Shown here piece by piece: positions 1-64,000 of a DNA stretch of 64,000 bases. The stretch's first letter is position 1, and the number at the start of each line of letters is the position of its first letter. The stretch comes from Paragorgia papillata (taxonomy: Eukaryota; Cnidaria; Anthozoa; Scleralcyonacea; Coralliidae), in contig JAWNZC010000419.1 of NCBI GenBank assembly GCA_035771165.1, positions 2,911,001-2,975,000 on the forward strand, written 5' to 3'. Position numbers and translations under genes: made by a program. The notes beneath the pieces are model-generated. The model was not told the DNA's origin, made no database searches, and was given only the letters and a program-made list of their open reading frames with translations.

Positions 1-863
1 CTGCCGAATTTCTCGATGTTAGTTCAACTTCGAGGTATTACAAGGGATCTTTCACGATTCATTGCTTCGACGATTTCTACCCATGTTGGCAACCAATCAA
101 GTGAACTTTATAAAACTCCAACCACGTCGGAAACAGATCGAAATCATTTGAAAAGCATTGTTTGAAGTAACTATTAAGTAAACCTTATGCTTCCCATGTG
201 CACGAGCCATCGCAGTTTTCGCTTGCGGTGAGTTTTCGTTTTGGGAAATGTCCTATCTGCTATATCTCCATCCAATATCCCCAATACAAAGTAAAGAGTT
301 TCCGTATTGAGCTGTTGAATCGACAAGAGCGATCCAATACACGTATTTTTTAAATCTTGGTTGACTAAAATGCGAATTGTCAAGCGTTTTACTGCAGCTC
401 TTTGTATCAGCCCAAATATGCTGAGTTTGGCGATACATTAATTATAGTTTCGTCTGGCGGTTTGTCGCCCCTTTGGGGTGCAAATTGTTTGGACAATGTT
501 TAAATATAAAATTGAGGTTGTTTTCCGTGACAATTCAGCCCATATTGTACAATTGTTTAATATTGTTTTTCAATGGTTCAACATTGTATTTTAGTAGACT
601 TCGGAACCCAGGTGAGATGACAGATGATTTTATTTCGGATTTCTGATATTTGTGTTCCGAAACATGTTCATCTGTTATGTAAATAGGAGTGACATATAGT
701 CAGCTTAAATATTGACATTTTTAGCAAAAAAAAACTCCATGGAAAAGCCTGTTATGGACATTTTTTGTAGTGTTTATTTCTATTTGTTGGAAATTTGATA
801 CTTTGAGTTTCTGTTTGTCAAAGGGAAGGATCTAGGAGGCAGTGGTTGACTAATATTAGTACA
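1..863. other. AT-rich stretch with no recognisable gene
   Basis: Only short open frames occur here, none with a recognisable domain. A longer low-complexity T-rich stretch lies around 480-800. I see no splice-linked exons and no clear repeat termini before the element that begins near 864. Confidence 0.5.
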
Positions 864-1600
864 ATGGAGCCGTGCTATAATGCGGTAGTTAGGCCAATGG
901 AATTGAGGTTTCAGTTTACTGTCCGAGGATTTTCAAAATGTGTTGCGGCTTTTGTTCATTATTCATTATTTGAATCATATTCATTTATCTTGTCCGAAAA
1001 TATAATGAAATCGATCTGTGGATCGACATGGACCAAGGGACGGCCATCACCCATCGTCAGCCTGACCCAAGAAAAATTTTCATAGTAATATTTCATGACA
1101 TCGTACCCTGGATGCCAGCCTGGATGCCACCCTGCAGTGATGACACACTACAGTGCAAATGATGTAAATAGTATATTTGAAAGTCCTGATGTGGAAAATC
1201 TACCAACAATGAAAATTATTTTGAATAATGAAAATTTCATGCAGTAGTTTTAAGCCCATGTGGGTGATGGACGGTAAACTGAAACCTTAATTCCATTGGC
1301 TTAGTGGTGACCGCGTTATAAATGAAGTGTGTTATTGTGAGGTACAGCCAAATATCTCATTCCCAGTAGTACTCTTCCCACTCAGTTCTGGCACAATATT
1401 GTGGGCTGACTACTTTCTGTTCGATTCTAACCTAACAATCCAAATCCCAACTGAAGAAGCTTGAAGTCCACTCAAGACTTCAACAAAATGAGATTGAAAT
1501 AAGATTTTTGAACGTGGTTTTCATTTCTCACTATGGTCACACTGCCGCATTGTCGTTTTATCTCATAATGATTCAGGGGCTCTGGAAGCTTTTCAAAGTT
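864..1600. mobile_element. Degraded copy of the TA-flanked CAGTG MITE family, interrupted by another palindrome
   Basis: The left end (CAATGGAGCCGTGCTATAAT, after TA) resembles the terminus of the better copy at 2025-2979. The internal text from about 1300 to 1575 (CCCAGTAGTACTCTTCCCAC and onward) is shared with that copy. Between about 893 and 1300 lies a second palindromic element: its arms run from CCAATGGAATTGAGGTTTCA to the reverse complement ending CCTTAATTCCATTGG. The right terminus of the outer copy is not clear. Confidence 0.6.
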
Positions 1601-2024
1601 GTGGGTGTCCTGCGTCTCGCAGAATGCCATAAACAGGGCCATGCCCTTCAGAGAATATAATAGATAACTAATAACTATATATACATAACATACAAGATAA
1701 CATCACAAGTTCACAACAACTTCAAGAGCTTTTAAAAAAAAATTATAAAACGAAAAGGTGGTGAACTGCATGCTGAGAATAGTTTTGATAATGAAATACT
1801 GATGTTTCGAGCAGGTCAAGCCACCAGGCAAAACCCTTTATCGAGTGGTTGACGGCTCTGCCTGTATTTGTATAGGGCAAAGTGAAAAGCTGGTAAACTG
1901 CTGAGATTGATTTTAATAACAAAATACTGATGTTTTAAGCAGAGCCATAATAAGCAAAGCCCTTCAGAGTATAAATAGGTTACAGTCAATAGCACAAAAC
2001 ATCAGTATTTCATTATTATACATA

Positions 2025-2979
2025 CAGTGAAGCCTTGCTATAACGCGGTGGTTGGGGTCCTTAGATGAAGCGCGTTATTGTGAGGTATGGCCAAATCTCG
2101 TTCCCAGTAGTACTCTTCCCACTCAGTTCTGGAGCAATATTGTGGGCCGAGTACTGGGAGTGAGATTGAGTACTGCCAGAAGCACTTTCTGTTCGATTCT
2201 AACAATCCAAATTGTGACTGAAGAAGCTTGAAGTCCACGCAAGACTTCAACAAAATGGAATTGAAATAAGGTTTTTGAGCATGGTTTTCATCTCTCACAG
2301 TGATCACACTGCCATGTTGTAAATGCGACTCGGTATAACACAGTTGATCCTTGGACCCCAAAATTTTACTTTTTCTGGTTTGTTAATTGACGACTAGTTA
2401 TACTAGCGACGTTTACCTATAACCATTATGAGATAAAATGACAACACAGCAGTGCGATCATTGCGAGAAATGAAAACCACACTCAAAAATCTTATTCCAA
2501 TTCCATTTTGTTGAAGTCTTGAGTGAACTTTAAGCTTCTTCTGAGTCGCTATTTGGATTGTTAGGTTTGAACAGAAAGTGCTTCTAGCAGTACTCAATCT
2601 TAAGCCTGGTACCCTGGCCCAATCAAAGAATATGGGCCAGGTAACCACTAAAGGCTTCTGCTTTCCTATTGGTTGAAATTTCACGCATTTTTAGTGACTA
2701 TGAGTAAAACTGCAATCGTCATAAGTGGATTTAGCCCTGATGACGTGAGAATGAGATTAGTCAGGTTACCTGGCCCATATTTCTTTTGCAATTGGGCCAG
2801 GGTACCAGGCTTACTCAATCTCACTCCCAGTACTCAGCCCACAATATTGCACCAGAACTGAGTGGGAAGAGTACTGGGAACGAGATATTTGGCCGCACGT
2901 CACAATAACACACTTCATTTATAACGTGGTCACCTCTAAGGACCCCATGCAACTACTGTGTTATAGTGAGGCTCCACTG
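2025..2979. mobile_element. Fold-back MITE, TA-flanked, CAGTG termini (pogo/Tigger-like)
   Basis: The element starts CAGTGAAGCCTTGCTATAAC and ends GTTATAGTGAGGCTCCACTG, an imperfect inverted repeat. TA dinucleotides sit immediately outside both ends (2023-2024 and 2980-2981). The internal arms are also inverted copies of each other, for example the CCCAGTAGTACTCTTCCCAC block near 2100 against its complement near 2870. CAGTG-type ends with TA duplication recall pogo/Tigger-derived MITEs; that family assignment is inference. It is interrupted by a second MITE at 2603-2811. Confidence 0.75.
2603..2811. mobile_element. AGCCTGG MITE, copy 1 (nested inside the CAGTG MITE)
   Basis: About 209 bp, beginning AGCCTGGTACCCTGGCCCA and ending with the inverted repeat GGGCCAGGGTACCAGGCT. 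The inner sequence, including ACTGCAATCGTCAT and CTATTGGTTGAAATTTC, recurs in four other copies in this window (35167, 35407, 53789, 62253). No transposase is encoded. Confidence 0.85.
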
Positions 2980-2981
2980 TA

Positions 2982-3604
2982 GTGATCAGTTTATTCCTTA
3001 AACCAGTACTTTGTCAACTTTTCCTATGGGAAGAAATCAGAGTACAGTACTCAGAGAGAAAATATACAATGCAATTGTCATTTGGTGTCTAGAGAGTCAA
3101 CAAATTATTTTCACATGAGATCATTAATGACCCAATGTCAGTTTATACAAGGCTTTGAAGTTTGAACTTGTGACCTTAGTGAATACTGTTGTATTGCCAA
3201 AAATTGTCATAATTTATCAAATTCTCATAATTTATCGAATTCTATGCTTCAATTATAGGCAAAATGGAAATACCTTCCCTCTTCTTCTTCTGTAGTTCAT
3301 TGCGTATTATTGTATTTCTGTAGCCACTATGGAGCCTGAGAAAATTTTTTGTTGAAAACTGTACATAAATTGTGTAATATAGCTTTAAATGGTGTTTATT
3401 CATAATACAATGGATGTTTATCCCAAATCGATACCAACAGACAAATATGCATTAAGAATTGGTGACTTATATCGCTAGACTTTCCTCACACTTCAGTAGC
3501 AGCTACAGATATACAGTAATACACAACCAACTATAGAAGCGGAAGTGGGAAGGTATTTCCATTTTGACTGTATATTAAGGCTGTTGCCCTTTATTTAATG
3601 CATA
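2982..3604. other. No gene seen; AT-rich intergenic
   Basis: No open frame with family resemblance was found. Nothing beyond ordinary AT-rich sequence was identified. Confidence 0.4.
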
Positions 3605-3817
3605 ATTAACTCATTCCTGTCTGAGGGCTTCTCCAGAGGTGAATAAAATCGTCTGGCGTTAGCCAGAAGAAAATACTAAAGACCAATTCGGACAGGAAAG
3701 AGTTAGAGAGATAGTTTATAACTCATTCCTGTCCGAGGGCTTCTCCAGAGGTGAATAAAATCGTCTGGCGTTAGCCAGAATAAAATACTAAAGACCAATT
3801 CGGACAGGAAATAATTA
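3605..3817. mobile_element. Two tandem copies of a ~100-bp TTAA-flanked MITE (AACTCATTCCTGTC family)
   Basis: Two near-identical units (about 3605-3704 and 3719-3817) each read AACTCATTCCTGTCYGAGGG, then AATCGTCTGGCGTTAGCCAG, and close with the inverted terminus GGACAGGAAA. TTA/TTAA lies at the edges. Related copies occur at 5107-5226, 6930-7080, 9700-9840, 45670-45780 and 45955-46075. Confidence 0.75.
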
Positions 3818-5106
3818 ATCTAAACAAACAAACCTTATATAAATGTCCTCTTTGCTTTTGTACTGTACGTTAATCCTTTAAGAGTTCCTGGCTTTCTTGA
3901 ATTCTTGTCCCAATTTTATATGGAAATCCTCAAATTCCAGTTACAAAAGGATGCAATAATTAGGATGTTAGCTAAGCTTGACATCTATCGAGTTTATATT
4001 TAGGGTGATGATTCAATTTTAAAGTCAGTCCTCCGAAAATGCTTACCATCTGGACATGATTATTTATACCTTGTTTCCTTTTCTGCTGTAACGTTAAATC
4101 TCAACTTTCAATTTTTGGTGACGTTTTGTGCATAATATTGCAAGTAAAAGTCAACATCAATACGATTGACTTAACGTTTTGTTATCTGTTGAAACTCAGA
4201 AGTTCATTACACCACGATTACACCAGTTCAGTTTTCACTTAGTTTTTTTGTTTACTTTCTTCTTAACTTGTTATCAATCACAGATATAATCACTCTGTCT
4301 TAATACCTTAGATCTCAAGTTTCTTCCTGATTGAATTCTTTAACAGTGATATACTCTATATCTAAATCTCTACTGTATTATTTTTAAGCTAGTTGTTTAG
4401 TTTTATTTAATATATTATATATACATTGAATTCTTGTATATATGTTCGAATTTAGAAATGATTTAGTGCCTCTTAGCTATTAATAAATAAAGTGAATTGA
4501 AAATAGACTTTTTTAACATAATAATTATCTTAAGCTGGTCTCAGGAATTTAAAACATCTGTCAATTTTTTAATTATATTTTTATTACTGAGTACAGCTGA
4601 TCGAAGTTGAGGATTTCAAATTAACTTTTGTCCATTATATTTCCAAAGTCTGCTGTGTATTACTGTGAACCATGCTGGTCTAAAGCAGTGAAATTTGGCA
4701 AGAATGATCACTCCCTGATCAACTCAAAAGAAAAGCACTTGAGGAAGATATCAAATAGCCAGAATGTCTAGTTTATTAATACAGAATTATGAAGATAAAT
4801 GTTACGGTTTTCTGCTTTCTGCTTCAATTCAATTTTAAAGTTCAGTTTGTTGTATTTTTACTGGTATGTTATGGTTTTGTTTTGTTGTTATTTAAATTAT
4901 AATTAAGAGGAATATATAGACAGTTTGAGAGCACTAATCTTTGAATACGTTTTGGCTGATGTAGTTGTTTTGTTTCCATGGTGTTATACCTTGCCCATGA
5001 ATTTGATATCAGATTATTATGTTGTGTGGATGCAGCTGTATCTTGTACATTGTATTATCAATCTGTTGCTTAAGTTGAATGTAATTATTCTTGTATTTTA
5101 TATTAT
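3818..5106. other. AT-rich stretch, no gene; possible retroelement tail near 4300-4500
   Basis: No exon or domain can be recognised. The TATTAATAAATAAAGTGAATTG text at 4478-4500 looks like the 3' untranslated tail of a non-LTR retroelement, but no coding part is left to confirm it. Confidence 0.3.
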
Positions 5107-5226
5107 TTAACCCATTGTTGCCTAGGATGTCAGTGAGTTCTCTCTTTGATGTGTAAATTTGTCTGGCATTAGACAGAGTAAAACAATTAAGTGCTTGATT
5201 TCAACAGGCTCAGGCAGGAATAGGTT
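5107..5226. mobile_element. TTAA-flanked short MITE (AACCCATTGTTGCC variant)
   Basis: It starts TTAACCCATTGTTGCCTAGG and ends CAGGCAGGAATAGGTTAA, a short inverted repeat inside TTAA. The internal TGTCTGGCATTAGACAGAGT matches the equivalent site in the copies at 6930 and 45955. Confidence 0.75.
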
Positions 5227-5699
5227 AATTACATGTACAGAAAAAATCTAGAAAATACTGATATTTGTTGTAATATGTTCATGTCATATTTGTGTATTTC
5301 AGGAAAGCACTTTATTTTTAAGTTTAAAGTTGATAGCTTATAATTGGCTGTAGAATTTTAATACATTAGAATACATCTGAAACAACTATTTGACAGTCAG
5401 CGCACATACAATACCATAAATTTGTTTATCCCTTCATCCGCTGCATGACGTCACAAGGGATATTATTCCCCATTTCTAATACATGTACTAGTGAATTAAA
5501 TTGGTTAATTTAATGCTTTCAATGTAAAAACAAACCATTTTCTGAACACATATAAAGACAAAATAAGCATCGCATGTCTATATGTACAGTATATCTATAT
5601 ATATATGTCTTAATATATATGTATAAGAAATCACTATTTAACAGTATGTCTATATATATTTATACAGTATGTCTATTTATAAAATAGGTTGCGTCTTAC

Positions 5700-5975
5700 G
5701 CACGCTGTGATTGGTCAATTACCGTGTTTATATCAGGCTATGTAAACACGGTTGTGATGTCACGGCACATTTTTTAGCCTTATTTCATAAAAGAAATAGA
5801 AAATGGATGCCCTGTGTTTATATAACCTGATGCAAACACTCGAGTGAGTTGGGAGAATTCGAAAGTACTTATGTAAACCCTCGCCTACGGCTCGGGTTCA
5901 CATAAACTTTCAAGTTCTCCCAACTCACTCTCGTGTTTGCATCAGGTTATGTAAACACGGGCAGCCATTTTTTAT
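5700..5975. mobile_element. Palindromic MITE with ATTTCWTAAAWGAAATAG ends and CACGCTGTGATTGG box
   Basis: Sequence at 5780-5860 (AAGAAATAGAAAATGGATG, TAACCTGATGCAAACACTCG) returns inverted at 5915-5975 (CGTGTTTGCATCAGGTTATG, CCATTTTTTATTTCTT). The centre carries CTCGCCTACGGCTCG. A related palindrome lies at 41670-41845. No coding capacity. Confidence 0.65.
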
Positions 5976-5984
5976 TTCTTAAAT

Positions 5985-6330
5985 ATATGTATAAGAAATC
6001 ACTATTTAACTACAATCTTTTAGCATTGCAAAATACTTTTAACGTAGAAGATCCACGCATTTGGAAAAATGTGTGTGTTAAATGTAATTCAGCCCGGAAT
6101 CTTACGAACATCCTACCATCGTGTTGTTAAATTATGTGTCGCCTTTTGTTTATTTTGTACATTGTTTTGTTTAGATTTTGTAATTCGTAAAGTGTTTCTA
6201 TCTGTTTCGGGGCCGCAGTAATTGGCATTAGCTGTTGCGTTTGCCCAGCCTGTTGTCTCAATGTCTGTATTTATGTTTGTAATATGTCAATCATGGCAAA
6301 GTTAATAAATAAATTTATTATATGGCTGGG
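5985..6330 (+). mobile_element. 3' end of a decayed non-LTR retrotransposon
   Basis: A short frame (about 5990-6127) is followed by untranslated-looking sequence ending AAAGTTAATAAATAAATTTATT. The layout (short coding tail, UTR, AT-rich 3' tail) fits a 5'-truncated LINE copy. No reverse-transcriptase motif remains, so the family is not assigned. Confidence 0.35.
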
Positions 6331-6890
6331 CTTGTTTTCGGGTCATTACGCCAAACGGGGCACGCTGATTGGTTGCTGAGAGGTCCGGAAAAAGCCGTAA
6401 TGCCCTCTCGGCACTGTGAGAGGGCATTACGTCCTTTTTAATGACCTGCACGTTTTGGCGGGAAAATTACTGAGTTGATTTGAATGAAAATAAAAGCGAA
6501 TTAGATATATTCGTTGGAAAATTTTGAACAATAATACGTCCTGAAACATCAGTGTTTCTTTTTAAAACTTCTTATTTAAAAGCGCGAAAAATAAAAGCCT
6601 AACAGGTGTAAACATGAAGCGAAACGAACAAGCTCAAAAGTAAGAACTAAGTTGAACAGCGACACCTGATCAAGACAAACGTAGAACTAAAAACAGATAA
6701 GAAAAGAAACCAAAAGCCATATAATAAAAGGCTTTTTAACCTCGTTTTCTCGGTCTGTACGGGAAAGTATTTGCCCTCGGTTTCTCTCGCACAAACCTCG
6801 CTCCTTCGTCGCTCGGTCTGTACGAAAACCTCATGAGGCAAATACTTTCCCGTACAGACCTCGAACTCGGTTAATAAGCCTTTAAAAATA
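6330..6890. mobile_element. Palindromic MITEs with GGTCTGTACGGGAAAGTA motif
   Basis: At 6338-6450 GGTCATTACGCC and AGGGCATTAC-type arms face each other. At 6722-6890 the text AAAAGGCTTTTTAACCTCG, CGGTCTGTACGGGAAAGTAT is mirrored by ATACTTTCCCGTACAGACC and AATAAGCCTTTA. A related structure recurs at 18080-18545. All non-coding. Confidence 0.6.
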
Positions 6891-6929
6891 AATAAAATAT
6901 ATAAGCAATTTCTGTATTTAATTATATTA

Positions 6930-7080
6930 CTGTAACCTATTGCTGCCTAGGATTGTCTGAGGGTTCTCCGAGAGGCTTCTCCCTTTGATAATTATTGTTA
7001 AAGATTGTTTGGTGTTAGACAGAGTAAAACAACAATAGTGTCATTTTTGGCTGGTTGAATCAGGCAGGAATTGGTTTAAT
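6930..7080. mobile_element. Short TTAA MITE, AACC(C/T)ATTGCTGCC family
   Basis: It begins TAACCTATTGCTGCCTAGG, has an internal GTTTGGTGTTAGACAGAGT, and ends CAGGCAGGAATTGGTTTAA. Same architecture as the 5107 copy. Confidence 0.65.
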
Positions 7081-7439
7081 TAATAACTTTGTAAAAGAAA
7101 ATGTGAAAATTTTACTTTGGAAGCACAGTTTAATGTTAAAACTTGAACTGTCAATGTTTTGTTGTGTTTTTACGTGGATTTTTCATTATTAGTGGCGGAA
7201 ACATCAATAAAACACTCTATTTTATATAATAAAGTGCTATTTTGCTCTGATGAAGGCCTGAGTCAACAGGCCAAAAGCTTATAGCAAATAAATATTAAAC
7301 GTTTTGTTTTTAGCTATTCCATTAGAAACATTTGTTATTATTATATATTTGTAGTATTTTATAATTATTTAGTAACACTATATTCATATAAAATTGGTTG
7401 TTGAAAATCTCTTTTGGGAACTTCTATTAAACATAATTA

Positions 7440-7545
7440 TCTACATATGTACTGTTTAATAACGAGCAGGAGTGTTTTATCAGATATAAAGACACGAGGC
7501 GAAGCCGAGTGTTTTTATATCTGATAAAACACGAACTGCGAGTTT
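7440..7545. mobile_element. Palindrome with GTGTTTTATCAGATATAAA arms
   Basis: GTGTTTTATCAGATATAAAG at 7472 is mirrored by TTTATATCTGATAAAACACG near 7515, around a GAGGCGAAGCCGAG centre. The same arm motif appears at 41915. Confidence 0.55.
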
Positions 7546-7734
7546 ATTGAACGGCTTCAAAAACGAACCACTTGGTAAGTTCATTGGCGTAGTAAGTTTG
7601 AAAAATAACCTTGTCTAAGCCGAGAAAATCAAAGCTAAAGTTTATGTAAATCAGGAGGTATCTTTATCACATATAAAGACACTGATTAAACATTAATTTC
7701 TTTTGAATTTTCCTCATGAATTATTAATGCCTTT

Positions 7735-8690
7735 TTGAACTATAAATTAAAAATTCTGGATATCTATAAAGTAAATTCATTCCATGTTGCTAAATTTATG
7801 TTTTTATATCGCCATCGTTTGCTACCCTCGTTTTTCCTTGATTTATTTTTAACTAATAGTCAAGTACATAATTATAATACCAGATATGCAGCAGATTACC
7901 GGTCCCACACTTGTCGCACAAATATCAAACAATTCACAATTCTTCACTTAGGTCCAAAAATTTGGAATTCTCTACCATCTTCAGTTACCTATACTCAGTT
8001 ACTATATTCTCCTTCAAAAATAAACTTTATCAGTTACTACTTAATGGGTGAATACAGTAAACACCCACGTGTAAGAACCTAGTGATTTAAGAACCTGTAG
8101 GCAGAAATTGGGGATTTTAATACCCCAAAATATAAGAACCTGTTTAGCCAACCAAAGCCACAAGGTTCTTATATGAAGAGTCACTCTGAATAATGAAACA
8201 GTGCTGTAGCCAAAATGTGGGACTATAAAATATAAATTTGCTATATATTTGGCCCTTCCATAAAAATATCATCGCAGAAATTACATACATACAGTATAAT
8301 CTCTCTATAACAAAGTGGTTTATATATCTGGTCATATATAACAATAGCATTTCCCTTAAAGAAATTTTAAGAACCTATTAAGAACCTATTTTGCCCAAAT
8401 TGTCAGTAATTACCCCAAAATATAAGAACCTATTTTGCCAGACTTGAAAAAATCTAGGTTCTTACACGTGGGTGTTTACTGTATATCTGAATTCGTTATA
8501 TTTGCATACACCTTTCGTTTATAAACAATCTAAAAATAATATTAAATCTATACGAGGGGACTTCTTCTAAAAAAGCCTAATGGTTTCATGAGGTCCTCTT
8601 GCCATTTATCTTCTAAAATGTAATGTTATATATACATGTATCGATATTTATTATTTATTATTATTTGGCGAATAAAATGATGATGATAGA
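7735..8690 (+). mobile_element. 3' fragment of a non-LTR retrotransposon, interrupted by a MITE
   Basis: The frame from 7735 to about 8050 encodes a C-terminal tail typical of LINE reverse transcriptases. It includes an NYNTRYAADY-like segment and a GPKIWNSLPSSV motif; this N-T-R … G-x-x-x-W-N-x-L-P signature is well known at RT C-termini. A 427-bp MITE (8055-8481) breaks the frame just before the expected end. After the MITE comes a 3' UTR (GGGGACTTCTTCTAAAAAAG, TTTCATGAGGTCCTC) and a terminal GAATAAAATGATGATGATAG tail. It is a dead, 5'-truncated copy upstream of SHANK. Confidence 0.75.
8055..8481. mobile_element. TA-flanked fold-back MITE, CAGTAAACACCCACGTGTAA termini
   Basis: The perfect terminal inverted repeats CAGTAAACACCCACGTG and CACGTGGGTGTTTACTG each have TA outside. 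Inside, TAAGAACCT motifs are repeated. It is inserted in a LINE 3' fragment. Confidence 0.85.
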
Positions 8691-8864
8691 TGTTTTCTCA
8701 ATATTCTGTTTGTTTAATATAGATCTGGAGCTTTGCTGTTACAGAGCATGATAAGTATCAATAAATATCAACGGAATTGGCACACAAATAACATCTCAAC
8801 TTGCACCAGTGTATAACATATAGTCTAATCTTCTGACAACTAATTGTTATTTATTCATTCTGCA

Positions 8865-10506
8865 ATGGAGATTAATAATACGACAGTGAATAACATTGAC
8901 CATTCTATTTCGACTGAGCCTATCTTTCTCAGAATCAACATCCCAGATAAAGGAATATTTGAGGTAAGTGTTTCGAATGAAGATGCGGAAACTCTGAAAG
9001 AGTTGTGTGAAAATTATAAGTTATTTGAAGGCGCTCTAATCACGTATGATTGAGTCTTTCATGACTTCTTGTAGAAAAGATTCACATTCAAACATGATGA
9101 AAAAGTTTGGGCTGCAAAGGAACAAGTGATTCACGAGATTGGAAAGGTGAGAGAATATGCTCTGAACAAACGCATTTAAAAATAGATCGCCAATTGACGT
9201 TATTGGAGGATTGGTGCCAAACCACAGGGGGGATGCCACCCCCTGATCAGAGGTAACCATGGCAACCCCGCCACAGCCCACCTCCAGGCACCAGTCACAC
9301 TGTCAAAGCAGTGGAAATGTATATACTTACCCTTGCATTCTATAAGGAGTGGGTGGGTGGGTCACTAAACAGCGCGCGCAAAACCAGTCAAGCTCAGACC
9401 ACGCTGACAAGACTTTGATGAGCGCAAGTCAAGTTCAGACCACGCTGACAAGACTTTGATGAGCGCAAGTCAAGCTCAGACCACGCTGACAAGACTTTGA
9501 TGAGTGCAAGTCAAGCTCAGACCACGCTGACAAGACTTTGATGAGCGCAAGTCAAGCTCAGACCACGCTGACAAGACTTTGATGAGCGCAAGTCAAGCTC
9601 AGACCATGCTGACAAGACTTTGATGAGCGTTGAGATAATCCCCACATATTATCATGAGTGACCGCTGACTAGCATTGTCTCTTTTTTTACCTTGCCTAAA
9701 TTACATTTAGCCACATTGAGTAAAACAAAAAAAGGGTCGCTTTTGGCTGGCTCAGGCAGGAATGGGTTACTGACTTGTTAACCAATTGCTGCCTGGGAGT
9801 CTGAGAGTTTTCCTCTGAATTTGCAACCGTAGCTCTCCGGCATCAATTCAATCGCTTCAGTAGCTCAACCGTTAGAGCATTTAACTGGTCATTAGAAGGT
9901 TACAGGTGTGATCCTTGTCTGGGATGTCAAAGCGACTTGAAGTTTCGCACATCAAAACTTAACTAGTTTTTTAAATTGGTGTTTGTTAGGAGTCAAAAGA
10001 TATTCAAAACTATGGGTTTTTTGTGCCACCACATCAAGGAAAAGCAGGAAAATTTATGGATGAAGGAAGACCCTTATCAGAATATTCAATTCCCGACAAT
10101 GACCAGATCCTTGAGGTTAGCATTTAGTTTGGATAAATATCACATCTGATGGTTGTCATTTCCGTTGTGAGATTTTGTCACGTAGTGAGACCTTACCTTA
10201 CTTACGTTACGTTGCGAGACCTTACGTTACATTGTGAGTCCTTACGTTACATTGCGAGACCTTACGTTACATTGCGAGACCTTACGTTACATTGTGAGAC
10301 CTTACGTTACATTGTGAGACCTTACATTACATTGTGAGACCTTACGTTGCATTGTGAGACCTTACTTTACATTGTGCGACCTTACATTACATTGTGAGAC
10401 CTTGTTGTGATGATATATTGTGCTTTTTGACTAGTTCATGTTGAAGAGACGTATCTACCGATCCATCAGTTTCGATGAGAATAAACTCACAAAAATTCAC
10501 AATAAG
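8865..10506 (+). CDS. SHANK: SHANK exons 1-4: SPN (FERM F0-like) domain
   Basis: Exons 8865-8963, 9075-9146, 9990-10115 and 10435-10506 encode the Shank/ProSAP N-terminal fold, which in vertebrates binds Rap/Ras GTPases and packs against the ankyrin repeats. Family landmarks are visible: FLRINIPD near the start, VWAAKEQV (vertebrate WAAKQRV), NYGFFVPPHQGKAGKFMDE (vertebrate NYGLFQPPSRGRAGKFLDE) and MLKRRIYRS at the end. All four exons end in phase 0. The third exon's donor is GTTAGC, a weaker consensus also seen after exons 7 and 18. Confidence 0.93.
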
Positions 10507-13500
10507 GTAAATACAACTATTTTGCACGCCAACTGCTAGAGAACAATGCTCTCTATATACACGAGGCTAGGACTTGGTAAGGAATATGTTGATCGTTTGC
10601 ATGTCAGCCATTGATGGTTATGGTAACTTGTTATTGGATGTTTTTAGGTGAATTTGAAGAAATTAATGGAACTGGTTGAACAGAATAATGCTGGCCAAGT
10701 CAACCAATTCTTGGAAAAAGGACTGGATCCTAATTTCCAGGATCAAAAGACTGGAGGTTGGTTGAACTTTCCTTCCTTCCTTCCTTCCTTCCTTCCTTCC
10801 TTCCTTCCTTCCTTCCTTCCTTCCTTCCTTCCTTCCTTCCTTCCTTCCTTCCTTCCTTCCTTCCTTCCTTCCTTCCTTCCTTCCTTCCTTCCTTCCTTCC
10901 TTCCTTCCTTCCTTCCTTCCTTCCTTCCTTCCTTCCTTCCTTCCTTCCTTCCTTCCTTCCTTCCTTCCTTCTTTCCTCCCTCCCTCCCTCCCTCCCTCCC
11001 TCCCTCCCTCCCTCCCTCCCTCCCTCCCTCTCTCTCCCTCCCTCCCTTCCCTTGCTTCCTTCCTTCCTTCCTTCCTTCCTTCCTTCCTTCCTTCCTTCCT
11101 TCCTTCCTTCCTTCCTTCCTTCCTTCCTTCCTTCCTTCCTCCCTCCCTCCCTCCCTCCCTCCCTCCCTCCCTCCCTCCCTCCCTCCCTCCCTCCCTCCCT
11201 CCCTCCCTCCCTCCCTCCCTCCCTCCCTCCTCCCTCCCTCCCTCCCTCCCTCCCTCCCTCCCTCCCTCCCTCCCTCCCTCCCTCCCTCCCTCCCTCCCTC
11301 CCTCCCTCCCTCCCTCCCTCCCTCCCTCCCTCCCTTCCTTCCTTCCTTCCTTCCTTCCTTCCTTCCTTCCTTCCTTCCTTCCTTCCTTCCTTCCTTCCTT
11401 CCTTCCCTCTCTCCTTCCTTCCCTCCCTCTCTCCTTCCTTCCCTCCCTCTCTCCTTCCTCCCTCCCTCCTCCCTTCCTTCCTCCTTCCTTCCTTCCTTCC
11501 TTCCTTCCTTCCTTCCTTCCTTCCTTCCTTCCTTCCTTCCTTCCTTCCTTCCTTCCTTCCTTCCTTCTTTCCTTCTTTCCTTCCTTCCCTCCCTCCTCCC
11601 TCCCTCCCTCCCTCCCTCCCTCCCTCCCTCCCTCCCTCCCTCCCTCCCTCCCTCCCTCCCTCCCTCCCTCCCTCCCTCCCTCCCTCCCTCCCTCCCTCCC
11701 TCCCTCCCTCCCTCCCTCCCTCCCTCCCTCCCTCCCTCCTTCCCTCTTACTTCCGTCAAACCCTTTCTTTTCAATATGTAGAAACGCCTCTTACAAGTGC
11801 GGCTATGATGGATAACGCTACGGAAGTTATATTGTTTCTGATAAATGGTGGAGCTTACTTGGACTTCAGGAATCGTAATGGCATCACTGCGGTCCACAAA
11901 GCTGCCGCTGTGGGGAATGGACACAATATCAAGGTATATTACAAGAAAATTTTGGGGATTGTTCTACCGATTTTAGATGAAGAAAATTTCTAGTGTTTGA
12001 TAGAAATATATATATACAAATTAATATCAAACTGAAACCAGCTAGTTCCAACTGGAATTGGACCCACGATCCTGCTAGAGCAGTTAGAGCAGTGCCTTTG
12101 TAATGAATTAATCAAACTGCATGCTTGAAAATGTGTTGTACAGTACTACAGTACAACTGTATATGTTCTGTGGTAATGTTTTGGGTTGTTTTTCGTAGGC
12201 ATTTCTTGATCTCGGAGCATCTCCAAATTATAGAGACTTGAAGGTTAGTATTCAGTTTGCATTGTGGTATAGGAGGATAGGCCATGTGGTACGGTTAGGC
12301 CTTTCGTCCACACTAATCCAGCGTCTTCGGTGACCGAAAACGGAGCGTTTCGAAAACGCTCTCCAGAGTGGAGACATTCGAAGACGCCGTTTTTCTGCAC
12401 CAGTGTGGACGGCAAATACCATTTTGGAAATAGAAACCTCAATATAACAACAAATAGAAGCTCAAGTCAGAAAATATTTTGGCATTCAACTATTCACTTT
12501 ATATAGAATCCATATCAGTAATATCTTATTTGGGTTTATGGGCACTTCAGAAATCATTATTTAAATAAGGAATATATACATACTAACCTGTCATGGGATA
12601 CTTAACTGTAAGAACTTACGATTCAGTAAATCAGGGCTGCAAATAAATATTTTTTCTTGATAGGACATGTGTCTGATCCATTTCCAATTTTGGTCAGGCA
12701 TTACAAAAATTTGTTCGGACATTATCACTACATTTTGTTGGACATATAATTCTTCAGAATACAGTTCTGAGTTCATGATATATATAAAGCCATTTTCCGT
12801 GACGGTCTCCTGACTCGTCTGTTTAGCGTCGCGCGTATACTTATACATTGTTTTAACTCCTTGGTACCAGAGTAATTAAATACTATCAGTTTCTCTCAGA
12901 AGACCAATTCAGTTACGGAAGATTCAAAATTCAAACATGCTCAATCTAGTCGATAGAATTACGAAAGGAAATCGGTATTTTTCTCTCAAAAAGAGAAGTT
13001 TAGACACTATGTCCGATGACAATTTGCCAAATTTGGTCGGACATTGTCGGATGTCCGACAATAATTTGCAGCCCTGGTAAATTAAACAGCTGTTTGCTGA
13101 TGATTCCATTTTCCTGGCTAGGGTCTTACTCCTCTTTATCACGCGTGTTTGAGTGGCAAGAATCCTAATGTTGCCGAGATGTTGTTGGCTGACCAAGCTG
13201 ATTTTGGCGTCGTTGATTCCCAAGGATGGCAGGAAATTCACCAGGTACAACAAAATTCTATTTTTTTTACGTTATTTGAAAACATTGTTTAAAGGACATT
13301 GGCAATAAAAACGAAGATAATTTACAATATCAAACAAACTGGAATATCTTGAAAACGAAGAAAGATACGAAAAAGTTGTAAAAGATCTTCTATTACAATT
13401 TTATGAGTTCTTTCAAATTTGACAAACTTAATTTTTATTGCCATTGTTCTTTAATTCGATTTTTTTTGCACTGAAATAAAGAAATATCTTTTCTTTTTGG

Positions 13501-16500
13501 CGTTTTTCAACTATTGCTAAAATTGTCGCTGTTTACACAATTAAAAAACTTGAGAAACTCCCGTTTCTTGGTAGGTCTGCAGATACGGTCATTTTCAACA
13601 CTTGGAGCAGTTAATTTTCTACGGTGCTGATTTGAATGCTCAAAATGGTTCAGGGAACACTCCACTTCATATCTGTGCTTTGTATAACCAGGTAAGCCTG
13701 TCGTTTTAAATTTCAGATTTTAAAAGCGGTTTGAAGCGCCTATGAAACGAAAATTAAGTTTGTCTTATTTGAAAGAACACTTAAAATGGTAGACTAACAT
13801 CTTTTGCGGTTTTTCGTTTCCTTGCTTCGTTCTTGAGATATTTTAGTTTGTTTGCTATGCAAATTAAACATTTTGACGTCACGCGTGCATAAGGAGTTAT
13901 CGAAAAAGTTATATATCTTTGCTATTATCAAATATAATAATCACTTGAAGATCTACTTGTTTAGTGTTGTGGGAGATACACATCCACATGCTTCATTCAA
14001 ATTAATTTAGTTTGATAATAGAAAAGCTATCTAACCTTGTCCGATAGCTCATTATGCACCTACGACGTCAAATGTTTAATTTGCACATCAAACAAACTGA
14101 AATATCTCAAGAACGAAGCAAGGAAACGAAAAACTGCAAAAGATGTTGCTCTATAATTTTAAGTGTTCTTTCAAATAAGACAAACTTAATTTTCGTTTCA
14201 TAGTCACTTTAAATTCGGAACGCACGAGCGACTGAGAACATTTATATGGAGGGTCGGTAGAACAAACATTGTTTTTCCCACCGCAGTGTTTATATGTGAC
14301 AGACGAGTAACTCGCCCTGGCGAGAACTCGGCACTGGCAGCCGGGATCTCGGCAAAGCGGGATAAACATTTCCCCATATAAACACTTTCCTCCGGGTAAC
14401 TCGGCATAGCGGGATGAATTTTCTATATTCGTTGTTCATGTCACTTTTGTTGATGCTAATCATCTCAAATATTACAACCCACCAGGTAACTCGCTTTCAT
14501 ATAAACAGAACGTAAAGTTTATCCCGGCAAATCGGGTAACTCGGCTGAACGAGTAACTCGGCTCCATATAAACAGGCCCTGAGTGAAGGAACGAATGCAT
14601 GGAACGAAGGGAAAAAACGGGCCAACGAACGAATGGATGAATTAAAGATTTTTGATTTTTCGTTTGCGTAGGAGGACTGTTCTAGATTGCTTCTTTATCG
14701 AGGGGCCAGAAGGGATATTGTAAACTTTGCTAATCAAACTGCAGAAATGGTAAGTTATTGGCAATGAACATGAAGTGATAATAGTACCTTCCAGTAACTT
14801 TCGTTCAAATGGACTATAAATCTACAAACTAAATGTTGTTTATTCCAGGTGGCAGTTGTGGCGACTAACGTTAGTCTTTCTGGATTTATCAGAAATTACA
14901 GTGAAAAGGATGTGGGTGAGTAGTGGAATATGGCGCACAACTTGACGTTAACAGAAGAGGGAGGGGAAGCGAAATAAAGTGAAAAGATGGTATATACAAA
15001 AAATATATACTCTAATTTTCTAAACTGGCGAGATTTTGAGTAACGAAACACTGACGTTTTGAACAGAGCTCTTAATCAGAAGTGGAGTGAAGTGGAGTGC
15101 AGTGAAGTGCAGTGAACTGCAGTGAAGTGAAGTGGTGTGTGGTGTGAAGTGAAGTGAAGTGGTGTGAAGTGAAGTGAGGTGGTGTGAAGTGGTGTGAAGT
15201 GAAGTGGTGTGAAGTGAAGTGAAGTGAAGTGAAGTGGAGTGAAGTGGTGTGAAGTGCAGTGAACTGCAGTGAAGTGAAGTGAAGTGCTGTGAAGTGAAAT
15301 TAAGTGGAGTGAAGTGAAGGAAGTGGAGTGAAGTGGTGTGAAGTGAAGTGGTGTGAAGTGAAGTGGTGTGAAGTGAAGTGAAGTGAAGTGAAGTGAAGTG
15401 AAGTGAACTGCAGTGAAATGAAGTGAAGTGGTGTGAAGTGAAGTGAAGTGTAGTGTAGTGTAGTGTAGTGTAGTGTAGTGTAGTGTAGTGTAGTGTAGTG
15501 TAGTGTAGTGTAGTGTAGTGTAGTGTAGTGTAGTGTAGTGTAGTGTAGTGTAGTGTAGTGTAGTGTAGTGTAGTGTAGTGAAGTGGAGTGGAGTGAAGTG
15601 AAGTGAAGTGAAATGAAGTGAAGTGGTGTGGTGTGAAGTGGTGTGAAGTGGAGTGAAGTGAAGTGAAGTGAAGTGAAGTGAGGTGAAGTGGTGTGAAGTC
15701 AAATTAAGTGAAGTGAAGTGGAGTGAAGTGAGGTGAGGTGAGGTGAGGTAAAGTGAAGAATAAAGTACGTATTACCGTCAGTGTATTTCGTTAATCCCCT
15801 GGTCCATTTCTTCCGCTTATTGACTTAATTATCTTAGTCTTCATCACCTTAGTCTTCATCACCACTTCACTCATTTTCAGTTCCGTATATCGACAAACCA
15901 ACCTACAGCACTCGACGGCGAACTACATCTAAAGTGCGTCCATTAGCCAACTCTGTCTTCTTGCGAGACTCCACTGACACATTTATATTCTGTTCGGAGA
16001 CTCTCTCAACAACCTCGTCCAACTCGCTGCACTCGGAGGCCTCGGAACCAATGTCCCTGGATCTATCCCCGAGGGAAATTGTACCCCAGGTTCAATCTCC
16101 GGTGGAGAAAAGTCCCACGCGGAAATACAGACGCACGCGTACGATGAGCGGGTCCGGCTCGGATTCGTCGTACGTGACCGACTCCGGAGACGAGACGGGG
16201 GGTTCCGCCTATACGACGCCTGTGATTTCGCCCACAAATGAAGAGCTTTCACATCGGTGGCGAACGTACTCTCTGAATAGTCTGAATAAGGAGGAAAAGA
16301 GTAATGTGCCGCGGGTTAAAGAAGTGAAGGGCGCAGCGAACATGAGATTGACTGGGAAAAATCAGTCACGGAAGACATATGTTGCTATGAAGAACTTTAC
16401 GCCGACACAGGCTGGAGAGGTATCCTTGATGCAAGGGGATATTGTGGAAGGTAAGAAGGGGGCATTGTTAAAGGAGCAGTATCACCGTTTGCGCATCTTT

Positions 16501-19500
16501 TTTGCGCACATAGAAATAACTTCGGAAAATGTTGGGAATAGCTCTAAATCGGACCATAGTCAATCGAGATATGGTCTGGAAACTCGGCAAACTTCAAAGC
16601 GCCTATAATGAGCTGGGATTTTATGTTGAACCGTACCTTACACCGTGCACATCCTTTGTTTTAGGTTTATTAATATTTAAATAGCACGGTTGAGTGATTG
16701 AGCTGAAACGTTGCTATTGGACAATTCGTTCATTATACTAAAATACAGTGTGTTCAGTGACCGTACACCGTGCACAAAAATGCATAAAGGCGAACAAAAA
16801 GATAGACTAAAGACTTTAGCTGAGTTTCCAGACCATATATCGATTGAGTATGATCGGACAAGAAACCAGAGAAATGAATCAAATGATATTTACCTTCTAC
16901 GGTATTCCAATGAGAGCTAGATGGGCTGCGAAGTCGCTATCGCTACATGAACCATATCCAGCTACGATTTTAGCATCTTTCCATGACTCAAATATAGTCA
17001 GCGATAAGTAAATACGTTTGTGCTGACTACTCCAGGCTTTCTGTGAACTATTTGATCCCTCGTATTTTCTCTTTCGGCCTGAATTATCGTGTCTTCCACC
17101 ATACGCTCCGCCAAGTGCGGCCACCATCTTGGATCAACAAACTTGAAAACCTACAGACTGTAGTTTTTCAAGTTGGCGCGTGATTATTGCGTGGGCTTTG
17201 CGAGTGACACTGCTCCTTTAAACTCAAGTTTGGTAACCGGGCATGCTTTTAGCCAGAAGGGCGTCCGGGCGTCCTGGGACGTCCTATATAGAATAGAAAG
17301 TGGACGGCTTTCGACGCCCAAAATTAAAAAAATAAAGGAGCTTACTCTCATTGATTTGCCTATAGATATAGATTTTTACGAAAAGTAGCTTATCAATATT
17401 GCTAAATCAAGAGTCCTCGCAATTTAATGCATGACGACACAAACTCCCAAATTCGAGAATGTTCGAAAAACTGTGGATGAATCTGACATGGCGGATTACC
17501 TATGGGGCAAAGGGGGCATTTGCCCCCGGCCCCAGGTGCTGACCGGCCCAAAAAAATGAGTGAATAAAAAAATTATGCAGTTTCTCTTTGAAAGTCCGAA
17601 CTAGCCTGCGAAAATCACACGCTATCTCAGCCACTGGCCCCCTTCGGTTTGAAAGTGGGAGGGGAGTGGCGCCTGAGGTAGGCTAAGTACCAACCTCCGA
17701 TGATCCGATCAACCTCGATTTCAGTTTACCATACTCCGGGGATGGCTCTCATTTTGTGACCGGCCCTAAAATATTTTTGCCCCCGGCCCTGGGAAGGTTA
17801 ATTCGGCACTGTCACCATCATCATCATCATTATCGTCGTCGTTGTCGTCGTCATCACCACCACCTTTCATGCTATATGATTCTTGGCCCGTCTCTTCAAA
17901 CTTTGCGGTGCGTGCATGTATTTAACTGGCTGACTTTCTTTCAGTGATTACCAAGGGAAATAAGGGATACTGGCAAGGTTCTGTGGCTGGGAAGAAAGGA
18001 TGGTTTCCTGCCGAATGCGTTTATGAACTGAAAAAAGGTAAATACGTATAATTATATATATATATATATATATATTATATGGCACGGATTACTTCCGATA
18101 AAATCACGCGCTGTGATTGGTTGCTGACGGGGCGAGATTTCTATGCCCACGGACATTATGAAAATTGTTAATGCCCTACGATTGGAAACAAACAAAAAAT
18201 CCTAATAAGAAACTTTTATTGCCGAAAAACGGCGAAAATAGATGAAATAGATGACGATGAACATTATAAAAGTAAATTCTAGTATCCAGACGAGAAAGAA
18301 ACGAAAATAACGCTAGTTTGGTGTTTTGACGAAGTTAAAGGAAGCGAAGACCAAGAAATACAAGATTGATTTTGAAATAAAAAGTGCCATATAATAAACT
18401 ACTTAATAACCTCGACCGTTCGGTCTTTACGGTTAAATATTAAACCTCGGTCTTGAACGTTTAACCTCGTTATCGCTCGGTCAATACAGCAAGACCTCGG
18501 TTGAATATTTTACCGTAAAGACCTCATTCTCGGTTATTAAGTAGTTAATATATATATATATAATATATAATCATTAAACTTTATAATTTAATTCTTAACT
18601 TAATAACTGCAGAATGGTTGTGAATTGTGCTGATGTATTGACAAATTGTGCTTTGGTGCAATTACCATTTTGTAATTATCAAATGGTGCAATTACCAAAT
18701 GGTGTAGCCATTTTGTATACAGTAAAAATACAATAGATTATTTTTTTGCCCTCGATATCTCTACGTTTAGTTTGTTTATGTTTGTATATTAGTTGTATTT
18801 CTATTATCGTAGCGTTTCCGTGACAGCCTTTTGACAACTTAATTTTATATAATAAAAATCAAATATAGGTGCCCTAGCTATAGATTAGCTTCAAAGTTAT
18901 TGTAGGGCACCTGCATCATTAATTAATCTATCGTATTTTGTAAATGTAAAGCCTGGATTCCATATAGCTGTAAGAGGCGGCGGCATGGCTGCGGCAAGGG
19001 GCGATGGCCCAATCATAGACAGTGTTGAATTAGCCAGCAATAAAAAGCTGTATGCGATTGGACCATTGCCCCTTGCCGCAGCCATGCCGCCGGCGCTTAC
19101 TGCTATATGGAAACCAGGCTTAAGCCTTGTTGAAAATAAAGTCTTGTCTTGTCTTGTCTAGGAAAATATAAATTGCACAAGCCACCGTCAGTTGGCAATT
19201 CTCTGAATAAAAGGTATGGATCTCAGGCGATTGTGCATTTTGCCTTGAAACAACGAGCAGCCATTGTTCTGTTACAAAATGTACAATGGCTAGTCCAAGT
19301 CTAGTACCGTAGAATTCCGAAAGTAACGACCGCTACTTTCGGGGGACTGCTACTTTGGCGTGTGCTGTTAAAGGGCATATGACTCGAAATTTAAGTTTGT
19401 CTTATTGAAAAGAACATTTAAAATGATAAAATAACATCGTTTACAGTTTTTGGTTTCCTTGCTTCGTTTTTGAGATATTCCAGTTTGTTTGATATGCAAA

Positions 19501-22500
19501 TGACACAACTTTCTACGTCACACGTGCATAATGAGTATTATGAGTTACCGAGAGAAGGTTACATATCTTTGCTATTGTGAAACGAAATCACTTGGAATTC
19601 TACTTGTTTGGTGTTGTAGGTAGAAACACGCACATGCTTCCTTTGACTTAAGCCCATGTTTTCATAATAGCAGAGATATGTAACCTTTTCTGATAACTCA
19701 TTATGCACATGTGACGTAAAAAGTTGTGTCATTTGCATATCAAACAAGCTGGGATATCTCAAAAATGAAGCAAGGAAACCAAAAACTGTAAAAGATGTTA
19801 TTTAATCATTTTAAATGTTTTTTTCAATAAGACAAACTTAATTTTCGAGTCATATGCCCTTTAAGGCCTGGCCAAACGCTTTCAACATTTAATTCAACAT
19901 CGTTCAACATTGTTGAATTCAACATGTTGAAAGCGTTTGGCCACCCCTGTTGAATGATGTTGAACGTTGTTGAATGGTGTAGAATGATGTTGAACGAAAT
20001 TTGAACATGTTCAAATTAGTTTTCGTTCAACACGCGTTCAACATTTCTATTGTTCTCAAAATGTTGAAAGGTGTTGAACGCATTTGGCCACATTTCATTC
20101 AACTTTGTTGAACAGAGACATGCGCCATGCGGGATATTGTCGATTCCAGCTTTTGTGGTAGCCCGCGTTCAATAGACCTTATTCAAAAATGGCCGCCGAA
20201 TTAAGATTATTTTATATACATATAAATTAGCCCTTATGAACTCGTTTTCATGTGTGAAATTTAAAATAATTTTTACTTTAAAACGAGGTCATAAGGGCTA
20301 ATTTATATGCACATAAAATAATTCTAATTCGGCGGCCATAAGGTCTATTAATTGTCATTCATGAATGTTCAACGATGCTGAATGCGATGTTTAAAGCGTG
20401 TGGCAAGGCCTTTATGTGAACACCACTCTCCGTGTTTGTTTTTTAAAAAATTGTTTTTTTATTAATGCTGTTGTAGAAATTTAGTCTTTTTTTCCCCTTT
20501 CATTCTTTCAATGTCAGTGAAACGTCTTTTTTTTAGTAATACAAGTTTAGACCAGCCAGATGTTCCAGTCGTTACAGCTCCACAGCCTAGACAAGTTATT
20601 CTACATAAAGTGAAAGCTGGTTTTGGATTTCAAATGAGAGGCGCCAACGGTAGGTCTTGCCAGTGTTGTTGCTAAAATCTTTACAGTAGGGATTCAGAGA
20701 TTCCGAATGACGTCGAAAGCTACACACGCAAAAACGCACACTCTGTGTCAGACCTGATGCAGAATGATGTCAGATCTGTTCAGGAAAATGTAGCGATCCC
20801 TGATACAGCCTGTTGCAGTACCAGCTATGATACACCTATGATATCATATCTGTATCATACACGCGTAAAAATCTCGCAAGTTGTTACAGCATTGTTGCCT
20901 GAACAATGCTGTAACAACTTGTTGACATATGTGAACAACATTGATAAATGAACAACATTGTTCATCATTGTTTCAACAAGTTGTTACAGCTTGATGAAAC
21001 AACAACCGTTGTTCACGCATGTTGTAACAACCGAAGAACGTGTTGATACATCAACCATGTTCACCATTGTTGTAACATTGTTGTTCATCGTTGTTATTTC
21101 GTCATGCTGTTACAACATGTTGTATCATGTGTGAACAACGTTGTTGGCTATAAAAATGTGCTGTTGGAACAACTTGTTCATGACTGTTGATTTATCCGTG
21201 AACAAGTTCGAACCATAAGTGAACAACTTGTTGACAACTTGTTCACGGCGAGCAGCACAACATTGTTCACGGCGAGCAGCACAACATTGTTCACGCCTGT
21301 TGACAACAGTGAACAAGTTGTGCGTTTTTACGCGTGTACCTGCAGCTACAACAGACTGTTCAGAACAGATACTGTCAAACTGTATCAGTCTGACGCGGTC
21401 AGTGCTGTATCAGTTTGATATAACAGACTGAACAGGCATGTTGTCTACGGAGCTGTCGCAGTCTGTTAGAAATTCTAACTAAATGTTATTACATCAGCTC
21501 TGGTACATTCTGTAGCTGTCAGGCTGTATCAAGGGTCGCTACGTTTCTCTGAACAGATCTGATATCAGAGCTGATCAGACTGTGTGCGTTTTTACGTGTG
21601 TACACGCGTGTTTCTTTACAATGCAAAGACTGTTAAATATCTTGGAGTATTGATCGATGGTAATCACATACTGGCTATATATGTACCAAGATCAGTAAAA
21701 CCATTGGAGTAATAGCAAAATTAAGACATTATGTCCCTCGAGATACATTACTAAATTTGTATCGGTCACTTATTCAACCATATTTAAAGTGCCTATGTCA
21801 TCCTCAGGGACTTTACATATCTATACTAATTGGAACATTGTGAGAAGATTTGTAATATATCTTCTCAGGCGAAAATTTCATCTTCATGGATTTTTTTGCC
21901 GTTAAAGTTGACGGAAGTGACGTCGAAAGAGGAATTTGTCTATATGAAAACCACTTTACAGATTCCTCTTTTTACGTCACTTCCGTCAACTTTAACGGCA
22001 AAAAAAATCCATGAAGATGAAATTTTCGCCTGAGAAGATATATTACAAATCTTCTCAGAGTGTTCCAATTAGTATAAATATGTAAAGTCCCTGAGGATGA
22101 CATAAGCACTTTAACCTACGGACTTCATGCCTGGGGTCAAGCAAATAAAACACACCTCCACAAAGTGCTGCTTCTACAAAAACGAGCTCTTAGATTGATT
22201 TACTTTGCTGATAGAAAGGACAGTGCTGTTCCCTTGTTCATAGAATCTGGTATTCTCCCTATTAATTTACTCTGCATGAAAGTTGCTGCTAATTCAATGT
22301 GTGATGTTGTTAATGGGAGAGCACCTACCAATATAAGTAATATGTTTGTGTACGTAAACAGTATCCATTCATACAGTACTAGAGCATCAACATCAAACAA
22401 TTTGTATACACAATCTTGCAAAATTTTCAGTTGTGGCGAAGAAAAAAGAAAATTGTCAGATAACTAAGCAACTTTTCTGCACTTTTTTCCACAGCTCCAA

Positions 22501-25500
22501 CAGTAAACAAGTTTGAGTTTCAACCGTCAGCGAAGATACCAGGCTTGCAGTACGTTGGTGACATCGAAGCAGGCGGAGAAGCCGAGAAACGAGGCGTTAA
22601 GAAAGGAGATTTTATCTTGGAGGTAAACTCTATGTTTCCTCAAAATATGTTGTCAGTTTTAATGTGGCTAAATGTAATTTAGGCAAGGTAAAAAAGGAGA
22701 CAATGCTAGTCAGCGGTCACTCATGATAATATGTGGGGATTATCTCAGCGCTCATCAAAGTCTTGTCAGCGTGGTCTGAGCTTGACTTGCGCTCATCAAA
22801 GTCTTGTCAGCGTGGTCTGAGCTTGACTTGCTTATATAACCCCAGTGTCAGTCCAATTACCTACATCTTATTCAAAAAAATATGACTATGTAACTTAGCA
22901 TACATTCAGAAATAGAATTGATATATTGGGCTGGTCAGTGACCGCCCAGGGGCCTCCACAGTCCTAAATCTGGCGCTGTTGACGTCATGACGTCACAGAC
23001 ATGTTTATGCTTTGATATATGTAGGGCATGTGGTACGTTTGCGAGCTTGGTGTAATGTAACAGCCGTTCGTCAAGCTCAATTATACTCAGAAAAGATTTC
23101 TGAGACCCCAGACAGGGATTCATGCTTTTAAAGGCCAACTCAAGGCAAATTATTTTTCCGGCTTGTTATATGCGCCAAAGTATGAAGAATACGAATATGA
23201 TGATAAAAATTTGAAGCAAACCGTACTTTTTGTTGATTTCTGAATATTTTTTAACACACTAGCAAGTTTGTGACGTAAACAGTTGAACCTGGACGATTGA
23301 AATCATAGGAAAAGCTGATTTATGATGAATATACAGTGCTGACTTGTGCAAGTTTCCAACCGCACATGTATTAAAGTATTTGACACTTTTCGAGTGTGTT
23401 TACTTTAATGGATCGCAAAATCGTTCCTCCGTTTACGTCACACACTTGCTAGTGCCAGACTCTTTATACAACACGGCTTTTTATGAAAATACGTCAAAAT
23501 TCGTCGATTCAACATCCCAAAATCAACGGAAAAAAGGTTTCCCGTTGAGGTACGCATGCGTAAATATCCGAGCGGAATCTGGATAGTATGTTCTCCTTGT
23601 TTGACTTTTCCCCAAATAAGTCATTGGGGTTGCTGGCGAAGCTCGAATTACAGCATCTACACACATACGGCGAAGATATCGATCGCGGCAACGTCTTCAC
23701 TGGAGTCTTCTCGTCCGACATCTTTGTTATTTTGGTTTTATTAATTCTACTTCTGGTCACTTCAGACCAACTCATGCTCACTATTCAGCCAATAACGTAA
23801 CGATATGAAACGGATTATCCCAGAGTCTCTCGTTTCCCGGGTGGGGAACGTGGGCTCTGGGAACGAGATTGCGCCCCAGTAGTCTACTCCACGGCATAAT
23901 GTCTACTCCTTTTCTCGTTTACAGGTGAACGGAAATGACGTCAGAACCGACAGTCACCGTCACGTGGTTAACCTAATAAGGAAGACTGGCCATAATCTTA
24001 TTATGAAAATAATGTCTGTTGAAAAAGACGAACCTTCTCATACGGAAAACAACAATTTTACGAAACCGTCTGGTGTACCTAGGAATATCAGTCCCCCGGC
24101 AGTTCAACCCCCGAGTCCGGAGAAACGCAATGCCCTGGTTGTTAATGGTCATCAAGGTGCGGCACGTGATCAGAAGGATAGTAAACCTCCCGTGCCCTCA
24201 AGAGATCCTACGACGTCATTGTCAAAGCCTAGGTCGGACAGGCAGTCTGTGTCGGGTAAGTGGTCTCACATTTGGTGAAAATTTAGGTTTTCACAGACAC
24301 ATCCCTAACTGACGAATCATCACCACCACCAACCAATCTTTCTTAAGACTACACTAACCTAGATGATCAACTTCAACAAACATCTACTAATGCTCACAGG
24401 TTCAAACCATTTACTTTATAACATCAGTCACTACCAGGTTAGTGTAGTCTTGAGAAAGACTGTTGGTAGATGATCAACTTCAACAAACACCTACTGATAC
24501 TCCTAGGTTCAAACCATTTGCTTTATAACGTCAGTCACTACCACCAACAGTCATTCTCAAGACTACACTAACCTAGATAATCAACTGCAACAAACATCTA
24601 CTGATACACTTAGGTTCAAACCATTTACTTTATAACGTCAGTTACTACTACCAACAGTCTTTCTCAAACTACACTAACCTAGATGATCAACTTCAATAAA
24701 CATCTACTGATACTCTTAGGTTCAAACCATTTACTTTATAACATCAGTCACTACTACCAACACTCTTTCTCAAGACTACGCTAACCTAGATGATCAACTT
24801 GAACAAAGAGAATTCGATGTATAGTCTTCGTGCTATGAATTCTCAAAGTTTGCCATGACTTGTTTGTTTTTTGAGAAATTTAGGCTCTCGGTAACAATGT
24901 CTGATGACGTACGCAAATGGGCGACTATGTACAAGTACAGTGGATTTTAGTATCAATGATCCATATGCGCACGTCCTAAAGCATTGTTACCAAGAAGCCC
25001 AAAGTTCTCCAAAACGAACTAGCCATGGCAAACTTTGAGAGACCTCGAGACCTACACGTCAGATTCTCTTGAAATGTTAAGCGAATGCTCCTCTCATGCT
25101 CCTCTATTCATTAAAGGGCTTATGCAGCGAAAAATAAGTTCGGGAGAGACTCTTATTGCAAAGAACTTTTGAAGTTATAAAGATTGACGTTTGCAGCTCT
25201 TCCATATCTCACTTCGTTCTTTAGATATTGAGGTTTGCGTGATATGCAAATAACATCACTTAGACGTCACACTGTATAATGACTTGTTGGAAAATCATGT
25301 CTATTCTTGCAATAATTCAAGTAAATCACTTGAAACTTTTCATGTATAGTGTCCTGCGATACACAGAAGCACATGCACAGTTAAAAGTGATTTTGTTAAA
25401 TAATCTCAAATTGATATTCAAGTGATGTTATTTACATCATAGTCCCTAGAAATAAATTGTCTTGAAACGCAGCCAAAGTCTTTGTTCTAGGTTTTTGTTC

Positions 25501-28500
25501 ACGTTTGTGCACCTTATTTCACCTTAACGCTTGCTGAACACATTGTATTTTTGGTATAATGAAGCAATCAACCAATAGCAGCGTTGCTTTATAAATATTA
25601 ATGAACGTAAAACAAAAGATTGTGCTCCTTATTTGCCACCCTCAACCTAAATTGTAGCTCTCCAGACAATATATTTCTAGGGACTATGTTTACATATAAA
25701 ACAAATCTCAACATCTCAAGAACGAAGTGAGATAAGGACAAACTGTAAACGTCCATCTTTATAAATGTTTCAAACGTTTTCTCAAATAAGAGAGTTTCTT
25801 TTGAACTTCATTTTCGTTGCATAAGCACTTTAAGCCTCAAAGACGTTTTCACTTCACAGACACTTACAGTAAATGTATTTTAACACTTTGAAGCCTGAAG
25901 ACGAGTTTTTAGTATCTTATTCTGGCTAACGCCAGACGATTTTATTCAGCACAGGGAGAGGTCCAGGCCTCAAAGTGTTAAAACCTATATCTCTTTGACA
26001 CTTTGAAGCCTGACGACGAGTCTTTAGTATCTTATTCTGGCTAATGCCAGACGATCTTATTCAGCACAGGGAGAAGTCCACGCCTCAAAGTGTTAAGAAT
26101 TAGAGCTACTCGTTCGCGTATCACAATTGCTTTTCTCTTTCGTAGATACGAATTTCGAGCAACCCCAAAACACTCAGGAAGATCGTGTCATCTCTATTCC
26201 CCGGGAACGCATTTCGCCGACGGACAACCAATGGCACTCACCGCTGACCGGTCACAATTCTCTACCTCGCCGACCTAGGAGCTCGTACGGGGCAATCATT
26301 GGAAGCACACACGAGAACGATCACGCGGCGAACACGACACGAAAGAATTATCGTCCTGTCGAGTACCTCGACAACACTGGCTTCATGACGTTGCCCTCGA
26401 GACCTACCACTAAACAACACGCGCGACGCGTGGCCTCTCAAGATGACTCGGTGGTGACCCGTCGAAGAGAAAGCTCCCGGTCGTCCAAGGATCGTCCGAA
26501 ATCGTGGATGCCCAAGGTCCTGCCAACGGCACCGCCTCCAACTCACCCCGGCACATCTCCTAAGGAGGTATCCCCAGACGACCTTATTAACCACAAAGAG
26601 GAGCCGAAGGTTGGGCAGAAGGGGGGTGAGATAAAGAAGGATAAGAAACGACGATTCTCATTCAGGAAAAAGAAAGAGAAAGATTACACAGCCACGGCGC
26701 CTGCCAATGAAGAGCCTTCCGCAGAGGAGCCTGGGACCGAGGGAGATGCGCTCGACGATGACGTCACCGAAAACCTGCATATCGAAGGCGAGGAGACGCG
26801 ACCGAGCTCGTTGCCAGGCCTCCATAAACGCTTATCTACGTTTAAGCCGGTTACGATCCATAATCGTCAGAATATAGAAAACGAAGCCGTGTCGCCGGAA
26901 TTATCGCTGGCGCTACAGAAACGAAAAAGTCGCACGAGTTCCAACGAAATCACGTCACCGGTATCGCCACCGTGGCCCAGCCCTCCCGGACACGAATTCC
27001 CAGGGTACAAACTCCCGGTGCACCAACTTCCGGGATATCAACATCCGGGACACCAAATTTCGGGACACGGACCGCCAGTTCTGCCGCCAAGCCAGCCTCC
27101 CAACGTGCCCAAGTCTTTAGGGGAATCGATTAAGGAGGAGATGATGCGACGTCGGTGCAATACGGCCCCGGCCTCCGGTATCCCCATGAAACCCCGTAGG
27201 ACCTTCGAGTACAGGAAGTCGGGCGATCACTCCGGCGACGGCACGGAAGCCGAGGATCAGAAGAGCGATCTCGACTCGGAACTGGCCAAGGCGATAGCCA
27301 GGCGAGCGGCGAAGATTACGTCGGAGTCCGGAAAGCCGGGGCCGATCTACGAGAACATTAAAAATTTCGAGGAGGCCAGCCCGTCCGAACCGAGATCGTC
27401 GGTGGAAGAACCTCCTCTACTAAGTATTGAAGAAAAACTTAAAAAACTTCATCTTGCAGATGAAGTGTTTCTGCCTACGAAGTTCAAACCCCCAGTGCAA
27501 GCTCCACCGGGAAAAGGACCACCGGGTAAAGAGCCTCCGAGAAAAGTATCTACGGGGAAAGAACCTACGGGAAAGGAATCTACGGGAAAAGAACCACCGA
27601 AGAGTGTTCCCTCGGAGAAGCTACCCACGGAAGTTGTTAGTACTCCCCACGGAAAAGCCCCACCGAAAACATTGCCGAAGCCGAAGAGGAAGTCCTCAAA
27701 AAGTACTTCTGATACTACTAATGCTACGACTGATGTGACGAGAACACCGCGACCAGTAATGACGTTACCTCTGTCGACAGAACAACAGATGACATTCCTC
27801 CCACCGCCTATTTTGTCCCCGGAGATGGTTGCCACGCAGTTTCTGGACGAGGTCATCGACGAGGAAGTGAAACGGTCCAATTGGGACACGGCGTCGTGGC
27901 TGGACAGAGACTCGCCCAAGTCCTCGAGCTCGTCTGTCGACGGCGCACACGGTTCTTCGCCGCGAGGCACGCCGGACATGCCACCCGCCGAGGGCCAGGC
28001 CACGTCATCGGGAAAGAAAAAGTATATTTATAAGATCACCGTGGTTACGGAGAAACCCGCAGACGGGTCGGGACCGCCTGTTGAGCATGCGCCGGTTGTG
28101 ACGCCAGTCGTTTTCCAGGGGACGGCATCGAAGAGGCACGTGACTTCGCGGAAAGAAGCGGAGCTACCACCGCCTCCCCCACCACCTCCTCCGTTAGAGT
28201 TCCACGAGGTCAGTCCTACCACTTTTCCTCCCCCTGTTTTTACCCCACCGTCGTCACCACTATCTCCTCTTGAGCTGGCAGACGGTGTGTCACCTGACGG
28301 TAAGAAAAGTGTTGTGACGGTGGAAGACACACCTTCACCCTTCCAAGTACCACCGCCTCTTGTATCGCATGAGCCAACTGTGTCTGAAGAACATCCTCCT
28401 TTGTTACAAGAACTAGCTCCTGCGTCGACAATACCACCGCCCGTCGTTCCCATAGAAACCAGTTTTCCATCGCAAGAGCGGCCTGCTCCTGTGTTACACG

Positions 28501-30439
28501 AAATACCTCTCCCTGTACCACAAGAACCACCTCCCCCCGTGTCACAAGAACAACCTCTCCCTCCGCCACAAGAACCACCTCCCCCATTACCACAAGAACT
28601 ACCTCCCCCTGCACCACAAGAACCAGCTCCCCCCGTACCCGAAGAACTACCTCCCCCAATACCACAGGAAACAAGACCCCCTCCGCCACGAGAACCACCT
28701 CCCTCTGTACCACAAGAACTACCTCCTGCACCACAAGAACCACCTCCCCCCGTACCCCAAGAACTACCTCCCCCAATACCACAAGAATTACTTCCCCCTC
28801 CGCCACAAGAACCACCTCCTCCTGTACCACAAGAATCCCTCCCCCCCGTATCACAAGGGCTCCCATCACCACCCATTATTCATGAGCCATTACCACCCGA
28901 CGAATCGTCCAACGTCTCCTCTACCTTTGCGCTGCCCCCTCCTCTCGTACCACCTCACACGGAGGACTCGATACATGGAGAGGCGGTGATCACTGGTGCA
29001 GCGGTCTCCCCACCTATAGAATACCAGGGGAGTGAGGAAGCAGAGAAAAAGGCTGGTGACGATATTATTGTTCCGCCTCCTGTATTTGCTGACAGTGGTG
29101 CTCAGAATTCGATGCCCCCAGCCGAGGCACATAGTGCTGCAGAAAGACACGCGTCGGAAGAAAGCGAGAAATCCCGAACTGTTTCCGAGAAGGAAGAGTC
29201 AGTCGTCAACGGCCCTGATGACGTTGGTTCAGCCGTGGAAACAAACGGACCTGGCGATAGCCCGGATGTGCCGGCACCTCCTGGGGATATCACAGATCAG
29301 GATGCGAATGTCGTGGTAACCCCAACGATGGACACTGGTTCTACGGAGGTTAGTATTACGCGTTGCGACAAAGTATCTCGAATAATGCGACAATAGATCC
29401 GTTTATACGAGAGCCGATGAGACGGGCCTTACATAAGACGCGATCTGATCCACGTGTGCGGCGTTTTTGAACAAGTAGCGGCTTGTGTAATACGCGAATA
29501 CAGGTCTTGTTGGGTGTTTTGGGTCTTGTGTGAGCCGCTTCTTATAAACTTCCGTATAAGCAGCCCTGCTGTAACAGAGTGTTGGGTAGGCAGTGTGTTA
29601 CTGAAAGTGTGCAGTGTAGTGAACGGTCATATAAACAGACGTCTTTTCTATTTTATTTCAGGAGCAGGCTCCTCCAGAACCTGTCGTATCTGAGGGTTCT
29701 ACGAACAGGTTAGCGTATTTGTGTGTTTATTACGTTGATTAGGTTGTGTTGTACTGCTCTATGCTTGTCTTGTGCTTGTGTTGTGTTGTGTTGTGTTGTG
29801 TTGTGTCTTGTCTTCACTCTACTCTACTCTACTCTACTCTACTCTACTCTACTCTACTCTACTCTACTCTACTCTACTCTACTCTACTCTACTCTACTCT
29901 ACTCTACTCTACTCTACTCTACTCTACTCTACTCTACTCTACTCTACTCTACTCTACTCTACTCTACTCTACTCTACTCTACTCTACTCTACTCTACTCT
30001 ACTCTACTCTACTCTACTCTACTCTACTCTACTCTACTCTACTCTACTCTACTCTACTCTACTCTACTCTACTCTACTCTACTCTACTGCCCTGCCCTAC
30101 ACTGTGTCGTGTCATGTCGTGCCGTCTCGACGCATATTCAATATAAATACTCCTAAAAAAGAAAAGCTCAATCCTCTGTTGTATCTCTCTAGTTCATCAT
30201 TCCGGGATATTCCTTACGAAGAATGGACCTGTATTCACGTGTGTGAGTGGCTTGATTCCATCAGCATGACCGAACACCAAGAACTATTTCAAGAAAATGA
30301 CATCAGAGGTGGCAATCTCCTGGGACTCACCAAAGAAGATCTCCGGGAACTTGGCGTTAAAAAGCTTGGCCATCGGATGACTATTTCCAATGCCGTTAAC
30401 ACATTGACTTGCAATCATGGCGCGGCAACAAATCTCTGA
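8865..30439 (+). CDS. SHANK: SHANK-type scaffold protein (complete, 20 exons, 1947 aa)
   Basis: This is an SH3 and multiple ankyrin repeat scaffold. In animals with synapses such proteins organise the postsynaptic density and link receptors, through GKAP, to Homer and actin. Coding exons with GT-AG borders: 8865-8963, 9075-9146, 9990-10115, 10435-10506, 10648-10756, 11782-11933, 12199-12243, 13122-13244, 13575-13691, 14672-14749, 14849-14915, 15881-16450, 17945-18037, 19162-19213, 20537-20649, 22495-22622, 23925-24255, 26146-29348, 29662-29708, 30193-30439. Lengths total 5844 nt, divisible by three, and every junction phase agrees. Domains (residues): SPN about 19-125, ankyrin repeats about 124-353, SH3 517-571, PDZ 611-704, Pro-rich 780-1860, SAM about 1872-1940. 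The start is the ATG of MEINNTTV just before the SPN domain; further 5' non-coding exons cannot be excluded. Vertebrates have three paralogues; this single copy looks pre-duplication. Confidence 0.95.
9210..9770. repeat. MITE-like block with six 41-bp tandem repeats (SHANK intron 2)
   Basis: Six units of about 41 bp (GCGCAAGTCAAGCTCAGACC + ACGCTGACAAGACTTTGATGA) lie at about 9382-9629. The flank after the array (CCCCACATATTATCATGAGT … GCATTGTCTC … CTAAATTACATTTAG) is found inverted at 22668-22745, where it borders only two units. So this is one element family with a variable internal array. Its right edge at 9765 merges with an AACCCATTCCTGCC MITE end. Confidence 0.8.
9775..9960 (+). mobile_element. 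Short MITE end plus tRNA-derived SINE-like fragment
   Basis: TTAACCAATTGCTGCCTGGG (9778) is a MITE end. Immediately after, TAGCTCAACCGTTAGAGCAT resembles a polymerase III A box. GGTTACAGGTGTGATCC, about 35 bp later, resembles a degenerate B box. No cloverleaf can be completed, so this is a SINE remnant, not a tRNA gene. Confidence 0.5.
10185..10403 (+). repeat. 20-bp minisatellite (SHANK intron 3)
   Basis: About eleven tandem copies of GAGACCTTACGTTACATTGT with small variants (GCGAG, ACATTA). The array ends about 30 nt before the exon 4 acceptor. Confidence 0.9.
10648..14915 (+). CDS. SHANK: SHANK exons 5-11: ankyrin repeat domain
   Basis: Seven small exons encode the ankyrin array. Recognisable repeat cores are GLDPNFQDQKTGETPLTSAA, NGGAYLDFRNRNGITAVHKA, LGASPNYRDLKGLTPLYHAC, GWQEIHQVCRYGHFQHLEQL and NTPLHICALYNQEDCSRLLL. 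The order and the insert GWQEIHQ match vertebrate SHANKs closely. The domain binds cytoskeletal and adhesion partners in the family. Exon 5 ends in phase 1 directly against a ~1-kb pyrimidine repeat intron. Exon 7 is only 45 nt. Confidence 0.94.
10767..11752 (+). repeat. ~1-kb (CTTC)n/(CTCC)n pyrimidine tract filling SHANK intron 5
   Basis: Alternating blocks of TTCC and TCCC tetramers run for nearly 1 kb with essentially no purine on the + strand. The intron is 10757-11781, so only about 40 nt are not repeat. Open frames here (FLPS, PSLP, GGRE peptides) are artefacts. Confidence 0.97.
12290..12590. mobile_element. MITE with CGTCCACACT/AGTGTGGACG arms and a repeated tail (SHANK intron 7)
   Basis: TTTCGTCCACACTAATCCAG at 12303 and ACCAGTGTGGACGG at 12400 face each other around CGAAAACGCTC motifs. 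The tail from 12415 to 12540 (GAAACCTCAATATAACA … ATATCAGTAATA) recurs at about 32570-32680, so the unit extends beyond the hairpin. Confidence 0.65.
13735..14207. mobile_element. TTAA-type fold-back MITE, AGTGCCTATGAAACG family (SHANK intron 9)
   Basis: The left arm GCGCCTATGAAACGAAAATT and right arm AATTTTCGTTTCATAGTCACT are reverse complements, and the palindrome continues inwards (GACGTCACGCGTGCATAA against TGCACCTACGACGTC). The left TTAA is mutated. Relatives with clean TTAA duplications occur at 19372, 21788, 25115, 30777, 31980, 32991 and 50075. Confidence 0.8.
15070..15760 (+). repeat. Pentanucleotide (AAGTG/TAGTG)n array (SHANK intron 11)
   Basis: About 690 bp of 5-bp units, GTGAA with GTGTA, GTGGA and GTGGT variants, including a pure (TAGTG)n core at about 15447-15580. 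It ends about 120 nt before exon 12. Confidence 0.95.
15881..19213 (+). CDS. SHANK: SHANK exons 12-14: Ser-rich linker and SH3 domain
   Basis: Exon 12 (15881-16450) starts VPYIDKPTYSTRRR, matching the conserved VPFRETPSYAKRRR junction after the ankyrin repeats. It continues through a Ser/Thr-rich basic linker and ends inside the SH3 domain (YVAMKNFTPTQAGEVSLMQG). Exon 13 (17945-18037) supplies GYWQGSVAGKKGWFPAECV, with the WFPAECV strand characteristic of SHANK SH3. Exon 14 (19162-19213) is a 17-residue linker. SHANK SH3 domains are atypical because part of the aromatic PxxP-binding surface is missing; here the ALYDY-like strand is VAMKNF, consistent with that. Confidence 0.93.
17490..17875. 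repeat. GGGCAAAGGGGGCATTTGCCC element and trinucleotide repeats (SHANK intron 12)
   Basis: GCATTTGCCCCCGGCCCCAG at 17517 is echoed by TTTTTGCCCCCGGCCCTGGG at 17775; both resemble the ends of one repetitive element. ATCATCATC/GTCGTCGTC trinucleotides follow at 17812-17868. Confidence 0.5.
18050..18560. mobile_element. Palindromic element with CGCGCTGTGATTGGTTG box (SHANK intron 13)
   Basis: TA-repeat ends frame a block in which TAACTACTTAATAACCGAG-type text is mirrored (TAAACTACTTAATAACCTCG at 18393 against CGGTTATTAAGTAGTTAA at 18531). CGGTCTTTACGGTTAAATAT is mirrored by ATATTTTACCGTAAAGACC. Related to the 6330-6890 elements. Confidence 0.65.
18790..19161 (+). mobile_element. Retroelement 3' tail split by a TAA-flanked MITE, reaching the exon 14 acceptor
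   Basis: A UTR-like stretch (18790-18949) continues at 19121-19161 as GCCTTGTTGAAAATAAAGTC and a (TCTTG)n tail. A MITE at 18950-19120 interrupts it (ends AGCCTGGATTCCATATAG and CTATATGGAAACCAGGCT, duplicated TAA). The (TCTTG)n tail ends TCTTGTCTAG, which is the acceptor of SHANK exon 14. Confidence 0.75.
19372..19860. mobile_element. TTAA-flanked fold-back MITE (SHANK intron 14)
   Basis: The ends AGGGCATATGACTCGAAATT and TTTTCGAGTCATATGCCCT are inverted repeats, with TTAA at 19368-19371 and 19861-19864. The internal GTGCATAATGAG and ATTATGCACATGTGACG arms match the 13735 family. Confidence 0.9.
19865..20410. mobile_element. GGCCTGGCCAAACGC MITE with a nested palindrome
   Basis: It abuts the previous MITE. 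Left end GGCCTGGCCAAACGCTTTCA, right end AAAGCGTGTGGCAAGGCC followed by TTTA. The middle is rich in TTGAACG/GTTGAAT. A second palindrome at about 20168-20348 (AATAGACCTTATTCAAAAAT … GGCGGCCATAAGGTCTATT) has inserted into it. Confidence 0.75.
20537..24255 (+). CDS. SHANK: SHANK exons 15-17: PDZ domain and start of Pro/Ser region
   Basis: Exon 15 holds the carboxylate-binding loop AGFGFQMRGA (vertebrate EGFGFVLRGA), which in the family binds the C-terminus of GKAP/SAPAP. Exon 16 gives PGLQYVGDIEAGGEAEKRGV and KKGDFILEV. Exon 17 begins NGNDVRTDSHRHVVNLIRK, with the alpha-B histidine of a class I PDZ at DSHRHVV, and then runs into proline- and serine-rich sequence. Exon borders fall at the same kind of positions as the protein's structural joins, all in matching phase. 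Confidence 0.94.
20723..21600. mobile_element. TA-flanked CACACGCAAAAACGC MITE containing a second MITE (SHANK intron 15)
   Basis: Outer termini CACACGCAAAAACGCACA and TGTGCGTTTTTACGTGTG carry TA on both sides. Inside, 20860-21336 is a second TA-flanked element (CACGCGTAAAAATCTCG … GTGCGTTTTTACGCGTG) packed with short TTGTTACAAC/CATTGTTCA palindromes and a repeated CACGGCGAGCAGCACAAC unit. The inner element recurs at 62524-62962, and an outer end recurs at 61853. Confidence 0.85.
21606..22440 (+). pseudogene. Non-LTR retrotransposon RT fragment interrupted by a TTAA MITE
   Basis: Before the MITE the frame shows a VKYLGVLIDG motif and ends near SLIQPY. After it, reading resumes with YGLHAWG, LLLQKRALRLIYFADR and SMCDVVNGRAP. 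These are the post-catalytic thumb and C-terminal motifs of LINE reverse transcriptases. Small frame errors occur upstream. A 323-bp MITE sits in the middle at a TTAA that codes inside the protein. Dead copy in SHANK intron 15. Confidence 0.85.
21788..22110. mobile_element. 323-bp TTAA-flanked palindromic MITE inside the RT fragment
   Basis: Ends AGTGCCTATGTCATCCTCAG and TGAGGATGACATAAGCACT, with TTAA at 21784-21787 and 22111-22114. It is almost perfectly palindromic along its whole length, including GTTGACGGAAGTGACGTC against GACG/TCACTTCCGTCAAC. Confidence 0.92.
22660..22850. mobile_element. Second copy of the 41-bp-repeat element (SHANK intron 16), inverted
   Basis: CTAAATGTAATTTAGGCAAG through AATATGTGGGGATTATCTCA is the reverse complement of 9630-9710. 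It is followed by two units of CGCTCATCAAAGTCTTGTCA. Confidence 0.8.
23125..23920. other. Intronic stretch (SHANK intron 16), no gene recognised
   Basis: Several short frames occur on both strands but none resembles a known family. TTTAAAGGCCAACTCAAGG at 23129 may be a MITE end, but I could not find the partner end. Confidence 0.3.
24330..24800 (+). repeat. ~108-bp tandem repeat, about 4.5 copies (SHANK intron 17)
   Basis: CTAACCTAGATGATCAACTT recurs near 24357, 24466 (variant), 24571, 24679 and 24790. Between the copies is GGTTCAAACCATTTACTTTA and a (C/A)CAACAGTCTTTCTCAAG segment. Confidence 0.85.
24805..25085. mobile_element. Fold-back element with CTCAAAGTTTGCCATG arms (SHANK intron 17)
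   Basis: AGAATTCGATGTATAGTCTT and CTCAAAGTTTGCCATGACTT on the left face CATGGCAAACTTTGAGAG and ACGTCAGATTCTCT on the right. Non-coding. Confidence 0.65.
25115..25829. mobile_element. TTAA-flanked MITE with a second palindrome inside (SHANK intron 17)
   Basis: Outer ends AGGGCTTATGCAGCGAAAAA and TTTTCGTTGCATAAGCACT, with TTAA at 25111-25114 and 25830-25833. An inner palindrome at about 25430-25700 (ACATCATAGTCCCTAGAAAT … ATTTCTAGGGACTATGT) has been inserted. Confidence 0.88.
25876..26096. mobile_element. Two tandem ~107-bp palindromic elements, AACACTTTGAAGCCTGA type
   Basis: Units at 25876-25982 and 25996-26096 share AACACTTTGAAGCCTGA, CTGGCTAAYGCCAGACGAT and closing TCAAAGTGTTA(A). The CTGGCGTTAGCCAG core is shared with the 3605 family. 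They end about 50 nt before exon 18. Confidence 0.75.
26146..29348 (+). CDS. SHANK: SHANK exon 18: giant proline-rich exon with Homer-type ligand
   Basis: A single 3203-nt exon codes for about 1068 residues of low-complexity sequence, more GC-rich than its surroundings. Visible elements are a basic KKDKKRRFSFRKKKEKD patch, GKEPTGKESTGKEPP repeats (about 27510-27600), an acidic segment, and a run of ten prolines followed by LEF (about 28170-28206). That run contains PPLEF, which fits the PPxxF ligand of Homer EVH1 domains, at about residue 1463. It is followed by a coding repeat of PPPVPQELPPP-type units (28500-28860). Long open frames on the complementary strand here mirror this composition and are not genes. 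Confidence 0.92.
29662..30439 (+). CDS. SHANK: SHANK exons 19-20: C-terminal SAM domain
   Basis: A 47-nt exon (29662-29708) encodes EQAPPEPVVSEGSTNR. After an intron filled by (CTCTA)n, exon 20 (30193-30439) encodes the SAM domain: WTCIHVCEWLDSISM, QELFQENDIRGGNLLGLTKE, DLRELGVKKLGHRMTI, ending at TGA 30437-30439. The SHANK SAM domain polymerises head-to-tail into sheets in vertebrates. The W-x-x-x-x-V-x-x-W-L start and the L-x-x-L-G-V-x-x-L-G-H-R core are intact. Confidence 0.94.
29816..30088 (+). repeat. (CTCTA)n pentanucleotide array (SHANK intron 19)
   Basis: About 54 almost perfect CTCTA units, preceded by a short (GTGTT)n stretch at 29780-29805. The array makes all forward frames read LYSTL-type peptides, which are artefacts. 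It ends about 100 nt before the SAM exon. Confidence 0.97.
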
Positions 30440-30772
30440 GAATGAAAACCATTCTCAAAATTCCTCACGGTGGGAAGAATTAATGGTTAGAGTTAATATT
30501 ATGTGATTTCGCGTAACTCAAAGCACTTGATTCTCGAGGTGATAATACTTACAATAATTCTCGCAGAATATACTGGAATTTCAGTAGGGCTATACCACTG
30601 GCCGCCTTTACAATGCGCTGCCATCGACACGAGTTTTGACAAAAGATAAGTCTTCTGTTTTTCGTCAGAGGTGCGACCTAAATCATCTGTGAACTGTGGA
30701 GTGAATGGAGTGAAAATTACGATTCGCTACCGCGCTCGCAAACATTCAACGAACGTTTGAATGTGTCTTCCC
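30440..30772. other. SHANK 3' flank; no further exon seen
   Basis: Sequence after the TGA is AT-rich with no clear AATAAA. It is probably 3' UTR. A MITE begins at 30777. Confidence 0.4.
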
Positions 30773-30776
30773 TTAA

Positions 30777-31236
30777 AGTGCATATAACCCCAAATTTTTT
30801 ATCATCTAAATACGTTCTACCTTTGGCAAATATAGTTGAACAACGAAATATTTTTTAGATTGAAGCAACCTTTATTGCTTTAATAGAGATTTTTGTTTCC
30901 AAAATGGTAATGAGATGACGCCAAAGTAGTCATCATTATCTATACAATATTTATTTGTAGGAGTGACATGACCCAATTCTTCCATTAATGGTGTGTTTGA
31001 ACGATATGTTCCATATTGTATGAGTTTTTCCACAAAAATTCTCAGGTAGTTTATCTTGCCAAAAAGAGAAACAAAGCCAAATGCCTACAATAGACGTCAT
31101 CTCATTACCATACTAGAAATGTGAATCGCCAAAAAACATTGAAGAATAACTCCAATCAAAAAAATATTTCACTGAACAACTATTTGCTCTATGTAAAACG
31201 TATTCAGATGATAAAAAATTTGGGTTTATATGCACT
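30777..31236. mobile_element. TTAA-flanked MITE, AGTGCATATAACCCC termini
   Basis: Left AGTGCATATAACCCCAAATT, right AATTTGGGTTTATATGCACT, with TTAA at 30773-30776 and 31237-31240. Arms continue inward (TTTTTTATCATCTAAATACG against CGTATTCAGATGATAAAAAA). It shares only its first ~10 bases with the AGTGCCTATG family. Confidence 0.9.
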
Positions 31237-31644
31237 TTAACTCAATTATACCGAATTCCCTTTACCATGGCTAGCGCCAGACGGTTTTACCCGTCATTGG
31301 AATACCTTTATGGTTGATAGGGTTAAAGTGTTTATAACCCCAAATACGATATTACCGATATGAATTCTATGTAAAGTAAAACTTGAGAATTTTAATGATA
31401 AAGTATAGAATATACTATTCAAGTATGCCATTAACATGCGAATTAAGCAAGCTAGGACGACGACGATAATCTAAACTTCAGTTCTAGAAGAAACCACGAA
31501 TCATTTACGTAGTATTCTCAATTCATTAATAATTCATGAACCGAAAACAAAGGAAATCAGGACTGAGACGGAGGTTTTGATATCGGAGGAAGAAATTACA
31601 TAAATTAAGCCAACTTTCGCCTCGATTTTCTCTTAAAATACTGA

Positions 31645-31800
31645 TTTGTTTGAGAAGCTATATCATACACTCGGAAGAGTGTTTCATCAGGATTCCAAAC
31701 ACCTCGAAATTTGTTCACAATCCTCGGTTTTCAACAAAAGTCTCGGTGTTTGGAAATCGTGATGAAACATTCCTCCTCGTGTATGATATATAACTTGAGT
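31645..31800. mobile_element. Palindrome with TATATCATACACTCGG arms
   Basis: TATATCATACACTCGGAAGA and GTTTCATCAGGATTCCAAAC on the left; GTTTGGAAATCGTGATGAAAC and CTCGTGTATGATATA on the right. About 155 bp, non-coding. Confidence 0.7.
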
Positions 31801-31979
31801 ACTTAAAGTATGTTTTTCGACATTTAAGGCTTTAGAGTTCTAAAAGGATTTTGTCGCGTAATTTGAAGTTAAACTCAACTAACAGGTTTCGCCGTTGCAC
31901 GAGTTAACGTCGTCCTGAAGACGTGAAAATGATCTGAAGAACGTTGTAAGAATGGAGGCGGCGTTACGATTACTCTTAA

Positions 31980-32444
31980 AGTGCCAATGAAACGAAAATT
32001 AAGTTTGTCTTATTTAAAAGAACACTTAAAATGACAGAGTAACATCTTTTGCAGTTTTTCGTTTCCTTGCTTCGTTGTTGAGATATTTCAGTTTGTTTAA
32101 TATGCAAATTAAACATTTTGACGTCGTAGGTGAATAATGAGCTATCGGAGAAGGTTAGATATCTTTTCTATTACAAACCAAATTAATTTGAATGAAGCAT
32201 GTGGATGTGTTTCTCTCACAACACTAAACATGTAGATTTTCAAGTGATTGTATTTGATAATAACAACGATATATAAACCTTCTCTGATAACTCATTATGC
32301 ACGTGTGACGTCAAAATGTTTCATTTGCATATCAAACAAACTAAAATATCTCAAGAACGAAGCAAGGAAACGGAAAACTACAAAAGATGTTACTCTACCA
32401 TTTGAAGTGTTCTTTCAAATAAGACAAACTTAATTTTCATTTAA
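31980..32444. mobile_element. TTAA-type MITE, AGTGCCTATGAAACG family
   Basis: Left TTAA at 31976-31979, then AGTGCCAATGAAACGAAAAT. The right arm (CAAACTTAATTTTCATTTAA) is degraded at its end. The internal GACGTCGTAGGTGAATAATG / CATTATGCACGTGTGACGTC pair is intact. Confidence 0.8.
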
Positions 32445-32990
32445 TTATTCATTTTCTTTGTCGTCCTTAACGTTCGCGTTGTATTTGCTTAGGCTCCCTA
32501 ATCTTCTGCAACCGCAGAACACTGTGTATGCAACTTGTGCCTACTTTGACGTCATTTTCATTACCATGTTGGAAACACAAACCTCAATATGGCACAATTA
32601 ATAAAAACTCAAATCAAAAAATATTTTGAAATTCAACTATACACTTTACATATAATCCATATCAGTAATAACGTATTTGGTGATGTTTCAATACCGAAGA
32701 TGGAGGCTTTAGGCATACCCCGAGGGGCGTTTGGCAACGATCGTTTATGAGACGGAAAATTGCGCCGCTGCGCTGACCAGAAACAGAAGACTTATTGCTT
32801 TTTTGGCTTAATCCCGATTACACAACGCAACTGAAAGGTGGAGCGAAGTTTTTCTCGAATTGACTGTAGCAGGGAATTGTAGTAGTTGGAAACGCGAAGG
32901 TGACCCGAAATTTTTCATCGATAAACGTGGAACAGTAGTTGCATCTACCTACGTTTTATCGACAGTTTGGTTTCTCAAAATTTCATTTAA

Positions 32991-33441
32991 AGTCCCCATG
33001 AAACGAAAATTAAGTTTGTCTTATTTGATAGAACACTTCAAATGGTAGAGTAACATCTTTTGCAGTTTTTCGTTTCCTTGCTTCGTTCTTGAGATATTTT
33101 AGTTTGTTTGATATGCAAATGAAACATTTTGACGTCACACGTGCATATTGAGTTATCTCGGAGAAGTTATATGTCTTTGCTATTATTAAATTTAGTGTTG
33201 TGGGCGAAACACATCCACATGCTTCATTCAAATTAATTTGGTTTGATAATAGAAAAGATATCTAACCTTCTCCGGATAGCTCATTATGCACCTACGACGT
33301 CAAAATATTTAATTTGCATATCAAACAAACTGAAATATCTCAACAACGAAGCAAGGAAACGAAAAGCTGCAAAAGATGTTACTCTATCATTTTAAGTCTT
33401 CTTTTAAATAAAACAAACTTAATTTTCGTTTCATAGTCACT
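32991..33441. mobile_element. TTAA-flanked MITE, AGTGCCTATGAAACG family
   Basis: AGTCCCCATGAAACGAAAAT to ATTTTCGTTTCATAGTCACT, with TTAA at 32987-32990 and 33442-33445. Only about 540 bp from the previous copy, in the same orientation. Confidence 0.88.
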
Positions 33442-33609
33442 TTAATCGGGAATACTTTTTACGAAAAATTTTTTTCAACGAACAATTCTTATACCCGAGT
33501 TTCTACTGTAACGCAAACAAAAATATTTATTTACTAAACGGATCTACCACCACGATTTGTGAATGCGAGAAAATATACTTAACCTTTTGAGGTATTTTTA
33601 TGAAATATA

Positions 33610-34153
33610 CATGGGGTGGACAAAAAAAGTGGCCATCATTAAAAATATGGTTATTGCAGAATAACTATTATTCGAGAAAAGAAAAATATGTAAAGTGATA
33701 TATTTTAGAATGCATGCGTCAATATCTGCTCAAATATGATATCCAATTCTAATTTTGTTATTGGTTTAAAAAATACATTAACTGACTTTGAAAGCATGCC
33801 ACGCTGTGAAGCTGTAGTGAAGTCTGTGAAATCAAGTGAAATTTAAATGCCAACAAAATATCTAAGTATTTTGCTGTTATAACACTTTCGTAGTATACAA
33901 ACTCCATTAATTATTTTGAAGACCAATTGGAATAAGTCGAACTAAGTAAGATTCACTTCATTTGTTACAAGATTGAAAATCATGAAAAGTTAATATATTT
34001 TTTAAATCAATGGATAAAATTAGAATTTAATATCATATTTGAGCAAATCTTGACGCATGCATTCTAAAAATATATAACTTTACATATTTTTCTGTACTCT
34101 AATAAAAGTTATACAATGCACATTAATCATACTTTCAATTTGTCCACCACCTG
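33610..34153. mobile_element. 544-bp TA-flanked fold-back element (CAxGGGGTGGACAAA termini)
   Basis: Left CATGGGGTGGACAAAAAAAG, right CAATTTGTCCACCACCTG, with TA outside both. The arms pair over most of their length (CAAATATGATATCCAATTCT against AGAATTTAATATCATATTTG). TA duplication suggests a Tc1/mariner- or pogo-type non-autonomous element. Confidence 0.8.
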
Positions 34154-34494
34154 TATTTTCGATAAAAAACAGTTCACGGTTAAAAAAGTTTTCGAAAAAA
34201 TACAGTGCACATGTAGTTCTTGTGATGAAATTGCCGCATTTTCCTCTCTATAGGAATCGTAGTGCAATAACGTTGACGTTCTAATTTTTTTCCCAGTTTT
34301 CTAGATGGAAAATTTGTGTATAACAAATGTTTTTTTATAGTTTTGTAAGAATAACAATGTAGAGATTTGTAAGAATTGTAATGCGCGGCTGCTTGGCGCA
34401 GAATAAAGGCTCAGAATTATAGTAAATACGGGCTTGGGTGTTTTTTGGGGGTGTTCGTTTATGTTTTTGCAACTCATTGTGCAATGTGATCGGA

Positions 34495-34885
34495 TCGACT
34501 CGACTCTACTGTACTCTATTCTACTCTGCTCTACTCCACTCCACTCCACTCCACTCCACTCCACTCCACTCCACTCCACTCCACTCCACTCCACTCCACT
34601 CCACTCCACTCCGCTCCCCTCTCCTCCGCTCCACTCTACTCTACTCTAGTCCACTCTACTCTACTTTAGTCCACTCTACTCTACTCTACTCTACTCTACT
34701 CTACTCTACTCTACTCTACTCTACTCTACTCTACTCTACTCCACTCCACTCCACTCCACTCCACTCCACTCCACTCCACTCCACCCACCCCACCCCACCC
34801 CACCCCACCCCACCCCACCCTACTCTACTCTACTCTACTCTACTCTACTCTACTCTACTCTACTCTACTCTACTCTACTCTGATG
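34495..34885 (+). repeat. (CTCTA/CTCCA/ACCCC)n pentanucleotide array
   Basis: Blocks of ACTCC, ACTCT and ACCCC pentamers in homogeneous runs, with further scattered units to 34975. It has the same base design as the (CTCTA)n array in SHANK intron 19. Confidence 0.95.
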
Positions 34886-35166
34886 AATGAACAAATCCAA
34901 CTTCATCTCCAACTTCATCCCACTCCACTCTACGCTCCACTCTACTCCACTTACTCCACTCCACTCTACTCATCTTATCTCAAAGATCTACATAATAGTT
35001 TGGATTGGTTTAGGCACGTTTGGGGTAAAAATTAGGGTATACAAGTAAATGTGTACTCGCACTATTATGTTCACCTTACATGAAGCACTAACCAGATGGG
35101 TGACCGCAACCGCTAACACCAAATACTGCGGCCCCAAAGCAAGGGGCCAGCAACTAGCCTGCTGCT

Positions 35167-35377
35167 AGCCTGGTACCCTGGCTCAATTTCAAAAGAAATA
35201 TGGGCCAGGTAACCACTAATCTCATTCTCGCGTCATCAGGGCTAAATCCACTTATGACGATTGCAGTTTTACTCATAGCCACTAACAACGCGCGAAATTT
35301 CAACCAATAGGAAAGCAGAAGTCTTTAGTGGTTACCCGGCCCATATTCTTTGATTGGGCCAGGGTATATACCAGGCT
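35167..35377. mobile_element. AGCCTGG MITE, copy 2
   Basis: Starts AGCCTGGTACCCTGGCTCAA and ends GGGTATATACCAGGCT (a 4-base insertion in the right terminus). TA flanks are seen if the element is taken as GCCTGG…CCAGGC. Confidence 0.85.
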
Positions 35378-35406
35378 AGCAACTAGCCTGCTGCAGGTTA
35401 GCCTGT

Positions 35407-35605
35407 AGCCTGGTACCCTGGCTCAATTTCAAAAGAAATATGGGCCAGGTAACCACTAATCTCATTCTCGCGTCATCAGGGCTAAATCCACTTATGACGA
35501 TTGCAATTTTACTCATAGCCACTAAAAACGCGCGAAATTTCAACCAATAGGAAAGCAGAAGTCATTAGTGGTTACCTGGGCCATATTCTTTGATTGGGCC
35601 AGGGT
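35407..35605. mobile_element. AGCCTGG MITE, copy 3, right end truncated
   Basis: Nearly identical to copy 2, thirty bases away, but ends at GGGCCAGGGT without the last ten bases. Copies 2 and 3 are separated by a GCTAGCAACTAGCCTGCTGC-like duplicated junction, suggesting a local tandem duplication. Confidence 0.8.
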
Positions 35606-35684
35606 CAATGCCTTTAAACTCAACGCCCACTGAAATACTGAATTACTGATTTAAAATTAATTATATTTTAATTGTAAGATAATT

Positions 35685-35966
35685 ACTGTCGTGGCAATAG
35701 AAGCGTTCCTAAAATATTGTTCCAATACATTGCTCAAGTTGAACAATTCATTTCATAAGTTTCATTGACAACTTCCTGTTTTGAATTATCGTTTGAATTT
35801 GATTGGTGTTTAGCAAATAATCCTGTTTCTTATTGGTTGTTTAAAAACCAGAAACCAATCAAATTTAAAACAGGAAGTTGGCAATAATTTTCATCAAATG
35901 AATTGATCAACTGGAGGAATATATTGCAACGATATTTTAGGAACCCTTCTATTGCCACGACAGTAA
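35685..35966. mobile_element. 282-bp palindromic MITE, ACTGTCGTGGCAATAGAAG ends
   Basis: Left ACTGTCGTGGCAATAGAAGC, right CTTCTATTGCCACGACAGT. The arms also share TTCCTAAAATATTG / GATATTTTAGGAAC and ACTTCCTGTTTTGAATT / AAATTTAAAACAGGAAGTT. Confidence 0.85.
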
Positions 35967-36339
35967 AAAGTATCATGAACCGGTCCCGTACGGTAAAAGT
36001 ACTTCAAAAACTCATTAATAATTCATGAGGAAAACACAAAGGAAATCAGTACCATGTCCGTGGTTTTATACCTGATAAAACTTCTTGACGTCAGAAAGAA
36101 TACTAATGAACATACAATTTTATTTATAAAATAACATTTTAAAAACAAGCCTGGCGATTGGTTGAAAGCCGTGTTTCTATAACTTTTTATACAATACCCT
36201 GGTTGCTATGCGTGTTTTCATTGGTTGTTGGCCATGATCTATTAGAGGACAGACACATGGTCACGTCAGATCACGTCAGCTGACTTGCTTTTTTCCTTCT
36301 TCATGCCCCAAAATCCGGCAAGAGTTTCGACAAAAACCT

Positions 36340-36534
36340 TTTAAATTTTTATTGTATAAAACAAATAGATTCCATTTTTTTGTTGTCTGTTCAGTTATAG
36401 ATGCACAGAGGACGTCATAACGTGGTAAGAACATCAGTGACCCACTCGACTGCGTCTCGTGGGCCACTTTTTTGTTCTTACCACGTTGTGACGTCTTCTG
36501 TGCATCTATAACTGAACAGACAACGGCAAAATGG
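36340..36534. mobile_element. Left part of a palindromic MITE that is the target of the 5-kb palindrome
   Basis: AACAAATAGATTCCATTTT and GTTGTCTGTTCAGTTATAG are followed, after a 40-base loop, by CTATAACTGAACAGACAAC and GGCAAAATGG. The expected continuation AATCTATTTGTT is found only at 41525, on the far side of the 5-kb element. So this MITE has been split by it. Confidence 0.8.
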
Positions 36535-36548
36535 GGCTATCTTTAAAA

Positions 36549-36940
36549 GGGGGAACGGGGAATGGGGGAATCGGGGAATCGGGGAATGGGGGAATGGGGG
36601 AATCGGGGAATGGGGGAATCGGGGAATCGGGGAATGGGGGAATGGGGGAATGGGGGAATCGGGGAATCGGGGAATGGGGGAATCGGGGAATCGGGGAATG
36701 GGGGAATCGGGGAATGGGGGAATCGGGGAATGGGGGAATCGGGGAATGGGGGAATGGGGGAATCGGGGAATGGGGGAATCGGGGAATCGGGGAATCGGGG
36801 AATGGGGGAATCGGGGAATGGGGGAATCGGGGAATGGGGGAATCGGAAAAGGGGGAATCGGAAGAAGGGGAATCGGAAAAGGGGGAATCGGAAGAAGGGG
36901 AATCGGAAAAGGGGGAATCAGAAAAGGGGGAATCGGGTAG
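36549..36940 (+). repeat. 8-bp GGGGAATN minisatellite at the left end of the palindrome
   Basis: About 50 units of GGGGAATC/GGGGAATG, changing to GGAAAAGGGGGAATC / GGAAGAAGGGGAATC units near the inner end. Runs of four to five G every 8 bases make this strand a strong G-quadruplex candidate. The mirror array is at 41150-41497. Confidence 0.97.
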
Positions 36941-37598
36941 ACAAAGACAAAGGAATAACCAATCTGTTTACGCATTTATACATATAATAAAGACTAAAGT
37001 AAAATAAAGTAAAGTAAAGTAAAATAAAGTATTAAAAGTAAAATATATGTCGCTTGTTTCTGCTGTATAGTCTAGTCAATGTGCCAAACAGACCTTATGC
37101 ACCAGTGAGTTACGTGCGCGGTTTTATATTTTCTTTGCGGGTGTTTTTCTTTACTTTTACGCACATTTATTTACGTGGAAATACTATTCTGACCAAGGTA
37201 TTCTTTACAATAGCTATCTATCTGAAATCTCACACCGGGTGACACGCGTTTTGCTCGGAATATTTTAAGATCACAAATGATTGCAATCAAATTTCATAAT
37301 TTGATAAACGAATCCGTTCATTCTGTTTAGGCCGTTGTCTGTGTAGCCAAAAATTTCCGTTGCCCCCACCGCGGCGCTAAAATATTTCAACGGTATTTAG
37401 GAGATTTCGGCCTGCTGATTTCAAATTTCTTTGTTCCCACACGCAGAAACCCGCAGTTTTTGCGTTATCTTCCTCGGAATTCTTACATTTTTATCGGCTG
37501 TCGGCCATTTTGAATTCCGCGGTCCTTTTGATCTTTCGTTATTTTTACTTGAAGTACATCGCGGACACAAGGTACGTGGGCTCGTAAACAAGATAAAC

Positions 37599-37850
37599 AT
37601 GGAGGGTCGACCTCTTTCTTGCCAATGTTTTATTCATTTTCACGGAAAATCGGGAGAATTATTCATATTAACATCGCATACGGTGGTCAAAGTAAAAGAA
37701 TATTGCGAAAAATGGATTCATTTAGATGGAGAACAACAGGAAATCGCTACAAGAATCATTGACAGTGTACGAAGTTGGCCGCTAAATCTCCGCTTTGTTC
37801 AGAAGAGAACTGCTGTCTCAACTGCATATAAACGAAATTTAATTGCAAAC
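37599..37850 (+). CDS. Transposon 5' exon, left-arm copy (in frame)
   Basis: An ATG-initiated 84-codon exon ending at a GTAAGA donor in phase 0. It contains CQCFIHFHGKSGELF, then KEYCEKWIHLDGEQQEIA. This resembles the N-terminal Cys-containing domain seen ahead of HAFTG-type proteins in cnidarian repeats (recollection, not a search). A frame reaching back to 37431 exists, but the ATG at 37599 starts the recognisable part. Function is unknown; DNA binding is plausible. Confidence 0.6.
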
Positions 37851-38327
37851 GTAAGATATCACAAAATCTATAACTAAATTTCAAAATACCCGTCCACTTG
37901 TCAATTTAAGACGATGTCACACGCGGAAATTTCTTTTTTGCAACTTGCAACGCAAATTTGGATGAAAATATATTGCAAGTTCCTGTAGGAATTTACTTAT
38001 GCAACTTGTTGTCTGATCTAGAATGCAACTATTTTGCAAAGAAAAAGAGTTCTGCTATAACTTGAAATGCCGTTGCGTTGTAAGTTGCAAGAAAAAATTG
38101 CCTCGTGTAACATCACGTTCGTATTGCAAACTTATTACCTTATCCTTGAAATATTAAATGTTTTTTACCCAATTTTTACCTAGTAATTAACTTTATGACA
38201 TAAAGTGTTCTTGGGCAGTCTCTCAAAAATGCGCACAGCTACAGTGCAAGAAACAATTAATTTCCTTACAGTACTTCAGTTTAACAGAGAAATAATATAT
38301 TTTATATGTACATATAAAGTTCAAGTT

Positions 38328-38938
38328 TCACTCCACATCTTCATCACTTGACACACCAGCTCCAGCACCATATTCAATGTCTTCTTCTGCAGCATTCTCA
38401 GGACAATTGGTGCTTCCAGTGCACTGGCACATTTCAGTACAGCGATTTGTTGCTTTTTTTGCAGGAGCATCTCATTGTCTTGCAGCCGGTTTTGCATTTA
38501 CAGTTACAGTTTAGTAACAGTACATCAGGAGCACACTTCTTATCCATCCATACAACAGCAATTCTTCTATCCTCATCAATCTTCCAGCCATGGTTTGTAG
38601 GACTCGGTGCATTTATTACAGGTGTTGTTGATCTTTTCCATATTGCTGCCTGGTAATTTGCACGCTGAATGTACTTTGAAAGGCAGTCCTTATTTGGGGG
38701 CAATGCAGCATCAGAAAATTTACCCATTTTAAACATGTTGTACCTTGCTTCATCTACAGAAGTGGTATTCTTTGCTTTATACAATTTGCAAGTAAGTGAT
38801 TCAAGATTCATCTCAAGTGTTTCATCAATGTTGAAATCATTTCCCACTTGTCCAAGTGTCTCAATCGATGTTTGATCACCAGAAAGTATATTCCAGCTTG
38901 ATATCTTCCTGCGACCATAAAATGAACTGGTAGAATCA
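38328..38938 (-). pseudogene. Transposon 3' Cys-rich exon, left-arm copy
   Basis: Inverted copy of the exon at 39152-39763. Read on the minus strand it starts at DSTSSFYG and has TCKLYKAKNTTSVDE, NYQAAIWKRS and NHGWKIDED. The cysteine cluster CNCKCKTGCKTMRCSC then follows, and a stop at 38434 is caused by a 7-base A run. It lacks the preceding exon and splice acceptor, so it cannot be expressed as part of a protein in this orientation. It differs from the right copy at a few positions (GRRK for GHSK, DEAR for DEGR). Confidence 0.8.
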
Positions 38939-39763
38939 TTGACATAAATGTCAATCATGTTGTGGAACAGATTGGTGAAAATAAATGTGAAGCATTAATT
39001 GGATTTCATGCATTTACAGGTATTAAAGGAATCATTAGTTTTGATTTACAAATTGTTAATAATTTAATCAAATCAAGCAACATGTTTAAAAAAAAAACTT
39101 GTCAACCTTTCAGCATCTGTGACAATGTATATTTTTCTTATATTTTTAGGCTTGTGATTCTACCAGTTCATTTTATGGTCACAGCAAGATATCAAGCTGG
39201 AATACTTTCTGGTGATCAAACATCGATTGAGACACTTGGACAAGTGGGAAATGATTTCAACATTGATGAAACACTTGAGATGAATCTTGAATCACTTACT
39301 TGCAAATTGTATAAAGCAAAGAATACCACTTCTGTAGATGAAGGAAGGTACAACATGTTTAAAATGGGTAAATTTTCTGATGCTGCATTGCCCCCAAATA
39401 AGGACTGCCTTTCAAAGTACATTCAGCGTGCAAATTACCAGGCAGCAATATGGAAAAGATCAACAACACCTGTAATAAATGCACCGAGTCCTACAAACCA
39501 TGGCTGGAAGATTGATGAGGATAGAAGAATTGCTGTTGTATGGATGGATAAGAAGTGTGCTCCTGATGTACTGTTACTAAACTGTAACTGTAAATGCAAA
39601 ACCGGCTGCAAGACAATGAGATGCTCCTGCAAAAAAAGCAACAAATCGCTGTACTGAAATGTGCCAGTGCACTGGAAGCACCAATTGTCCTGAGAATGCT
39701 GCAGAAGAAGACATTGAATATGGTGCTGGAGCTGGTGTGTCAAGTGATGAAGATGTGGAGTGA
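38936..39763 (+). CDS. HAFTG / Cys-rich transposon protein: middle exon, intron and 3' exon
   Basis: The middle exon, running to 39018, reads DINVNHVVEQIGENKCEALI and then GFHAFTG, with a donor at 39019. The intron 39019-39151 ends TTTTTAG. The 3' exon starts CDSTSSFYG at 39152, so the HAFTGCDS motif known from this family is rebuilt exactly at the splice. TCKLY, NYQAAIWKRS, HGWKIDEDRRIAVVWMD and CNCKCKTGCKTMRCSC follow. A stop at 39655-39657 comes after a run of seven A. In the next frame, cysteine-rich coding continues to a TGA at 39761-39763. The part upstream of DINVNHV is missing, cut by the palindrome junction. Family function is not established; transposase-related is inferred. Confidence 0.75.
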
Positions 39764-40240
39764 AACTTGAACTTTATATGTACATATAAAATATATTATT
39801 TCTCTGTTAAACTGAAGTACTGTAAGGAAATTAATTGTTTCTTGCACTGTAGCTGTGCGCATTTTTGAGAGACTGCCCAAGAACACTTTATGTCATAAAG
39901 TTAATTACTAGGTAAAAATTGGGTAAAAAACATTTAATATTTCAAGGATAAGGTAATAAGTTTGCAATACGAACGTGATGTTACACGAGGCAATTTTTTC
40001 TTGCAACTTACAACGCAACGGCATTTCAAGTTATAGCAGAACTCTTTTTCTTTGCAAAATAGTTGCATTCTAGATCAGACAACAAGTTGCATAAGTAAAT
40101 TCCTACAGGAACTTGCAATATATTTTCATCCAAATTTGCGTTGCAAGTTGCAAAAAAGAAATTTCCGCGTGTGACATCGTCTTAAATTGACAAGTGGACG
40201 GGTATTTTGAAATTTAGTTATAGATTTTGTGATATCTTAC

Positions 40241-40493
40241 GTTTGCAATTAAATTTCGTTTATATGCAGTTGAGACAGCAGTTCTCCTTCTGAACAAAGC
40301 GGAGATTTAGCGGCCAACTTCGTACACTGTCAATGATTCTTGTAGCGATTTCCTGTTGTTCTCCATCTAAATGAATCCATTTTTCGCAATATTCTTTTAC
40401 TTTGACCACCGTATGCGATGTTAATATGAATAATTCTCCCGATTTTCCGTGAAAATGAATAAAACATTGGCAAGAAAGAGGTCGACCCTCCAT
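40241..40493 (-). pseudogene. Transposon 5' exon, right-arm copy (frameshifted)
   Basis: Inverted copy of 37599-37850 with one extra G (AGAAGGAGAAC for AGAAGAGAAC on the coding strand). The extra base ends the reading frame about 10 codons later. The GTAAGA donor is preserved. Confidence 0.8.
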
Positions 40494-41149
40494 GTTTATC
40501 TTGTTTACGAGCCCACGTACCTTGTGTCCGCGATGTACTTCAAGTAAAAATAACGAAAGATCAAAAGGACCGCGGAATTCAAAATGGCCGACAGCCGATA
40601 AAAATGTAAGAATTCCGAGGAAGATAACGCAAAAACTGCGGGTTTCTGCGTGTGGGAACAAAGAAATTTGAAATCAGCAGGCCGAAATCTCCTAAATACC
40701 GTTGAAATATTTTAGCGCCGCGGTGGGGGCAACGGAAATTTTTGGCTACACAGACAACGGCCTAAACAGAATGAACGGATTCGTTTATCAAATTATGAAA
40801 TTTGATTGCAATCATTTGTGATCTTAAAATATTCCGAGCAAAACGCGTGTCACCCGGTGTGAGATTTCAGATAGATAGCTATTGTAAAGAATACCTTGGT
40901 CAGAATAGTATTTCCACGTAAATAAATGTGCGTAAAAGTAAAGAAAAACACCCGCAAAGAAAATATAAAACCGCGCACGTAACTCACTGGTGCATAAGGT
41001 CTGTTTGGCACATTGACTAGACTATACAGCAGAAACAAGCGACATATATTTTACTTTTAATACTTTATTTTACTTTACTTTACTTTATTTTACTTTAGTC
41101 TTTATTATATGTATAAATGCGTAAACAGATTGGTTATTCCTTTGTCTTT

Positions 41150-41497
41150 GTCTACCCGATTCCCCCATTTCTCCCCGATTCCCCCTTTTCTGATTCCCCC
41201 TTTTCCGATTCCCCTTCTTCCGATTCCCCCTTTTCCGATTCCCCCATTCCTCGATTCCCCCATTCCCCGATTCCCCCATTCCCCGATTCCCCGATTCCCC
41301 CATTCCCCGATTCCCCCATTCCCCCATTCCCCCATTCCCCGATTCCCCGATTCCCCCATTCCCCGATTCCCCCATTCCCCCATTCCCCGATTCCCCGATT
41401 CCCCCATTCCCCGATTCCCCGATTCCCCCATTCCCCCATTCCCCGATTCCCCCATTCCCCGATTCCCCGATTCCCCCATTCCCCCATTCCCCGTTCC
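41150..41497 (-). repeat. 8-bp minisatellite at the right end of the palindrome
   Basis: ATTCCCCC/ATTCCCCG units, the reverse complement of the left-end array but about 45 bp shorter. Followed by TTTTAAAGATAGCC and the target duplication. Confidence 0.97.
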
Positions 41498-41669
41498 CCC
41501 TTTTAAAGATAGCCGGCAAAATGGAATCTATTTGTTAAATGGAAACATGGCAAGGTCCACGCCATCATTCAGTGTAGGATACGCCATCATACGCCATTAC
41601 TGAAGAGTAAGGAGAATTTACGCTTTGATGCAGTGATTATTTTTACGTTCTATACCTATTTTCGACAGG

Positions 41670-41845
41670 TTATTTTATAAAGGAAATAGAAAACATTTTT
41701 TCCGTGTTCCCATAGAGTTATAGAAACACTTGTGGAAGTTTGGTAGAACTCGAAATAGCTACAATTTCTCGTTCTCCCAAACGTCCACTCGTGTTTCTAT
41801 AACTCCATGGAAACACGGAAAATGTTTTCTATTTCTTAAATAAAG
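41670..41845. mobile_element. Palindromic MITE, GGAAATAGAAAACATTTT arms
   Basis: GAAATAGAAAACATTTTTTCC and ATAGAGTTATAGAAACACTT are mirrored by GTGTTTCTATAACTCCATGG and AATGTTTTCTATTTCTT. Same design as 5780-5975. Confidence 0.75.
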
Positions 41846-41974
41846 AATACTAATGAACATAACATCCAATAACGAATCGTTTTTGAAGCCATTCAAAACA
41901 CTCGCATCACGTGTTTTATCAGATCTAAAACACTCGGGCTGCGCACTCGTGTTTTAAATATTACTTAAAAATCC

Positions 41975-42411
41975 GAGAAAAAGAAAGCCATTCAAATTTG
42001 TAAGTTTCTGAGATCTAAAAATAACCTCGCGCTGCTGGACCAATCAGAATCGATGGCGAGCTCGAGGGTTTGCGTGGAGTTGTGGGTAATGGTGAGCGAA
42101 AGTTAATTTTCGTCTATTTACGCGGTTGTTGTGCAGCTGGTGGAAAATATAACATTGGGGAAAACTTACTATTCATGTGGCAAATAAGTGTCTAATTATG
42201 TACGAAGCTTTTACCCAACCGAGTGGAAATTAACTGCGAAGCCATGTAAATGCCAAAGGAGATGCCTGGAAGCCGTTTAGTGCCGACATATCAAAGCAAA
42301 CCCGAACGTCTTCGAACTAAGAGGGAGATTCGTTGTCACGGACTACATTATGGGTATCAATGGCGTGGGATCTTTGCTGTTTATATACCATAAAGTCGAC
42401 TTGAAACGAAG
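41975..42411 (+). promoter_or_regulatory. Putative promoter and 5' UTR of the FAM149B1-like gene
   Basis: This stretch precedes the inferred start codon, has fewer repeats than its surroundings and is richer in C, G and CpG. No TATA box is obvious. The call rests only on position. Confidence 0.35.
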
Positions 42412-56520
<14,109 letters not shown>

Positions 56521-57230
56521 CTGGTCTTGCATGTCTTTACACACCAGTATCTTGATCAGGAAAATGCTGCACAGCATTCCGTCTCCCAGCAACACACATG
56601 ATCCGCTAAGATCCCGCGGACGAAGTGCTCAACAACCAGACCCAACATCAGCTAAAAATTCGCTGGCTATAACATTGTCGTTTCGATAAAATATCGAGCT
56701 AGCTACGATAAGTGAGAACAGAGGGAGCATAATGTTGCTTAGGAGTAGGACGCCAAATCCTGCCACAACAACAATGGCTTTAGAATACCTTATGGTACAT
56801 GGAGACTAAGTTATTACGTAAAGGCGAAGTTACGGATAACTTTATAGTCAGTTTCAGCTTGCTTTTGAAATTCGTTTGTAGGTACGGAAGTTCGTTGTGA
56901 AGTTCGAATTTAATAAGCTTTGAATTGCATTCCTTTGGCGAAATCACGGAGTAGAAGATTATTTGTTCTATAGTATTTAATGAAAATGAAGAATAATAGA
57001 TACTTGATTAAACAGAAACAAATTGCCGACTTAAATTTGTATCTACTTCGCCCAAATGTAGTTCTGAACATTGCAACGTAAGTTCGGAATGTTCATTTCA
57101 ATTATACGTTTCGGATTTCAAAAGCAGAGCTGAAACTGACTGTAATAGTCCTGGAAAATGACCATATCTCAAAAAAAGTGACAAGATGGATAAGTGCTAT
57201 CTGAGCTGAAGAATGTGACGCTTTTAGCTT
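56521..57230. other. FAM149B1-like 3' flank with a palindromic segment
   Basis: No exon recognised. TTATAGTCAGTTTCAGC near 56842 and GCTGAAACTGACTGTAATAG near 57128 are inverted copies, and TTCGGAATTTGAAA-type text lies between, so this is probably another MITE (about 56842-57147). Confidence 0.5.
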
Positions 57231-57234
57231 CGAG

Positions 57235-58100
57235 AAAATTTTCAACGGTTGGTTATATGGAAAAAAATGATTCTATTTCCAAAATTGGGAAATGGTTCTT
57301 TTTCTAAATAAACTATTCGATGGATCAGTGTTATTAAAATATTGTTCAACGAAAGAATATGGTGTTTTTTTGGTCCAAGAAAATAGCTATATGTTCAAAG
57401 GTTGGTTATATGGTTAAATTATGGGAGAAAAATGGTACTATTTTCAACGTTGGAAAATGGTTGTCCAGAGAACCACTCAACGGACCAGTGATACCAAAAT
57501 GTCCCAGAACTGAAGAATATGACGTTTTGACTCAACGTACTTTCAAAGATTGGTGATATGGTTAAATTATGGCAAGAAATGGTACTATTTTCAACGCTGG
57601 AAAATGGTTATCTTGAGAATCACTCAACGGATCAGTGATACCAAAATGTCCCAGAACTGAAGAATATGACGTTTTGACTCAACGAAAAATGGCTGTACTT
57701 TCAAAGGTTGGTTATATGGTTAAATTATGGCAAAGAATAGTACTATTTTCAACGCTGGAAAGTGGTTATCCAGAGAACCACTCAACGGATCAGTAATACC
57801 AAAATGTCCCAGAACTGAAGAATATGACGTTTTGACTCAACGGAAAATGGCTGTACTTTCAAAGGTTGGTTATATGGTTAAATTATGGGGGGAAATGGTA
57901 CTATTTTCAACGCTGGAAAATGGTTATCCAGAGAACCACTCGACGGATCAGTGATACCAAAATGTCCCAGAACTGAAGAATATGACGTTTTGACTCAACG
58001 AAAAATGGCTGTACTTTCAAAGGTTGGTTATATGGTTAAATTATGGGGGGAAATGGTACTATTTTCAACGCTGGAAAGTGGTTATCCAGAGAACCATATT
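57235..58100 (+). repeat. ~159-bp tandem repeat, about five copies
   Basis: GGTTGGTTATATGGTTAAAT starts successive units near 57400, 57549, 57705, 57864 and 58022. Each unit contains CAACGCTGGAAAATGGTTAT and CCCAGAACTGAAGAATATGA. The first copy (57235-57400) is diverged. Confidence 0.92.
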
Positions 58101-58369
58101 TGCTTGGAGAATTTCATAAATTATTGTATAGTTTATGCACTATGCATTTGATATAATTTGTAGGACGGTAACTTTTACATTACGAGAAAGGGGTAGGGCA
58201 GGGGGTTGGGGTAGGGTAGGAGGTAGGGGTGGGTGGAAATAGATACTTTTGCAAAGTTACTTTGTAAGATGAATACGTTGTAATATATAGTACCGACACG
58301 AGCATATATTGTAATATATAATGTATGCATTAGTGTAGAATGGTATATCATTGTAATACAGTATATGCG

Positions 58370-59125
58370 TATATTGTAATATATAGTGTATGCATTATAG
58401 AATGGTATATGCATACATTGTAATATACGGTATATGCATACATTGTAATATACGGTATATGCATACATTGTAATATATGGTATATGCATACATTGTAATA
58501 TACGGTATATGCATACATTGTAATATACGGTATATGCATACATTGTAATATATGGTATATGCATACATTGTAATATATGGTATATGCATACATTGTAATA
58601 TATGGTATATGCGTACATTGTAATATATGGTATATGCATACATTATAATATATGGTATATGCATACATTGTAATATATGGTATATGCGTACATTGTAATA
58701 TATGGTATATGCATACATTGTAATATACGGTATATGCATACATTGTAATATACGGTATATGCATACATTGTAATATACGGTATATGCATACATTGTAATA
58801 TATGGTATATGCATACATTGTAATATATGGTATATGCATACATTGTAATATATGGTATATGCGTACATTGTAATATATGGTATATGCGTACATTGTAATA
58901 TATGGTATATGCATACATTGTAATATATGGTATATGCATACATTGTAATATATGGTATATGCATACATTGTAATATATGGTATATGCATACATTGTAATA
59001 TATGGTATATGCGTACATTGTAATATATGGTATATGCATACATTGTAATATATGGTATATGCATACATTGTAATATATGGTATATGCATACATTATAACA
59101 CAGAGGTATACATTGTAATATATGA
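58370..59125 (+). repeat. 25-bp satellite-like array (~29 copies)
   Basis: The unit is TATATGGTATATGCATACAT + TGTAA, with two common variants (ACGG for ATGG, GCGTAC for GCATAC). Degenerate units continue at 59330-59470. The 75-nt (3-unit) frame periodicity produces long false open frames on the minus strand. Confidence 0.96.
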
Positions 59126-59330
59126 AATCGGTAGAGCGAGAGATTGAGCGAGAGATTTTTTATCATTTCTGACGCGACAACTTCATTAACCGCAGATCAA
59201 TTACAAAGCAATCACGTGGTGTATTCTAATGTACCACGTGATAGCATATTACCTACATTAACAATTGGATGTTTATCTTCGGAAGCGATGAAAAAAAATC
59301 GTCTATGTCTCGCTGTGCTGGTTTGAGCAG
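59126..59330. other. Unique ~200-bp insert within the 25-bp array
   Basis: Breaks the array. It contains an inverted pair around 59210-59243 (ATCACGTGGT … ACCACGTGAT) and no recognisable gene. Confidence 0.5.
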
Positions 59331-59649
59331 TATATGCATACATTATAATACGGTGTATGCATACATTGTATTATATGGTATATGCTTATATTATAATATG
59401 GTATAGGCATACGTTATATTATATGATATATGCATACATTATAATTTATGGTATATGTATATATTGTAATATAAGGACTATGCATGCATACATACAACAG
59501 TCAACATACATGTGGTATATATGATGATATTATATGAAGAGATATTTATTGAAATAAGTTTTGAGTTTGGAAGTCTATTGCTATGGCAGCGCCGCAGGAT
59601 TTTATGTAGAGTATAGTTGCGCTAAGTATCCTATCAACTCTAGCCGTAT

Positions 59650-60092
59650 TGTGTCTTGTCATCTCGTGTTGTGTTGCGTTGCGTTGTGTTGCGTCGCGTC
59701 GTATCGCGTCGCGTTGCGTTGCGTTGCGTTGTGTCGTGTCGTGTTTTGTCATCTTGTGTTGTGTTGTGTTGTGTTGTGTTGTGTTGTGTTGTGTTGTGTT
59801 GTGTTGTGTTGTGTTGTGTGTTGTGTCGTATTGTGTCATCTTGTGTTGTGTGTCGTGTCGTGTTGTGTCATCTTGTGTTGTGGTGTGTCGTGTTGTGTTA
59901 TCTTGTGTTGTGTTGTGTTGTGTTGTGTTGTGTTGTGTTGTGTGTCGTATTGTATTGTGTTGTGTTGTGTTGTGTTGTGTCGTGTTGTATTGTGTATCGT
60001 GTTGTGTCATCTTGTGTGTTGTGTCGTATTGTGTCGTCTTGTGTTGTGTTGTGTTGTGTTGTGTTGTGTTGTGTCGTGTCGTGTCGTGTCGT
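59650..60092 (+). repeat. (GTGTT)n pentanucleotide array
   Basis: GTGTT/GTGTC/GCGTT units interspersed with CATCTT. All six frames are open over long stretches because of the 5-bp period. Confidence 0.96.
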
Positions 60093-60584
60093 GTCGTTGT
60101 CGCATAATATGACTGCAACTCGGGAAGATTCTCGTAACCGGAAAACCACACTGAATATCAAAAATACAAAAATAACATTCTGAAGTAGTGTATTTTTTTT
60201 ATAAAATAATTATTTAATTTATCTTTGTTGGTGCGCTTTTGTTATTTGTTTTGCTTGAATATTTTCCTTCTTTCACAGGATGTTTTCTATATCTGGCGCA
60301 AAGTTTTTGGAAGTTTCGAAAATTCTTGAAATTTTCTGTCAAATTCTAATAATCTGTTCGCAAAATTCTTGAAATTTTGTTGTCAAATTCCTGGAATTTC
60401 TTTTCCAAATTCTGGAAATTTGTACAACAAAAACAAACGAAAAAACGTCTCATAATCTGTCCCCAAACTTCTTGAAATTCACAAAATTCGTGAAATTTTA
60501 TTGTCAAATTCCTGGAATTTTTTGAGTTGGAGTTTTTCCAAATTGTTTGTAGAACTGTACGGTCGTTGCTTCATGGTTATAATT

Positions 60585-60980
60585 ATAGTTTGTGTTTGGG
60601 AGAGGGAGAGCCTCTGGTCTCGCGAGCTTCAAATCTCACTTTGGTGAGTTACTTCCTGTTGATTATTCTCACGGAATATATTGATTATTCTCTTGAAACG
60701 CACGTTGCTATGTTACGATTGTTCAAAGTCCTCGACAGGAAGTAAAGCACGCTGTCTGGCACACTCGTTAGTGAGCTGAAACGGCAATGCGAGACTCGGA
60801 GGTGTATGGTTTAAGTTTTTAATATTTTTAATTACTCACGGTCACGCGTGACTAGCTTTGATTAACCAATAGTAACGCTTTCAGAAATTTAGGCCAATCA
60901 AAAACCGAGTTCAGATATTGAACTCGCCAAAGTTAGATTTGCAGCTCGCGAGACCAGAGGCTCTCACTCTCCGAAACACA
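60585..60980. mobile_element. Fold-back element with GAGAGCCTCTGGTCTCGCGAG arms
   Basis: TTGTGTTTGGGAGAGGGAGA, GCCTCTGGTCTCGCGAGCT at 60590-60630 is mirrored by AGCTCGCGAGACCAGAGGC, TCTCACTCTCCGAAACACAA at 60945-60985. About 390 bp. Confidence 0.75.
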
Positions 60981-61139
60981 AACTCAGAGCCTCTGGTGCC
61001 CAGGGTACCAGTAAACCAAATTGAATATTAAAATGCCAAGGGGACATCTGAAATAGTTTATACTCTACAAAATAATGCTTTATCTTGGTCGTTGGCGGGT
61101 GCAATTTTTTTCTTTCTTTTGCTTGCATATTTCGCTCCT

Positions 61140-61340
61140 TTCGTGAGACTTTTGCTACATCTGATAGCAAATTCTTGGACCTTTTTGAAAATTCTCGAAA
61201 TTTTCTATAAATTCTTGATTTGTTCGCGAAATTCTTTGATTTTCGTGTAAAATTCTTGAAATTGTATTTGTCAAATTCGTAGAACATTTTTCAGAATTCT
61301 TGAATTTTTTCGGCGACATTCTTGGAACTTTTTCGAATTC
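61140..61340. repeat. Degenerate AAATTCTTGAAATTTT repeats
   Basis: Irregular repeats of AAATTCTTGRAWTTTT occur here and also at 60290-60520, flanking the fold-back at 60585-60980. Consistent with an old tandem array split by an insertion. Confidence 0.5.
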
Positions 61341-61366
61341 GTTCCAAAATTGTTCTTAATTCAAGG

Positions 61367-61726
61367 TTACAATTGAAAGAAATGTATCCAGTAAACCACG
61401 TTGAATATCAAATATGCCAAAGGAAATAAAATTCTGGAGGCCATATCGACGATGTTCTCGTGCGTTGAAACCTTGGTGGCAATTCTATGAAGCGAGGAGG
61501 TGCGGTTGCGTAGGCTCCTCGATGGCTTCCGGCCAGTTTTTCGCGGTTTTACCACGTGACTATAAAGCAGAGAGGAGGACCTGGCCGAGTCGCCTCTCGC
61601 TAAGGTCGGTTTACTTTGACCGTTCCCGCTGTGTCCATTGCATTCGTAGCTGGGTGGTTTCTCTTGGAACGATAATATTTTGCCACCTTGGTGGACTTGT
61701 ACTGTCATTAGTGGTTTTTCTTCTCC
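61367..61726 (-). CDS. Cys-loop receptor last exon: intracellular loop and M4
   Basis: Minus-strand exon, acceptor CCATAG at 61728-61727. It encodes a basic cytoplasmic segment (SHVVKPRKTGRKPSRSLR) and then MASRILFPLAYLIFNVVYW-IHFFQL, ending at the stop at 61367-61369. The S-R-x-x-F-P-x-x-x-x-x-F-N-x-x-Y-W pattern is the diagnostic M4 of anion-type Cys-loop receptors, with a very short C-terminus as usual. In-frame reading from the acceptor starts in phase 0, which does not match the phase-2 donor at 62976. A loop exon between the two is therefore probably missing from this model. Confidence 0.85.
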   Translation of the reverse strand, partial: GEEKPLMTVQVHQGGKILSFQEKPPSYECNGHSGNGQSKPTLARGDSARSSSLLYSHVVKPRKTGRKPSRSLRNRTSSLHRIATKVSTHENIVDMASRILFPLAYLIFNVVYWIHFFQL

Positions 61727-61804
61727 CTATGGAAAGCAAGATAGAGTTGAGGAATAAACGTTTGATAGACGTTCGTACGCGTCAAATTCAAAAATACTCG
61801 GAAA

Positions 61805-61850
61805 ATATTCGTGAGCCCCAGACAGGGTTTGAACCTGCAATCTTCTAATC
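61805..61850 (-). repeat. tRNA-derived SINE-like B-box remnant
   Basis: On the minus strand GATTGCAGGTTCAAACCCTG contains GGTTCAAACCC, a near-consensus polymerase III B box. No A box lies at the right distance. A similar CCCCAGACAGGG tail is near 23105. It lies in the receptor's intron. Confidence 0.45.
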
Positions 61851-62252
61851 ACTACACACCTAAAAACGCACAGTCTGATCAGCTCTGATATCAGATCTGT
61901 TCAGAGAAATGTAGCGACCCTTGATACATGCTGTATTCGTGACTGCTTTCCATTGCGCATGCATGTCAGTTGCGTGGTTACAATCTCGAACCCAGTCCCA
62001 ATCAGAGCAGAAAACAAAACGAGAACCGGTTAAACGGGTCTTAAACGGGTTACTTCGTCCTAAATCTTGGACGAAGCCAAACACGAATACAGCAGAGCCT
62101 ACTTTTCTTCCTCTCTCGGCGAAGAAATAAAGAAAAGAAGGCTCTGCTCCCAGGGTACTAATGACCAGTTAGGATAGTAAGGTTAGATATACTGCCGAAA
62201 CAGAGAACGTAAGAGTCTGACGTTTCGAGCGAAGGCTCTTCGTCAGAGAGCT

Positions 62253-62461
62253 AGCCTGGTACCCTGGCCCAATCAAAGAGTATGGGCCAGGTATAACCAC
62301 TAAAGACTTCTGCTTTCCTATTGGTTAAAATTTCGCGCGTTTTTAGTGGCTATGAGTAAAACTGCAATCGTCATCAGTGGATTTAGCCCCGCTGACGCGA
62401 GAATCTAATTAATGGTTACCTGGCCCATATTTCTTTTGAAATTGGGCCAGGTTACCAGGCT
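62253..62461. mobile_element. AGCCTGG MITE, copy 5 (receptor intron)
   Basis: AGCCTGGTACCCTGGCCCAA to GGGCCAGGTTACCAGGCT. TA lies outside GCCTGG…CCAGGC on both sides. Confidence 0.87.
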
Positions 62462-62523
62462 ATATTTGAGCTTGAGGAACATCTAGTAAACGCCTATTAC
62501 ATTACACCAAGCCCACACATGTA

Positions 62524-62962
62524 CACGCGTAAAAATCTCGCAAGTTGTTACAGCATTGTTGCCTGAACAATGCTGTAACAACTTGTTGACATATGTGAAC
62601 ATTGATAAATGAACAACATTGTTCATCATTGTTTCAACAAGTTGTTACAGCTTGATGAAACAACAACCGTTGTTCACGCATGTTGTAACAACCGAAGAAC
62701 GTGTTGATACATCAACCATGTTCACCATTGTTGTTCATCGTTGTTATTTCGTCATGCTGTTACAACATGTTGTATCATGTGCGAACAACGTTGTTGGCTA
62801 TAAAAATGTGCTGTTAGAACAACTTGTTCATGACTGTTGATTTATCCGTGAACAAGTTAGAACCATACGTGAACAACTTGTTGACAACTTGTTCACGGCG
62901 AGCAGCACAGCATTGTTCACGCCTGTTGACAACCGTGAACAAGTTGTGCGTTTTTACGCGTG
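62524..62962. mobile_element. TA-flanked CACGCGTAAAAA MITE, second copy (receptor intron)
   Basis: Nearly identical to 20860-21336 but about 40 bp shorter: it lacks one CACGGCGAGCAGCACAAC unit and a CATTGTTGTAA segment. TA sits at 62522-62523 and 62963-62964. It begins only 12 nt inside the intron after the M1-M3 exon donor. Confidence 0.9.
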
Positions 62963-62976
62963 TAGATGAGACTCAC

Positions 62977-63448
62977 AGAAATTTGTGCAAGTTAATTGCC
63001 GGGTATTTATCTAATGTTACTCCAGTGTACCCTATATTGGTACTTTCACAACACCACTCAATCCTGAACGTCGAATCACTTACCGACAACTCTTCCAAAA
63101 TCATTTTCCGATTCATTTTCGCCTCTCTCCTACTGCGGGAAAATCTTATGGCCACCACATATTCAATAGAAGTGAGAAAAATGAACCCAAAGCACACCAA
63201 GACAAAATAATCAATCGACTTGAGATAGGTGACTCTGGGCAGGTTACTGTTGACGCTAGCCAACATATAGACCATGGTTAGAACTGTTGTGATACCCAGA
63301 CCGGTCCGAGCCGGAACCGCCTTGTGGTCGATCCAAAATCCGATCCATGATAGAACAGTTATACAAATACACGGGACGTATACTTGGTAGACGTAATAAA
63401 TCCAGCGTCTTTGGAATATGAACGTGATGGTTAATCCCGAAAATTGAG
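62977..63448 (-). CDS. Cys-loop (GABA-A/glycine-like) receptor exon: M1-M3
   Basis: Minus-strand exon with acceptor TTTTCAG (63449-) and donor GTGAGT (62976-). It begins QFSGLTITFIFQRRW. M1 is YYVYQVYVPCICITVLSWIG. The M1-M2 link and M2 are HKAVPARTGLGITTVLTM. M3 is DYFVLVCFGFIFLTSIEYVV, followed by a basic RFSRSRREAKMNRK loop. The Pro-Ala-Arg motif just before M2 marks anion (chloride) selectivity in this superfamily, and the conserved 9' leucine is present. The extracellular ligand-binding exons would lie beyond 64000. Which ligand it binds cannot be told. Confidence 0.9.
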
Positions 63449-64000
63449 CTGAAAATTACGAGGTAAAGGTGTAATGTTATTACCAATACATGTTCAAGAG
63501 GGCACTTAGAGCGGACTGTGTATACCTCCGCAGACGTAATGGCAAACCACAGTTGGAAAAAAGCTGCGGGTATGCGGGTACCACCCGTAGGAAGGTTTAC
63601 TTTAGTGAGGAAGGTTTAAAGTGAAAACACGTGGAACAACACATTGGGTAATCTGAGAAAGTTACAATTGATCAAGCAAGGTGTCGAGAAGAAATGCGAT
63701 TTGCAGCAAAACATTGGCTACCCAACAATTATGCAGCACTGGCAGTGACAGCAGTTACATGTGTGAGACATGTACGCTGATGTCTGCTGTGATGTCTGTA
63801 TCTTCGCAGCAGTCGAGGGTAGTTGGCAGGCTATCAGTCAGCAGCGGTCATTTATTAGTAGCTATTGTAGTATGCCAAAACTTACCTAGGAAAACCTAGA
63901 AAACCAAGGTACTGCAAAAGTCACGTAGTATTTATGAACGTTGCAAAACACAAAATTCTCGCTATATATTTTGAGGAAGGTTATCTAAACTTCAAAACCC
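63449..64000. other. Right edge: intron of the Cys-loop receptor, no further exon seen
   Basis: I looked for the extracellular-domain landmarks (a C-x13-C loop with F/Y-P-x-D-x-Q) on the minus strand and found none. Tandem CTGTGATGTCTG-like text occurs near 63785. Confidence 0.5.

Follow-up and report, generated by a model that had tools for sequence, protein, structure and literature searches.

Mutator-like elements (MULEs) are described as generating target site duplications (TSDs) of 8-11 bp, and among them Rehavkus combines a 9-bp duplication with a minisatellite before its 3' terminal inverted repeat (TIR) and a PHD finger (PMC6446971). The extended TIRs of Galileo in Drosophila were explained by the copying of one end onto the other (PMC3573991). 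AcademX DNA transposons make target duplications of 3 or 4 bp and encode a nuclease (PMC10045372), while Mu killer of maize consists of part of a transposase gene duplicated in inverted orientation, and a hairpin RNA was proposed for it (PMC3440606).

The locus described here lies in a 64,000-nucleotide stretch of Paragorgia papillata DNA, termed the window. A literature search on octocorals, palindromes and related subjects found no such element, which does not prove its absence from print, and one on Academ elements with XPG found nothing relevant.

Structure of the window palindrome

A sequence-only reading had proposed a discrete 5-kb insertion, palindromic, with arms of 2404 and 2360 bp and a 10-bp duplication. 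The arms (36535-38938 and 39155-41514) were borne out by inverted-repeat comparison, and GGCAAAATGG was found adjoining each terminus (Table 1). Within the arms, inverted repeats run ungapped for 1085 and 886 nt. With the minisatellite excluded, 3 substitutions and 3 gap columns separate the two arms in ~1980 positions, in agreement with the ~99% likeness previously judged by eye. Every one of these substitutions lies no more than 192 bp from the centre of the palindrome; a 1-base gap near 37805 falls outside this near-centre region and is seen solely in the left arm of the window copy. The G-rich array claimed for each arm was located, and the two arrays are identical for 37 bp from the terminus, beyond which unit order and length differ.

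The palindrome is a composite, with family boundaries at 37327/37328 and 40764/40765. The earlier placement of both exons in each arm, in opposite directions, was correct, but their reading frames are broken and they come from the second of the two families. The single-copy centre (216 bp) was likewise confirmed, and it also carries the end of a further exon. The insertion target was a MITE, a relative of which at locus L041 (C322) lacks the insertion.

Table 1. Features of the composite palindrome and its insertion site, in window coordinates.
Feature	Positions	Strand	Basis
Short palindromic MITE, insertion target	36359..36524 (edges approximate); right end resumes at 41525	+	
10-bp TSD GGCAAAATGG, left	36525..36534	+	terminal flank comparison
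Outer MULE-family arm, left; terminus GGCTATCTTTAAAAGGGGG, minisatellite, inner edge ...CATTCTGTT	36535..37327	+	
G-rich minisatellite, left	36549..36937	+	
Inner element, left arm; end type A, small deletion	37328..38938	+	
5' exon, left copy	37599..37850 (right edge approximate)	+	ORF; C400 first-exon match
3' Cys-rich exon, left copy	38434..38938 (edges approximate)	-	frame broken
Single-copy centre: nuclease-like exon end and last intron	38939..39154	+	C400 has same exon end
Inner element, right arm; end type A, same small deletion as left	39155..40764	-	
3' Cys-rich exon, right copy	39155..39657 (edges approximate)	+	frame broken
5' exon, right copy	40242..40493 (inner edge approximate)	-	mirrors left copy
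Outer MULE-family arm, right	40765..41514	-	
G-rich minisatellite, right	41155..41500	-	
10-bp TSD GGCAAAATGG, right	41515..41524	+	terminal flank comparison

The outer and inner transposon families

In both arms the outermost 0.8 kb consists of terminal sequence from a Mutator-like family. The outer segment was also found without the inner element at L030, L031 and L034-L038, where it continues into GTGGAAAACG or GTAGAAAACG, and inverted arms of ~0.3-0.8 kb, as expected of long TIRs, are present at L030, L031, L035, L036 and L038. A 19.5-kb family member (C311) is flanked by an exact duplication of 10 bp, different from that of the window, and one of its ORFs has homologues that carry MULE domains. 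Nine of the 37 aligned homologues of this ORF match PF10551 (best 4.9e-6) and four match PF00872 (best 2.5e-5), with E up to 0.01 in both cases; the ORF itself matched no Pfam family, and a MULE/Transposase_mut catalytic domain is predicted for the outer family by homology only. The 10-mers at the outer ends were compared by eye at the nine loci where both ends were found, and agree at 10/10 positions in the window, C471 and C311, 9/10 in C14 and C320, 8/10 in C189, 7/10 in C350, 6/10 in C23 and 3/10 in C75; the 10-bp length is within the MULE range. The earlier suggestion of a Mutator/Rehavkus-like long-TIR element therefore holds for the outer part as Mutator-like, but not as Rehavkus: the duplication is 10 bp, each end repeat contains the minisatellite, and the Pfam matches with E up to 0.1 for seven ORFs of C311 include no PHD domain.

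The inner part (37328-40764) is a second transposon family with distinct ends (TAGGCCGTTG...). Outer and inner segments were also found apart, are joined at one constant boundary, and free-standing inner copies elsewhere are likewise palindromic. All seven non-composite copies with both ends found show 3-bp duplications by eye (C399 TCT, C139 CGT, C193 AGG, C51 ATA, C467 GTC, C206 ATG and C158 TTA), a length that agrees with the AcademX lineage, and each has one A end and one B end. The idea of a single new fold-back lineage was not upheld, since the exons sit in an inner family with ends, 3-bp duplications and a pre-existing palindrome of its own.

Among the candidates scored, the closest gene-bearing inner relative looks Academ-like. 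The first exon of the C400 gene matches the window 5' exon, and its nuclease-like exon end is shared with the window centre. The AcademX nuclease is of the XPG type. No Pfam match was obtained for the C400 protein, and its homologues gave Pox_G5 in 2/50 and 5_3_exonuc_N in 1/50, both weak and amid other weak matches. Searching the PDB by sequence with the nuclease-like protein yielded no useful match, its predicted model has a mean pLDDT of 80.5 and a pTM of 0.64, and for the C400 ORFs that precede the nuclease-like part no Pfam match exceeded the cut-off. No left end of C400 was recovered with a tolerance of 2 mismatches in its first 16 bases; the gene-bearing element may have had an inverted 5' exon before the palindromes formed or may have gained it by recombination with one of them. 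The other close gene-bearing relative among those scored, C111, was inspected as a possible parent of the older inner subfamily; no inverted arm was found and its homology stops inside the 3' exon, hence it shows only the unpalindromic exon order there. Copy numbers are lower bounds, 40 of 338 candidates having been scored in one search and 94 of 293 in another.

Within the older inner subfamily, the outer parts of the arms group by side rather than by copy. Six copies were compared, C289 (flank shared with C86a) and C86b (incomplete left arm) having been dropped. In half 803-1230 same-side arms differ by 3.64%, opposite-side arms by 7.35% and arms within a copy by 7.22%, a contrast reached by 2 of 64 label assignments (the minimum possible), and the corresponding values in half 1840-2203 are 2.84%, 4.59% and 4.38% (4 of 64). 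In a tree of the 3' exon, C206 has its A-side arm among the B-side arms. The clustering by side shows that the palindrome is inherited via transposition. The arm-centre joints differ between the young and older subfamilies, suggesting two palindrome origins; the loops at the two joints are near-equal (216 versus 218-221 bp). Inverted-centre variants are also present in this genome. Four other young copies have arms diverging by 1.2-7.5% in half 803-1480, where C6 is not measurable and the window has 0 substitutions.

It could be, though we think it unlikely, that the inner palindromes form a silencing locus, a mobile analogue of Mu killer, whose inward promoters in the two arms would yield self-complementary RNA against gene-bearing Academ-like copies. 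Both arms have an inward 5' region and 5' exon and the 3' exon lies in both directions, so that transcription reading through either strand would yield a hairpin; the arms may have inward promoter activity. Mu killer, with its partial inverted transposase-gene duplication and proposed hairpin RNA, is a precedent (PMC3440606), but palindromic inheritance is also expected of any non-autonomous transposon. This functional reading is compatible with the account of composite formation given below. A broader version, to which we give the same low probability, is that palindromic Academ-like derivatives arise repeatedly, with two different arm-centre joints, spread in palindromic form and, from inward promoters of the two arms, make dsRNA against their gene-bearing parent, with takeover by a MULE possible, and that the parent nuclease may help to make or tolerate palindromes. 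If true, the silencing trigger would itself be a transposon, open to takeover by another superfamily. This genome also provides a natural setting in which to ask whether mobile palindromes cause their parent to be silenced.

Formation of the composite palindrome

The composite inner ends are of type A on both sides, with the same small deletion, and in both copies (2/2) the inner flanks are inverted (GTT on one side, AAC on the other) with no 3-bp duplication. The account that we regard as probable is that a palindromic Academ-like element in a MULE end underwent fold-back copying and then MULE-type transposition. An already palindromic, non-autonomous Academ-like derivative making 3-bp duplications would have entered a Mutator-like end repeat, of a family making 10-bp duplications. 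One side of the inner centre would then have broken, and the broken strand would have folded back onto the opposite arm and copied outward through the inner arm, the inner end and the MULE end. The product would be a 5-kb palindrome, almost perfect and bounded on both sides by a MULE terminus. A MULE transposase acting in trans would have mobilized the whole unit to at least two sites (the window and C471). We infer that the copying took place by fold-back synthesis and that a MULE transposase did the moving; the two A ends with one deletion, the lack of a 3-bp duplication and the near-centre substitutions fit fold-back copying of one side. An assembly-wide search with one exact-match pattern for a pre-palindrome donor, in which the inner element would sit within a MULE end between direct copies of GTT, gave 0 matches. 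Mutation or loss of the donor would conceal it from such a pattern.

The second composite copy, C471, lies on another contig, matches at 99% over 22-4975 of 5000 and has its own 10-bp duplication, CCAACTGCAG, unlike that of the window. Side-specific differences between the arms are common to both copies. In the reference-anchored inner arms of the window, differences occur solely at half positions 2223, 2363-2364, 2384 and 2388 (of 2414), and every one is also in C471, which indicates that the palindrome predates the separation of the two copies. The near-centre 2-bp deletion is also in one arm of C399 and of C139 and is thus certainly older, and 2388-T is also in C324; 2223 and 2384 appear private to the composite and could reflect later mutation. 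Minisatellite lengths to the same anchor are 424, 381, 565 and 427 bp in the four composite arms; as the arrays differ in all four with no side pattern, they are neutral on copying and need fast turnover. The left arm of C471 has clustered changes, which require a separate conversion event.

A single long-TIR MULE of Rehavkus or Foldback type, whose repeats grew to 2.4 kb and caught an Academ-like gene fragment in both arms, would account for the outer ends, long repeats, minisatellite and 10-bp duplications, all of which are MULE-like. This is improbable, the inner part being elsewhere palindromic with its own ends, 3-bp duplications and no MULE arms, and as the sole explanation it is refuted by the free-standing inner palindromes with 3-bp duplications. 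Slightly less probable again is insertion of the inner element, with no fold-back, into the centre of a perfect MULE palindrome meeting at CATTCTGTT: the inverted GTT and AAC flanks would equally result, but ten outer arms (seven loci, reaching half 803) run beyond CATTCTGTT into GTGGAAAACG or GTAGAAAACG, and the identical end type and small deletion on both sides are left unexplained. False palindromes made by haplotype or read fold-back are a known class of assembly artefact, but such an origin is very improbable here given the C471 copy on another contig, the exact 10-bp duplications at two distinct sites, the unequal arm lengths, the side-specific differences common to two copies and the several inner palindromes at other sites.

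Comparison with known systems

Growth of transposon terminal repeats is mostly inferred, and long palindromes are regarded as unstable. In this genome several steps coexist, namely a gene-bearing relative, two palindrome subfamilies with different joints and inverted-centre variants, together with a two-superfamily hybrid that moved once its palindrome had formed, and these provide markers of fold-back copying in transposons. The composite is a variant of terminal-repeat expansion, a kind already known.

Rehavkus and other MULEs, and the Mutator/Foldback element Tm1 of root-knot nematodes, are described as having long, composite or repeat-rich TIRs like those here, a minisatellite being noted in Rehavkus too; the TSD of Rehavkus and Tm1 is 9 bp rather than 10 bp, and in the present element MULE sequence is confined to the outer 0.8 kb (PMC6446971, PMC3169594). 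In Galileo, as here, internal sequence has been recruited into longer inverted repeats, and its chimeric copies lack matching target duplications, as do the inner ends of the composite; unlike the families here it is a P-superfamily element, and the part of that account consulted describes neither a two-superfamily composite nor near-complete palindromes whose two arms both carry gene exons (PMC3573991). AcademX resembles the inner family in its TSD of 3 or 4 bp and encodes a nuclease (PMC10045372), to which the nuclease-like exon of the inner family may correspond, whereas copies of the inner family in this genome are palindromic derivatives poor in genes. Mu killer shares with them a partial inverted transposase-gene duplication with copies of the terminal repeat, but it is described as a single locus, whereas the palindromes here are inherited as transposons (PMC3440606).

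Structure of the palindrome and its two component families

The sequence-only reading had described a discrete palindromic insertion at 36525–41524, with inverted termini each adjoining a 10-bp duplication, and this structure is present in the window.

Coordinates of the window palindrome and its flanks
Feature	Position (strand)	Detail
Left terminus GGCTATCTTTAAAAGGGGG	start 36535 (+)	abuts GGCAAAATGG
Left arm	36535-38938	
Centre	38939-39154	
Right arm	39155-41514	
Right terminus GGCTATCTTTAAAAGGGGG	start 41514 (-)	abuts GGCAAAATGG

Positions along an arm are given as 'half' coordinates, counted inward from half 1 (window 36525) to half 2414 (38938), the arm's inner edge. With the minisatellite excluded, the two arms differed by three substitutions and three gap columns over ~1980 positions compared, and agreement between the minisatellite arrays was limited to the first 37 bp from the terminus. 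The exon frames in the palindrome are broken. The insertion target was a short palindromic MITE (window 36359–36524 and 41525 onward), a related copy of which lies in the fetched stretch L041 on contig C322. That copy, which lacks the insertion, carries eight of the ten target bases, once, the remaining two falling within a 21-bp deletion there.

In the host assembly (473 contigs, 618 Mb), a second copy was identified on contig C471, together with two sets of partial copies whose matches abut at one common query point; 40 of 338 candidates were scored, so copy counts are lower bounds. One half of the palindrome was then mapped onto 35 fetched stretches, of which L017 alone gave no match. The outer 0.8 kb was found without the inner part, its inward continuation being GTGGAAAACG or GTAGAAAACG in all ten arms printed (seven loci, chosen for a match reaching half 803). 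The inner part, 37328–40764, was found without the outer part at sites with other flanks, where it begins TAGGCCGTTG or a one-base variant. The window palindrome is a composite of two families rather than one.

For the outer family, both ends were found at nine loci. By eye, exact 10-bp duplications were present at three (window, GGCAAAATGG; C471, CCAACTGCAG; C311, GTAGCCATCG), and elsewhere the two flanking 10-mers agreed at 7–9 of 10 positions at four loci, at 6 in one and at 3 in one. The C311 element, of 19,495 bp, is a large cargo MULE. On its minus strand is an ORF that itself matched neither PF10551 nor PF00872, and aligned members of the ORF's family carry these MULE-family domains in 9/37 and 4/37 cases, respectively. 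Its nearest named relatives are from octocorals (Dendronephthya gigantea, 75%; Paramuricea clavata, 52–61%), which makes an octocoral host probable. The element also holds other unnamed ORFs and an open reading frame of 446 aa that encodes a protein kinase domain (PF00069, E 1.9e-37; L045:2803-4140, C311:70003-71340).

The inner family and its gene-bearing relative

The inner family has two end types, A and B, which were scanned in 18 copies. Seven non-composite copies had both ends, and every one combined one A end, one B end and a 3-bp duplication (by eye TCT, CGT, AGG, ATA, GTC, ATG and TTA). A single end lay within the fetched stretch in C172, C6, C400, C324, C376, C381, C86a and C289, and no end in C86b, a left-truncated copy; the other two were the composite copies. 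Palindromic copies form a young subfamily (C399, C172, C139, C6 and C193, some bearing insertions) and an older one, ~77% identical (C467, C206, C158, C376, C381, C86a, C86b and C289). Flanks are shared at 95% by C86a and C289, which may be one insertion duplicated. C51 is a derivative of 812 bp. At C193:293249-310696 two long insertions break up the palindrome, and one of them is in turn a 1.8-kb inverted repeat at 98.7% identity.

One exact anchor string occurs in seven copies, six of them palindromes (two composite) with an identical arm-centre joint. The filler there repeats adjacent bases in inverted orientation and is missing from the seventh copy, C400. In yeast, breaks are known to acquire short insertions templated by fold-back (PMC11724301). 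The young-joint anchor was not found in C193. The older subfamily is joined elsewhere, within the 3' exon, and two origins would be the simplest reading of the different joints. Innermost inverted matches lie 218–221 bp apart in all eight older copies and 216 bp apart in the window; loop length is thus near-equal despite the different joints (L021–L028; window 38939–39154).

C400 is the closest gene-bearing copy. Its first exon matches the 5' exon of the arms, its 3' Cys-rich exon has a broken frame, and it carries further ORFs and a 536-aa ORF containing a nuclease-like part. On its right, C400 aligns in pieces to the palindrome's right arm, inverted 5' exon region included. The nuclease-like protein has 188 homologues at E <= 0.001; among the 120 listed, the named ones belong to cnidarians, one sea cucumber and one mollusc. 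The CXC domain PF03638 scored above cut-off in one of three homologues scanned and below it in another. The nuclease-like part may be of XPG type and the inner element Academ-like; Pfam, PDB and model evidence gave no clear XPG signal. The tentative assignment draws on AcademX elements, described as encoding a nuclease and making target duplications of 3 or 4 bp (PMC10045372). The nuclease-like family is large and diverse across many contigs of the host assembly (at least 96 matches, 94 of 293 candidates scored), and among these matches only C400 and C111 are close to the window's element.

Inheritance of the palindrome and proposed formation of the composite

Arms of six older copies (C289 and C86b left out) were compared. 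Divergence over half 803–1230 was 3.64% between same-side arms of different copies, 7.35% between opposite-side arms and 7.22% within a copy; over half 1840–2203 the values were 2.84%, 4.59% and 4.38%. Arms also split by side in a tree of the outer part, and this same-side clustering shows that the older palindromes were copied by transposition in palindromic form. The 3' exon tree placed the A-side arm of C206 among B-side arms, so arms have undergone some conversion. In the outer part of the young subfamily, side grouping was limited to C399 and C139, whose B arms differ by 0.6% and A arms by 1.2%, against 1.2% and 2.4% within copies; in C172 and C193 the arms grouped by copy. C399 and C139 carry the centre in opposite orientations with respect to their ends, and a near-centre 2-bp deletion lies in the B-end arm of C399 and the A-end arm of C139; the centre has flipped through arm-to-arm exchange. 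The C399 arrangement recurs in C193 and, judged from one end each, in C172 and C6, and the C139 arrangement in all seven older copies with ends seen, two of which share flank.

Both composite copies have type A at each inner end, with the same small deletion, and inner flanks GTT and AAC that are inverted rather than duplicated. Anchored on the reference arm, the window's inner arms differ only at half 2223, 2363–2364, 2384 and 2388, and all four differences recur in C471; one further single-base gap, near 37805, is confined to the left arm of the window copy. Over half 803–1480 the window arms show no substitutions, and those of four other young copies differ by 1.2–7.5% (C6 not measurable). 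The composite probably arose by fold-back copying followed by MULE-type transposition. A break on one side of the centre would have been extended through fold-back synthesis on the other arm, so that the inner arm with its A end, and the MULE end beyond it, were copied outward; MULE transposase would then have moved the whole unit. Some observations count against this model or are neutral to it. Of the near-centre differences, the 2-bp deletion alone is clearly older, since two others seem restricted to the composite and another is shared with C324. Each of the four composite arms has a different minisatellite array, without a side pattern, so fold-back copying needs fast array turnover; these uninformative arrays, and the gap outside the near-centre stretch, slightly reduce our confidence. 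An additional cluster of changes in the C471 left arm (half 1820–1895) is best read as later conversion. One exact pattern returned no donor site.

Comparison with known systems

In the literature compared, no precedent was met for a family of palindromes that carry exons, are passed on as such by transposition and later come to be mobilised by another superfamily. Mutator/Foldback elements with long composite repeats are known (PMC3169594; PMC6446971), and Mu killer, a transposase gene duplicated in part and in inverted orientation, has been proposed to give hairpin RNA (PMC3440606). The formation of the composite can be likened to the proposal for Galileo that terminal repeats expand through copying of one end onto the other (PMC3573991).
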